From Flavobacteriales bacterium (lineage in GTDB: Bacteria; Bacteroidota; Bacteroidia; Flavobacteriales_D; Cryomorphaceae): a stretch of 42,069 bases of DNA. A program made the translations under genes and the position numbers. Shown here piece after piece: positions 1 to 42,069 of the stretch (within the stretch, counting starts at the first letter, position 1; each line of letters begins with the position of its first letter). Under the pieces are notes generated by a model, which was given only the letters and a program-made list of their open reading frames with translations, was not told the DNA's origin and did not search any database. The stretch is taken from NCBI GenBank assembly GCA_022448105.1, contig JAKVAV010000020.1, positions 1,785 through 43,853 of the forward strand, in the 5' to 3' direction.

Positions 1-609
1 CCTTTATCGCTTCATGAGTGGGGTGTGGATTTTGCCGCTTGGTGTACCTATAAATACTTAAATTCTGGACCTGGGTCAGTTTCTGGGATTTTTGTTCATG
101 AGAAGCACGCCTCAAGTTTTGACCTACCGAGGTTTGCTGGTTGGTGGGGACACGACAAAGAAGAACGGTTTAAAATGGCTCAAGAGTTCAAACCTATGCA
201 TGGAGCTGAAGGATGGCAATTGAGCAATGCTCCTGTTTTTGTGATGGCACCTCATATTGCTTCTTTAGAGCTTTTTCATGAAGCTAGTTTCGATAAGCTC
301 AGAGAAAAAAGTATTTTGCTGACCGCCTTTCTTGAAGAAGTGATAATGGAAGTTGCAAGGAGCAATGATGCTGATATAGAAATTATTACGCCAAGAGACC
401 CTCGTCGAAGAGGTTGTCAACTAAGCCTTCTTGCACATGGGCGAGGCAAAGAACTTTTCAACTTTTTGCAAGAGAATGGTGTTTTTGCAGACTGGAGAGA
501 GCCAAATGTTATTAGAATAGCGCCTGTGCCTTTGTACAATAGCTATGATGATGCGTATAAGTTTGGTGAAATTCTGAGCAAGGCTTATTCAAAAAATTAT
601 ACTTCATGA
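1..609 (+). CDS. kynU: Kynureninase, C-terminal part (cut by window edge)
   Basis: PLP enzyme that cleaves kynurenine or 3-hydroxykynurenine to anthranilate or 3-hydroxyanthranilate plus alanine, in the cytoplasm. The reading frame is open from base 1 and begins PLSLHEWGVDFAAW, so the 5' part lies outside the window; the GTG at 25 is an internal valine, not a start. The motif around WCTYKYLNSGPG carries the lysine (codon 52-54) that in characterised kynureninases forms the Schiff base with PLP. The C-terminal half continues through RFAGWWGHD and the substrate-site region to a TGA at 607-609. It overlaps the next gene by ATGA, and that gene is kynurenine 3-monooxygenase, the preceding step of the same pathway, which supports the call. 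Identity is very confident; only the N terminus is unseen. Confidence 0.96.
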   Translation, partial: PLSLHEWGVDFAAWCTYKYLNSGPGSVSGIFVHEKHASSFDLPRFAGWWGHDKEERFKMAQEFKPMHGAEGWQLSNAPVFVMAPHIASLELFHEASFDKLREKSILLTAFLEEVIMEVARSNDADIEIITPRDPRRRGCQLSLLAHGRGKELFNFLQENGVFADWREPNVIRIAPVPLYNSYDDAYKFGEILSKAYSKNYTS

Positions 610-1955
610 AAAAGGCTTTAGTTATTGGAGGAGGTTTAGTTGGTTCAATGCAGGCGGCAAATCTCGCTCGGAGAGGACTACGAGTAAAACTCATAGAGCG
701 AAGGCTTGACTTAAGAAAAATCGAGCTTCAAGCAGGAAAGTCCATAAATCTTGCACTGAGCACGCGTGGATGGAAAGCCCTGGATATGCTCGGGATTTCT
801 GACCGTGTGAAGAAGATCGCCATCCCCATGTACGGTCGACAAATTCACGACATCCATGGCAACGAAAGCTTCCAGTCTTATGGCAAAGAAGGGCAGGCGA
901 TTTACTCTGTGTCGAGAGGAGAGCTCAACTCAGTTCTCTTAGATGCTGCCGAGAGCTATGATAGCGTTGAAATGAATTTTCAAACCAAATGTGTAGGTGT
1001 TGATTTTGAAAACAGCTTAGCGCATTTTCAAGATTCCGTTACTGGGGAAACTTTTGAAGAGCAGGCCGATTTAATATTTGCCACAGACGGAGCTTTTTCA
1101 GCCGCCAGAGCCGATATGCAAAGAACTGCACGATTTAACTACCAGCAAGAATTTATTCCACATGGCTACCGAGAACTTTTATTGCCGGCAAGTTCAAAAG
1201 GTGATTACCTTATGGAGAAAAATGCTTTGCACATATGGCCGCGTGGAGGATTTATGTTGATCGCTCTCCCCAACCCTGACGGTAGTTTTACATGCACGCT
1301 TTTCATGCCCTATGAAGGAGAGAATTCATTTGGAAATCTAGATTCTGATGAAGCCATCGATTCTTTTTTCAAAAAGCAATTCCCTGACTTTTATGAGATG
1401 ATGCCTGATTTGGTTGGTGATTACAAAAGCCACCCTCTCTCGGATTTGGTAATCATTCGCTGTTATCCCTGGTTGAAAAACACCACTTGCCTTATGGGAG
1501 ACTCTAGCCACGCTATAGTTCCCTTCTATGGGCAGGGTATGAATTCAGGATTTGAAGATTGTTCCGTCATGGACGATCTTTTGGACGAGAACAGTGGAAA
1601 CTGGCTGGCGACCTTGGATGCTTTCCAAAAGAAAAGAAAGCCAGATGCAGACGCAATAGCAGAGTTGGCCATGCGTAATTATATAGAGATGAGAGACTCA
1701 GTTGCCGATCCTAATTTTATTTTGCGGAAAAAGATTGAGGCTAGTTTGCATGAAAATCACGGAGATAAGTGGATACCCCTTTATTCTCAGGTTACTTTTA
1801 GTCATATTCGCTACAGTGAGGCGCTTAGAGAAGGTAAACGTCACGATAAGATCATGGCAGAGGTTATGAATAGGCCAGATATATCTGAAGTTTGGAATAC
1901 CTTGGAAATTGAAAGTAAGGCCCTAGAACTGGCAAATTCCGGGAAACTTTTGTGA
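606..1955 (+). CDS. kmo: Kynurenine 3-monooxygenase (FAD)
   Basis: FAD-dependent aromatic hydroxylase converting L-kynurenine to 3-hydroxykynurenine with NADPH and O2. The 449 residues match the usual family size. The N-terminal dinucleotide-binding motif GGGLVG is at residues 8-13, the central ATDGAFSAAR segment is the flavoprotein-hydroxylase DG-type motif, and GDSSH at about 298-302 followed by PFYGQGMNSGFEDC is the second FAD/ribityl motif typical of KMO. The start ATG at 606 overlaps the kynU stop (ATGA), implying translational coupling. KMO and kynureninase adjacent indicates a tryptophan-to-3-hydroxyanthranilate branch, in Bacteroidota often serving de novo NAD synthesis; the haaO and quinolinate genes are not in this window. 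The family usually has a C-terminal membrane-associated region; I do not see a clear TM helix here. Confidence 0.96.
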   Translation: MKKALVIGGGLVGSMQAANLARRGLRVKLIERRLDLRKIELQAGKSINLALSTRGWKALDMLGISDRVKKIAIPMYGRQIHDIHGNESFQSYGKEGQAIYSVSRGELNSVLLDAAESYDSVEMNFQTKCVGVDFENSLAHFQDSVTGETFEEQADLIFATDGAFSAARADMQRTARFNYQQEFIPHGYRELLLPASSKGDYLMEKNALHIWPRGGFMLIALPNPDGSFTCTLFMPYEGENSFGNLDSDEAIDSFFKKQFPDFYEMMPDLVGDYKSHPLSDLVIIRCYPWLKNTTCLMGDSSHAIVPFYGQGMNSGFEDCSVMDDLLDENSGNWLATLDAFQKKRKPDADAIAELAMRNYIEMRDSVADPNFILRKKIEASLHENHGDKWIPLYSQVTFSHIRYSEALREGKRHDKIMAEVMNRPDISEVWNTLEIESKALELANSGKLL

Positions 1956-1997
1956 GAGATTTCTCGTAGTGACGCGTAATATTTAGATGGGCATTTT

Positions 1998-2828
1998 ATG
2001 ATTCGATCACTCACTGTATTTTTTGTTTTTTCAGGACTTAGCCTAACTATACTAGCGCAACATAGCCGTCGCCATCAAGATGTGTTTCCCAAGTTTGGGA
2101 ATTTTCAGCGACGCGGATGGGTCGTAGGCCCTTCAGTCACCTACATGATGCCACCAATTAAAAATCCAACTCAAAGAGTATATCTACCTGGAGGTACCGC
2201 ATATGACATTAAATATAACCCTTTAGGCAGAGTTGGTTATGGTTTGGAATTGGGTCGCTTCCATGTGATGGATCGGTCACGACTTATTTCACATATAGAG
2301 CTAAACGCTGGTTTTAAGATGCTTAGAGGTCAAGAAAGATTTGAAGCCTCTTTGGATAAAGAGACCAATCCATCCGGAATATCCGTGTTGAACGGTATGG
2401 GGTCTTTTAGCCATACGTATGCTACTCTCAGATTTTCGATTGCGAGTATTCAGCAGTTTAGCAGTTCTTCATTTTTGCAAAATTCTTTTGGAATCAATGC
2501 CGATTATCGCTTAGCATCTGTGTCTGACTATTCGGATCAAGGATTGCCTATAGAGTTAGCAGATCCAACCAATTTCCTTTTCCAAGTTAATTACAGCCTT
2601 GGTTTTGGATTCAAGGTATCAGGAAATCTTATTGTCGTGCCTTCCGTGGAGACGCCCATTCTCAATATTTATGAGTACAACGATTTAAAGTCGACCTTGT
2701 CAATTTTGAATACACCGTATAGGCCATTAGTTTTCAGGGTAAATGTTATGGTTTGTGATAAAAAGGCGGATCGTAAATGTCCTGAGAGAAAAACTAAACG
2801 CAAGACCATAGAACGACTTTTCAAGTAA
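1998..2828 (+). CDS. Secreted, probably outer-membrane beta-barrel protein of unknown function
   Basis: I do not recognise a named family. Residues 1-20 form a signal peptide (MIRSLTVFFVFSGLSLTILA, cleavage probably before QHSRR). The mature part has alternating hydrophobic/polar segments, many aromatic residues and glycine-rich turns (for example LGFGFKVSGNLIVVPSVETP), consistent with a small porin-like barrel. A short basic tail after residue 250 (CDKKADRKC followed by several Lys/Arg) would be unusual at the end of a barrel, which normally finishes in Phe or Tyr. The ATG lies 42 bases after the kmo stop, so co-transcription with kynU-kmo is possible but nothing in the sequence links the functions. 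Its 3' end overlaps the stop of the convergent hydrolase gene by 8 bases. Confidence 0.7.
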   Translation: MIRSLTVFFVFSGLSLTILAQHSRRHQDVFPKFGNFQRRGWVVGPSVTYMMPPIKNPTQRVYLPGGTAYDIKYNPLGRVGYGLELGRFHVMDRSRLISHIELNAGFKMLRGQERFEASLDKETNPSGISVLNGMGSFSHTYATLRFSIASIQQFSSSSFLQNSFGINADYRLASVSDYSDQGLPIELADPTNFLFQVNYSLGFGFKVSGNLIVVPSVETPILNIYEYNDLKSTLSILNTPYRPLVFRVNVMVCDKKADRKCPERKTKRKTIERLFK

Positions 2829-2833
2829 AAGTC
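2815..2833. repeat. Inverted repeat over two convergent stop codons
   Basis: GACTTTT (2815-2821), a 5-base loop, then AAAAGTC (2827-2833): a perfect 7-bp stem covering the stop codons of both convergent genes. It could act as a small two-way terminator, because the A/T-rich arms give U-rich transcripts on either strand. The stem is short, so this is only a candidate. Confidence 0.35.
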
Positions 2834-3468
2834 AACCCGCTTAGATAAGGGTTTAATCTCATTTCATCTCCTATGGTAGTATCTTCCATGTGTCCAGCGT
2901 AAATTCTTGTATTTTTTGGAAGGCACATGAGTTTATCTTTAATTGAATCCATGAGTGTTGCCATATCCCCACCTGGTAAATCAGTTCGCCCAATGCTCTG
3001 CCTGAATAGGACATCCCCCGAAATCAGAATTTCATTTGTAGGGCTGTGAAACGCAACATGTCCTGGCGAATGCCCTGGTACAAATAGTATTTCGAGTTCT
3101 TCCTCACCTAAACGAATAGTGTTTCCTATGTAATACTCTGGATTAGGTGACTTAGTGTAGTGTAACCCATACATTTCCGCCACGCGAGTGACATTATCCA
3201 AGACTATTTTTTCTTCTCGATGAATCTTTGGCGTCAAACCAAAACTTTTAGAAACAAAGTCGTTACCAAATACATGGTCTATGTGGCAATGAGTATTTAA
3301 AAGTAGGGTTGGAGAGAGCTGATTATTCTTGATGGTCGTAACCAGAGTTTCTTCTTCCTTTTTGTTGTAACATCCTGGATCAATAATTGCACACTCATTT
3401 TTGTCATTTGCAAGGATATAAGTGTTTTCTTGGAAAGGATTGAATGTGAATTTAAAAACTCGAAGCAT
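2821..3468 (-). CDS. MBL-fold metallo-hydrolase (glyoxalase II-like)
   Basis: Cytoplasmic metallo-beta-lactamase-fold hydrolase of the glyoxalase II / GloB-like group, probably a thioester hydrolase with a two-metal site. The first metal motif is H60-C-H62-I-D64-H65 in NTHCHIDHVFGN. Further ligands follow: His in VPGHSPGHVAF, Asp in ILISGDVLFRQSIGRTD, and a final His in IYAGHMEDT. At 215 residues it lacks the C-terminal helical substrate domain of true glyoxalase II (about 250-260 residues), as is normal for the short bacterial relatives often annotated simply as MBL-fold hydrolases. The exact substrate cannot be read from sequence. It is transcribed divergently from the next gene, with 120 bases between them and no perfect promoter box. 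Confidence 0.9.
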   Translation of the reverse strand: MLRVFKFTFNPFQENTYILANDKNECAIIDPGCYNKKEEETLVTTIKNNQLSPTLLLNTHCHIDHVFGNDFVSKSFGLTPKIHREEKIVLDNVTRVAEMYGLHYTKSPNPEYYIGNTIRLGEEELEILFVPGHSPGHVAFHSPTNEILISGDVLFRQSIGRTDLPGGDMATLMDSIKDKLMCLPKNTRIYAGHMEDTTIGDEMRLNPYLSGLTFT

Positions 3469-3588
3469 AGACTGTTGTTGGCGTTGCGAATGTAGGGAAA
3501 TACCTCGCTAGCGTGTTTACTTACTAACTTTAATTCTATACTTCGCAGAGAATATTACCATGCTCTTTTAGTTACCTTTATTGATTCA

Positions 3589-6500
3589 ATGCAAAATCAA
3601 ATTCTGCGCTTCATCATAGTGTCTTTTCTTCTTCTCGTTGCAAGAAGTGGTAAATCTCAATTCTACCAGGGGTCTTACCAAGAGTTTGGTAAGAATAGGG
3701 TACAGTATAAGGATTTTCTGTGGCAGCAGTATCGATTTAAGGAGTTTGACACTTATTTTTATGAAGGAGGTCAGCAATTGGCTGAGTTTACCAGTAGGGT
3801 CGCTGCCAAGAATATTCAATCTTTAGAAGAAGTCTTTGACTACACCATTAGAGATAAAATTGAATTTATCGTTTATAATTCTCATTCGGATTTTAAGCAA
3901 AGTAATATCGGAATTACCGGAGACGAATCAGCAAATATCGGAGGCACTACGCAGATTGTCGGAAGTAAAGTCTTTGTTTATTTCGAGGGGGATTATGTAA
4001 AATTCGAACAAAATCTACGTAAGGGAATTGCCAGGGTGTTGATAAATAATAGATTGTACGGAGGAAATTGGAGGGATGTCATCAAATCCTCAACCTTACT
4101 AAATCTGCCTTTCTGGTACACCGAAGGATTGATACTCTATGCATCGAAGGCGATTGATGATGACGCTGCCAACATTATTCGTAATGATGTCATGTCAGGT
4201 GCTTACGAAAAACTGAATAGACTTGAAAATAGAAATGCTTCATTCGCTGGATACGCTTTATGGTCCTACATTGCTGAAAATTACGGGGAAAACATCATAC
4301 CTAATATACTCTACATGAGTAGGGTGAGTCGGGATGTTGAGAGTGGTTTTTTGTTTGTTCTCGGCAAGTCACTTGACACTGTGATAAAGGAATTTGTTGC
4401 CTATTACAGAGGGGAGTTTGGTACAATGTCATTGGATAAAACACCAATTTCTCTAGATAAGCTTGAATTTAAAACCAAAAAGGAAAGGGTTTACACGAGC
4501 TATAAGATTAGCCCTGACGGTAGGTACGGTATTTATGTAAGCAATATTTTGGGCCAATACAGGCTTTACTTGTTTGATGTGCTTACAGGCAGGAGAAAGA
4601 AGATTCTCAAAGCTGAGCATAAGCTTTTGCGTATTCCAGACTTCAGTTTCCCGGTTTTGGCCTGGCACCCAAGTTCTGGAGCCTTTACCTACGCCAAAGA
4701 GAAAAGAGGGAGATTAGTGTTGTGTACCTATTCTATTGAGTCGGGTAAAACAACTGAAAGAGAAGTTTTCATTTTAGACGAGATTTTGTCCATGCAATAC
4801 AGTCCAAACGGCCAGCAAATGGTATTATCGGGAGTCGATAATGGGCAAACCGATCTCTATTTATACTATACCATTGGTAATCGTCAGGAAAAGCTGACTA
4901 ATGATTTTTACGGTGATTTTGATCCCAGCTTTTCCAAGGATGGAAATAAAATACTTTTTACTTCCAATAGACCTGATGACACACTCAGAAGTGGGATTCA
5001 GACATTAAGGGTAGACCAAAATCGAGATGTTTTTGCATACAATCTCAAATCACGGTCGCCCTACCTGGAACGAATTACAGATACTCCGGAGCTTATTGAA
5101 AGACATCCATACCAATACCAAGGAAGAGAATACACGTTTATCGCCGATTACAAGGGTACCACAAACCGATACGTCGCTGTCTATGATAGTGTGGTGAGTA
5201 GAATTGATACCACCATACATTACAGATATTTCACAGTGGCCAGAGCTCTAACAAACTATTCCTCAGACATATTAGACTACACACTTCACCCTAATACAGG
5301 AGAGTACAGTTTCTTTACTTATGCTGAAGATAAGTATCAGTTTTATCAAGGCAATATTTCCAAAGACCAACTCTTACTGTCTGGAAGTCTTACAGAGTCA
5401 GACTCAAATGAGAAAGAGCCTGTTAATCCTGTCGAAAGGCCAGATAACTTGAAACTCGAAGAAGCTGAGCTCATGTTTATTCCCAAAGACGAGCCAGACC
5501 AGGATAAAATTGACATTGAAAATTACAGGTTTGAAGGTGAACCTGATTATACCTACGAAAGAGAAACAATTACGCTGGCGGAGTTGCCATCTCAAGAAGA
5601 GGAGCATAGGCCTTCAGAACAAGGGTATACTCTTTTGGACAGCCTGCCGCTACCGGGAGCACGTAATTATAACTTAAACTTCACTACGGATAAAATTTTG
5701 GCTCAATTGGATAACACCTTTATGACTGATTTTTATCAGCCCATATCAGGTCCGAATAATCTAAGCCCTGGTTTAAGTGGTTTGATTCAATTCGGTGTGA
5801 GCGACCTTTTCGAAGACTATAAAATTGTAGGAGGATTTAGAATAGCCGGGAACTTTGATACAAATGATTTCATGCTAATGGGGCAGGATCTTTCGAGAAG
5901 AATGGATAGGAGGCTTATGCTTATCCGACAGCAGACACGTATTGATGCTACAGCCACAGGGTTTGGGTTACAAGAAGCTGTTATATATACCGCTGCCTAT
6001 AAACTGAGCTATCCTATCAATGAAGTCTTCAGTATCAGAGGCTCGGCAAAGTATATCCTGGAAAACTACACGGCGCTGGCCACTGATGGAATTTCTGCAT
6101 CGTTGCCAAATACAACTTGGAATTATACGGGATTGGTTGGGGAGTTGGTCTTTGACAACACATTGCCCGTTGGATTGAATCTACGTCGTGGAATGAGGTG
6201 GAAGCTTTGGGGTGAATACTACGTTGATCCGGTCAATAATAACAGTGAAATCATAAATAAACGTTCACTCATAACAATCGGGCTAGACTGGAGAAACTAC
6301 TTAAAGATTCATAGGAATCTAATTCTAGCCAATCGTTTGGGATGGAGTACTTCGTTAGGCACCGAAAGGGTTGCCTTCTTTTTAGGATCTGTAGACAATG
6401 TGCTCAATCCAAGGGAAGACAATTCACTGCCTCTATCCACAGATCAGTTTTATGGTTTTCAAACCAGAGGAGCCCCTATGAGAGGTTTTTTTGCAAATGC

Positions 6501-6870
6501 TCGAAATGGAAATAGCTTCGCTGTGATGAACAGTGAATTGAGATGGCCCGTGTTTAGCTATTTCTATCAAAAGCCACTCAAAAGTGATTTTCTTGAGAAT
6601 TTTCAAGTCGTGGGTTTCTTTGATGTTGGATCAGCCTGGACTGGACCAACCCCTTATTCTAAAGAAAATGAGTTTAACACTACGATCATCGAAACAGGGA
6701 ATATTAACCTTGAAATAGAGAACAACCGCGATCCGGTGGTTTACGGATATGGTTTTGGTTTGAGAAGTAAGTTGTTGGGCTATTTTATCCGGGCAGACTG
6801 GGCTTGGGGAGTTGATGACGGTATTACCCTAGACCGCGTATTTTACATATCTTTAGCTTTAGACTTTTAG
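3589..6870 (+). CDS. TolB-like propeller protein fused to an outer-membrane barrel
   Basis: Large (1093 residues) exported protein of a Bacteroidota family often labelled TolB-like. Residues 1-23 are a signal peptide ending near GKSQ. Residues about 35-275 resemble the gluzincin (peptidase MA-like) fold: FWYTEGL (175-181) matches the conserved helix with the third ligand Glu179, but the expected HExxH is replaced by KGIARVLINN (145-154), so the domain looks catalytically dead. Residues about 295-610 hold PD40/WD40-type blades (SPDGRYGIYVS, SPNGQQMVLSG, SFSKDGNKILFTSNRPDD). An acidic linker (about 610-690) leads to a C-terminal region of about 370 residues with barrel-like strands ending in FYISLALDF; the terminal Phe suits a BamA-type signal. 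Probable role: an outer-membrane protein with a periplasmic scaffold; the partner is unknown. Confidence 0.82.
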   Translation: MQNQILRFIIVSFLLLVARSGKSQFYQGSYQEFGKNRVQYKDFLWQQYRFKEFDTYFYEGGQQLAEFTSRVAAKNIQSLEEVFDYTIRDKIEFIVYNSHSDFKQSNIGITGDESANIGGTTQIVGSKVFVYFEGDYVKFEQNLRKGIARVLINNRLYGGNWRDVIKSSTLLNLPFWYTEGLILYASKAIDDDAANIIRNDVMSGAYEKLNRLENRNASFAGYALWSYIAENYGENIIPNILYMSRVSRDVESGFLFVLGKSLDTVIKEFVAYYRGEFGTMSLDKTPISLDKLEFKTKKERVYTSYKISPDGRYGIYVSNILGQYRLYLFDVLTGRRKKILKAEHKLLRIPDFSFPVLAWHPSSGAFTYAKEKRGRLVLCTYSIESGKTTEREVFILDEILSMQYSPNGQQMVLSGVDNGQTDLYLYYTIGNRQEKLTNDFYGDFDPSFSKDGNKILFTSNRPDDTLRSGIQTLRVDQNRDVFAYNLKSRSPYLERITDTPELIERHPYQYQGREYTFIADYKGTTNRYVAVYDSVVSRIDTTIHYRYFTVARALTNYSSDILDYTLHPNTGEYSFFTYAEDKYQFYQGNISKDQLLLSGSLTESDSNEKEPVNPVERPDNLKLEEAELMFIPKDEPDQDKIDIENYRFEGEPDYTYERETITLAELPSQEEEHRPSEQGYTLLDSLPLPGARNYNLNFTTDKILAQLDNTFMTDFYQPISGPNNLSPGLSGLIQFGVSDLFEDYKIVGGFRIAGNFDTNDFMLMGQDLSRRMDRRLMLIRQQTRIDATATGFGLQEAVIYTAAYKLSYPINEVFSIRGSAKYILENYTALATDGISASLPNTTWNYTGLVGELVFDNTLPVGLNLRRGMRWKLWGEYYVDPVNNNSEIINKRSLITIGLDWRNYLKIHRNLILANRLGWSTSLGTERVAFFLGSVDNVLNPREDNSLPLSTDQFYGFQTRGAPMRGFFANARNGNSFAVMNSELRWPVFSYFYQKPLKSDFLENFQVVGFFDVGSAWTGPTPYSKENEFNTTIIETGNINLEIENNRDPVVYGYGFGLRSKLLGYFIRADWAWGVDDGITLDRVFYISLALDF

Positions 6871-6901
6871 GGCTGAGCTCGATTTCCTAAACGATCCATT
6901 T

Positions 6902-8092
6902 ATGATATCAACGGAGGATATTACTTCTGCAGCGGCTGCTATCCAAGATGATTTAATTGCCGATAGAAGGTATCTGCATGCTCATCCAGAGCTTTCCTTT
7001 CACGAAGAGAAAACAGCTGCTTATATTTCCAGCAGACTCAGCGAAATGGGTGTTGTGCACACTAGAAATGTCGGGGGGCATGGAATAGTAGCAGATATTG
7101 TTGGAAAACGAGAGGGGAAAATGGTAGCCTTAAGAGGCGATATGGACGCTTTGCCCATAAAAGAGTTAAATCAAGTTTCTTACGCATCTCGAAATGAAGG
7201 CGTAATGCATGCCTGTGGTCACGATGTTCACACCGCCTCCCTCCTTGGGGCGGCGAGAATTCTAAAAGAGAGACAGGATTCCTTAGAAGGTATAGTCCGT
7301 TTGATTTTTCAACCTGCTGAGGAGAGAATACCCGGTGGTGCTTCTCTTATGATTAAGGATGGAGCCCTCAGGAATCCAGATGTACAGCTTATTTTTGGCC
7401 AACACGTCTACCCAGATATGGAAGTAGGTCATGTGGGATTCCGACCAGGCATGTACATGGCATCGGCTGATGAACTTTACATCACCATTAAAGGTAAAGG
7501 CGGTCATGCGGGACTCCCTCATAAAAGTATAGATGCCATTTTGATAGCATCGCAAGTAGTCGTCTCTATTCAGCAGCTCGTTAGTCGACGTGCAAATGCT
7601 GCTACCCCAACGGTGGTTTCTATCGGGAAATTTTTAGGTAACGGAGCAACCAATGTGCTTCCAAATGAGGTGAAGCTCGAGGGAACAATTCGGACAATGA
7701 ATGAAAAATGGCGATTCGAGCTTCATGATTTATTAAAGTGTTTGATCAATGGGATTTCCAAGTCTATGGGTGGTTCTGCTGAAATAGAAATCAGGAGAGG
7801 TTACCCAGCATTAATAAATAACGAACGCCTAGCTTATTGGGCCAAAGAAAAAGCTGTAGAACTCTTGGGAGAGGATAAAGTACATGATCTTGACCTGCGA
7901 ATGACCGCCGAAGATTTCTCCTATTTTGCACAAGAAATTCCTGCTTGCTTTTACAGACTTGGGACCTCAAACGCAAACAGAAATATTGGAGCGCCTTTAC
8001 ATACTCCCCATTTTGATGTAGACGAAGATTCTTTGGTTACGGGCTCTTCCCTGATGGCAACACTAGCCATTAAGTCGCTTGAAGAATTTTAG
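6902..8092 (+). CDS. M20-family amidohydrolase / N-acyl-L-amino-acid deacylase
   Basis: Metal-dependent amidohydrolase of the M20D (hippurate hydrolase / IAA-amino-acid hydrolase) group; cytoplasmic, no signal peptide. The 396 residues fit the family. Metal-site motifs are visible in order: RGDMDALP, then H103-A-C105-G-H107-D108 with the Cys ligand typical of this subgroup, then QPAEERIPGGASLM with the Glu pair, a middle dimerisation domain beginning near KGKGGHAGLPH, and a C-terminal HTPHFDVDE with the last His ligand. Substrates of the group are N-acylated amino acids, but the acyl and amino-acid parts cannot be predicted here. The start is 31 bases after the preceding gene, so the two may be co-transcribed. 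The stop overlaps that of convergent recQ by four bases. Confidence 0.93.
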   Translation: MISTEDITSAAAAIQDDLIADRRYLHAHPELSFHEEKTAAYISSRLSEMGVVHTRNVGGHGIVADIVGKREGKMVALRGDMDALPIKELNQVSYASRNEGVMHACGHDVHTASLLGAARILKERQDSLEGIVRLIFQPAEERIPGGASLMIKDGALRNPDVQLIFGQHVYPDMEVGHVGFRPGMYMASADELYITIKGKGGHAGLPHKSIDAILIASQVVVSIQQLVSRRANAATPTVVSIGKFLGNGATNVLPNEVKLEGTIRTMNEKWRFELHDLLKCLINGISKSMGGSAEIEIRRGYPALINNERLAYWAKEKAVELLGEDKVHDLDLRMTAEDFSYFAQEIPACFYRLGTSNANRNIGAPLHTPHFDVDEDSLVTGSSLMATLAIKSLEEF

Positions 8093-10275
8093 TTAGCGAC
8101 CTCACTCATGAATTTGATCCGCATCAGGCGAAGCTGTTCTTCTGTAAAGTCTCCGTCAAATTCCTCGTATGCCTCACCAATACTGTCAGATTCTGCCTCT
8201 AAAAAATAATCGTAAATATCTTGTTGTTCTTCCTCGTCTAGCATGTCATTTAGATAATAATCAATGTTAATCTTGGTGCCTGAACTAACAATTGCTTCAA
8301 TTTCATCGATGACGTCTTCCATCTCTTTTCCCTTAGCGCTAGCGATATCTTCTAGCGGAAGTTTTCTGTCTATGTTTTGAATAATATGAACTTTCAGACC
8401 TGATTTATTGACTATCGATTTAACGACGAAGTCCTGTGGACGATCAATATCATTTTCCTCAACATATTTGTTGATCAAATCCAAAAATGGTGTTCCAAAT
8501 TTTTTAGCCTTTCCCGCTCCAACACCGGCAATATTGGTAAGCTCCTCGGTAGTAATTGGATACTGAGAGGCCATTTCTTGTAATGAGGGGTCCTGGAAAA
8601 TCACATAACCAGGCAATTGCTTTTTCTTACTTATTTCTTTTCTAAGCGATACCAGCATTTTGTAAAGAGCATCATCCATTGCTCCCTTGCCGCCGCTTCC
8701 TCCAGTTTCTGACACGTCGTCAACATCGCTATAGTCATTCTCTTTAAGGAGTTCAACAGAATACGGGTGCTTTATAAAATCCTCTCCTTTTTCCGTCAAC
8801 TTGAGAATTCCGTATGACTCTATCTCTTTTAAAACAAGGTTCTGTATGGTTGACTGTCTAATGACTGCATTCCAGAATTTTTCGTCCTTATCTTTTCCAC
8901 CTCCAAAACACGAGAGTTTATCGTCCTTGTATGTTTTTACCTCTGCAGATTCATTGCCCATCAAAATGTTAATGAGGTGATTTCCTTTGTGCCTTTGCTT
9001 AGATTCCTTAACACACTCTAAGAGTTGCTTAACTTGATCCTTTCCCTCAAACTTTTCTTTGGGATGTCGGCAATTATCGCACATTTCAATGCACTTATCA
9101 GAGTCAAACTCTTCTCCAAAATAGTGTAGGATAAATTTCCGTCTGCAAACGCTCGTTTCTGAATAGGAAACAATCTCCTGTAAGAGTTGTCTTCCAATTT
9201 CCATCTCTGAAATGTGTTTGCCTTGAAGAAATTTTTCAAGCTTTTCTATGTCCTTGTAACTGTAAAAAGCCAAGCAGTGTCCTTCACCTCCATCTCTGCC
9301 TGCTCTTCCCGTTTCTTGATAGTAGCTTTCAATGCTCTTTGGAATATCGTGGTGAATCACAAATCTAACGTCTGGTTTGTCTATTCCCATACCAAATGCA
9401 ATCGTTGCGACTATAACATCCACTTCTTCATTCAGAAAAGCATCTTGATGTCTTGACCGCATTGCAGCATCCATCCCCGCGTGGTATGGTAGCGCTTTGA
9501 TTCCGTTAACTTTGAGAGATTCGGCTACTTCCTCCACTTTTTTTCTGCTGAGGCAGTAGATAATTCCAGTTTTTCCTGCCTTAGACTTTACAAATTTTAT
9601 GATCTCCTTTACTACGTCCTTCTTAGGGCGAACTTCATAGTAGAGATTCGCTCTATTAAAGGAGTCTTTAAAGACTTTGGCATCTGTCATGCCAAGGTTC
9701 TTTTGAATATCTAGCTGTACTTTCGGAGTCGCAGTTGCCGTTAATGCAATAATCGGAACATCAGTAATTTCCTCTATGATAGTGCGTAAACGTCTATACT
9801 CAGGACGAAAATCATGCCCCCATTCGGATATGCAATGAGCCTCGTCAATGGCGAAAAATGAAACGCCTGAGCCCTGAAGAAATTCAATGTAATCTGCCTT
9901 AGTGAGACTCTCAGGTGCCATGTATAGGAGCTTTGTTACCCCACTTTTGACGTCTTCTTTCACCTTCGTAACTTCAGATCTGTTCAAAGAGGAATTCAAG
10001 AAATGGGCAATTCCCTCATTTTCACTCATGCCTCGTATGGCATCAACCTGATTTTTCATTAGCGCAATCAAAGGTGAAACCACAACGGCAGTACCTTCCT
10101 TCATCAAGGCGGGTAGCTGATAACAAAGCGATTTTCCACCACCGGTTGGCATGATGACAAAAGTGTGATTGCCTGCTAGTACGTTTTCTACTATACTTTC
10201 TTGTTGTCCTTTGAAGGATGGGAATCCAAAATATTTCGTTAATGCCTCTTTAGGCGACATCAGTTCAGATAACAT
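8089..10275 (-). CDS. recQ: ATP-dependent DNA helicase RecQ
   Basis: 3'-5' superfamily 2 DNA helicase for recombination and replication-fork repair. Walker A is MPTGGGKS (residues 42-49), the DEAH box D144-EAH sits in FFAIDEAHCISEWGHDFRP, and motif VI is YYQETGRAGRDG. The RecQ zinc-binding cysteines follow (CRRKF ... CIEMCDNC, about 376-405), then the RQC winged helix and an HRDC domain (about 550-625, YVIFQDPSLQEMA). A tail of about 100 residues after HRDC, acidic at its end, makes the protein 728 residues against about 610 in E. coli; such a tail is common in Bacteroidota RecQ. The start could also be the second Met (residue 6). It is divergent from tatC across a 248-base spacer. Confidence 0.97.
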   Translation of the reverse strand: MLSELMSPKEALTKYFGFPSFKGQQESIVENVLAGNHTFVIMPTGGGKSLCYQLPALMKEGTAVVVSPLIALMKNQVDAIRGMSENEGIAHFLNSSLNRSEVTKVKEDVKSGVTKLLYMAPESLTKADYIEFLQGSGVSFFAIDEAHCISEWGHDFRPEYRRLRTIIEEITDVPIIALTATATPKVQLDIQKNLGMTDAKVFKDSFNRANLYYEVRPKKDVVKEIIKFVKSKAGKTGIIYCLSRKKVEEVAESLKVNGIKALPYHAGMDAAMRSRHQDAFLNEEVDVIVATIAFGMGIDKPDVRFVIHHDIPKSIESYYQETGRAGRDGGEGHCLAFYSYKDIEKLEKFLQGKHISEMEIGRQLLQEIVSYSETSVCRRKFILHYFGEEFDSDKCIEMCDNCRHPKEKFEGKDQVKQLLECVKESKQRHKGNHLINILMGNESAEVKTYKDDKLSCFGGGKDKDEKFWNAVIRQSTIQNLVLKEIESYGILKLTEKGEDFIKHPYSVELLKENDYSDVDDVSETGGSGGKGAMDDALYKMLVSLRKEISKKKQLPGYVIFQDPSLQEMASQYPITTEELTNIAGVGAGKAKKFGTPFLDLINKYVEENDIDRPQDFVVKSIVNKSGLKVHIIQNIDRKLPLEDIASAKGKEMEDVIDEIEAIVSSGTKINIDYYLNDMLDEEEQQDIYDYFLEAESDSIGEAYEEFDGDFTEEQLRLMRIKFMSEVAN

Positions 10276-10303
10276 TTCCAGATATTCAATTTACCTAGCA
10301 GCA

Positions 10304-10319
10304 GCTCGGAGAGACGAGC
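10304..10319. repeat. Short hairpin upstream of recQ
   Basis: GCTCG (10304-10308), GAGAGA loop, CGAGC (10315-10319): a perfect 5-bp G/C-rich inverted repeat 29 bases upstream of the recQ start. It could be an operator half-site pair or a leader hairpin; it is too short to assign. Confidence 0.25.
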
Positions 10320-10385
10320 CTCTTAGCAACTTTGCATGATTACAGAATTCAAGTTACGACAATCAGTGAAAATAGCAACTTAAAA

Positions 10386-10416
10386 GGTGAGATTTTTTCA
10401 CCCCTATGTTGGTGAA
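10386..10416. repeat. Three-arm GGTGA / TTCACC / GGTGAA repeat
   Basis: GGTGA (10386-10390), TTCACC (10397-10402) and GGTGAA (10411-10416). The middle arm can pair with either neighbour (5 bp with a 7-base loop, or 6 bp with an 8-base loop), so two mutually exclusive hairpins, or a three-site protein-binding array, are possible. It lies in the recQ/tatC spacer, 75 bases upstream of the tatC -7 box. Confidence 0.3.
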
Positions 10417-10490
10417 TTAGCTAGGCTTGAATGAGTAGTGGATTCTCTTTTTTCGATGCGATAACAGAAAAATGGAGCTTTGAATTGTAT

Positions 10491-10498
10491 TAGCTTTG
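10491..10498 (+). promoter_or_regulatory. -7 promoter box for tatC
   Basis: TAGCTTTG matches the Bacteroidota -7 consensus TAnnTTTG exactly and lies 25 bases before the tatC ATG. A matching -33 TTTG at the usual distance is not evident. Confidence 0.55.
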
Positions 10499-10523
10499 TT
10501 CTCAAAAATCGATCGACCTTAAA

Positions 10524-11333
10524 ATGGCGGATCCAAATCAAATGACTTTCTTGCAGCACCTTGAAGAATTAAGGTGGAGGATCATAAAGGCACTTATTGC
10601 AGTGCTCATTTTTGCGATTCTTGCTTTTGTGTTTAAAGGATTTGTCTTTGACGTTTTAATCTTCGCTCCAAAGGACGAAGATTTTATCACCTACCGTTTT
10701 TTCTGCCATGTGTCTTCGCTCTTAGGCTTGGACGATAGTCTTTGTCTAACGTCATCCTTTGAGCTTCAAAATATCACAATGAGTGGTCAATTTACCTCTC
10801 ATATACTAGTGTCGCTGGTCCTGGGGTTGATTGTCTCTTTTCCCTATGTTTTCTACCAATTTTGGGCTTTTATTATGCCAGGACTTAGTGTTAATGAAAA
10901 GGCGACCGCGCGAGGAGCGGTTGTAGCCACCTCGTTTCTCTTTTTATTGGGAGTGGGCTTCGGTTATTTTCTAATTTCTCCTCTTTCGGTGCAATTTTTA
11001 GGTGGATATACCGTAAGTGCTCAAGTAGATAATATTATCGCTCTGAATTCATTTATAACAACTGTTACCATGACAACCTTATCTGGGGGATTGGTATTTC
11101 AACTCCCCGTTGTTATTTACTTCTTAGCGAAATTAGGCCTGGTGACCCCTAAAAGTTTGAAGAAATATAGAAAACATTCCATAGTGGGAGTTTTGATATT
11201 GAGCGCCATCATTACCCCACCAGATATAACAAGTCAGATATTGGTAACTTTACCTCTTATGGTGCTCTATGAATTGAGTATCCATATTGCCCGAATTGTA
11301 GTAAAAAAGGAGAAAACTAAGCTAGCACCTTAG
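10524..11333 (+). CDS. tatC: Sec-independent (Tat) translocase subunit TatC
   Basis: Polytopic inner-membrane receptor of the twin-arginine translocase, which recognises RR signal peptides and recruits TatA for export of folded proteins. The 269 residues contain about six hydrophobic segments. Family motifs are present: N-terminal FLQHLEELRWRI, the cytoplasmic-loop/TM3 region YVFYQFWAFIMPGL, then FLLGVGFGYFLISPL and a late SAIITPPD. Residues about 45-85 form a periplasmic loop with two cysteines (FFCHVSS and SLCLTS). No tatA/tatB gene is in the window, so it is encoded elsewhere. The next gene begins 13 bases after the stop, suggesting an operon with DUF5686 and lptB. Confidence 0.96.
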   Translation: MADPNQMTFLQHLEELRWRIIKALIAVLIFAILAFVFKGFVFDVLIFAPKDEDFITYRFFCHVSSLLGLDDSLCLTSSFELQNITMSGQFTSHILVSLVLGLIVSFPYVFYQFWAFIMPGLSVNEKATARGAVVATSFLFLLGVGFGYFLISPLSVQFLGGYTVSAQVDNIIALNSFITTVTMTTLSGGLVFQLPVVIYFLAKLGLVTPKSLKKYRKHSIVGVLILSAIITPPDITSQILVTLPLMVLYELSIHIARIVVKKEKTKLAP

Positions 11334-11346
11334 GTTTGCTAAATCT

Positions 11347-13848
11347 ATGAAAACGCAATCCTATGATACTATATCGAGAAACTGGCTGCTATATGCTTTT
11401 GTTGCATTACTTGTGCTGGCGTCAAGTCATCTAGTGGCGCAAAAGACCATTGTTTATGGTAGCGTTTTTGACGTCGAAACCAATGAGCCGCTACCTTTTG
11501 TAAATGTCGCTTTTCAGGGAAGTAAGGTTGGGACAACTACTGATCTTGATGGGAATTTTCGTATTGAAACTTATTATGCGGAAGATTCTTTGGTGGCGTC
11601 TTTTATTGGGTATAAGCCCAAGGCCTTCAGGGTGGTAAAAGATAAAAGCCAGGAAATAAACTTTGCTCTGCAAGAGGGCTCAGTTAGCCTAAAAGAGGTC
11701 GTGGTAAACGCAAAGGATTTCGAGAATCCCGCACATATCCTCCTCAAGAAAATCATAAAGAATAAGAAAGTCAACAATAGGGAGAAGCTCGATTCCTATG
11801 AGTACGAAACGTATAACAAGATTGAGTTTGATCTGAATAACCTCTCCGAGAAGTTTACTGAACGAAAGTTATTCCAATCCTTTGACTTTATCTTCGATAA
11901 TATTGATTCTACCGGAGAAAAAGTATCTCTTCCCTTTTTCATGACGGAATCAATAAGCGACTATTATTACAACCGCAGTCCCAAAGGCCGAAAGGAAATT
12001 ATTCATGCTACCAAAGTCTCTGGGATTAATAACGAGAGTATCTCTCAATTTCTGGGGCAGATGTACCAAGACGTGAACATTTATCAGAATTCTCTAGCCA
12101 TTTTTGGTAAAAACTTTGTCAGCCCTATTTCGGATTACGGCCTTGTCTTCTACAAATATTATTTGGTCGACAGCGCATATATTGATAATAAATGGTGTTA
12201 TCGCCTAGATTTTTTACCTAAGAATGAAACAGAATTAGTTTTCGAAGGTCATTTCTGGGTCAACGATACTACATACGCCATCAAGGAGGTTGATGCTAAT
12301 ATTTTGCCTTCGGCAAATATCAATTTCATTGAAGATCTGCATGTTCGTCACGAATACGATGAGGTAGAACCTGAGGTTTGGATGCTGAAAAGAGAAGTGC
12401 TTCTCGCTGACTTTAGTTTGGTGAAATCTGAAATGGGGTTTTATGGTAAAAAGGTTACGACATACAAGGATTTCGTGATTAATGAGCCCAAGGACAAAGA
12501 GTTTTATAGCGGTGCCGAACATGTAATTGTAAAAACCGAAATCAACGCAATGGAAGAAGATTTCTGGGTTGAGAATAGGCATGAAGTTATATCCGACGAG
12601 CAGCAAGCGATCTATGACATGGTGGATAGTCTTAAAACCAATAAGGTTTTTATGACGTACGTGGATATCGTTAATTTTCTGGTGCAAGGGTATTGGGTAG
12701 ACGGAAAGATAGAGTATGGACCTATTTTTACTTTTTTAAGTTACAATGCGGTTGAAGGTCTGAGGCCAAAATTCGGTTTGCGTACTTCGAATGAGTTTAG
12801 CAAAAGATTACTTTTAGAGGGGTATGTAGCCTATGGTACCAAAGATGAAAGGTTCAAGTACATGTTTGGAGGCCAATACTTCATAAGTAAGAAACCCAGA
12901 CAAGTCATTGGCGCATACTTCATGGATGACTATGAACTCATCGGGCAAGTGCCCAATTACTTCTCAAGAGATCATTTTATTCAAATTTTAACCGTTCGCA
13001 ATCCGCAGGACAGACTTATACTCAATAAGCAAGCGAGAATCTATACCAATCGCACTTGGTTTTCTGGATTCTCCACATTGCTTGAATTCAGAAGAAGGGA
13101 GATGGCTTCCAAGGGTTCTTGGAATTTTGAGAAAGAAGATTTAGTAGGAGGTGAGACTATAATTCGTGATGTCACCAATATAATAAGTACGGAGGTTTCT
13201 CTTGGAGTGCGATTTGCGTACCGAGAAAATTTTGTTGAAGGTGAGTTCGAAAGAATTTCCCTAGGAAGTTATTGGCCAATAGTAAATGTTCGAATGGATT
13301 TTGGGCTTAAAGGCGTGCTTGATAGCGAATACGAGTATCAAAAACTCACGCTTAGTGCTACGGATAAAATTCCATTTGGACCTTTTGGAACGATGAAATA
13401 TTCCTTGGAGGGGGGGAAAACTTGGCAGCCTTTACCTTATCCTCTTCAATTTGTGCACTCGGGTAATGAGAGTTTCTTCTACAACAGTGATGCATTTAAC
13501 ACGATGAATTTCTTCGAGTTTGTAAGTGATCGCTACATCTGGCTCCGGGCAGAACACCATTTTGAAGGATTTTTCTTCAATAAAATCCCTCTTTTCAAAA
13601 GACTCAAATGGCGGGAAATTGTCGGGCTGAATGGTATTTATGGTGCCTTTAATGACGCGAATATTGAAGAAATGCTGCTTCCTGACCTCACTTACACTTT
13701 TGATGATGGGCCATTTGCAGAAGCTTATTTGGGGATTGATAACATTTTTCGATTTTTCAGGGTCGACGCTATTTGGCGTCTGACTTATCTTGATAATCCA
13801 AACGTACCACGTTTTGGACTTCTACTAGGATTTGATATTAAATTTTAA
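11347..13848 (+). CDS. DUF5686 outer-membrane protein with carboxypeptidase-regulatory-like domain
   Basis: An 833-residue exported protein of a Bacteroidota-typical family of unknown biochemical function. A hydrophobic segment (about 15-32, ending SSHLVAQ) is the signal peptide. Residues about 33-120 are a CarboxypepD_reg-like Ig domain (VYGSVFDVETNEPLPFVNVAF ending before LKEVVVNA), as found at the N terminus of SusC-type receptors. The remainder is the DUF5686 region: a soluble part with LPFFMTESISDYYY and a long C-terminal strand-rich part finishing LLLGFDIKF, where the terminal Phe suggests a BAM-inserted barrel. It has no TonB plug, so it is not itself a SusC. It lies between tatC and lptB with gaps of 13 and 3 bases, implying an envelope-related role. 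Confidence 0.88.
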   Translation: MKTQSYDTISRNWLLYAFVALLVLASSHLVAQKTIVYGSVFDVETNEPLPFVNVAFQGSKVGTTTDLDGNFRIETYYAEDSLVASFIGYKPKAFRVVKDKSQEINFALQEGSVSLKEVVVNAKDFENPAHILLKKIIKNKKVNNREKLDSYEYETYNKIEFDLNNLSEKFTERKLFQSFDFIFDNIDSTGEKVSLPFFMTESISDYYYNRSPKGRKEIIHATKVSGINNESISQFLGQMYQDVNIYQNSLAIFGKNFVSPISDYGLVFYKYYLVDSAYIDNKWCYRLDFLPKNETELVFEGHFWVNDTTYAIKEVDANILPSANINFIEDLHVRHEYDEVEPEVWMLKREVLLADFSLVKSEMGFYGKKVTTYKDFVINEPKDKEFYSGAEHVIVKTEINAMEEDFWVENRHEVISDEQQAIYDMVDSLKTNKVFMTYVDIVNFLVQGYWVDGKIEYGPIFTFLSYNAVEGLRPKFGLRTSNEFSKRLLLEGYVAYGTKDERFKYMFGGQYFISKKPRQVIGAYFMDDYELIGQVPNYFSRDHFIQILTVRNPQDRLILNKQARIYTNRTWFSGFSTLLEFRRREMASKGSWNFEKEDLVGGETIIRDVTNIISTEVSLGVRFAYRENFVEGEFERISLGSYWPIVNVRMDFGLKGVLDSEYEYQKLTLSATDKIPFGPFGTMKYSLEGGKTWQPLPYPLQFVHSGNESFFYNSDAFNTMNFFEFVSDRYIWLRAEHHFEGFFFNKIPLFKRLKWREIVGLNGIYGAFNDANIEEMLLPDLTYTFDDGPFAEAYLGIDNIFRFFRVDAIWRLTYLDNPNVPRFGLLLGFDIKF

Positions 13849-13851
13849 ATA

Positions 13852-14586
13852 ATGATTCTTCGAGCTGATAACCTTGTCAAGAAATACAAAAGTAGGGTCG
13901 TTGTAAAAGGGGTTTCTGTCCAGGTACAACAAGGGGAAATAGTAGGGCTTTTGGGTCCAAATGGAGCTGGTAAAACTACCTCATTTTACATGATTGTTGG
14001 GCTAATTAAGCCTAATGCGGGTAGGATATTCCTAGAAGAAGAGGACATTACGGAGAAGGCCATGTACGAGAGAGCACAGCAAGGAGTTGGGTACTTGCCT
14101 CAGGAGGCAAGTGTATTTCGTAAGCTAAGTGTTGAAGATAATATCAAGGCGGTGTTGGAAATGACTAAACTCACCAAAAAGGAACAAGCTATTCGCCTTG
14201 AGTCGTTAATTGATGAATTGGGGCTTGGTCATGTTCGTACAAATCGAGGTGACTTTCTGTCTGGAGGTGAGCGCAGACGTACGGAGATTGCTCGAGCTCT
14301 TGCTACGAGTCCAAAATTTATTCTTTTAGATGAACCTTTTGCAGGAGTAGATCCTATTGCAGTGGAAGATATTCAGTCTATAGTCGCTCAATTGAAGGAT
14401 AAAAATATTGGTATACTCATAACAGATCACAATGTGCAAGAGACTCTCTCGATCACAGATCGAGCCTACTTGCTTTTTGAAGGAAACATTTTAAAATCCG
14501 GAACTGCAGAGGAGCTGGCCAGTGATGAACAGGTCCGAAAGGTTTACCTAGGAAAGAATTTCGAATTGAAAAGAAAGGTTCTCTAA
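13852..14586 (+). CDS. lptB: LPS export ABC transporter ATP-binding protein LptB
   Basis: Cytoplasmic ATPase of the LptB2FG extractor that drives lipopolysaccharide from the inner membrane along the Lpt bridge. Visible motifs: Walker A GPNGAGKT (35-42), Q-loop region [16 protein letters not shown] characteristic of LptB, signature LSGGE (136-140), Walker B ending D160-E161, and the switch His in ITDHNVQET. The 244 residues match the family (about 240). It starts 3 bases after the DUF5686 stop, so the pair is almost certainly co-transcribed. LptF/G and LptA/C are not in the window, as is common in Bacteroidota where the lpt genes are scattered. Confidence 0.95.
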
Positions 14587-14592
14587 GCAATG

Positions 14593-14853
14593 TTAAACCG
14601 AGGCGGTTTCTTCTAGTTCAAAACGGTATTTTTCCATTATTTGATTCGCTAGCAGTCTTTTGCAAGCGTCGTCCACTCGAGCTTCAGCTTCATCTTTTGA
14701 ACTCGCTGATACCTGCAATGTGATGTGCTTTCCGATGCGCACATTCGTAATCTCTTCTAATCCAAGATTTTTCATGCTGGAGGAGACTGCCTTGCCTTGT
14801 GGATCAAGAAGTGCATCTAAGGGCATTATATCAATGTGAGCAATAAATTCCAT
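14593..14853 (-). CDS. purS: Phosphoribosylformylglycinamidine synthase subunit PurS
   Basis: Small structural subunit of the three-part FGAM synthase (PurL-PurQ-PurS), the fourth step of purine synthesis; it bridges the amidotransferase and synthetase subunits. The chosen start is the ATG at 14851-14853, giving 86 residues beginning MEFIAHIDIMPL. The core LLDPQGKAVSSSMKNLGL and NVRIGKHITLQV is diagnostic of PurS. A longer reading frame starts upstream, but its extra 23 residues lie inside pssA and have no PurS homology, so I reject them. The gene starts 4 bases after the pssA stop and belongs to that operon; purL and purQ are not in view. Confidence 0.93.
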   Translation of the reverse strand: MEFIAHIDIMPLDALLDPQGKAVSSSMKNLGLEEITNVRIGKHITLQVSASSKDEAEARVDDACKRLLANQIMEKYRFELEETASV

Positions 14854-14857
14854 GACT

Positions 14858-15577
14858 TTATTTCGCGATGATAGATAGTATGAAATACAAAAGTAAGACA
14901 ATAGGAACAGAAGAAAATCCAAAAAGAATAAATAATCCGCTTCCTAGAGCTAAAAGAGCAATTTTCGAACGTTTGTTATCTACTTTGCCATGAAACTTCA
15001 GGGCAAGTAGTGGTATTTCCGAAACCATCAAGATTCCCAAAAGAATTGCAGCAAAATCAACGAGGCCAGTGGATTGCCTGAAGATCGCTAGGGTGTTAAC
15101 CAAAAAATCCCACCCAAGCAGTCCATTTACCTCTTCAGCCAAAACTATACTAACCCAAAAAAGTGCATTCGCTGGTGTCGGTAATCCGATAAAACGATTG
15201 GATTGTCGTGTGTCGATGTTGAACTTTCCGAGCCTGTAGGCTGAAAACGCAGCTAGAATTATAGGCAAGAAGAGAGCCAAAACTTTCCAATTCGATTGCA
15301 GAGAATCTGTGAATACACCATTGAATTGCAATGCAAGAAAAGTAGGAGCAGCCCCAAAACTAACCATGTCTGCAAGTGAATCGAGTTGCCGTCCAAGCTC
15401 GCCATCCACCCCTAAGGCTCTGGCTATTAATCCGTCTAGAAAGTCAAATCCGGCCCCAAATAGAATTAGCCATGCTCCAAATTCGGGCTGATTTTGTGAG
15501 GTAAAGTAGAGTGAAAGAATTCCGCAAAGCAAATTGCTAAGCGTAAGTAAATTGGGAATTTGAGATTTCAAATACAT
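14858..15577 (-). CDS. pssA: CDP-diacylglycerol-serine O-phosphatidyltransferase
   Basis: Inner-membrane enzyme transferring phosphatidyl from CDP-diacylglycerol to serine, the first committed step towards phosphatidylethanolamine. The 239 residues hold the CDP-alcohol phosphatidyltransferase motif DG-x2-AR-x8-G-x3-D-x3-D, seen as DFLDGLIAR followed by ELGRQLDSLADMVSFG. The start MYLKSQIPNLLTLSNLLCG fits the type II PssA N terminus. About six to eight hydrophobic segments follow. A perfect -7 box stands five bases before the ATG, so the message may be leaderless. purS follows 4 bases downstream. The gene is divergent from porV2. Confidence 0.95.
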   Translation of the reverse strand: MYLKSQIPNLLTLSNLLCGILSLYFTSQNQPEFGAWLILFGAGFDFLDGLIARALGVDGELGRQLDSLADMVSFGAAPTFLALQFNGVFTDSLQSNWKVLALFLPIILAAFSAYRLGKFNIDTRQSNRFIGLPTPANALFWVSIVLAEEVNGLLGWDFLVNTLAIFRQSTGLVDFAAILLGILMVSEIPLLALKFHGKVDNKRSKIALLALGSGLFILFGFSSVPIVLLLYFILSIIAK

Positions 15578-15582
15578 TCTTC

Positions 15583-15590
15583 CAAAATTA
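15583..15590 (-). promoter_or_regulatory. -7 promoter box for pssA, adjacent to the start codon
   Basis: On the minus strand this reads TAATTTTG, an exact TAnnTTTG match, with only five bases between it and the pssA ATG. If used, transcription would start at about the A of ATG, giving a leaderless mRNA. A TTG lies 13 bases upstream, too close for a standard -33 element. Confidence 0.5.
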
Positions 15591-15638
15591 ACTATAGCCC
15601 GTGCAATTTTTTAGAAGCTTTGCTGTTTTACCACGGAA

Positions 15639-16751
15639 TTGATGTTTATTTTTCGAATTATGGTATGGATCAAGAAGAGCTGTGCAGCACTTGGAGCATC
15701 AATGCTCTGCCTATTGTTATTTTTCGAGTCTTATGCGCAAACCAGAAAATTTAGCAACGAGTTTCTAAATATAGGAGTTGGCGCAAGACCCCTAGCTATG
15801 TCCGGTGCTGGTGTGGCATCTGTTGGTGATGTTACGGCGGGTTATTGGAATCCTGCAGGACTTACCGATATTAAGGCGGATTTAGACATTGCAGCCATGC
15901 ACGCAGAGTATTTTGCTGGTATTGCCCAGTATGACTACGGTGCCATCGCTAAAACTATTGACAGCACCTCAGTTATTGCCCTTTCTGTGATTAGGTTCGG
16001 TGTGGATGACATTCCCAATACAACCCAATTAATCAATGCCGATGGAACCCTCAATTATGACAATATCACCACTTTTTCGGCGGTTGATTATGGTTTTTTG
16101 CTCTCGTACGCTAAAGCATTAAAAGTTCCGGGTCTTTCACTCGGTGCCAATGTAAAAGTAGTTCATCGGATGATAGGAGATTTTGCCAAAAGCTGGGGGT
16201 TTGGATTAGATGCAGGTTTAATTTATAGACAAGGCAATTGGAGATTTGCTGCCATGGCACGCGATCTCACCTCTACCTACAATGCCTGGAATTATAGCCT
16301 TGATCAAGAAACTCAAGATGTCTTTGTGGCCACGGGTAATGAGCTCCCAGAGAATGGCTTGGAGATCACCCTGCCAAGGTTCATTTTTGGCGCATCCTAC
16401 AAAAAAGAGTTTGGTAAATTTGGTGTCTTGGGTGAAGTCAATGCGGCACTTACCACAGACGGTCAGAGAAATGTTCTTATTAGCGCAGATCCAATTAGTG
16501 TAGATCCTGTAATGGGGGTTGAAGCCAGTTATCTGGATATGATCTTCTTGAGGGCTGGAATTGGTAACATTCAGAAGATTAAAACATTCCAAGGTACAGA
16601 AGAATATAGTGTTCAGCCCAACATGGGAGTTGGGTTAAGGCTTGGTAATTTTTTCCTCGATTACGCTATAACTGATATAGGCAATACTTCGGAAGCATTG
16701 TATTCCAATGTGTTTAGCTTACGCTTTAGGATATTTAAACAGACGCAGTGA
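15639..16751 (+). CDS. porV2: PorV2-like type IX secretion outer-membrane barrel protein
   Basis: PorV/PorQ-family protein, probably the barrel partner of the sortase encoded next. PorV-type barrels (FadL fold) shuttle type IX cargo from the translocon to the surface attachment complex. A signal peptide ends near FFESYAQ. The mature N terminus FLNIGVGARPLAMSGAG followed by YWNPAGL is the family hallmark. The protein is 370 residues from the ATG at 15639; the ATG at 15660 (MVWIKKSCAALG) gives a more typical signal peptide and is a good alternative start. It overlaps porU2 by GTGA. It is called PorV2 rather than the core PorV because of the pairing with a PorU2-type protein. It is transcribed divergently from pssA. 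Confidence 0.86.
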   Translation: MMFIFRIMVWIKKSCAALGASMLCLLLFFESYAQTRKFSNEFLNIGVGARPLAMSGAGVASVGDVTAGYWNPAGLTDIKADLDIAAMHAEYFAGIAQYDYGAIAKTIDSTSVIALSVIRFGVDDIPNTTQLINADGTLNYDNITTFSAVDYGFLLSYAKALKVPGLSLGANVKVVHRMIGDFAKSWGFGLDAGLIYRQGNWRFAAMARDLTSTYNAWNYSLDQETQDVFVATGNELPENGLEITLPRFIFGASYKKEFGKFGVLGEVNAALTTDGQRNVLISADPISVDPVMGVEASYLDMIFLRAGIGNIQKIKTFQGTEEYSVQPNMGVGLRLGNFFLDYAITDIGNTSEALYSNVFSLRFRIFKQTQ

Positions 16752-19700
16752 GAAAACTTTACCTTATAGGTCTATTATTCGTTTCAGCCTTAACACAAGC
16801 CCAACCCTTTGGTAATGAATGGATAGATTACGATCAGAGGTATTATAAATTTCAAATCTTCGAAGAAGGCGTGTATCGTATAACCTTCAATGATCTTGCC
16901 AACGCCGGGATTGCCATTTCAGGTATAGATCCGCAAAATATTCAACTCTTTGCTGGGAATGAAGAAGTGCCCATTTATATTGAAGGAGAGGAAGATGGAC
17001 TATTTAATGCTAATGATTACATAGAATTTGTCGGTAGAGGAAATGACGGACGGTTGGAAACTGAGCTTTATGAATCTCCGGAAGACCAACCTAACCCTTA
17101 TTACAGTCTCTTTAATGACACTCTGAATTATTTCATCTCTTGGAATTCGGAGGGTGAGAATTTAAGATTTCAAAGAAATGATCTTTCTCAAATTGAGAAT
17201 TTTGAGCCACAAGAGTTCGTCTGGAAACGAAATCAAATAGTCTACAGCAACGGATATTATCAAGGCCAGTTGGATCAGCTTGGTGTTTCCGTCCCATTTT
17301 ACACAAAAGGCGAGGGATGGCTGAGTTCGCGTTTTGGTTTTCCCGGAGGTAATATTTCTTTGACATCCAATATAAATACTCAGGGTGCTTACCAAGAGGA
17401 TGACGCTCCGCCTGCAGAACTTACCTCTGTTTCTGCTGGTGTCTCAAATGCCCCAAGTACTGGGAATAATCACTTTTTACAAATTCGATATGGCGAGTCC
17501 AATTTGCTTGCAGTCAACTTCCAATTCCAAGGATACGAGGTTAACAGGTTTAATTTCAATATCCCAAACAATCAGATTGGTCTTCAAACTACATTGATCA
17601 CTCATGAAGTTTCTAACTCTTTGGGAGTTGCCAGCGATTACCAAGCACTCGCCTCCTTAGAGATAACATATCCACATGTTTTAGATTTAGGCGTCAATGG
17701 AGAATTTCAGTTCCTCTACCGTTTAAACGCCCAAGAATCAACTACTCGATTTGATTTTCAAAATATTTTCGGCACCAATCCACGCGTTTACACAAATGGA
17801 TCAAATGCACAAAGGGCGGAATTCCAAATTTCAGAATCGGTATTCAGTACCCTTCTACAAAATAGTTTTGGTGATGATGCGTATGACTGTTTTCTGGTTA
17901 CCGACGAAACGGTAAAATCGATCGAATCAATTGAACCAGTTGCCAATAATGGTTTCTTTACCAACTTTGGATTGACAAATGTTGACTCTGCATTTGTAAT
18001 TATTACGCACCAATCATTAGCGGAAACGGCACAATCTTACTCCAACTATCGACAACAGAGATATAACACGGTTCTTACAGAAGCCGAAGAGTTGTACGAT
18101 CAATTTGGTGGTGGCGTGCGTAAAAGTGGAATTGCTTTGAGACACTTTTGTGATTTCCTACTCAATACCTGGCCCTCACAGCCGCAGTATTTGCTATTGG
18201 CGGGAAAAAGTGTCAGAACCGTCTCAGAAGCGGGTTCCCCAGGATCGAGGAGAGACTCTGCTAGCTATGCTAGGAATTTGGTTCCAACCTTAGGTTTTCC
18301 TTCCTCAGACAATTTTATTTCGGCAGGTCTTGACAATAGTATATTGGAGCCAGCTATTCGAACCGGAAGGATTAGTGCTACAAATCAAGAAGAACTCCAA
18401 TGGTATTTGGATAAACTTCAGGTTTTTGAATCTCAGCCTCAAGCGGCTTGGATGAAAAATGTGATTCATTTTGGAGGTGGACGTGATGCCCAAGAACAAA
18501 ATAGATTCGCGTCATATCTATCCGGATATGAACAATTCATCGAAGATTCAGCATTTGGTGCAGATGTTCACACCTTCCTGAAAACTTCGTCTATTCCGAT
18601 TGAAATCAACCTTTCTGAAGAAGTAGATCAACTTATCAACGAAGGTGCCTCCATGATGACTTTTTTTGGTCATGCCAGTTCTGATGGATTTGACCAGACC
18701 ATTGATGATCCGAATAATTATGAGTGGAACGGTAGATATCCTTTCTTGCTTGGAAACGGTTGCTACACAGGCGACTTTCACAGTAGCGGATCGGGCAGTA
18801 CTGCTGAACTTTACACTATTTTACCCAATAAAGGTGTAATAGGGTTTTTGGCCTCGACCGAACTTGGATTTGAGACCTCTTTGAATGATTACAGCAGACG
18901 TTTCTACCGATATTTATCTACCGACAACTATGGTGGAACTGTAGGAGACCATATTCGAAAGACTATTCAGGAAATTCAGGAAGAAAATGATCCTGAAAAT
19001 CTTTTTGTGATCAATACAACTCTAGGCATGTCTCTTCAAGGAGATCCAGCTGTGGTAATAAACTCCTGGCCTTACCCCGATTTATCACTTAGTGATCAAG
19101 ACGTATTTTTTACTCCCTCTGAAATAACAGCAGATACAGATAGCTTCTCTGTGAATATAGTTGTATCAAACATAGGAAAAGCCACATACCAGCCCTTTAA
19201 CCTTGTCTTAGAACACGAAACACCAGAAGGTGTTGGGGATTCTATCTACGCCCGGGTAGTAAATGGATTGCTGTATAGAGATACTATTCGAATAAATCTC
19301 CCCGTTGACCCTCGCAACAGTCTGGGTCTGCATAGATTTAATGTCTTGGTAGATCTTCCTGAGAATCAGTTAAGAGAACTTGATGGGTTCGAATCTGCAA
19401 ATAATCAAGTAATCGACAAGCAGTTATTTATATCTAATGGTGGAATCGTTCCTGTTTACCCTTATCGATTTGCGGTGATCGACGATGCCGCTGTAACTCT
19501 TCGTGCTTCAACAGGAAACCCGTTAGCCGAGTCAGCAACCTACATAATTGAAGCAGACACTATTGATACGTTCGATAGTCCTGCACTAGTGTCCTCAGAG
19601 ATTACTCAAATAGGTGGTGTTTTAGAATGGCAGCCCTCTTTTAACTTCACGGACAGCCTCGTTGTTTACTGGCGCTGTGCCAAAATGGATGAACAAGAAC

Positions 19701-21805
19701 TGATCTGGCGCGAAAGTTCTTTTCAATTTGTCCCTAATCGCCGAGGCTGGGGGCAGGCTGGCATTTTTCAATTTGAGAACAACTCGTTTTCTCAAAAAGA
19801 ATTCAATCGAACGCAGAGGAGATGGGATTATTCCACCGGATCGGTAAGGATTACAAATAATGTTCTCGGGAATTCTACCTCTTTCCAAAATGAGGTTTTA
19901 CTCAATACAAATGTAGTTGAATACGCTACATGCAACGGGACACCTGCAGTTCATTTGGTGGTGTTCGATCCGATAACATTCGATGCGTGGGGAACAAATT
20001 ATAACAACCAGAATCCTCAAAATACTTTTGGTAATTTTAATGAAACAAGCTGCCGACAAAGAGTTGAATACTTTTTCGTTTTTCTCCAAAATAGCCCTAC
20101 CCAAATGCAGGCATTGGCCGACTTGCTCCTATCAGAGACTATACCCGATGGACACATCGTAATACTATACTCTGCGCGCTACGTTAGTTACGATGATTGG
20201 AACAATACCCCTGATATTTATGACGCATTTGCTCAGTACAACGCAGGTATTATTGGTTCGGAGGTGGCACAAGACAGTGTGCCATATTCCTTAATCACGA
20301 GAAAAGGAGATCCCTCCTTCTCCTTTGAGCTCTATGGAGATAATATTTCAGACGTGCTGAATAACATAGTCGATGTTCCTGCATCTGGAAATTCAGGCTT
20401 AATGGTCTCACCTAGGATAGGTCCGTCCAGTTCTTGGAAGAATATTAGTTGGGAAACTTCCAGTCTTGATTTGGGCCCAGGCGACTCTTCAGCAATTTCA
20501 ATTATTGGAATTACGGCGTCGGGCACTTCCGAAGAGATTCTCCAAACACCCTACGAAGATATTAGTATTGAACTCGAAGATCTTCAAAATCAAATTAGTC
20601 CTCAGGAGTATCCTTTTTTGGAATTACAAATTTTTTCGGAGGATAAAGAAAATCAAACACCGCGACAGGTCAATAGATGGCATGTGCTCTACGACGAAGT
20701 CACCGAACTGGCAATAAATCCCAAAGAATTTTATGCCTTTTCAGGTGATGAAATTCCTCAAGGACAAGTGGGATTTTTGGCTGTTGCCATTCAAAATATT
20801 TCTATGGTCGACGCGGACAGTGTTCTTGTGAGGTATTGGATAGAAGATACCGAAAGGAATGAGATAGAGATCCCTTACGATCGTCAAGATTCTCTTGTTA
20901 CAGGAGGTACAATTATCGACACGGTTTTCTTTGATACCCGCTTTTTAAGCGGCCAGAATACACTTTGGGTGGAAGTTAATCCTGTAGATCCTGAAACTGA
21001 TGCGCCAGATCAACCAGAGCAAGTTCGTTTCAATAATGTTTTAAGAATTCCATTCACAATTACTGAAGATGATGAAAACCCTATCCTAGATGTTACATTC
21101 GATGGTATTCACATCATCAATGGTGAGGTAGTTTCACCAAATCCTGAAGTCCTCATCGCTCTCAAGGATGAAAATCCATTTTTACTGATGGATGAACCTG
21201 CAGACACCTCTCTTTTCAAAGTCTTTTTAGCCCTACCAGACGGTAACCTTGAACCGGTATTTTTTGCAAATCCTACGGGGGAGGAAGTTATGCAGTTTAT
21301 ACCGGCAGAAAATCAACAGAATCGCGCGAAGATTTTCTACCGTCCAAGTCTACCCTCCAATGGGGTGTATAAGCTATTAGTTCAAGCGAGCGATAAATCA
21401 GGTAATTCTTCTGGAAATACTGATTACCAAATAGAATTTGAGGTAATCAAGGAATCTACGATTACAGAAGTTCTTAACTATCCAAATCCATTCACTACCA
21501 GTACCCAATTCATTTTTACCCTCACCGGAGAGCGTGTTCCCGATGAATTCAAGATTCAAATTATGACTATTTCAGGAAAAGTGGTTAAAGAGATAATGCT
21601 CGACGAGTTTGGCCCCATCCGAATAGGAAGAAATCGCTCCGTTTATCGCTGGGACGGCCGCGACGAATATGGCGATCGACTAGGTAATGGAGTTTATCTT
21701 TACCGAGTGATAGCCCGAATTAATGGAGAAGATATAATGCTCAAAGATGGGGGAGCCTCCCAATATTTCGAGCGAGGATTTGGGAAGATGGTTATGTTTA
21801 GGTAG
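16748..21805 (+). CDS. porU2: Putative type IX secretion sortase PorU2 (C25 gingipain-like)
   Basis: Very large (1685 residues) secreted cysteine-peptidase-like protein. In the type IX system PorU removes the C-terminal sorting signal of cargo and joins it to anionic LPS; PorU2 is a paralogue of less clear role. The start is GTG at 16748, overlapping the porV2 stop. A signal peptide (MRKLYLIGLLFVSALTQAQ) precedes an N-terminal domain. The C25 fold occupies about 395-760, with catalytic His642 (FFGHASSDG) and Cys672 (LLGNGCYTGDF), both intact. A long beta-sandwich region follows (about 780-1570), then a C-terminal FlgD-like/type IX-type domain from about 1575 (NYPNPFTTSTQF ... GNGVYLYRV). The length exceeds the usual 1100-1300 residues of PorU proper. 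Confidence 0.88.
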   Translation: MRKLYLIGLLFVSALTQAQPFGNEWIDYDQRYYKFQIFEEGVYRITFNDLANAGIAISGIDPQNIQLFAGNEEVPIYIEGEEDGLFNANDYIEFVGRGNDGRLETELYESPEDQPNPYYSLFNDTLNYFISWNSEGENLRFQRNDLSQIENFEPQEFVWKRNQIVYSNGYYQGQLDQLGVSVPFYTKGEGWLSSRFGFPGGNISLTSNINTQGAYQEDDAPPAELTSVSAGVSNAPSTGNNHFLQIRYGESNLLAVNFQFQGYEVNRFNFNIPNNQIGLQTTLITHEVSNSLGVASDYQALASLEITYPHVLDLGVNGEFQFLYRLNAQESTTRFDFQNIFGTNPRVYTNGSNAQRAEFQISESVFSTLLQNSFGDDAYDCFLVTDETVKSIESIEPVANNGFFTNFGLTNVDSAFVIITHQSLAETAQSYSNYRQQRYNTVLTEAEELYDQFGGGVRKSGIALRHFCDFLLNTWPSQPQYLLLAGKSVRTVSEAGSPGSRRDSASYARNLVPTLGFPSSDNFISAGLDNSILEPAIRTGRISATNQEELQWYLDKLQVFESQPQAAWMKNVIHFGGGRDAQEQNRFASYLSGYEQFIEDSAFGADVHTFLKTSSIPIEINLSEEVDQLINEGASMMTFFGHASSDGFDQTIDDPNNYEWNGRYPFLLGNGCYTGDFHSSGSGSTAELYTILPNKGVIGFLASTELGFETSLNDYSRRFYRYLSTDNYGGTVGDHIRKTIQEIQEENDPENLFVINTTLGMSLQGDPAVVINSWPYPDLSLSDQDVFFTPSEITADTDSFSVNIVVSNIGKATYQPFNLVLEHETPEGVGDSIYARVVNGLLYRDTIRINLPVDPRNSLGLHRFNVLVDLPENQLRELDGFESANNQVIDKQLFISNGGIVPVYPYRFAVIDDAAVTLRASTGNPLAESATYIIEADTIDTFDSPALVSSEITQIGGVLEWQPSFNFTDSLVVYWRCAKMDEQELIWRESSFQFVPNRRGWGQAGIFQFENNSFSQKEFNRTQRRWDYSTGSVRITNNVLGNSTSFQNEVLLNTNVVEYATCNGTPAVHLVVFDPITFDAWGTNYNNQNPQNTFGNFNETSCRQRVEYFFVFLQNSPTQMQALADLLLSETIPDGHIVILYSARYVSYDDWNNTPDIYDAFAQYNAGIIGSEVAQDSVPYSLITRKGDPSFSFELYGDNISDVLNNIVDVPASGNSGLMVSPRIGPSSSWKNISWETSSLDLGPGDSSAISIIGITASGTSEEILQTPYEDISIELEDLQNQISPQEYPFLELQIFSEDKENQTPRQVNRWHVLYDEVTELAINPKEFYAFSGDEIPQGQVGFLAVAIQNISMVDADSVLVRYWIEDTERNEIEIPYDRQDSLVTGGTIIDTVFFDTRFLSGQNTLWVEVNPVDPETDAPDQPEQVRFNNVLRIPFTITEDDENPILDVTFDGIHIINGEVVSPNPEVLIALKDENPFLLMDEPADTSLFKVFLALPDGNLEPVFFANPTGEEVMQFIPAENQQNRAKIFYRPSLPSNGVYKLLVQASDKSGNSSGNTDYQIEFEVIKESTITEVLNYPNPFTTSTQFIFTLTGERVPDEFKIQIMTISGKVVKEIMLDEFGPIRIGRNRSVYRWDGRDEYGDRLGNGVYLYRVIARINGEDIMLKDGGASQYFERGFGKMVMFR

Positions 21806-21865
21806 CATCTTTTAAAACCCGTTGATGAATAGATTTCTTGTGCCGGTTTCAACGCCAAACTTTCC

Positions 21866-21873
21866 TATTTTTG
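21866..21873 (+). promoter_or_regulatory. -7 promoter box for lpdA
   Basis: TATTTTTG matches TAnnTTTG exactly, 22 bases before the lpdA ATG. A TTG at 21838-21840 lies 25 bases further up, slightly too far to be a convincing -33 element. The box may drive lpdA and the close-packed genes after it. Confidence 0.55.
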
Positions 21874-21895
21874 CCCTTCTAAAAATCAACTGTCC

Positions 21896-23296
21896 ATGGA
21901 TCAATTTGATGTAGTAGTTATCGGCTCTGGACCAGGTGGCTATGTTTGCGCAATCCGATGTGCACAATTGGGAATGAAAACCGCAATAATTGAGAAATAC
22001 AGCACGCTTGGTGGCACTTGCTTAAATGTGGGGTGTATACCTTCAAAGGCATTGCTCGATTCTTCTGAGCATTACTTCAAAGCAAAACACGAATTTGCTG
22101 AGCACGGCATTGGACTGAAGAATCTCGAAGTAGATATGTCGCAGATGATTAGGCGTAAGGCTGAGGTCGTTGAGCAAACTACAAAGGGAATTGACTTCCT
22201 CATGAAAAAAAATGAGATACAGGTCTTTCATGGCATGGGCTCATTTGTGGATAAAGAAACCCTCAAGATATCTTCTGAAGACGGAAGCAAGGAGATTAAA
22301 GCCAAGAGAATAGTGATTGCCACTGGCTCTAAGCCAAACTATTTTCCGGGAATGGAGCCAGATAAGGATAGAATTATCACTAGCACAGAGGCGCTGGAAC
22401 TTCAAGACGTACCGGAAAAGATGATCGTAGTTGGAGGAGGGGTGATTGGCCTTGAATTAGGCTCGGTTTATGCCCGTCTGGGAGCGGAAGTGACGGTGGT
22501 TGAGTTTACTGATAGCGTTATTCCAACCATGGACAGAACACTTGGAAAAGAGTTGACGAAGGTGCTCAAAAAAGAAGGAGTTAAATTTAACTTTAACCAT
22601 AAAGTTCAAAATGTTGAGAATACAGGATCTGGAGTAAAGGTGACTGCTCTTGACAAGAAGGATGAGAAAGTGACTTTTGAAGCTGATTATTGCTTGGTTT
22701 CTGTTGGAAGAAAAGCCTATACAGAAAACCTTGGCCTCGAGAATGTCGGATTATCCACGGATAATAGAGGAAGAGTGGAGGTTGATGATCACCTTCGAAC
22801 TAAAGTCGATCATATCTATGCAATCGGTGATGTAGTGCGTGGAGCAATGCTGGCCCACAAAGCTGAGGAAGAAGGGGTGATGGTAGCCGAAATCATGGCT
22901 GGTCAAAAGCCTCATATAAACTATAAGCTCATACCTAATGTGGTTTATACCTGGCCTGAAGTCGCTGGGGTGGGTTTCACAGAAGAAGAACTAAAAGCTA
23001 ATGGCAAAGAGTACAAATCTGGATCTTTCCCGATGCGCGCTCTTGGTCGAGCAAGAGCGAGTGGAGATACTTATGGCTTGATCAAAATACTTGCAGATAA
23101 AGAAACTGATGAGATTCTTGGAGTTCACATGATTGGTCCAAGAGTAGCAGATTTAATATCCGAGGCTGTTGTCGCCATGGAGTACAGGGCAAGCGCGGAA
23201 GATATTGCAAGAATGAGCCACGCCCATCCAACATACTCTGAAGCAGTCAAAGAAGCAGCTTTGGCAGCTACCGAGGACCGAGCAATGCATATCTGA
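21896..23296 (+). CDS. lpdA: Dihydrolipoyl dehydrogenase (E3)
   Basis: FAD enzyme that reoxidises dihydrolipoyl groups of the 2-oxoacid dehydrogenase complexes and glycine cleavage system with NAD+. The 466 residues are the normal length. FAD motif GSGPGG at 10-15; redox-active disulfide C42-LNVG-C47 in GGTCLNVGCIPSKA; NAD motif VVGGGVIGLELGSVYARLG; second FAD motif YAIGDVV; and the C-terminal interface HAHPTYSEAVKEAA with the catalytic His-Glu pair. No lipoyl domain is fused at the N terminus. No E1/E2 genes are adjacent, so it probably serves several complexes. hemH follows after 35 bases. Confidence 0.97.
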   Translation: MDQFDVVVIGSGPGGYVCAIRCAQLGMKTAIIEKYSTLGGTCLNVGCIPSKALLDSSEHYFKAKHEFAEHGIGLKNLEVDMSQMIRRKAEVVEQTTKGIDFLMKKNEIQVFHGMGSFVDKETLKISSEDGSKEIKAKRIVIATGSKPNYFPGMEPDKDRIITSTEALELQDVPEKMIVVGGGVIGLELGSVYARLGAEVTVVEFTDSVIPTMDRTLGKELTKVLKKEGVKFNFNHKVQNVENTGSGVKVTALDKKDEKVTFEADYCLVSVGRKAYTENLGLENVGLSTDNRGRVEVDDHLRTKVDHIYAIGDVVRGAMLAHKAEEEGVMVAEIMAGQKPHINYKLIPNVVYTWPEVAGVGFTEEELKANGKEYKSGSFPMRALGRARASGDTYGLIKILADKETDEILGVHMIGPRVADLISEAVVAMEYRASAEDIARMSHAHPTYSEAVKEAALAATEDRAMHI

Positions 23297-23331
23297 GCAA
23301 ACATGTCATTCCGATCTTTGTTAGACAGCTT

Positions 23332-24351
23332 ATGAAGAAAAAGATTGGTGTGCTGTTAATCAATTTGGGAACACCAGATAGTCCCAAAGTTTCCGATGTA
23401 AGGCGCTATTTAACAGAATTCTTGAATGACCCAAGGGTTATTGATATCCCCTCAATTCTTAGGACTATCTTGGTAAATGGAATCATTGTTCCTTTTCGAG
23501 CTCCCAAGTCAGCTAAGATTTACAAAGAGCTGTTCGATATGAATGGTGGTAAGTCGCCTTTATTAGAGTATGGATACAAGGTTAGGGATGTGCTCAGAGA
23601 TCGTTTTCAAGGACTGGCTGATGTAGAATTAGCCATGCGATACGGAAAGCCAAGTCTAGAGGAGGTTACCCATAAAATGGATTTGGCAGGATACGATCGC
23701 GTTATTGTCTTTCCTCTTTTTCCACAATATGCCTCCGCTTCTACCGGTTCGGCATTGGAAAAAGCCATGAAACTCATTAGGAAGTGGTATGTTATTCCCG
23801 AGATCGAAATCATCTCACAATTCTATGATCATCCTGGGTATATAAATACGGTCGTTGATCAAGCCAAAAACTACGACTGGAAGGATTATGACCACGTTCT
23901 TTTTTCCTATCACGGATTACCAGTGCGTCAAGTGGACAAAGTATACGAGGACCGTCAATGCTCAAACCATAGTTGTGAAAGTGAGGTAAATGAAGAGAAT
24001 AAGTTTTGTTACAAGGCGACCTGTTATGCGACCACTCGTCTTGTTGCTGAGAAAATGGGTATGACCGAGAAAGATTACACGGTTTGTTTCCAGTCTCGCC
24101 TAGATAAGAAATGGCTTAAGCCTTTTTCGGACAAGGTGGTCGAAGAATGGGGAAAAAAAGGAGCTAAGAGACTTCTGGTATTCTCACCAGCCTTTGTGGC
24201 AGACTGTTTGGAGACCACCATCGAGATCGGGGATGAGTATCAGGAGATTTTTGAGGATCACGGTGGCAAAGAAGTACAACTTGTGGAAAGTCTTAATGAT
24301 CATCCCCTATGGATCGATACGATGGAATCTATGATCAAAGAGCGTCTCTAA
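23332..24351 (+). CDS. hemH: Ferrochelatase with an internal four-cysteine segment
   Basis: Inserts Fe2+ into protoporphyrin IX (last step of the protoporphyrin-dependent heme pathway), at the inner face of the membrane. The 339-residue protein shows MKKKIGVLLINLGTPDSP, then FPLFPQYASASTG, the catalytic-His motif FSYHGLP, and the late Glu-rich helix DCLETTIEIGDEY. Cys210, Cys215, Cys226 and Cys231 form a C-x4-C-x10-C-x4-C array right after FSYHGLPVRQVDK, the place where some bacterial ferrochelatases carry an internal [2Fe-2S] ligand set; a cluster is therefore likely here. The stop TAA is followed directly, in the same frame, by the TTG start of pabB. Confidence 0.96.
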   Translation: MKKKIGVLLINLGTPDSPKVSDVRRYLTEFLNDPRVIDIPSILRTILVNGIIVPFRAPKSAKIYKELFDMNGGKSPLLEYGYKVRDVLRDRFQGLADVELAMRYGKPSLEEVTHKMDLAGYDRVIVFPLFPQYASASTGSALEKAMKLIRKWYVIPEIEIISQFYDHPGYINTVVDQAKNYDWKDYDHVLFSYHGLPVRQVDKVYEDRQCSNHSCESEVNEENKFCYKATCYATTRLVAEKMGMTEKDYTVCFQSRLDKKWLKPFSDKVVEEWGKKGAKRLLVFSPAFVADCLETTIEIGDEYQEIFEDHGGKEVQLVESLNDHPLWIDTMESMIKERL

Positions 24352-25662
24352 TTGGCCTATCGATTCCATAAAGAATTTTCAATCGAATTTGAGGAAGATC
24401 AAATTCTTAAGAGAGCAATTTCTTACGGACGCCGTTTTGAAAATTTCGCTCTTTTTGTCACGCATGAAGGTGCCTTTACATTCTATGCCGGTTCAGAACG
24501 AAGCATCAAACTGGATCAAACCGAAGGTGCATTTGAGAAACTGAAGAAGTTTCACGAGTCTTCAAGTCGAGAGATTTGTGGGGTATTGGGTTATGACCTG
24601 AAAAACGACTTGGAAGACCTTTCGTCGCGAAATCCTTCCACACTATCGGAGCCAGAATCATCATTTTTTGAGGTCGATATAAGGGTAGAATTTGATCATG
24701 GCGAAATCAGGTTAAGCTCGGTTTTAGAGAGCGATGGAGAGAATTTTTGGGAGAATTTTAATCAGAATTCAAGATTTGAGCATTTGCCGATCACAGATAA
24801 ACCTGTGTCCACTGTTTCGAAAGATGAGTACTTGAAGAAGTCCAGGTCGTTGCAAAGGCATATCCAAAGGGGTGATATTTATGAAGCAAATTACTGTATC
24901 GAATTCTCGGTGCAAGCTTCAGGTTTTGATCCTTATGCTGGTTTTTATTCCATTTGGAAGAAAACTATGGCTCCGTTCTCTGTTTTTGCCAAGCTTGATT
25001 CTCTCTTCATTTTATCCGGCTCGCCAGAACGCTATCTAAAAAGAGAGGGGAGTAAACTTATTTCTCAGCCAATTAAGGGAACTGCCAAAAGATCCATCGA
25101 CCCGATTTTAGATGATCGAAGCAAATTTGATCTGAGAAATGATCAAAAAGAGCAGAGCGAAAACGTGATGATCGTCGATTTAGTAAGAAACGATCTTTCT
25201 CGAGTGGCCTCAAAAGGATCTGTGAGAGTATCTGAATTGTTTGGAATTAGAACGTTTAAGACCGTTCACCACTTAGTGAGCACGATCGAAGCAGAGCTCG
25301 ATCATGACCGAGATTCTTGGGATGCGATAAAAGAAACTTTCCCCATGGGCTCTATGACCGGCGCGCCAAAGATCAGCGCAATGAAGCTTGTAGAAGAGCA
25401 TGAAAAGTTCAAAAGAGGTGTATACTCGGGAGCATTCGGAGTGATAAAACCTAGCGGAAATTTTGATTTCAACGTTTTGATTCGGACATTAGTATTCGAA
25501 AGGACAAGTAGTAAGATCACATTCGGAGTCGGAAGCGCAATCACCATAATGGCTGATCCTCAAAAAGAATGGAACGAATGTATGCTTAAAGCAGATGCAT
25601 TGATGAAGAGCCTTCGCGACCCCGACCATGAACCTAAAAGAGAGATTCATAGCCAACCTTGA
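24352..25662 (+). CDS. pabB: Aminodeoxychorismate synthase component I (PabB-type)
   Basis: Chorismate-binding enzyme making 4-amino-4-deoxychorismate for folate. The 436 residues contain SGSPERYLKR, PIKGT (240-244) with Lys242, DLVRNDLSRVA and the signature FPMGSMTGAPKISAM. The PIKGT lysine, where anthranilate synthase TrpE has Ala, is characteristic of PabB and supports PabB over TrpE. The start is TTG at 24352, placed immediately after the hemH TAA and in the same frame; there is no ATG in this frame before about residue 200, deep inside the catalytic domain, so a non-ATG start is required. The glutamine amidotransferase partner (pabA) is not adjacent. The end overlaps tilS by 35 bases. 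Confidence 0.92.
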   Translation: MAYRFHKEFSIEFEEDQILKRAISYGRRFENFALFVTHEGAFTFYAGSERSIKLDQTEGAFEKLKKFHESSSREICGVLGYDLKNDLEDLSSRNPSTLSEPESSFFEVDIRVEFDHGEIRLSSVLESDGENFWENFNQNSRFEHLPITDKPVSTVSKDEYLKKSRSLQRHIQRGDIYEANYCIEFSVQASGFDPYAGFYSIWKKTMAPFSVFAKLDSLFILSGSPERYLKREGSKLISQPIKGTAKRSIDPILDDRSKFDLRNDQKEQSENVMIVDLVRNDLSRVASKGSVRVSELFGIRTFKTVHHLVSTIEAELDHDRDSWDAIKETFPMGSMTGAPKISAMKLVEEHEKFKRGVYSGAFGVIKPSGNFDFNVLIRTLVFERTSSKITFGVGSAITIMADPQKEWNECMLKADALMKSLRDPDHEPKREIHSQP

Positions 25663-26935
25663 TAGGCTTCGTATCTACGGAGAGGAGCCTGTTCTTGTAG
25701 CAGTGAGCGGTGGTGTGGATTCAATGGTCTTACTTCATTTATGTATTGAAGCCGGATTAAAGCCAGTGGTGGCTCATGCCAATTTTAAGTTAAGAGATGA
25801 GGAGAGCGATAGCGATGAATGTTTTGTGAAAGAGTCGTGCGCCGAACTCAAGATTCCTTTTTACTCAAAAGAGTTTTCTCTAAAGGACAAGGCGAGCGGA
25901 ATTCAAGATTCGGCAAGAAAGCTTCGTTACCATTGGTTTTCTAGTCTTATGCAGCAAGAAAATCTTCGATTTATTTTAACAGCGCATCATCTCGACGATC
26001 GGATCGAAACGTTCTTCATCAACTTTATGAGAGGAGTCGGTTTAAAAGGATTGAAGTCAATTCCGGAGAGAAATATTAGAACCTATCGACCGCTATTTCC
26101 CTTCAGGAAAGAAGAGCTCATTGAATACGCTAAGAGGAAGAAGATCGCTTGGAGAGAGGATGCCTCAAATCAAAAAGATGATTATTTAAGAAACCGCATT
26201 CGTCATCATGTCACTCCAAATTTAGAGAAACTTGGAAAGGGGTCAATTGAATTGGCAGGAAGATCCCTCGAATTTTTGGCAGAAGCTGACACTTATTTTA
26301 AGAGAGCCGCAGGGAAGTTTATTTCCAATCTAGACTCCAACGGGTTTATTTGCAAAATTTGTGATTCCGATTGGGATTCCCTTTTTGATCACCCTCCACT
26401 ACAAAAATATGTCTTTGAGGAATTTGGTTTTGAGGTGGGGCAATTGGCACAACTTGAAAATCTAAAATCAAAATATTCGGGTAAGCAGGTTATTGGGAAA
26501 AGATTCACTGCTTACCGCGATAGAGGGATGTATATTTTGAAAGACAATACCTGCGAAAAGCACAAGGCACAGTTACTCAAAAATTCTCACGAGGGATCTA
26601 TTCAAGCACCGGTAAGTCTCATTTGGAAATCAAAAGAGCTTCCTTCTGAGTTTCGAGGCGACCATAACGAAGCGTGGTTGAATGTTGATAAGCTCAATTT
26701 TCCATTAACGCTGAGAGTCTGGCAAGATGGTGACCGTTTTGTGCCTTTGGGGATGAAGGGAAGTAAAAAAGTGAGCGACTTCTTGGTCGATATTAAGATG
26801 TCTGTCCCAGAAAAAGAGCGCACATTTGTGTTGACTTCGAATGATGAAATTTGCTGGTTGGTGGGCCATAGAATCGATGACCGATTCAAGGCTGACGCCA
26901 ACACCAAAGAAGCGTTGCACTTTAGACTTAAATGA
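25628..26935 (+). CDS. tilS: tRNA(Ile)-lysidine synthetase
   Basis: Modifies C34 of the CAU-anticodon tRNA-Ile to lysidine using ATP and lysine, switching decoding from AUG to AUA; essential in most bacteria. The PP-loop SGGVDS is at residues 27-32, followed by VVAHANFKLR, ARKLRYHWF and LTAHHLDDRIETFFINFMRG, all conserved. The 435 residues include the C-terminal TilS substrate-binding domains (LRVWQDGDRFVPLGMKGSKKVSDFLVD). The ATG at 25628 lies inside the last codons of pabB, and the stop overlaps the next start by ATGA, so translation is probably coupled along this cluster. Confidence 0.96.
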   Translation: MNLKERFIANLDRLRIYGEEPVLVAVSGGVDSMVLLHLCIEAGLKPVVAHANFKLRDEESDSDECFVKESCAELKIPFYSKEFSLKDKASGIQDSARKLRYHWFSSLMQQENLRFILTAHHLDDRIETFFINFMRGVGLKGLKSIPERNIRTYRPLFPFRKEELIEYAKRKKIAWREDASNQKDDYLRNRIRHHVTPNLEKLGKGSIELAGRSLEFLAEADTYFKRAAGKFISNLDSNGFICKICDSDWDSLFDHPPLQKYVFEEFGFEVGQLAQLENLKSKYSGKQVIGKRFTAYRDRGMYILKDNTCEKHKAQLLKNSHEGSIQAPVSLIWKSKELPSEFRGDHNEAWLNVDKLNFPLTLRVWQDGDRFVPLGMKGSKKVSDFLVDIKMSVPEKERTFVLTSNDEICWLVGHRIDDRFKADANTKEALHFRLK

Positions 26936-27618
26936 CCAAGAACTCCCTGAAAAAGCAGGCATTCTCCTTGTATCTGCTGCTTGGCGGCCTTTTCATTACA
27001 GCCCTCATTACTTGTAATCTCATCGCTAATAAGTTTGTTGCTGTAGACCTAGGGTTTAAAGTTTTTGTGCTCTCAGCAGGAGTACTTCCCTACCCGATCA
27101 CCTTCTTACTTACCGATATCTTATCCGAAATTTATGGCCGAAAAAAAACAAGCTTGATCGTTTACACAGGTTTTGCTGCCTCGCTATTTGTCCTTGGGAT
27201 TCTCTATCTCGGAAGCATCTTTCCTTCTGTTGAGAATTCACCCGTTAGCAACGATTATTACAATACTGTTTTTCAAAACTCGTGGCGGGTCATATTAGCC
27301 TCAATGGCTGCTTACTTGACCGCTCAGTTAGTCGATGTAAGACTTTTCCATTTTTGGAAAAGGAAAACTAAAGGAAAGAAACTTTGGTTAAGGAATAATG
27401 CTTCTACGATTTTATCTCAATTCGTGGATACAACATTGGTTGTTCTCGTGTTATTTGCCGGGATACTGCCCTCGGAGACTATTCAAGCATACATCCTCGA
27501 CGGATGGTTTTTCAAAGTATTATGCGCTCTAATTGATACTGTATTCGTTTATTTGCTGGTATGGCTTATTAGGAGGAAGTTCAGTTTGAAACAAGGAGAA
27601 GAAATAGACTTTTTGTAA
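26932..27618 (+). CDS. yhhQ: Queuosine precursor transporter (YhhQ/COG1738)
   Basis: Inner-membrane protein (228 residues, about six TM segments) of the COG1738/VUT family, which imports the queuosine precursors preQ0/preQ1. The motif FVLSAGVLPYPITFLLTDILSEIYGRKKT is diagnostic, here from about residue 45, along with ILSQFVDTTLVVLVLF. The ATG overlaps the tilS stop by four bases. Both neighbours act on tRNA anticodon modification, a plausible functional link. Its end is followed by an 87-base spacer with a new promoter box. Confidence 0.93.
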   Translation: MTKNSLKKQAFSLYLLLGGLFITALITCNLIANKFVAVDLGFKVFVLSAGVLPYPITFLLTDILSEIYGRKKTSLIVYTGFAASLFVLGILYLGSIFPSVENSPVSNDYYNTVFQNSWRVILASMAAYLTAQLVDVRLFHFWKRKTKGKKLWLRNNASTILSQFVDTTLVVLVLFAGILPSETIQAYILDGWFFKVLCALIDTVFVYLLVWLIRRKFSLKQGEEIDFL

Positions 27619-27671
27619 GCTAGGAATCAAACAATGATTAGGTAAAGACAGGATACGAAAGCTAAAAAATG

Positions 27672-27679
27672 TAGTTTTG
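27672..27679 (+). promoter_or_regulatory. -7 promoter box for the DsbD-family gene
   Basis: TAGTTTTG, an exact TAnnTTTG match, 26 bases before the ATG at 27706. No clear -33 element. Confidence 0.5.
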
Positions 27680-27705
27680 AATTCCTTTTAAAGACCCTAA
27701 AAAGC

Positions 27706-30093
27706 ATGATGAAAATCAAAGCTTCCATTCTATTATTGCTCCTCTGTGCCGCTACAATGCAAGCCCAGGTTTACGAACCGGTTGACTGGAAATTTTCGGT
27801 TGAAGAAACGAGTGATACCGAGGCCGATTTGGTATTTTCTGCCACGATTGAAGAAGGCTGGCATGTCTACGCTACTGAATTGCCATCAGACATGGGGCCA
27901 ATCCCTACATCGGTTACTTTGGATGAAAGTACTGACTTTGAAATAATATCTAGCCCCAAGGGTGGAAAGTACAAGACCGAATACGATCCAAACTTTGACA
28001 TGGATCTCAACTATTATGATAATCGAGCTGAGTTTAGAATGCCTATCAAGCGCATTGCAAGGGATGAGTTTATCGTTTCCGGCTATCTCACTTTCATGGT
28101 CTGCAATGATGAAATGTGTCTACCACCAGATGATGTGGATATTTCCCTCGCGGTAAAGGGTGCTGCTTCATCAAGTTCTGTAAGTGATACTAATTCAATC
28201 GCACCGGTTAATATCCAGTCTATTTCCCAAACAAATGTTTTGAAACCAGTGAGCTGGGACTTCTCCATTGAGGATGAAAATGAAGATGGAGCCACTTTGG
28301 TTTTTGAGGCGGCAATAGCCAAGCCATGGCACTTATATTCTACCAATTTTGAAATTGATGATGATGGTCCAATGCCAACGGAGTTCATTTTTGAGAAAAT
28401 GGAAGGTTATTCTTTGGATGGAAAACCCCAAGAATCAGACCCTCGTACTGAGATGGATCCCGTTTTTGAGATGGAGGTTCAATTCTTCTCGAACAGGGCG
28501 CGATTCACTCAAAAGATTAAGAAGGAATCCAAGGATGCAATCACAGCGAACGGATATGTGAATTACATGGTATGCGATGAGAGCAAGTGTATAATGGAGC
28601 AAGAAGAATTCACTATCGAACTTGAACCCGGAGGAGGTGCAGATGAGCAGCAATCATATTGGACAGTATTGTTCCTTGCCATTTTAGGAGGTTTTGCAGC
28701 ACTTCTTACCCCTTGTGTCTTCCCAATGGTGCCAATGACCGTGAGCTTCTTTACGAAACAAAGCAAAACGAAAAGTGCAGGGATTAAAAATGCGCTCATC
28801 TACAGTCTATCTATCATCTTAGTGTATGTTGTACTAAGCGTGCCATTTCACATTTTTGAGAGTGTTAGTCCTGATATTTTAAATGAAGTTTCGACCAATG
28901 CACCTTTGAATATTTTCTTCTTTGTTGTATTCATTGTTTTCGCGATAAGCTTCTTTGGTGCTTTTGAAATAACCATGCCTGCAAGCTGGGTAAATAAGGC
29001 TGATCAAGCTTCTGATGTAGGAGGAATTGTTGGGATATTTTTTATGGCTATAGTCCTGGTGCTTGTGAGTTTTTCATGCACGGGTCCTCTTCTTGGAGCA
29101 CTTCTTGGTAGTGTCCTTTCAACTGACGGCGGCGCAAGTGCCCTATCTGTCGGGATGTTGGGCTTCGGGTTGGGACTTGCACTCCCGTTTGGATTATTCG
29201 CGGCCTTTCCTTCCTGGCTGAATAGTTTACCCAAGTCGGGTGGTTGGCTCAACACCGTTAAAGTGTTTTTAGGATTTCTTGAACTCGCTTTGGCCTTCAA
29301 ATTCCTATCTAACGCTGATCTTGTTTTACAGGCTCATTTATTACCGAGAGAGATCTTCCTAGCAATATGGATTGCAATTTTCCTTGCGATGACCCTTTAT
29401 TTATTAGGCTTTTTCAGAATGCCACATGACAGTAAGGTTGAGAATTTAGGAGTGGGAAGAATGCTTCTCGGTGTTAGTTCTCTCTTTTTCACTCTCTATT
29501 TATTACCAGGTCTCTGGGGTGCACCGCTTAAAATGATCAGCGGGTTTCCTCCTCCTTCATTCTATAGTGAATCGCCTGGAGTATTCAATTCAAATACATC
29601 AGGTATTATTTCCTCAAGTGAAGATATTCCAGAAGGGTCAGATCCTGAACATTGCCCTTTGGGTTTGAACTGTTTTCATGATTTTGAAATCGGACTGGCT
29701 CATGCAAAAGAAGTTGACAAACCTATCCTTCTTGATTTTACAGGTTGGGCTTGTGTGAACTGCAGAAGGATGGAGGAACAAGTTTGGAGCGATCCGAGAA
29801 TCCTTAAAATCCTGAGAAATAAAGTGGTTCTGATCTCACTTTATGTTGACGAAAGGAAACCTTTACCAGAAAATGAGAAATACATTTCTGAGACCACTGG
29901 TAAAAAAATTCGTACTGTTGGGAACGTGTGGAGTGACTTTCAAATAAAGCACTTTTCGAATAACTCGCAGCCTTTTTATGTGATGTTGGGTCATGAAAAT
30001 CTGGCACCACTTCATGAATCAGCGGGATATGATCCTGATATTGATTTATATGAAGATTGGCTACAGCGAGGAATAGGTAATTTCGAAAAATAG
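27706..30093 (+). CDS. DsbD-family thiol:disulfide interchange protein with duplicated N-terminal domain
   Basis: Membrane reductase carrying electrons from cytoplasmic thioredoxin to periplasmic thiols. After a signal peptide (ending ATMQAQ), two DsbD-alpha-like domains stand in tandem: about 22-150 with C133-x4-C138 (VCNDEMC) and about 178-305 with C290-x4-C295 (VCDESKC). Both open with PV.W.FS and share a WH.Y(A/S)T core. The transmembrane DsbD-beta region (about 318-600) has Cys337 (LTPCVFPMVP) and Cys458 (SFSCTGP), the expected redox pair. The C-terminal thioredoxin-like domain carries C683-VN-C686 (GWACVNCRRME). At 795 residues it is longer than E. coli DsbD (about 565), largely because of the extra alpha domain. 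A co-directional small gene follows 5 bases later. Confidence 0.93.
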   Translation: MMKIKASILLLLLCAATMQAQVYEPVDWKFSVEETSDTEADLVFSATIEEGWHVYATELPSDMGPIPTSVTLDESTDFEIISSPKGGKYKTEYDPNFDMDLNYYDNRAEFRMPIKRIARDEFIVSGYLTFMVCNDEMCLPPDDVDISLAVKGAASSSSVSDTNSIAPVNIQSISQTNVLKPVSWDFSIEDENEDGATLVFEAAIAKPWHLYSTNFEIDDDGPMPTEFIFEKMEGYSLDGKPQESDPRTEMDPVFEMEVQFFSNRARFTQKIKKESKDAITANGYVNYMVCDESKCIMEQEEFTIELEPGGGADEQQSYWTVLFLAILGGFAALLTPCVFPMVPMTVSFFTKQSKTKSAGIKNALIYSLSIILVYVVLSVPFHIFESVSPDILNEVSTNAPLNIFFFVVFIVFAISFFGAFEITMPASWVNKADQASDVGGIVGIFFMAIVLVLVSFSCTGPLLGALLGSVLSTDGGASALSVGMLGFGLGLALPFGLFAAFPSWLNSLPKSGGWLNTVKVFLGFLELALAFKFLSNADLVLQAHLLPREIFLAIWIAIFLAMTLYLLGFFRMPHDSKVENLGVGRMLLGVSSLFFTLYLLPGLWGAPLKMISGFPPPSFYSESPGVFNSNTSGIISSSEDIPEGSDPEHCPLGLNCFHDFEIGLAHAKEVDKPILLDFTGWACVNCRRMEEQVWSDPRILKILRNKVVLISLYVDERKPLPENEKYISETTGKKIRTVGNVWSDFQIKHFSNNSQPFYVMLGHENLAPLHESAGYDPDIDLYEDWLQRGIGNFEK

Positions 30094-30098
30094 TATAA

Positions 30099-30491
30099 AT
30101 GGCCGATTATGCTTCCATTGATGATAACTCCTTTCCTGAGGTTGTTGTGACGTTTACCGGTGAATCGGCTACTCATCAAAACTTTCAGAATTATCTCGAT
30201 GCACTGAAGCGTCTTTATGTTCCAAAAGACAATCTTGGGATTATTTTCGATGCTACGAAAGCTAAGCTACCAGGCCGTAAATTTCAAAAGATGCAAGCAG
30301 ATTGGCTCAAAAAAAATGAGTCGATGATGAAGGAAAATTGTGTTGGGACTGCATACGTCATCGAAAATACTACTATCCGCGCCGTTCTCAAGATGATCTT
30401 TGCTATCACTCCGCAACCAGTACCTTATAAGGTTTGTTCAGGGATGGATGAAGCGAGGGACTATATTGCCAAACAGCTTTTTGACAAATAA
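30099..30491 (+). CDS. STAS/SpoIIAA-like protein of unknown function
   Basis: A 130-residue cytoplasmic protein without signal peptide or TM segment. The pattern of an N-terminal strand pair (FPEVVVTFTGESA), an amphipathic helix with FQNYLDALKRLY, a buried strand LGIIFDATKAKLPG, a helix with KMQADWLKKNESMMKENC, then TAYVIENTTIRAVLKMIFAI and a final VPYKVCSGMDEARDYI helix resembles the SpoIIAA-like/STAS fold seen in small bacterial proteins. I do not see the conserved phosphorylatable Ser of classical anti-sigma antagonists with certainty. It starts 5 bases after the DsbD-like gene and is followed after 35 bases by a micro-protein gene, so it is probably part of the same transcript. Confidence 0.72.
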   Translation: MADYASIDDNSFPEVVVTFTGESATHQNFQNYLDALKRLYVPKDNLGIIFDATKAKLPGRKFQKMQADWLKKNESMMKENCVGTAYVIENTTIRAVLKMIFAITPQPVPYKVCSGMDEARDYIAKQLFDK

Positions 30492-30526
30492 AAGGAACCA
30501 GTTCGCTGCCATGCTAATTGATTAAG

Positions 30527-30694
30527 ATGGAATTTCTCAAAGGTTTAGGAATAGCAGGATTTTTATTCTTCTTGATAAAGGGACTGCTCTGGCTCCTTCT
30601 TTTCGCACTGGTTTACTTTGGGTTGATTGACAAAGACAAGCTAAAGTCCCTTAAGTCCAAGCTTTCTTTTCGCAAGAAGAATTCAAAAGATTAA
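30527..30694 (+). CDS. 55-residue single-span membrane protein
   Basis: A short open frame: ATG at 30527, TAA at 30692-30694. It encodes [20 protein letters not shown] followed by a strongly hydrophobic stretch ([14 protein letters not shown]) and then a basic tail (residues 36-55) rich in lysine, with RKKNSKD at the end. Hydrophobic residues about 9-34 would span the membrane once or form a helical hairpin; the Lys-rich tail should face the cytoplasm by the positive-inside rule. It fills the gap between the STAS-like gene and gmhA almost entirely, and its composition (ordered hydrophobic then basic) is not what random noncoding sequence gives. Function unknown; I have no named family to propose. 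Confidence 0.7.
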
Positions 30695-30711
30695 ACCGGC
30701 TTTTCTTTCGC

Positions 30712-30719
30712 TACATTTG
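30712..30719 (+). promoter_or_regulatory. -7 promoter box for gmhA, adjacent to the start codon
   Basis: TACATTTG, an exact TAnnTTTG match, with only four bases between it and the gmhA ATG at 30724. If active, the message would begin at or near the start codon (leaderless). Confidence 0.5.
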
Positions 30720-30723
30720 GCTT

Positions 30724-31296
30724 ATGGATGATCTTTTGAAGACACATTTTGTGCAAGCCAATGAGGTTCTTAATAAAGTACTTTCCGATCCCTCTTTTTT
30801 CGAGAAAGTAGAGTCTGCAGGAGCAGTGATGGTTAACTCCTTGAATGCTGGGGGTAAAATTATTTCATGCGGAAATGGTGGTTCTATGTGTGATGCGATG
30901 CATTTTGCAGAAGAGTTGACGGGTCGTTACCGCGATAATCGAAAAGCGATTCCCGCCATTTCAATTTCCGACCCTTCTCATCTTGCTTGTGTAGGAAACG
31001 ATTACGGTTATGATTTTGTCTTTTCTAGATATGTAGAAGCGCTCGGAAATGAAGGTGATGTTCTCCTTGGAATAAGTACGAGTGGGAACTCTAAGAATGT
31101 CATAAGGGCGTTTGAGGCAGGAAAGGCAAAAGGAATGAAATTAATTTCCCTGACCGGAAATAGAGGAGGGGAGCTAGCTGCCAGAAGCGATGTCGAAATT
31201 CGTGTGCCTCACCATGGCTATGCCGATCGCATTCAAGAAGTCCATATCAAAATCATCCATTCTTTTATTGATTATATTGAACGTCACATTGCTTAA
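30724..31296 (+). CDS. gmhA: D-sedoheptulose-7-phosphate isomerase
   Basis: Converts sedoheptulose 7-phosphate to D-glycero-D-manno-heptose 7-phosphate, the first step of ADP-heptose synthesis for the LPS inner core. SIS-domain protein of 190 residues, the usual size. Highly conserved [22 protein letters not shown] (residues 49-70) includes Glu64, equivalent to the catalytic Glu of E. coli GmhA, and [14 protein letters not shown] near the C terminus carries the catalytic His (about 179). [14 protein letters not shown] is the phosphate-binding loop. The start is fixed by alignment with E. coli GmhA, which makes the promoter box just upstream notable. The other heptose genes (gmhB, hldE) are not in view. 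Confidence 0.96.
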
Positions 31297-31364
31297 AGGC
31301 GCTGATCGAATCTCAATGGCATGACTTGACTTCATCTGGGCCTGGGCTGATAACCAAGATATAT

Positions 31365-32900
31365 ATGCTCGTAAAAACCCATGGAAGCGCCGTGTATGGA
31401 GTGGATGCTCTCACTATTACTGTTGAGGTAAACATTTCGGGAGGAATCAATTTTCATCTTGTAGGATTGCCCGATAGCGCAGTAAAAGAGAGTCAACAAA
31501 GAATAGATGCCGCTCTTTCTAACAATGGCTTCAAACTTCCGGGTAAAAAAATAACCATTAATATGGCTCCTGCCGACATTAGAAAAGAAGGGTCTGCTTA
31601 CGATCTTCCTCTGGCTTTGGGCATATTGGCGGCAAGCGGTCAGATTTTGGCACCAGAACTAGACCAGTACCTCATCATGGGAGAGCTATCTCTCGATGGT
31701 GGTTTGCAACCAATTCGAGGAGCCTTACCAATGGCTATCAACGCCAAAAACCAGGGGTATAAGGGTTTTATTCTCCCAGTGCAAAATGCTCGAGAAGCCG
31801 CAGTGGTTGAGGGAATCGACGTGTTTGGAGTGAATGGACTGAACGAGGCTATTGAAATCGTTAGTGAGGCTCATAGTGCAAAACCAGTGCGTATTAATGT
31901 CAATGAGATATTTGCCGAGAAAGAGGCGAATTCTGCTGTGGATTTTAGCGACGTAAAAGGGCAGGAGAATGTAAAGCGTGCTTTAGAGATAGCTGCAGCA
32001 GGAGGGCACAATATCATTCTCATCGGTCCACCGGGAGTTGGAAAAACCATGCTAGCCAAACGTATTCCTACCATTTTACCCCCACTTACATTAGGTGAGG
32101 CTTTGGAAACCACCAAGATACACTCGGTAAGCGGACTTCTAGCAACAAACGATTCCCTCATCACAGAACGGCCTTTTCGAAATCCGCATCACACCGTGTC
32201 GGATGTGGCCTTAGTAGGAGGAGGAAGTAATCCAAAACCAGGGGAGATTAGTCTAGCTCATAATGGCATCCTTTTTCTCGATGAACTCCCAGAGTTCAAA
32301 CGATCCGTTCTTGAGGTTTTGCGTCAGCCATTAGAAGATCGGGTAGTAACTATTTCTAGGGCCAAGATTTCTGTAGATTATCCTTCGTCATTTATGCTGG
32401 TGGCTTCCATGAACCCATCGCCAAGCGGTGATTTCTTTCAGCCAGGGGAATCTGCTGATAGCGAATTTGCAGTGAGGAGATATCTAGCAAAAATCTCCGG
32501 CCCCCTGCTCGATAGAATCGATTTGCATATTGAGGTGAATCCAGTGCCTTTTGAAGAGCTTAGGAATAGAGAGCCTGGAGAACCATCCGCATCTATTCGT
32601 CAAAGAGTTGTCGCATCTCGCAACATCCAAACGAAACGCTATCGAGGTATGAAAGACATTTATGCCAACGCCCAGCTATCACCAAAATTGCAAAAGGAGT
32701 ACTGCGAAATTGATAGTTCCGGAGAAGACCTACTAAAAAACGCAGTTGAGAGACTTGGTTTTTCGGCGCGGTCCTATGCTCGGATTCTGAAAGTGGCTAG
32801 AACAATTGCCGACCTTGATGCATCAACAAATATACTTACACGGCATTTGGCTGAAGCAATTCAGTATCGATCATTAGATCGTGAGGGATGGATGATGTAA
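31365..32900 (+). CDS. yifB: YifB family Mg chelatase-like AAA ATPase
   Basis: ComM/YifB-type AAA+ ATPase. ComM is a hexameric helicase that promotes branch migration during natural transformation. The N-terminal Lon-protease-like domain carries HGSAVYGVDALTITVEV and GLPDSAVKES; Walker A GPPGVGKT is at 221-228; Walker B and sensor region is ILFLDELPEFKRSVLEVLRQ; the C-terminal Mg-chelatase helical domain ends ALREA-like with HLAEAIQYRSLDR. I chose the ATG at 31365, giving 511 residues that begin MLVKTHGSAVYG as in E. coli YifB (506); the in-frame TTG at 31326 adds 13 residues with no homology. No competence gene is adjacent. Confidence 0.94.
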   Translation: MLVKTHGSAVYGVDALTITVEVNISGGINFHLVGLPDSAVKESQQRIDAALSNNGFKLPGKKITINMAPADIRKEGSAYDLPLALGILAASGQILAPELDQYLIMGELSLDGGLQPIRGALPMAINAKNQGYKGFILPVQNAREAAVVEGIDVFGVNGLNEAIEIVSEAHSAKPVRINVNEIFAEKEANSAVDFSDVKGQENVKRALEIAAAGGHNIILIGPPGVGKTMLAKRIPTILPPLTLGEALETTKIHSVSGLLATNDSLITERPFRNPHHTVSDVALVGGGSNPKPGEISLAHNGILFLDELPEFKRSVLEVLRQPLEDRVVTISRAKISVDYPSSFMLVASMNPSPSGDFFQPGESADSEFAVRRYLAKISGPLLDRIDLHIEVNPVPFEELRNREPGEPSASIRQRVVASRNIQTKRYRGMKDIYANAQLSPKLQKEYCEIDSSGEDLLKNAVERLGFSARSYARILKVARTIADLDASTNILTRHLAEAIQYRSLDREGWMM

Positions 32901-32905
32901 CTTTG
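32898..32905 (+). promoter_or_regulatory. -7 promoter box for the YwqK-like gene
   Basis: TAACTTTG, an exact TAnnTTTG match that overlaps the yifB stop codon. It lies 70 bases before the preferred ATG at 32976 (34 before an alternative GTG at 32940). No clear -33 element. Confidence 0.4.
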
Positions 32906-32975
32906 TATACGTTAAAAGCATACAGAGAAACATTTAACCGTGTTTCGCGTAAAAACATCAAATCTAAATAATGCT

Positions 32976-33392
32976 ATGAGAGGTTTGTTAACGGCGGTTC
33001 TTGTGCTCCAAATAGGTTTGGTCTCTGTGTTAGCCCACGGCGGTGAGGATGATGCCGTCTATCTGAACGAGCGCATGCAAGAAACCAAGAAAAAAAATGC
33101 ATCGTACTACTGCAAATTGGTAGGAGTTACCGATAATCTCTATCACTACAAGGTCTATTTCCTCTCTGGAGAGATTAAAATGGAGGGATGGTATACCGAC
33201 GCGGAAATGAAAACGCCGCAAGGCATCTTTACTTACTATTACCAGACTGGACAAGTTGAGTCAAAAGGAGAATACAAAGAAGGAGAGAAGTATGGTATCT
33301 GGCAGCGCTTTGACCGATATGGCAATGAGAAGCCAGAGAAAATTTACGCTTTTCTGCCTATGCTAAGAGAGATAGACAAAGCGAAGGAATAA
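32976..33392 (+). CDS. Secreted YwqK/MORN-like repeat protein
   Basis: A 138-residue protein from the ATG at 32976 (MRGLLTAVLVLQIGLVSVLAHGG), which gives a clean signal peptide; a GTG at 32940 would add 12 residues. The mature part contains two or three repeats of the YwqK/MORN type: FLSGEIKMEGWYTD, YYQTGQVESKGEYKEGEKYGIWQRFDRYGN. Such repeats form beta-hairpin ladders and are very common in exported Bacteroidota proteins, where the database label 'YwqK family antitoxin' is nominal and does not imply a toxin system. No toxin gene is adjacent. Function unknown. Confidence 0.78.
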   Translation: MRGLLTAVLVLQIGLVSVLAHGGEDDAVYLNERMQETKKKNASYYCKLVGVTDNLYHYKVYFLSGEIKMEGWYTDAEMKTPQGIFTYYYQTGQVESKGEYKEGEKYGIWQRFDRYGNEKPEKIYAFLPMLREIDKAKE

Positions 33393-33458
33393 TAATTGAT
33401 CGCGTTTACAATATTATGCCATTTGCCCTTTCGGTAGATGGCTTCTTACTTTTCAAGA

Positions 33459-35807
33459 CTAGTACTTCACAAATTGTCTGGAGTAATTTTGTCCATTAGC
33501 TTTCACCACAGCTACATAAACTCCGGGTGCGAACTGTTGAATATCAATTCTCTGATGAGACGAATATTTTCCTCTTTTGATGAGCATTCCGTAGATATCA
33601 TAGATATGAAAAGTTGCATTTGCCTCTTCACGCGATAAGTCGATCCATATTCCTTCTGAAGAAGGGTTGGGGTAGATGGCCATTATTGATTTATCGACTA
33701 TCTCATTTTCCAGGTTTGAAAGGCTTTCACAGTTGTAATCCTCTATTGAGAAATCTGTATTCATAAAAGTGGATAGGTTGCTAATGGCATGTGATTGTCT
33801 CTCTTCATTAAATGTCCTGAGCTTGCTATTGATATTTGAGTGCCATTGACTCATGCTGTTTACATTATGCCACCGGTCTATGTTGTACTCCATACCTGTT
33901 TCATACAAATCAACAAATCGATCAATCGCGTCTGAAACTGCATCCGGGTCAAATTCATTCCTCATCAAACAAGCATATCGGGCTTTAAATTCCTCTTTAA
34001 ATTCGGGCGATTCCAAAAATTTTCTAAGCAAAAAAGTAGCCCATGGAGGATTGGAATAATCTGTGTTTGTTGTTGTTGTTAGACGATTCCATGCATTATA
34101 GGTTGCGGGCAGGTAACCCCACCCAGAATCCATGTCAAAGAGAAGCCAACGCCACTTAGTATCTCCACCACCTCTCCATAACTTGTGATTACCTCCCGGC
34201 CAATCCTTTTGATTAAAATAAATCTCTGTGGCATAATAATCAATCATGCTCGACATGTCCATTTGAGTCTTGATGTAGTCGTAATTTGCGACTTGATTCA
34301 TGTCAGCATTTTCCATGAAATCTGCTAAAGCACCATAATGAGAATTATCTCCTTCAAATACTCCCCAATCTTCAGGAACACCTTCTCTATGACCTGAAGC
34401 GTTGTTGATGATACTTACAGAATCTTCATGATAGCCATGAGTCTCTTCGATATACTGACGATCAAAAAAATCTCTGATTCCAAAGATACCCCAGAACTCT
34501 CCATTGATAAAAAGCAGGCATATTCTTGAATGCTGGCTATCAAAATCTAAATCTTTCGCCACGTAGGCCGAAACATCATCTTTTATGGCGGTATTATTCC
34601 AACATCCCATCGTCGTTCGGAGGATGAGTTTGTCAAATACCCTCTTATTCTTGGTGGTAAAAAATTCATGATTAAACTCTCCAGCACCTAGGTGATTTCT
34701 GGCATATAGCCTGAAAGACTTTTGAGGGTAACCTCTTGTTCTTCCTCCATGTATACGAAGACCGGCAGATTGCTGCCACTCCAAAACACCATTCTCGAAG
34801 TATTCAATGTGTACATCTCTCTCTGAATCCTCTCCCCTTAGAAAATAATTTCCTGACCAAATGAGGTTTGACGAGGTGAAATTCACCCCAGGAACATGAA
34901 TGCCACGATGGTAATCGAATAATGAGTCTCCATCGACCTGAATTGAAAACACGGGGTATTCTTGAAATAAATCAGCTATTTCAGGTCCAATAGGATAACT
35001 TTTGGTAAAAACTTGAGAAGTTGAAATGCCATCTGAAAATGACATTGCCCTAATGGTATTGGTCTGTAGAATCTCTCCATCCGGTTCTTCCCAATTGTAA
35101 GATGTTGAAATGTAAGAGAAAACCGCTTCTTGTTCTGTCGCATCTCCGAATGAAAAAGGCCCTGTATAGAGGGAGCTTTGAGCTGTGGGGATCGATCCGT
35201 TGAGTGTATACCTTATTTCATGTCCGAGTGAATGAGTTAGGTAGACTTCAGTTTCGGATTCAAAAACGCGTGACGGAGAAGAGAAAGTTATTATACTCTC
35301 CGAGATTGCTGGAGCCTCAGGGGTAATGATGTCAACCAGCTCCCAATAACATTCTGCTTCGCAAATGCGTGTGAGTGCAAATCCCTCCGAGAGGGGAGTT
35401 GGGTCAATGTGGTCGATTACATCTCCCTCGGGACTTACGAGGAGTAAAATTTCACCCTCTGACTTTATTTTGAAGTTGGTATGAAAGGGTGCTGTCTGGC
35501 GGTCTTTGTTTGAACAGAAAACAATGAGGTGCTCGTTTGCTTGGATTTCTACTGACGGAAATGTCCATTTAAACAGATTGTCTTCTTCGTCCGTGAGGGC
35601 AAAACCTTGAATGTTTAGAGGTCCGGATGAATTATTGACGATCTCTATCCAGTCACTTGCATCGCCGTCCTCGTCAGGGTAGAGCCCATCGCTGTTAGAA
35701 ACCATCTCTGACAGATATATGTCCTGAGCCAATGAAAAAAAACTGAAGTGCATAAGAACTAGACAGATCAATAGTTTCACTGGAAAGGTGTTACGTCTAC
35801 TGCACAT
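33459..35807 (-). CDS. CotH-family protein with lamin-tail domain and type IX sorting domain
   Basis: Secreted, probably surface-attached protein of 782 residues from the ATG at 35807 (MCSRRNTFPVKLLICLVLMH, signal peptide ending FFSLAQ); a TTG at 35843 would extend it by 12. Residues about 17-120 form a lamin-tail domain (YLSEMVSNSDGLYPDEDGD, SDWIEIVNNSS). Residues about 280-610 match the CotH kinase-like fold: LRIHGGRTRGYPQKSFRLYA, GCWNNTAIKDDVSAYVAKDL, LFINGEFWGIFGIRDFFDRQ and WRWLLFDMDSGWG with the metal-binding Asp region. From about 710 there is a type A C-terminal sorting domain (IYPNPSSEGIWIDL ... FAPGVYVAVV). Family members phosphorylate proteins or are inactive; activity cannot be judged here. 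It follows the symporter gene by 59 bases on the same strand. Confidence 0.88.
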   Translation of the reverse strand: MCSRRNTFPVKLLICLVLMHFSFFSLAQDIYLSEMVSNSDGLYPDEDGDASDWIEIVNNSSGPLNIQGFALTDEEDNLFKWTFPSVEIQANEHLIVFCSNKDRQTAPFHTNFKIKSEGEILLLVSPEGDVIDHIDPTPLSEGFALTRICEAECYWELVDIITPEAPAISESIITFSSPSRVFESETEVYLTHSLGHEIRYTLNGSIPTAQSSLYTGPFSFGDATEQEAVFSYISTSYNWEEPDGEILQTNTIRAMSFSDGISTSQVFTKSYPIGPEIADLFQEYPVFSIQVDGDSLFDYHRGIHVPGVNFTSSNLIWSGNYFLRGEDSERDVHIEYFENGVLEWQQSAGLRIHGGRTRGYPQKSFRLYARNHLGAGEFNHEFFTTKNKRVFDKLILRTTMGCWNNTAIKDDVSAYVAKDLDFDSQHSRICLLFINGEFWGIFGIRDFFDRQYIEETHGYHEDSVSIINNASGHREGVPEDWGVFEGDNSHYGALADFMENADMNQVANYDYIKTQMDMSSMIDYYATEIYFNQKDWPGGNHKLWRGGGDTKWRWLLFDMDSGWGYLPATYNAWNRLTTTTNTDYSNPPWATFLLRKFLESPEFKEEFKARYACLMRNEFDPDAVSDAIDRFVDLYETGMEYNIDRWHNVNSMSQWHSNINSKLRTFNEERQSHAISNLSTFMNTDFSIEDYNCESLSNLENEIVDKSIMAIYPNPSSEGIWIDLSREEANATFHIYDIYGMLIKRGKYSSHQRIDIQQFAPGVYVAVVKANGQNYSRQFVKY

Positions 35808-35866
35808 TTCTTTCAAATCATGAATTTCAGGATAAAATACCAACTAGGTTGCTTAAACTTCTTGAT

Positions 35867-37573
35867 TTAGTCCTCCCAATTGATCTTTTTCCTCATTTTT
35901 AGTGACAAGATAACTGAAATGATCATTACCGAAGCACAGCCAATAAGGTTGAAATACAAGTACGAAATGGTTTCGGATAAGTAATAATAAAGAATCAGAA
36001 TCCCTGCTTGTGATAGGATGGCTGCCATGAAGACAGCATTTCCTTTTACAAATTTTAGGAAGAAAGCAGTAAAGAAGATTCCAAGAATTGTCCCGTAAAA
36101 GAGGCTTCCTAAAATGTTTACGGCTTCGATGAGGTTTTCGAATAGATCTGCGTAAAGAGCAAATCCAACGGCTAGAACACCCCAAAAGGCAGTCAAAACC
36201 TTCGACATTAGAAGGTAGTGCTTGTCGTCACCATCTTTTTTTATCAGTCGCTGGTAGAAATCTACAGAAGTAGTCGATCCCAATGCATTCAGTTCTCCGG
36301 CGGTGCTGGACATTGCCGCAGAGATAATTACCGCTAGAAGTAGGCCCACCAACCCAGCTGGCATAAAATTGAGGATATAGCTGATGAATACATAGTCTGA
36401 ATCCTTTTGTGTGTTTTCTGGGAATGCCTTCCGAACCAAAGCTTTTGCTTCGTCTCTTTTCTCGAACGCTTGATTTTTTAGTTCGTTCAGATTGCTTTCA
36501 GCACTCACGACAGCTTCAGTGTTTCCAGATTCTCGTAGACCGATATACTCTATTGCTGCTTGTTTCTTTTCTTCGTGAATTTGGTAGTGCTCAGTGCGTA
36601 TTTCAGCCAATTCATCATTAAATGTTGTTTTTTCGAGTAATTCGAGGGATGTGCTATCGAATAGTACATCATGGGGCTGGAACTGATAAAACACAAAAAC
36701 CATCACTCCAGTGAGAAGAATAAAAAATTGCATGGGGATCTTGAGAAGAGCATTAAACATCAACCCCATTCTGCTCTCCTTTACAGAAGCTCCTCCCAAG
36801 TATCTCTGAACTTGAGATTGATCAGTTCCAAAGTAGGATAGTGCCAAGAAGAATCCTCCGATGATTCCAGACCAAAAGGTGTATCTTTTCTCACCGTCAA
36901 AACTGAAGTCAATGGCTTCTGTTTTTCCCATTTTTCCTGCCAATTGAAGGCCATTAATAAAGCCAACCTCGTTCGGTAGATTGTAGATAATTGTTCCAAA
37001 AGCCACTGCCATTCCAAATAGAATGACTCCCATCTGCCATTTTTGGGTGAGACTCACTGCTTTCGTACCACCGGAAACCGTATAAATGATAACAAGCATT
37101 CCGACTACTATTATAGTTCCGTTCAAGTTCCATCCGAGCACCGATGAGAGAACAATCGCTGGGGCGTAAATTGTTATTCCCGCCGCCAGTCCCCGCTGAA
37201 CGAGGAATAGAAAAGCAGCTAGCATCCTACTCTTCAGGTCAAATCGTTTTTCTAGGTATTCATAAGCTGTAAAGACCTTGAGCCGATAGTAAATAGGAAT
37301 AAAAACGGCAGAAACTACTATCAAGGCGAAGGGTAACCCAAAATAGTTTTGAACGAAGGCCATTCCTGATTCGTATGCCTGGCCAGGAGTGCTAAGGAAA
37401 GTAATAGCGCTGGCTTGTGTAGCCATTACAGATAAGCCTATTGTAGACCACTTTAATTCTTTGTCTCCAAGAAGATAACCTTGTATGTCTCGATTCTTTC
37501 GGGTCTTATAAGTGCCGTATCCTACTATGAATAACAAGGTTGCCCCGAGCACGAAGTAGTCTAATGGAGTCAT
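35867..37573 (-). CDS. Sodium:solute symporter (SSS family) with a charged helical insertion
   Basis: Inner-membrane Na+-coupled transporter of 568 residues with about 13 predicted spans. The family core is visible in VMATQASAITFLSTPGQAYESG (from about residue 50), YTVSGGTKAVSLTQKWQMG and SAAMSSTAGELNALGSTTSVDFYQRL. Unusually, a hydrophilic, Glu/Lys-rich helical segment of about 80 residues (about 305-385) lies between two membrane spans, likely a coiled-coil-like external or internal loop. The ligand is unknown; relatives carry sugars, sialic acid, amino acids or nucleosides. Its ATG overlaps the stop of the 39-residue gene by ATGA. The neighbouring exported PIG-L deacetylase suggests import of a deacetylated sugar-like product (inference). 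Confidence 0.92.
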   Translation of the reverse strand: MTPLDYFVLGATLLFIVGYGTYKTRKNRDIQGYLLGDKELKWSTIGLSVMATQASAITFLSTPGQAYESGMAFVQNYFGLPFALIVVSAVFIPIYYRLKVFTAYEYLEKRFDLKSRMLAAFLFLVQRGLAAGITIYAPAIVLSSVLGWNLNGTIIVVGMLVIIYTVSGGTKAVSLTQKWQMGVILFGMAVAFGTIIYNLPNEVGFINGLQLAGKMGKTEAIDFSFDGEKRYTFWSGIIGGFFLALSYFGTDQSQVQRYLGGASVKESRMGLMFNALLKIPMQFFILLTGVMVFVFYQFQPHDVLFDSTSLELLEKTTFNDELAEIRTEHYQIHEEKKQAAIEYIGLRESGNTEAVVSAESNLNELKNQAFEKRDEAKALVRKAFPENTQKDSDYVFISYILNFMPAGLVGLLLAVIISAAMSSTAGELNALGSTTSVDFYQRLIKKDGDDKHYLLMSKVLTAFWGVLAVGFALYADLFENLIEAVNILGSLFYGTILGIFFTAFFLKFVKGNAVFMAAILSQAGILILYYYLSETISYLYFNLIGCASVMIISVILSLKMRKKINWED

Positions 37574-37689
37574 GCTGTAGCTTTACTGAAAAAGTATAAG
37601 AACATGCAAAAGGCAAAAAAGAATCCTATTACTATCAGATAGACCCTTCTCCAGTTGGTGTGGTCTGTAGGATTATTCTCTTCGGCCAT
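37570..37689 (-). CDS. 39-residue single-span membrane protein coupled to the symporter
   Basis: From the ATG at 37687-37689: MAEENNPTDHTNWRRVYLIV followed by IGFFFAFCMFLYFFSKATA. A polar N-terminal part ending in Arg-Arg precedes one transmembrane helix (about residues 17-35), predicting N-in topology. It overlaps the 3' end of the PIG-L gene by 17 bases and the symporter start by ATGA, so it is locked into the operon by translation on both sides. Several SSS transporters are encoded with a small membrane partner (YjcH with ActP, YhdT with PanF, DUF4212 proteins); this one is shorter and I cannot assign it to those families, but an accessory-subunit role is a reasonable inference. A longer frame starting at 37761 lies inside PIG-L and is unlikely. 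Confidence 0.72.
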   Translation of the reverse strand: MAEENNPTDHTNWRRVYLIVIGFFFAFCMFLYFFSKATA

Positions 37690-40174
37690 TCTTCGAGTTT
37701 GAGAGGGCCAAGATATTAGCCAAAAGTCGATAAGCGCCAGGTACGCCTCCTGGTAATTCACGGAAAAATGAAATTCCTGAGTATATGAAAAAGCCTTCTC
37801 CGTGCGGAGCTACAATAAGCCCTCCATTCCGTGAAGGTTCTTCTGGGTCTGACCAACCGATAATGGGAGTGAAGTTATCGTCCCACTCATTGGCAAAGTA
37901 AAGCCCTCGCTCTTGAACCCAACCATCAAAATCCTCCATCGTAATCTCATTCGGAAAATGAAGAACCGGATGTTCTGGTGCTAAAAAAGTAGGGCTCGCG
38001 GTTTCTTCTGTGACCCGTTCACGAGAAAGCTTGAAAGAATAAGGTCCCATCTTCTCAGATTTCAATCTACGACTTGTATTGTACTGCACGAGCCAGGTTC
38101 CCCCATTTTGTACGTATCGGTTTAATGCGTCCGCTGCAAAGTCTAAATCCTCCCGTCTGTTGAATGCTCTAATTCCTGTGACAATCGCGTCATAAGAGTC
38201 GAAATCTCCACTAACCAAGGCATCTTTAGTGATAATCTCTACTTCATAACCAACTCCCTTTAAATACTTGGCTACTTCATCTCCAGGTCCCTCAATGTAT
38301 CCGATTTTGGAAACGCCACCAAAGGCTAGATCAACTGGTACAATATTCACCTTAGAAGGAGATAGTTCAATTTGAGTCGGAATATGATCGTATTCAATTA
38401 ATCTCAAATTTTGAAGTTTAATCTCAGAACCATCAGTTTTTTCAAAAACAAGACCTATTACTCCTCGGCTGGGATTACCGTCTGGTGAAATCTCAAATGA
38501 CAGCAACTTGGTTTCTCCCTTTGCAGTGAAATCTAGTTTTATTTCGGACGGCATGCACTTCCATCCCGTTGGAGTAGTTGGCCTCAATATTCCTTTAAGT
38601 GCTCCACTATGAGATCTTGCCTTAACAGAAATCTTCTTGGATTGCCCTTTGCTGGCCACAATGGTTTTTTCATCAAATCCTGCGGTAATCTCAGGAACAA
38701 CGTAAACCGGACTGTAGAGCACCGCTTTAGCCGGATCAACCTCCTTGTTTACAAGATCTAAGGTGCTAGTAAACTGATAGCCTGATATTTCAAAAGTAAC
38801 ATCGAAGTGAAAACTCGGATCATTTTCAGGTTTTCCCAAATCAGAATACCCTTCAACCGAGTAAAGATTTTCGTAAGGTGCGTTTAGCCAGTAAGGATTA
38901 CTAAACTTCATATTTTCAGTGACCTGTACAGTCACCTCACTGTAGTAGAAGTCATTGGTGGTTAGATTTTTTGAAGGTTTATCTTCAAAACCAAATCCAG
39001 AAACTGCTGTCAACTTAACTTGAACTGAACTCGCCAGGTTAATCTTGATTTCTGCGGGTATCTCCAAGCCTGGAACCACCAAAAACTCCTTAGTGGAAGC
39101 GATCATCTCTACACCGGCAAGTTTCAGTACCAATTCTTCGAGTTCTTTCTTTTTTCTGACCAATAAAGGGTCTTCATCCGCACCAGTCAGCATCTTAAGC
39201 GCTTCAATTACTCCCTCAATTGACTTAGATGGCTTGGTGAAATCAAAATTATTGATCGTTTCAGTAAGTATCAATCCCACCTCAGGCCTTGTAGTATTTT
39301 TCCAACCAGTCTCAATCCCGTAAAGCAGTCCCTCACCTTTTTTGACCTTATCACCCATCACATATTTCATATACTCGGTTTGATTTCCCATAGGGTAGTC
39401 TGATCCAAATCCTTGGCTTTTGTGTTCGCTGCGACTTCTCGCCGCGATTTGGGCATAAGACTCACCGATTAAATCGTTATACCGGCCAACGTTGACAGTC
39501 AAAAAATCATCTGAGTTTTTTGCCTGTTCTTCCAAATCTTTAATCCACCAAGTACTAGTATTAAAATAAAGTCTTTTTGGCTGCCAAGGCTCTACATATT
39601 CTAGTTGCTCCGGAAAAGCATATGGATCCGCAGCCATGTTAAATATCTCTTCAGCGGTGATTGCGCTTGCTTGATGATGGCCGTGTCCGGCGTAGTTGCT
39701 TGGTGGGAACCTTGTTACAATTGCATCTGGTCGAAACTTCCTAATAACCCAAACTGCATCTCTCAAAATGTTTTCTCGGCCCCATTTCTCAAAAGATTCT
39801 GCAGCACTTTTTGAATAGCCAAAATCAACAGCGCGTGTGAAAAACTGTTCTCCACCGTCGATGTCTCGAGCCGCTAGGAGTTCTTGGGTCCTTAGTATTC
39901 CTATAGAAGAACCAATTTCGGTTCCGATGAGATTTTGGCCACCATCTCCCCGAGTCAGCGATAGGTAGGCGGTTCGCGCATGGAGGTGGTTTTCAAAGTA
40001 GGATATCAATCTAGTATTTTCATCATCAGGGTGGGCTGCCATATAGAGAATAGAAGCAGTATTGGCTGCTTTGAGTAGTTCATGGTACAGTTCTGACGAT
40101 GACTCACTTTCTGGAAATTGCGCTTGCGAAAAGAGAGAGAGAAGTGTAAAGACTCCGGCTAAGGTTAATTTCAT
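37673..40174 (-). CDS. Exported PIG-L family deacetylase with C-terminal amidotransferase-like domain
   Basis: An 833-residue periplasmic or secreted protein with signal peptide MKLTLAGVFTLLSLFSQAQ. Residues about 40-300 are a LmbE/PIG-L Zn-dependent N-acetyl hydrolase domain: AAHPDDE (His48, Asp50, Asp51) and GHGHHQAS (about 162-167) supply the metal ligands and catalytic residues. The family removes acetyl from GlcNAc-type substrates (GlcNAc-PI, mycothiol/bacillithiol precursors, antibiotics). A beta-sandwich middle (about 360-600) precedes a C-terminal domain (from about 610) resembling class I glutamine amidotransferase/ThuA folds (SKIGYIEGPGDEVAKYLKGVGYEVEIITKDAL, RYVQNGGTWLVQYNT) with no obvious catalytic Cys. 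It leads an operon with the 39-residue gene and the symporter. A perfect -7 box lies 23 bases upstream. Confidence 0.92.
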   Translation of the reverse strand: MKLTLAGVFTLLSLFSQAQFPESESSSELYHELLKAANTASILYMAAHPDDENTRLISYFENHLHARTAYLSLTRGDGGQNLIGTEIGSSIGILRTQELLAARDIDGGEQFFTRAVDFGYSKSAAESFEKWGRENILRDAVWVIRKFRPDAIVTRFPPSNYAGHGHHQASAITAEEIFNMAADPYAFPEQLEYVEPWQPKRLYFNTSTWWIKDLEEQAKNSDDFLTVNVGRYNDLIGESYAQIAARSRSEHKSQGFGSDYPMGNQTEYMKYVMGDKVKKGEGLLYGIETGWKNTTRPEVGLILTETINNFDFTKPSKSIEGVIEALKMLTGADEDPLLVRKKKELEELVLKLAGVEMIASTKEFLVVPGLEIPAEIKINLASSVQVKLTAVSGFGFEDKPSKNLTTNDFYYSEVTVQVTENMKFSNPYWLNAPYENLYSVEGYSDLGKPENDPSFHFDVTFEISGYQFTSTLDLVNKEVDPAKAVLYSPVYVVPEITAGFDEKTIVASKGQSKKISVKARSHSGALKGILRPTTPTGWKCMPSEIKLDFTAKGETKLLSFEISPDGNPSRGVIGLVFEKTDGSEIKLQNLRLIEYDHIPTQIELSPSKVNIVPVDLAFGGVSKIGYIEGPGDEVAKYLKGVGYEVEIITKDALVSGDFDSYDAIVTGIRAFNRREDLDFAADALNRYVQNGGTWLVQYNTSRRLKSEKMGPYSFKLSRERVTEETASPTFLAPEHPVLHFPNEITMEDFDGWVQERGLYFANEWDDNFTPIIGWSDPEEPSRNGGLIVAPHGEGFFIYSGISFFRELPGGVPGAYRLLANILALSNSKNGRRE

Positions 40175-40183
40175 TAATTCTAT

Positions 40184-40201
40184 TTTGCCATATGCGGCAA
40201 A
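40184..40201. repeat. Palindrome overlapping the PIG-L promoter
   Basis: TTTGCC (40184-40189), 6-base spacer ATATGC, GGCAAA (40196-40201): a perfect 6-bp inverted repeat 10 bases upstream of the PIG-L ATG and overlapping the -7 box. It could be an operator for a dimeric repressor or a leader hairpin. Confidence 0.35.
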
Positions 40202-40205
40202 TATA
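40198..40205 (-). promoter_or_regulatory. -7 promoter box for the PIG-L/symporter operon
   Basis: On the minus strand this reads TATATTTG, an exact TAnnTTTG match, 23 bases before the PIG-L ATG. Half of it lies within the palindrome at 40184-40201. No -33 element is clear. Confidence 0.5.
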
Positions 40206-40227
40206 AGCTTAACCTCCGTGGTAAAGT

Positions 40228-40797
40228 CTAGTAAGGTCTCTGAGAAGAGGTGTATTTGATCAAAAGATCTTCCGCTCTACCACTTCTCCAGATCTCATAA
40301 TGCTCGTTAGGTTCTGAATAGTGAGAGGCAGAAATATCTGCATCGATTGACTGCTGTAGGTTCTCAAGTTGCGTATCAAAAGACTCAACAGTTACGAAAT
40401 AAGTGGTTTGGCAAGAGTCTATTCTTCTGCTGACCGAATAGGTTTCTAACATCAGATTTATAGATGTATTTGCTGGTAGTCTGCTCATCTCTTGCACGCC
40501 TTCTATACTTTCAAGGCCGTTATGGTCAATTGAAACGATGGTCTTCTTTAGTACGTCGCATTTGGAGTCAACACTTTTCTCACAAGAGAGTTCGCAATAT
40601 TCGTAAGCGGGGTCAACTAGGAACTTGAGTGTGTCTAAAACAGATTTCGAGTCAGCTTCGAAATTTATTTGTGGTACTTCAGAGAGTAAATTGATTTCTT
40701 TATCGTTCTGCACTTGGTTGTATGTCAGTACACAGCCTGATACAACCAAGAAAATCAATAAGAAAAGCACTGTGATATGGCTGAAATCCTTTTTCAC
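40228..40797 (-). CDS. Putative lipoprotein of unknown function
   Basis: A 189-residue protein starting at GTG (40795-40797). The N terminus MKKDFSHITVLFLLIFLVVSGC has a lipobox-like end (VSGC, Cys22) that suggests lipidation; the alternative is a single N-terminal anchor. The soluble part has a cysteine group (CELSCEKSVDSKC) and a later SCQTTYFV, so at least one disulfide is possible outside the cytoplasm. I recognise no family or catalytic motif. It lies 53 bases upstream of the PIG-L start on the same strand and 94 bases downstream of folA, with no perfect promoter box in front (TAACTTTC, one base off consensus, at 40806-40813). It may be a separate unit. Confidence 0.65.
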   Translation of the reverse strand: MKKDFSHITVLFLLIFLVVSGCVLTYNQVQNDKEINLLSEVPQINFEADSKSVLDTLKFLVDPAYEYCELSCEKSVDSKCDVLKKTIVSIDHNGLESIEGVQEMSRLPANTSINLMLETYSVSRRIDSCQTTYFVTVESFDTQLENLQQSIDADISASHYSEPNEHYEIWRSGRAEDLLIKYTSSQRPY

Positions 40798-40891
40798 TGT
40801 ATAAAGAAAGTTAATTCATATTTTAAGACGCCATACAACATCATAAAAGGTGCCAAAAATTGTTAAGCGGCATATCTGAAACGATAAGTGG

Positions 40892-41404
40892 TCAAGATTT
40901 ATTTTTCACCCAGTGTTCAATCGTGAAAGCGTACTGATGTTTTTCATCGGGTAGATGTTTGCTAATCACCGATTTGCTCCATTCATTTTTATTCAGAGGA
41001 GGATAAAACGAATCCCCATCAAAACTGGCGTGTACCTGCGTGATAAACATTTCATCGATTAACCCTTCATCAAGAGCTAGTTTATAAATTTGACCACCAC
41101 CGATTACAAATGTCTTATCATAACCTTCCTGCTCACAAAAATGAATTGCTTCTTGGATTGACTCGAACGTATAAGCTCCTTTGGCGCTAAAACCTTTATC
41201 TCGAGAAAGTACAATATTCACCCGTTTTGGAAGTGGTCTAAACTTGTGAGGAATGCTTTCAAAGTTTTTCCTTCCCATGATAACTGCGGTGTTTAGGGTT
41301 TTTTCTTTGAAAAACTTCATGTCATCTGGGAGATTCCAAATCAGATCATTGTCCTTCCCGATTGCACCATTTTCTGCGACTGCGGCGATAGAATAGATGG
41401 TCAT
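40892..41404 (-). CDS. folA: Dihydrofolate reductase
   Basis: NADPH-dependent reduction of dihydrofolate to tetrahydrofolate; cytoplasmic. The 170 residues match chromosomal DHFR. Motifs in order: [28 protein letters not shown] with the catalytic acidic residue in [18 protein letters not shown], and the NADPH loop [13 protein letters not shown]. The ATG overlaps the thyA stop by four bases (ATGA). ThyA consumes methylene-tetrahydrofolate and produces dihydrofolate, which DHFR recycles, so this is the classic thyA-folA operon. Confidence 0.97.
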
Positions 41405-42069
41405 ACCGCTACTGCTGCTTTGATGTGTGGAAGAGGATCGTAATTCTCCAGAGAGAAATCTTCATATTTAAATTCGAAAAGATTTTTCACGTTAGGATTT
41501 AACTTCATTTCGGGTAATGCCCTCGGTTTTCTGCTGAGCTGCTCTTGCACTTGATCGAAATGATTTGAATAGATATGAGCATCTCCAAATGTGTGGACGA
41601 AGTCTCCCGGTTCAAGGTTACAAACTTGTGCAAGCATGAGAGTCAGCAGGGCATAAGAAGCAATGTTAAAGGGTACCCCCAGAAAAGTATCCGCGCTGCG
41701 CTGATAGAGTTGACAGCTGAGCTTTCCATCAGCCACATAAAACTGAAACAGAGTATGACAGGGTGGTAAGGCCATTTCGTCGACAAAAGCAGGGTTCCAA
41801 GCACTCACGATATGCCTCCGGCTGTATGGATTGTTTTTGAGATTGTCAACCAACTTCGTGATTTGGTCAATCTTACCTCCATCTGGTGCAGGCCAACTTC
41901 TCCATTGATAGCCATAAACTGGACCAAGGTCACCATTTTCATCTGCCCATTCGTCCCAAATCCTAACACCATTTTCCTTGAGATATGAGATGTTGGTATC
42001 TCCTTTTAGAAACCACAAAAGCTCGTGAATAATACTTCTAAGATGAAGCTTCTTGGTAGTTACGAGCGG
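41401..42069 (-). CDS. thyA: Thymidylate synthase (N terminus outside window)
   Basis: Methylates dUMP to dTMP with methylene-tetrahydrofolate. The frame stays open to the window edge: the last bases read [20 protein letters not shown] on the minus strand, matching the ThyA N-terminal region, so only about 25 residues are missing. The catalytic Cys lies in [13 protein letters not shown] (codon 41758-41760), after the phosphate-binding Arg pair [12 protein letters not shown], and is followed by [21 protein letters not shown] and [12 protein letters not shown]. This is the folate-dependent ThyA type, not flavin-dependent ThyX, consistent with the adjacent folA. Confidence 0.97.

Follow-up and report, generated by a model that had tools for sequence, protein, structure and literature searches.

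A conserved ~40-residue membrane protein gene between a PIG-L deacetylase and a sodium symporter in Bacteroidota

The analysed window, 42,069 nucleotides of Flavobacteriales contig JAKVAV010000020.1, carries at positions 35867-40174 three genes in the order PIG-L deacetylase, one-span open reading frame (ORF) of 39 amino acids, and sodium:solute symporter (SSS). This arrangement raises the question of whether the micro-ORF encodes a genuine protein and, if so, which of its two neighbours that protein serves. The first-pass annotation had described the trio as joined by overlaps of 17 bases and of an ATGA, and the ORF coordinates bear this out:

37673..40174, minus strand: PIG-L-type deacetylase gene, ATG start, 833 amino acids
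40118..40174, minus strand: Sec-type signal peptide, predicted from sequence, MKLTLAGVFTLLSLFSQAQ
39662..40045, minus strand: PIG-L (PF02585) domain, residues 44-171, by Pfam and structural match
40019..40033, minus strand: zinc/catalytic motif H48-P-D50-D51-E52, identical in all 58 homologs
39674..39688, minus strand: third metal/acid motif G-H164-G-H-H167, with H164, G165, H166 and H167 invariant in 58 of 58
37685..38329, minus strand: Rossmann-like C-terminal domain, residues 616-830, conserved, weakly class-I-amidotransferase-like
37673..37689, minus strand: 17-base overlap of the PIG-L 3′ end and the micro-gene 5′ end
37570..37689, minus strand: micro-protein gene, ATG start, 39 amino acids, MAEENNPTDHTNWRRVYLIVIGFFFAFCMFLYFFSKATA
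37570..37573, minus strand: ATGA stop/start overlap (4 bases) of the micro-gene and the symporter gene
35867..37573, minus strand: sodium:solute symporter gene (SSS/SLC5 fold), ATG start, 568 amino acids
36419..36661, minus strand: extracytoplasmic helical hairpin of the symporter, about residues 305-385 (~80 residues), clade-specific

Conservation of the unit and of the micro-gene

Among 198 sampled genomes of the class (Bacteroidota), roughly half carry the three-gene unit. PIG-L orthologs are present in 102 genomes and symporter orthologs in 99, single copy with rare exceptions, and both occur together in 98 of the 103 genomes having either (Fisher p 4e-50). The two genes adjoin in 74 of the 98 pair genomes, and in the remaining 24 they were not found as neighbours; the unit is conserved beyond the window and linkage is its usual state. 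A literature search found nothing on a PIG-L protein together with an SSS symporter and a small protein.

The micro-ORF recurs between the PIG-L and symporter genes in dozens of genomes across Bacteroidota and is intact in relatives of the same genus and family. Considering (i) this recurrence, with profile E-values to 1e-23, (ii) the four-base ATGA overlap with the symporter gene in 49 of 86 cases, and (iii) a dN below dS in all 23 gene pairs with computable dS, the ORF is not a chance occurrence; it is under purifying selection. Its products form a family of their own, 32-55 amino acids long, in which a W-x3-Y motif (W13 and Y17 in the window) with nearly invariant W and Y, present in many homologs in a PPxFxSW form, is followed by one hydrophobic helix. 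The charge pattern suggests that the protein is probably oriented N-in, which would place the W-x3-Y part on the presumed cytoplasmic side and leave about 5-8 residues in the periplasm.

Small membrane partners encoded upstream of bacterial SSS genes include DUF4212, DUF485/YjcH with ActP and DUF997/YhdT with PanF, proteins of about 80-120 amino acids with two spans. The micro-gene resembles these in encoding a small membrane protein and in its place immediately upstream of an SSS gene, but its product has a single hydrophobic span, and none of these three models matched any of 25 members at E 0.1 in Pfam and NCBIfam. The 39-residue protein itself had nothing above cut-off in Pfam, and the 25 members gave no significant match to either collection, only scattered sub-cut-off matches to other families such as Ycf70. 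Apparent fusions of the micro-protein with PIG-L or the symporter (L062, L096, L103) resolved into two cases with a separate micro-ORF and one without any.

The probable partner of the micro-protein

The micro-gene lies directly upstream of the symporter gene in 79 of the 99 symporter-bearing class genomes. It precedes the symporter in 38/38 and 27/28 linked loci, as well as in 19/24 loci of genomes in which no symporter adjoins the PIG-L locus; conversely, each of the 55 micro loci sampled across the class and phylum has a symporter directly downstream. In ten families the PIG-L gene has moved away and the micro-gene stays with the symporter, and it is also kept at distances of 50-190 bases from the symporter start. 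The tie to the symporter proposed at first reading is thus borne out at the level of genes. No micro-ORF was found beside distant SSS paralogs. Since the micro-gene was also not seen in one family (f21, 6 genomes), in L103, L116, L118, L123, L132 and L140, and in a few other symporter-bearing genomes, it is accessory rather than obligatory.

Proximity to the other neighbour has to be weighed as well, as the micro-gene overlaps or closely follows PIG-L in 68 of 89 profile matches. In G189 it follows PIG-L instead of preceding the symporter, and L021 keeps it in the PIG-L locus while the symporter is on another contig; the micro-protein could therefore serve PIG-L instead, as a membrane anchor or docking adaptor that would bring the periplasmic enzyme beside the symporter without being a transporter subunit. 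These are the only two clear cases of this kind (G162 and G153 were discarded as exceptions, both loci being at contig ends), whereas 14 profile matches, 3 divergent cases and the 19 loci mentioned above have the micro-gene beside the symporter with PIG-L elsewhere. Furthermore, the predicted topology would offer the enzyme only the few periplasmic residues for binding, and we regard such an anchor as improbable. Because the micro-protein is real, selected and encoded almost always directly before the symporter, it is probably a helper subunit of the symporter.

A precedent in arrangement only may be MAP17 (PDZK1IP1), which contacts TM13 of SGLT2 and supports its function and surface expression (PMC10803289): in both cases an SSS-fold transporter would be accompanied by a separate single-helix protein. 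Unlike MAP17, the bacterial protein has about 40 residues and is gene-coupled, and the MAP17 model was absent from the Pfam matches of the 25 members.

The deacetylase, the symporter and their possible substrate

The PIG-L protein consists of a signal peptide, the PIG-L domain (PF02585, E 4e-12, 47.1 bits against a cut-off of 28.2), a beta-sandwich middle part and the Rossmann-like domain. It likely carries an export signal, judging from its N-terminal sequence; Q19 is nearly invariant among 58 homologs, and all of them retain the zinc and catalytic residues of HPDD and H-x2-H (H48, D50, D51, H164, H167). The earlier description of an exported PIG-L-type zinc deacetylase fits this likely signal peptide and complete active site. 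The C-terminal domain is conserved (mean top-residue frequency 0.64), and calling it amidotransferase-like, as was done at first, can be upheld only tentatively, the best E-values of homologs to ThuA, GH42M and DUF2194 (8e-5 to 4e-3) all being below cut-off.

The PIG-L fold and the HPDDE and H-x2-H motifs are shared with Pyrococcus N,N′-diacetylchitobiose deacetylase (Dac), MshB, Mca, BshB and LnmX; unlike Dac and other PIG-L/LmbE enzymes, the window's protein is 833 residues long, exported and extended by its beta-sandwich and Rossmann-like domains. Its PIG-L-family structural match is to the N,N′-diacetylchitobiose deacetylases (target TM about 0.6), sequence identity to solved deacetylases is 13-17%, and phmmer found no match in the PDB. 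Scores against the NCBIfam equivalogs fell short of their cut-offs (Mca 34.8/277, MshB 18.6/224, BshB1 16.7/182 bits).

The symporter matches PF00474 (SSF; E 1e-34, 120 bits) and TIGR00813 (235 bits), both over cut-offs. Its model (pLDDT 87) has a LeuT-type fold with SiaT as the best PDB match, and matches the fold of the SiaT/SMCT1/NIS branch with target TM scores of 0.79-0.89; the SGLT2 of SGLT2-MAP17 is a further structural match. It shares with the SiaT/SMCT1/NIS branch (SLC5) the residues equivalent to the Na2 site (A51, A54, A419, S422, S423). Unlike these transporters, it has the periplasmic hairpin and a near-constant genomic partner in PIG-L. The hairpin region (300-395) measures 87-101 residues in 44/44 orthologs, and the hairpin is absent from SiaT and from paralogs L109, L138, L139, L144 and L145. 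The positions aligned with the substrate-binding Arg135 and the Na3-site Asp182 of SiaT are A130 and Q177; with the key Arg absent, sialic acid uptake was rejected.

Pairing of an SSS importer with a deacetylase is known from the chitin oxidation pathway, in which OngIT imports the N-acetyl amino-sugar derivative GlcNAc1A alongside the deacetylase OngB (PMC9537276). OngB, however, is a cytoplasmic relative of D-aminoacylase (PMC9537276), whereas the window's deacetylase is PIG-L-type and exported.

The idea that an N-acetylated amino sugar is supplied to a catabolic route for amino sugars gained no support. NagB is absent from the window's genome and not associated with the PIG-L/symporter pair (15/98 pair genomes vs 11/100 others, p 0.41), so the classical route was set aside, and the neighbour clusters contain no recurring SusC/SusD pair or glycoside hydrolase of the kind that marks a polysaccharide utilisation locus; no other gene was found to recur at a constant position around the trio. 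One GH130 gene lies near the unit in L021.

A thiol or glucosaminide system handling bacillithiol-type conjugates in place of glycans, in which an Mca/Bca-like amidase would act outside the cell and a glucosaminyl-malate or cysteine part would be imported, is a slightly more doubtful proposition than the anchor. Mca, the mycothiol conjugate amidase, is indeed the best NCBIfam similarity of PIG-L, though far below cut-off, and a DinB-family gene separates PIG-L from the micro-gene, but was seen to do so in just two genomes, L025 and L055. BshB1 occurs in 94/98 pair genomes, yet it is nearly universal in the class (183/198; p 0.10, not significant), and the structural match of PIG-L is to chitobiose deacetylase. 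The window's genome has a separate BshB1, and bacillithiol biosynthesis was rejected.

A process-and-import model

Combining these findings, we favour, with somewhat better than even confidence, the trio as a Bacteroidota "process and import" unit of periplasmic deacetylase, Na+ symporter and single-helix symporter subunit. The PIG-L protein would be secreted to the periplasm, where its zinc site would act on a solute of GlcNAc-like or glucosaminide type, the substrate class that we infer, and take off an N-acetyl (or amide) group. The symporter would import the resulting product, or a companion of it, together with Na+. The ~40-residue protein would cross the inner membrane a single time, probably in N-in orientation, and, binding the symporter, may aid its folding, stability or activity, by analogy with MAP17 and SGLT2. 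ATGA translational coupling would keep the two in step. That the micro-ORF is itself only a translational-coupling leader, delivering ribosomes to the symporter start and yielding a peptide without a partner, would suit the frequent ATGA overlap and very short product but is highly unlikely given the protein-level conservation (W and Y, the hydrophobic span, the profile E-values, dN<dS) and the retention of the gene away from the symporter start. More speculatively, and with rather low expectation, the symporter, micro-subunit and deacetylase could form a stable inner-membrane/periplasm complex in which the hairpin docks the deacetylase and channels its product into the transporter, the micro-protein being an independently evolved counterpart of MAP17.

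The micro-proteins constitute an unnamed family of ~40-residue membrane proteins, associated with a single symporter in much of a bacterial phylum and probably often overlooked by gene callers and annotation. They would offer a bacterial, genetically tractable case for the support of SLC5-fold transporters by a single-helix subunit, and the near-perfect co-occurrence of PIG-L and symporter opens what may be a common uptake route to genetic testing.

The three-gene unit and its micro-gene

The three overlapping minus-strand genes described in the first-pass annotation are all present when read from the sequence:

37673-40174, minus strand: PIG-L enzyme (833 aa)
37570-37689, minus strand: one-span micro-protein (39 aa)
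35867-37573, minus strand: SSS symporter (568 aa)

The 17-base overlap of the PIG-L gene with the micro-ORF (37673-37689) and the ATGA overlap of the micro-ORF with the symporter gene (37570-37573) are visible in the sequence itself. PIG-L and SSF membership is clear from Pfam for the enzyme and the symporter, and the micro-ORF has no significant family match in Pfam or NCBIfam. Two further loci in the window carry Pfam assignments:

33459-35843, minus strand: CotH kinase-like gene, 23 bases 3′ of the symporter, with lamin-tail, chitobiase-type C-terminal and T9SS sorting domains
16748-21805, plus strand: Peptidase C25 protein (1685 aa), likely a PorU/gingipain-type T9SS sortase

A 370-aa ORF that precedes the Peptidase C25 gene lacks a Pfam match, and its position suggests a putative PorV.

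An ORF of 32-55 codons lies immediately 5′ of the symporter in 38/38 symporter-bearing loci on the genome contigs of the first relatives; the relatives set has it at 27 of 28 loci. The expectation that close relatives keep the micro-gene was borne out, as it is intact in all seven genus and family relatives (L080-L086). A profile built from these ORFs recovers them with E-values down to 1e-23, and the 4-base ATGA overlap recurs in 49 of 86 cases. The encoded protein has a nearly invariant W-x3-Y pair, after which comes a hydrophobic span that closes with F-Y-L-x-T. In all 23 pairs with a defined dS, dN is smaller than dS (median ratio 0.11, a rough value since dS is near saturation). Given this recurrence, profile recovery, overlap, W/Y conservation and dN<dS, the micro-ORF is a protein-coding gene.

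Linkage across the Bacteroidota class

One set of 198 class genomes was searched for the micro-profile, the symporter and PIG-L, and the results were crossed. PIG-L is found in 102 genomes, the symporter in 99 and both in 98; the proposed linkage of the two holds in 74 of these 98 (one strand, within 6 kb). In 79 genomes the micro-profile has a match immediately 5′ of the symporter, and 14 of them carry PIG-L elsewhere; with three divergent micro-genes in the same situation (genomes G110, G151 and G186), the micro-gene accompanies the symporter apart from PIG-L in 17 genomes of ten families. Of 24 symporter loci from genomes in which no symporter adjoins the PIG-L gene, 19 have the micro-gene 5′, and the symporter is directly 3′ in all 55 micro loci retrieved by the class and phylum searches. 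The reverse arrangement, the micro-gene staying with PIG-L, is clear in genome G189 and likely at locus L021. Seven weak profile matches (E > 1e-4) without trio context were taken as chance.

No recognisable micro-gene was found in the symporter-bearing family f21 (six genomes) and some singletons, so the micro-gene is an accessory part, lost from some lineages. No micro-like ORF occurs 5′ of the more distant SSS paralogs whose upstream regions were read, among them L109 and L113 of the window's own genome.

The enzyme and the symporter

The PIG-L N-terminus looks like a signal peptide, judging by its sequence. HPDDE (48-52) and H164-G-H-H167 are invariant across 58 homologs; by correspondence with MshB and Dac, H48, D51 and H167 would be the Zn ligands and D50 the base. 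In the model (pLDDT 90.6), beta-sandwich domains accompany the PIG-L domain, and the C-terminal domain is Rossmann-like; conservation in this C-terminal domain nearly equals that of the catalytic one (mean top-residue frequency 0.64 versus 0.72). In a structure search, the matching PDB PIG-L enzymes were diacetylchitobiose deacetylases; the remaining high-ranked matches were mostly large multi-domain proteins with low TM-scores, which probably stem from the beta-sandwich part. Several PIG-L homologs in the relatives set (L090-L107) were marked with one in-frame stop despite a full-length open frame, probably the terminal stop inside the match.

The symporter model (pLDDT 87.3) matches SiaT, SMCT1, NIS and SGLT2. 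It keeps the positions equivalent to the Na2 site of SiaT, whereas the substrate Arg and Na3 Asp of SiaT are not conserved. All 44 aligned orthologs also carry a helical hairpin between TM7 and TM8 that SiaT lacks:

36419-36661, minus strand: hairpin of about 80 residues, poorly conserved in sequence and nearly constant in length

The hairpin is missing from five SSS paralogs; a further paralog (L141, 40% identical) aligns through it. Predicted to be extracytoplasmic from SLC5 topology, it is an obvious candidate contact for a periplasmic partner. One ortholog frame (L135, genomes G077/G084) has 824 aa against the usual ~570, which suggests a C-terminal extension.

Substrate clues and relation to known small partners

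No recurrent neighbours beyond the trio were found at the relatives' loci; the CotH kinase-like gene, too, is not a recurring neighbour. At L021, from a Saprospiraceae genome with the symporter on another contig, a GH130 gene (8534-9676) lies between PIG-L and the micro-gene; GH130 is the beta-1,4-mannooligosaccharide phosphorylase family. DinB-family genes occupy this position at L025 (8474-8980) and L055 (8515-9024), where the micro-gene remains near the symporter. Both insertions, each of single lineages, are weak substrate hints. OngIT, an SSS transporter that takes up an N-acetyl amino-sugar acid, offers a precedent (PMC9537276). BshB1 is nearly universal in the class and its association with the unit is not significant. 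Among the class genomes NagB shows no association with the unit, and the window's genome lacks it; this speaks against a simple breakdown of glucosamine through the NagB route, the one route covered.

Known small partners of bacterial SSS transporters belong to larger, two-span families, none of which the micro-protein matches in Pfam or NCBIfam. A literature search of open-licence papers found no published account of PIG-L, micro-protein and SSS symporter together. MAP17 is a one-helix partner of the SLC5-fold SGLT2, which it contacts at TM13 (PMC10803289).

Follow-up and report, generated by a model that had tools for sequence, protein, structure and literature searches.

Introduction

The single helix of MAP17 (PDZK1IP1) contacts TM13 of human SGLT2, a symporter of the SLC5/SSS family, and SGLT2 transport requires MAP17, according to one report (PMC10803289). 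The same report holds that MAP17 probably aids the folding and surface location of SGLT2 rather than its activity directly (PMC10803289). Another source counts KdpF, AcrZ, CcmD, and CydX among the very short membrane proteins that belong to large membrane complexes or act upon them (PMC10903887).

Here, we investigated a gene of 39 codons (the micro-gene; its product, the micro-protein) beside an SSS symporter gene in a 42,069-nucleotide stretch of DNA from the draft genome of a Flavobacteriales bacterium (Bacteroidota, class Bacteroidia); this whole stretch is called the window. As with MAP17 and SGLT2, the pair combines one predicted transmembrane helix with an SSS-fold symporter, and our model of the symporter matches SGLT2-MAP17 entries; unlike MAP17, the micro-protein is bacterial and its gene overlaps the symporter gene. 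MAP17 is also larger than the micro-protein and has the opposite orientation. KdpF, AcrZ, CcmD, and CydX are alike in being single-helix accessory peptides but have other partners. Small membrane proteins are encoded beside other SSS symporters as well, namely DUF4212 (the VC_2705 family), DUF485/YjcH (ActP), and DUF997/YhdT (PanF); each has more than one helix, versus one in the micro-protein. MetS offers a similar case, a small subunit of the methionine transporter MetPS whose gene accompanies that of a sodium symporter, although this partner belongs to the NSS rather than the SSS family. A search of the open-access literature returned no description of the micro-gene.

A 39-codon frame flanked by PIG-L deacetylase and SSS symporter genes

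The micro-gene ORF is encoded on the minus strand, flanked by genes for a PIG-L deacetylase and the symporter, and runs from an ATG at 37689-37687 through 39 sense codons to a TGA stop at 37572-37570 (Table 1). Its product has 39 residues (MAEENNPTDHTNWRRVYLIVIGFFFAFCMFLYFFSKATA). The initial annotation had proposed a 39-codon frame that overlaps both neighbors, with the strand unstated, and the ORF coordinates bear out the frame and the two overlaps. It had placed the portion outside both overlaps at 37576-37670, which was nearly right; the actual portion, 37574-37672, is slightly wider. It had also read a polar N-terminus, Arg-Arg, and one helix from the letters, a topology that agrees with our AlphaFold2 prediction (see below). 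An alternative GTG start, 24 codons upstream of the ATG, would yield a 63 aa product; we favor the ATG because relatives of the micro-protein, with starts chosen by script, are 27-55 aa long, mostly 31-47.

The partner gene encodes an SSS symporter, as both family matches and fold indicate. The protein matched Pfam PF00474 (SSF) at 1.4e-34 (120 bits, cut-off 22.8) and TIGR00813 at 235 bits (cut-off 184). Its model (mean pLDDT 86) matched SiaT (5nva, 5nv9), SGLT2-MAP17, SMCT1, and NIS, with 5nva as the best Foldseek match (E 1.7e-20). The locus did not match a DUF4212/VC_2705-type pair: the small-subunit family was not among the matches of 80 micro-protein family members, and the symporter scored 50 bits with TIGR03648 against a cut-off of 320.75. 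In plasmid records, no symporter match was found at E<=1e-60.

Table 1. Features of the micro-gene locus, in window positions
Feature	Position	Strand	Basis
Micro-gene; ORF of 39 aa, predicted single-helix membrane protein	37570..37689	-	family at 137/157 and 79/80 loci; dN/dS 0.28
Predicted helix, codons 13-38, starting at conserved W13 and Y17	37576..37653	-	AlphaFold2, mean pLDDT 87
Polar N-terminus, codons 1-12, probably cytoplasmic	37654..37689	-	family K/R bias
Overlap of micro-gene start and PIG-L gene end, 17 nt	37673..37689	-	ORF coordinates
Overlap of micro-gene stop and symporter start, 4 nt, ATGA	37570..37573	-	ORF coordinates; identical overlap at 147/216 family loci
SSS-family sodium/solute symporter, 568 aa	35867..37573	-	PF00474, TIGR00813, structural matches
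PIG-L family deacetylase, 833 aa	37673..40174	-	Pfam PF02585 4.3e-12; symporter also present in 149/295 genomes

The frame is kept in two phyla and is under purifying selection

Loci were collected with the symporter as bait, so that the micro-ORF had no part in choosing them. From 60 relatives and 295 genomes of the class we took 158 loci (30, plus 28 new ones, plus 100 next-best matches by place); 150 of the 295 class genomes had a symporter match at E<=1e-60, and the 20 genomes whose matches were weakest or partial did not enter the set. Locus L009, without a symporter start, was set aside, which gave 157 class loci. Using a profile seeded with 28 proteins (A1) of these 157 loci and iterated on the same loci, we found a homologous ORF upstream of the orthologous symporter at 137 of them, always on the symporter's strand. 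The ORF ended between -89 and +13 relative to the symporter start in 136 loci and at -191 in one; at 97 of the 137 the end lay exactly at +3, the ATGA overlap.

Twenty class loci gave no match, and two of these (L114 and L118) have fewer than 330 bases upstream, so the profile search puts the micro-gene as absent from 18 of the 155 loci that are not truncated by a contig end. Seven of the 18 belong to one genus, g43. When up to 400 nt upstream of all 18 was searched for another hydrophobic small ORF, none of the family was found; three loci (L071, L084, and L141) have a more distant hydrophobic small ORF, in each case outside the family.

With the symporter as query, 80 named GTDB loci were retrieved, many of them from metagenome-assembled genomes. 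The micro-gene was present at 79 (78 at E<1e-3 and L203 at 0.0015); the sole locus without it was L229, of Gemmatimonadetes. Judged by record title, with three genus names checked, Verrucomicrobiota or its subgroups account for 37 of the 79, and the named loci also include Salibacter halophilus (L195, Bacteroidota) and an uncultured Flavobacteriales bacterium (L201). The family thus numbers 216 members, a total that counts no fewer than four named loci twice (L189, L195, L201, and L210). No profile match at E<1e-3 was obtained in 20 upstream regions of other SSS symporters, 57 symporter-internal stretches, or 157 shuffled upstream regions, and a hydrophobic small ORF ended upstream of 0 of the 17 paralogous SSS symporters that could be placed.

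We then compared substitution rates in 30 disjoint pairs chosen solely on the symporter N-terminus, at loci with the ATGA overlap. Pooled over the pairs, the micro-gene had a pS of 0.57, a pN of 0.25, and a dN/dS of 0.283 (bootstrap 0.219-0.349), while the symporter N-terminus gave 0.160. The same micro-gene DNA read in the two shifted frames gave ratios of 1.12 and 1.51 and contained 116 and 46 stops, per 1800 codons each. Against the sole same-genus relative searched, codons 8-38 carried 12.7 synonymous changes over 18.8 sites and 20.3 non-synonymous changes over 74.2 (pS 0.67, pN 0.27). A first dN/dS of 0.143, from 66 pairs, was dropped, as those pairs had been picked by the micro-protein's own identity.

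The initial annotation had argued for real translation from the ATGA coupling, and had named the conservation of the frame and the ratio of synonymous to non-synonymous changes as ways to check it. Both results support translation: the frame is kept in the class and the named loci alike, and synonymous changes exceed non-synonymous ones in the pooled pairs as well as in the same-genus comparison. These ratios show purifying selection on the micro-protein. With only 39 codons, a single sequence could not by itself exclude a chance ORF, but homologs in two phyla, purifying selection, and controls without matches all speak against one; this degree of conservation refutes the idea, which we consider extremely improbable. 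Given the family, the dN/dS, and the clean controls, the micro-ORF is more than chance, and the comparisons identify it as a genuine, widely conserved gene that is translated, as far as sequence comparison can show.

The ATGA overlap, the shortness, and the position of the ORF would also suit a leader or translational-coupling ORF, in which translation matters and the peptide does not. This reading is already disfavored, and we regard it as very unlikely: the dN/dS of the true frame is far from the ratios of the shifted frames, tryptophan is retained at position 13 in 95% of 199 aligned rows and tyrosine at position 17 in 99% of 202, the G+C content of the family genes ranges from 21% to 69%, and four genomes have the micro-gene away from the symporter.

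The micro-gene is preferentially linked to one symporter clade

In the 60 relatives, 30 genomes gave a micro-gene profile match at E<=1e-3, each a single one, and every match adjoins the orthologous symporter; the profile rows come from 12 of these 30 genomes, and the other 18 contributed none. An orthologous symporter start was present in 31 of the 60, only one of which (G031) has no micro-gene, and there PIG-L runs directly into the symporter. In a genome-wide search of the class (E<=0.01, at most 25 candidates per genome scored), 129 of the 150 symporter genomes had a match, although the one in G342, away from the symporter, looks like chance. Some of the 21 missed genomes reflect detection limits; G141 and G162, for example, have the micro-gene as L073 and L094. 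In G181, another match to the family, a partial one (G181:C141:706-774; E 4e-6), lies ∼1.7 kb upstream of the first and is a possible second copy. In genus g43 (family f21; e.g., L082, L115, L128, and L140), all 10 symporter genomes keep PIG-L and have a micro-gene match nowhere, so the micro-gene is dispensable there.

At thresholds of E<=1e-60 for the symporter and E<=1e-50 for PIG-L, 149 of the 295 class genomes have both, one has the symporter alone, 10 have PIG-L alone, and 135 have neither. The deacetylase and this symporter clade thus co-occur near-perfectly (11 genomes have only one), including where the genes are unlinked; we found no paper on the pair in the open-access literature.

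The deacetylase gene precedes the micro-gene at most loci; at 75 of the 80 named loci, a PIG-L match ends no more than 600 nt before the symporter starts. Moreover, in four genomes of two genera among the matches listed (G254, G165, G260, and G174), the micro-gene directly follows PIG-L and the symporter lies elsewhere; loci L270, L271, L272, and L273 are those of these four genomes. Such an arrangement would be expected if the micro-protein were not a symporter subunit but bound the PIG-L deacetylase as a partner or anchored it to the inner membrane or to the symporter. However, at least 23 class genomes show the reverse, with the micro-gene adjoining the symporter and PIG-L elsewhere (G226, G178, G132, G198, G323, G295, G341, G148, G181, G080, G060, G252, G241, G321, G182, G159, G127, G194, G302, G325, G133, G123, and G086; coordinates read by hand). 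This count is a lower bound, and most class genomes are drafts. In addition, 8 of the 10 genomes with PIG-L and no symporter match have no micro-gene profile match. The other two (G277 and G336) have the micro-gene beside PIG-L, less than 400 bases from a contig end, so a symporter gene would run off the contig. These two are among eight micro-gene matches in genomes without a symporter match, and the remaining six are chance-like (E 5e-4 or worse, two with internal stops). The stretch after the hydrophobic core of the micro-protein is also short for a tether, with a median of 5 residues. We therefore consider a tether of the deacetylase unlikely, with some room left for a role alongside that enzyme because of the four genomes that keep the micro-gene with PIG-L. 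Those four aside, the 30/30 adjacency and its absence at the 20 paralogs indicate that the micro-gene is preferentially linked to one symporter clade.

The micro-protein is a predicted single helix of a new family

From an alignment of 80 rows, AlphaFold2 predicted a single helix in the micro-protein, at residues 13-38. Across the 216 proteins, hydropathy over the best 19 residues averages 2.48 and never falls below 1.43, and K/R residues average 3.06 ahead of this stretch versus 0.51 beyond it. By the positive-inside rule, we infer from this charge bias that the protein spans the inner membrane with its N-terminus in the cytoplasm and its C-terminus in the periplasm.

The initial annotation had supposed that the micro-gene was likely missed by annotation; Pfam and NCBIfam gave no consistent family match in 80 members. 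Weak Pfam matches (Ycf70, best E 0.00057; Gemini_mov; DUF2976; and others) reached 1-2 of the 80 members each at E<=0.05 and up to 3 of 28 at E<=1; they are scattered over unrelated hydrophobic families, and we took them as chance, as we did a PDB profile match to PsbL (best E 0.013). At E<=0.05, the Pfam and NCBIfam matches of the 80 members included none of DUF4212, DUF485, DUF997, KdpF, AcrZ, CcmD, and CydX, and MetS was not among the NCBIfam matches; models for DUF485, DUF997, and MetS are presumably contained in these databases. Likewise, when a 43-member profile was run against the PDB sequences at E<=10, MAP17, presumably represented in the set, was not among the hits. We conclude that the micro-protein represents a new family of a known kind, the single-helix accessory peptides of membrane transporters.

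A hint of coevolution between the helix and the symporter

Both mutual information (122 pairs) and Gaussian direct coupling (202 pairs) paired F34 of the micro-protein with symporter residues 218 and 220, which lie in the loop before a predicted helix at 233-250. The top mutual information score was 5.3, versus 5.2 for a PIG-L control and 4.6 for shuffled rows. The best direct coupling over the 202 pairs was F34-T218 (z 9.3); in the same 108 genomes, the score was 8.1 for the symporter, 5.7 for PIG-L, and 6.1 for shuffled partners, with a top pair that differs from F34-T218. When co-changes were followed on the tree with branch correction, F34-T218 was not significant (p 0.06, rank 538/17252), nor was F34-A220 (p 0.018, with 17252 pairs tested). 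Overall, these analyses give no more than a hint of coevolution between helix and symporter.

A candidate auxiliary subunit of the symporter

We favor, as probable though well short of certain, the reading that the micro-protein is an obligate or stabilizing single-helix auxiliary subunit of the adjoining SSS symporter and works by analogy with MAP17 and SGLT2. This reading draws on the presence of the gene upstream of the symporter at 137/157 and 79/80 loci, the adjacency of 30/30 profile matches in the 60 relatives, the absence of a match at all 20 paralogs, and the at least 23 genomes that keep it with the symporter versus four that keep it with PIG-L. Those four genomes, and the 18 of 155 loci without a micro-gene, count against it. 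In the proposed mechanism, the ATGA overlap would couple translation, such that micro-protein and symporter are made together; the helix would pack against the symporter in the membrane and may assist its folding, stability, or function, the role that MAP17 has for human SGLT2. The substrate to be imported by the symporter is probably a product of the neighboring PIG-L deacetylase, which would make or trim it.

The linkage evidence would serve equally for a micro-protein that, encoded in the same operon, inhibits or negatively regulates the symporter to tune uptake, and small single-helix regulators of transporters exist. The ATGA overlap, kept at 147/216 loci, is in our judgment more usual for a subunit, and we hold an inhibitor to be improbable, somewhat more so than a deacetylase tether.

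For the subunit reading, a broader version stands at about even chances: ∼40-residue single-helix subunits may be a built-in part of this SSS symporter clade in Bacteroidota and Verrucomicrobiota. The pair would then be a counterpart of SGLT2-MAP17, one-helix subunits would have evolved repeatedly on the SSS fold, and a two-component transporter would be served by PIG-L. A 120-base gene without a consistent Pfam or NCBIfam model is in any case kept by the same transporter in two phyla. If the micro-protein is a subunit, expressing these symporters without it may fail, and failure of that kind may have kept their substrates from being noticed; the need of SGLT2 for MAP17 could also be examined in a simple bacterial pair. 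Symporter and PIG-L, for their part, co-occur near-perfectly, which points to a shared uptake pathway.

Other features of the neighboring genes

The symporter carries a long insert at about residues 300-390, predicted to form two long helices (319-349 and 352-383), and where its sequence is aligned locally to known SSS structures, the best matches end near residue 300. By eye, the N-terminus of the PIG-L deacetylase resembles a signal peptide. Downstream of the symporter, positions 33459-35843 encode a protein with CotH and lamin-tail domains and a C-terminal Por_Secre_tail sorting domain.
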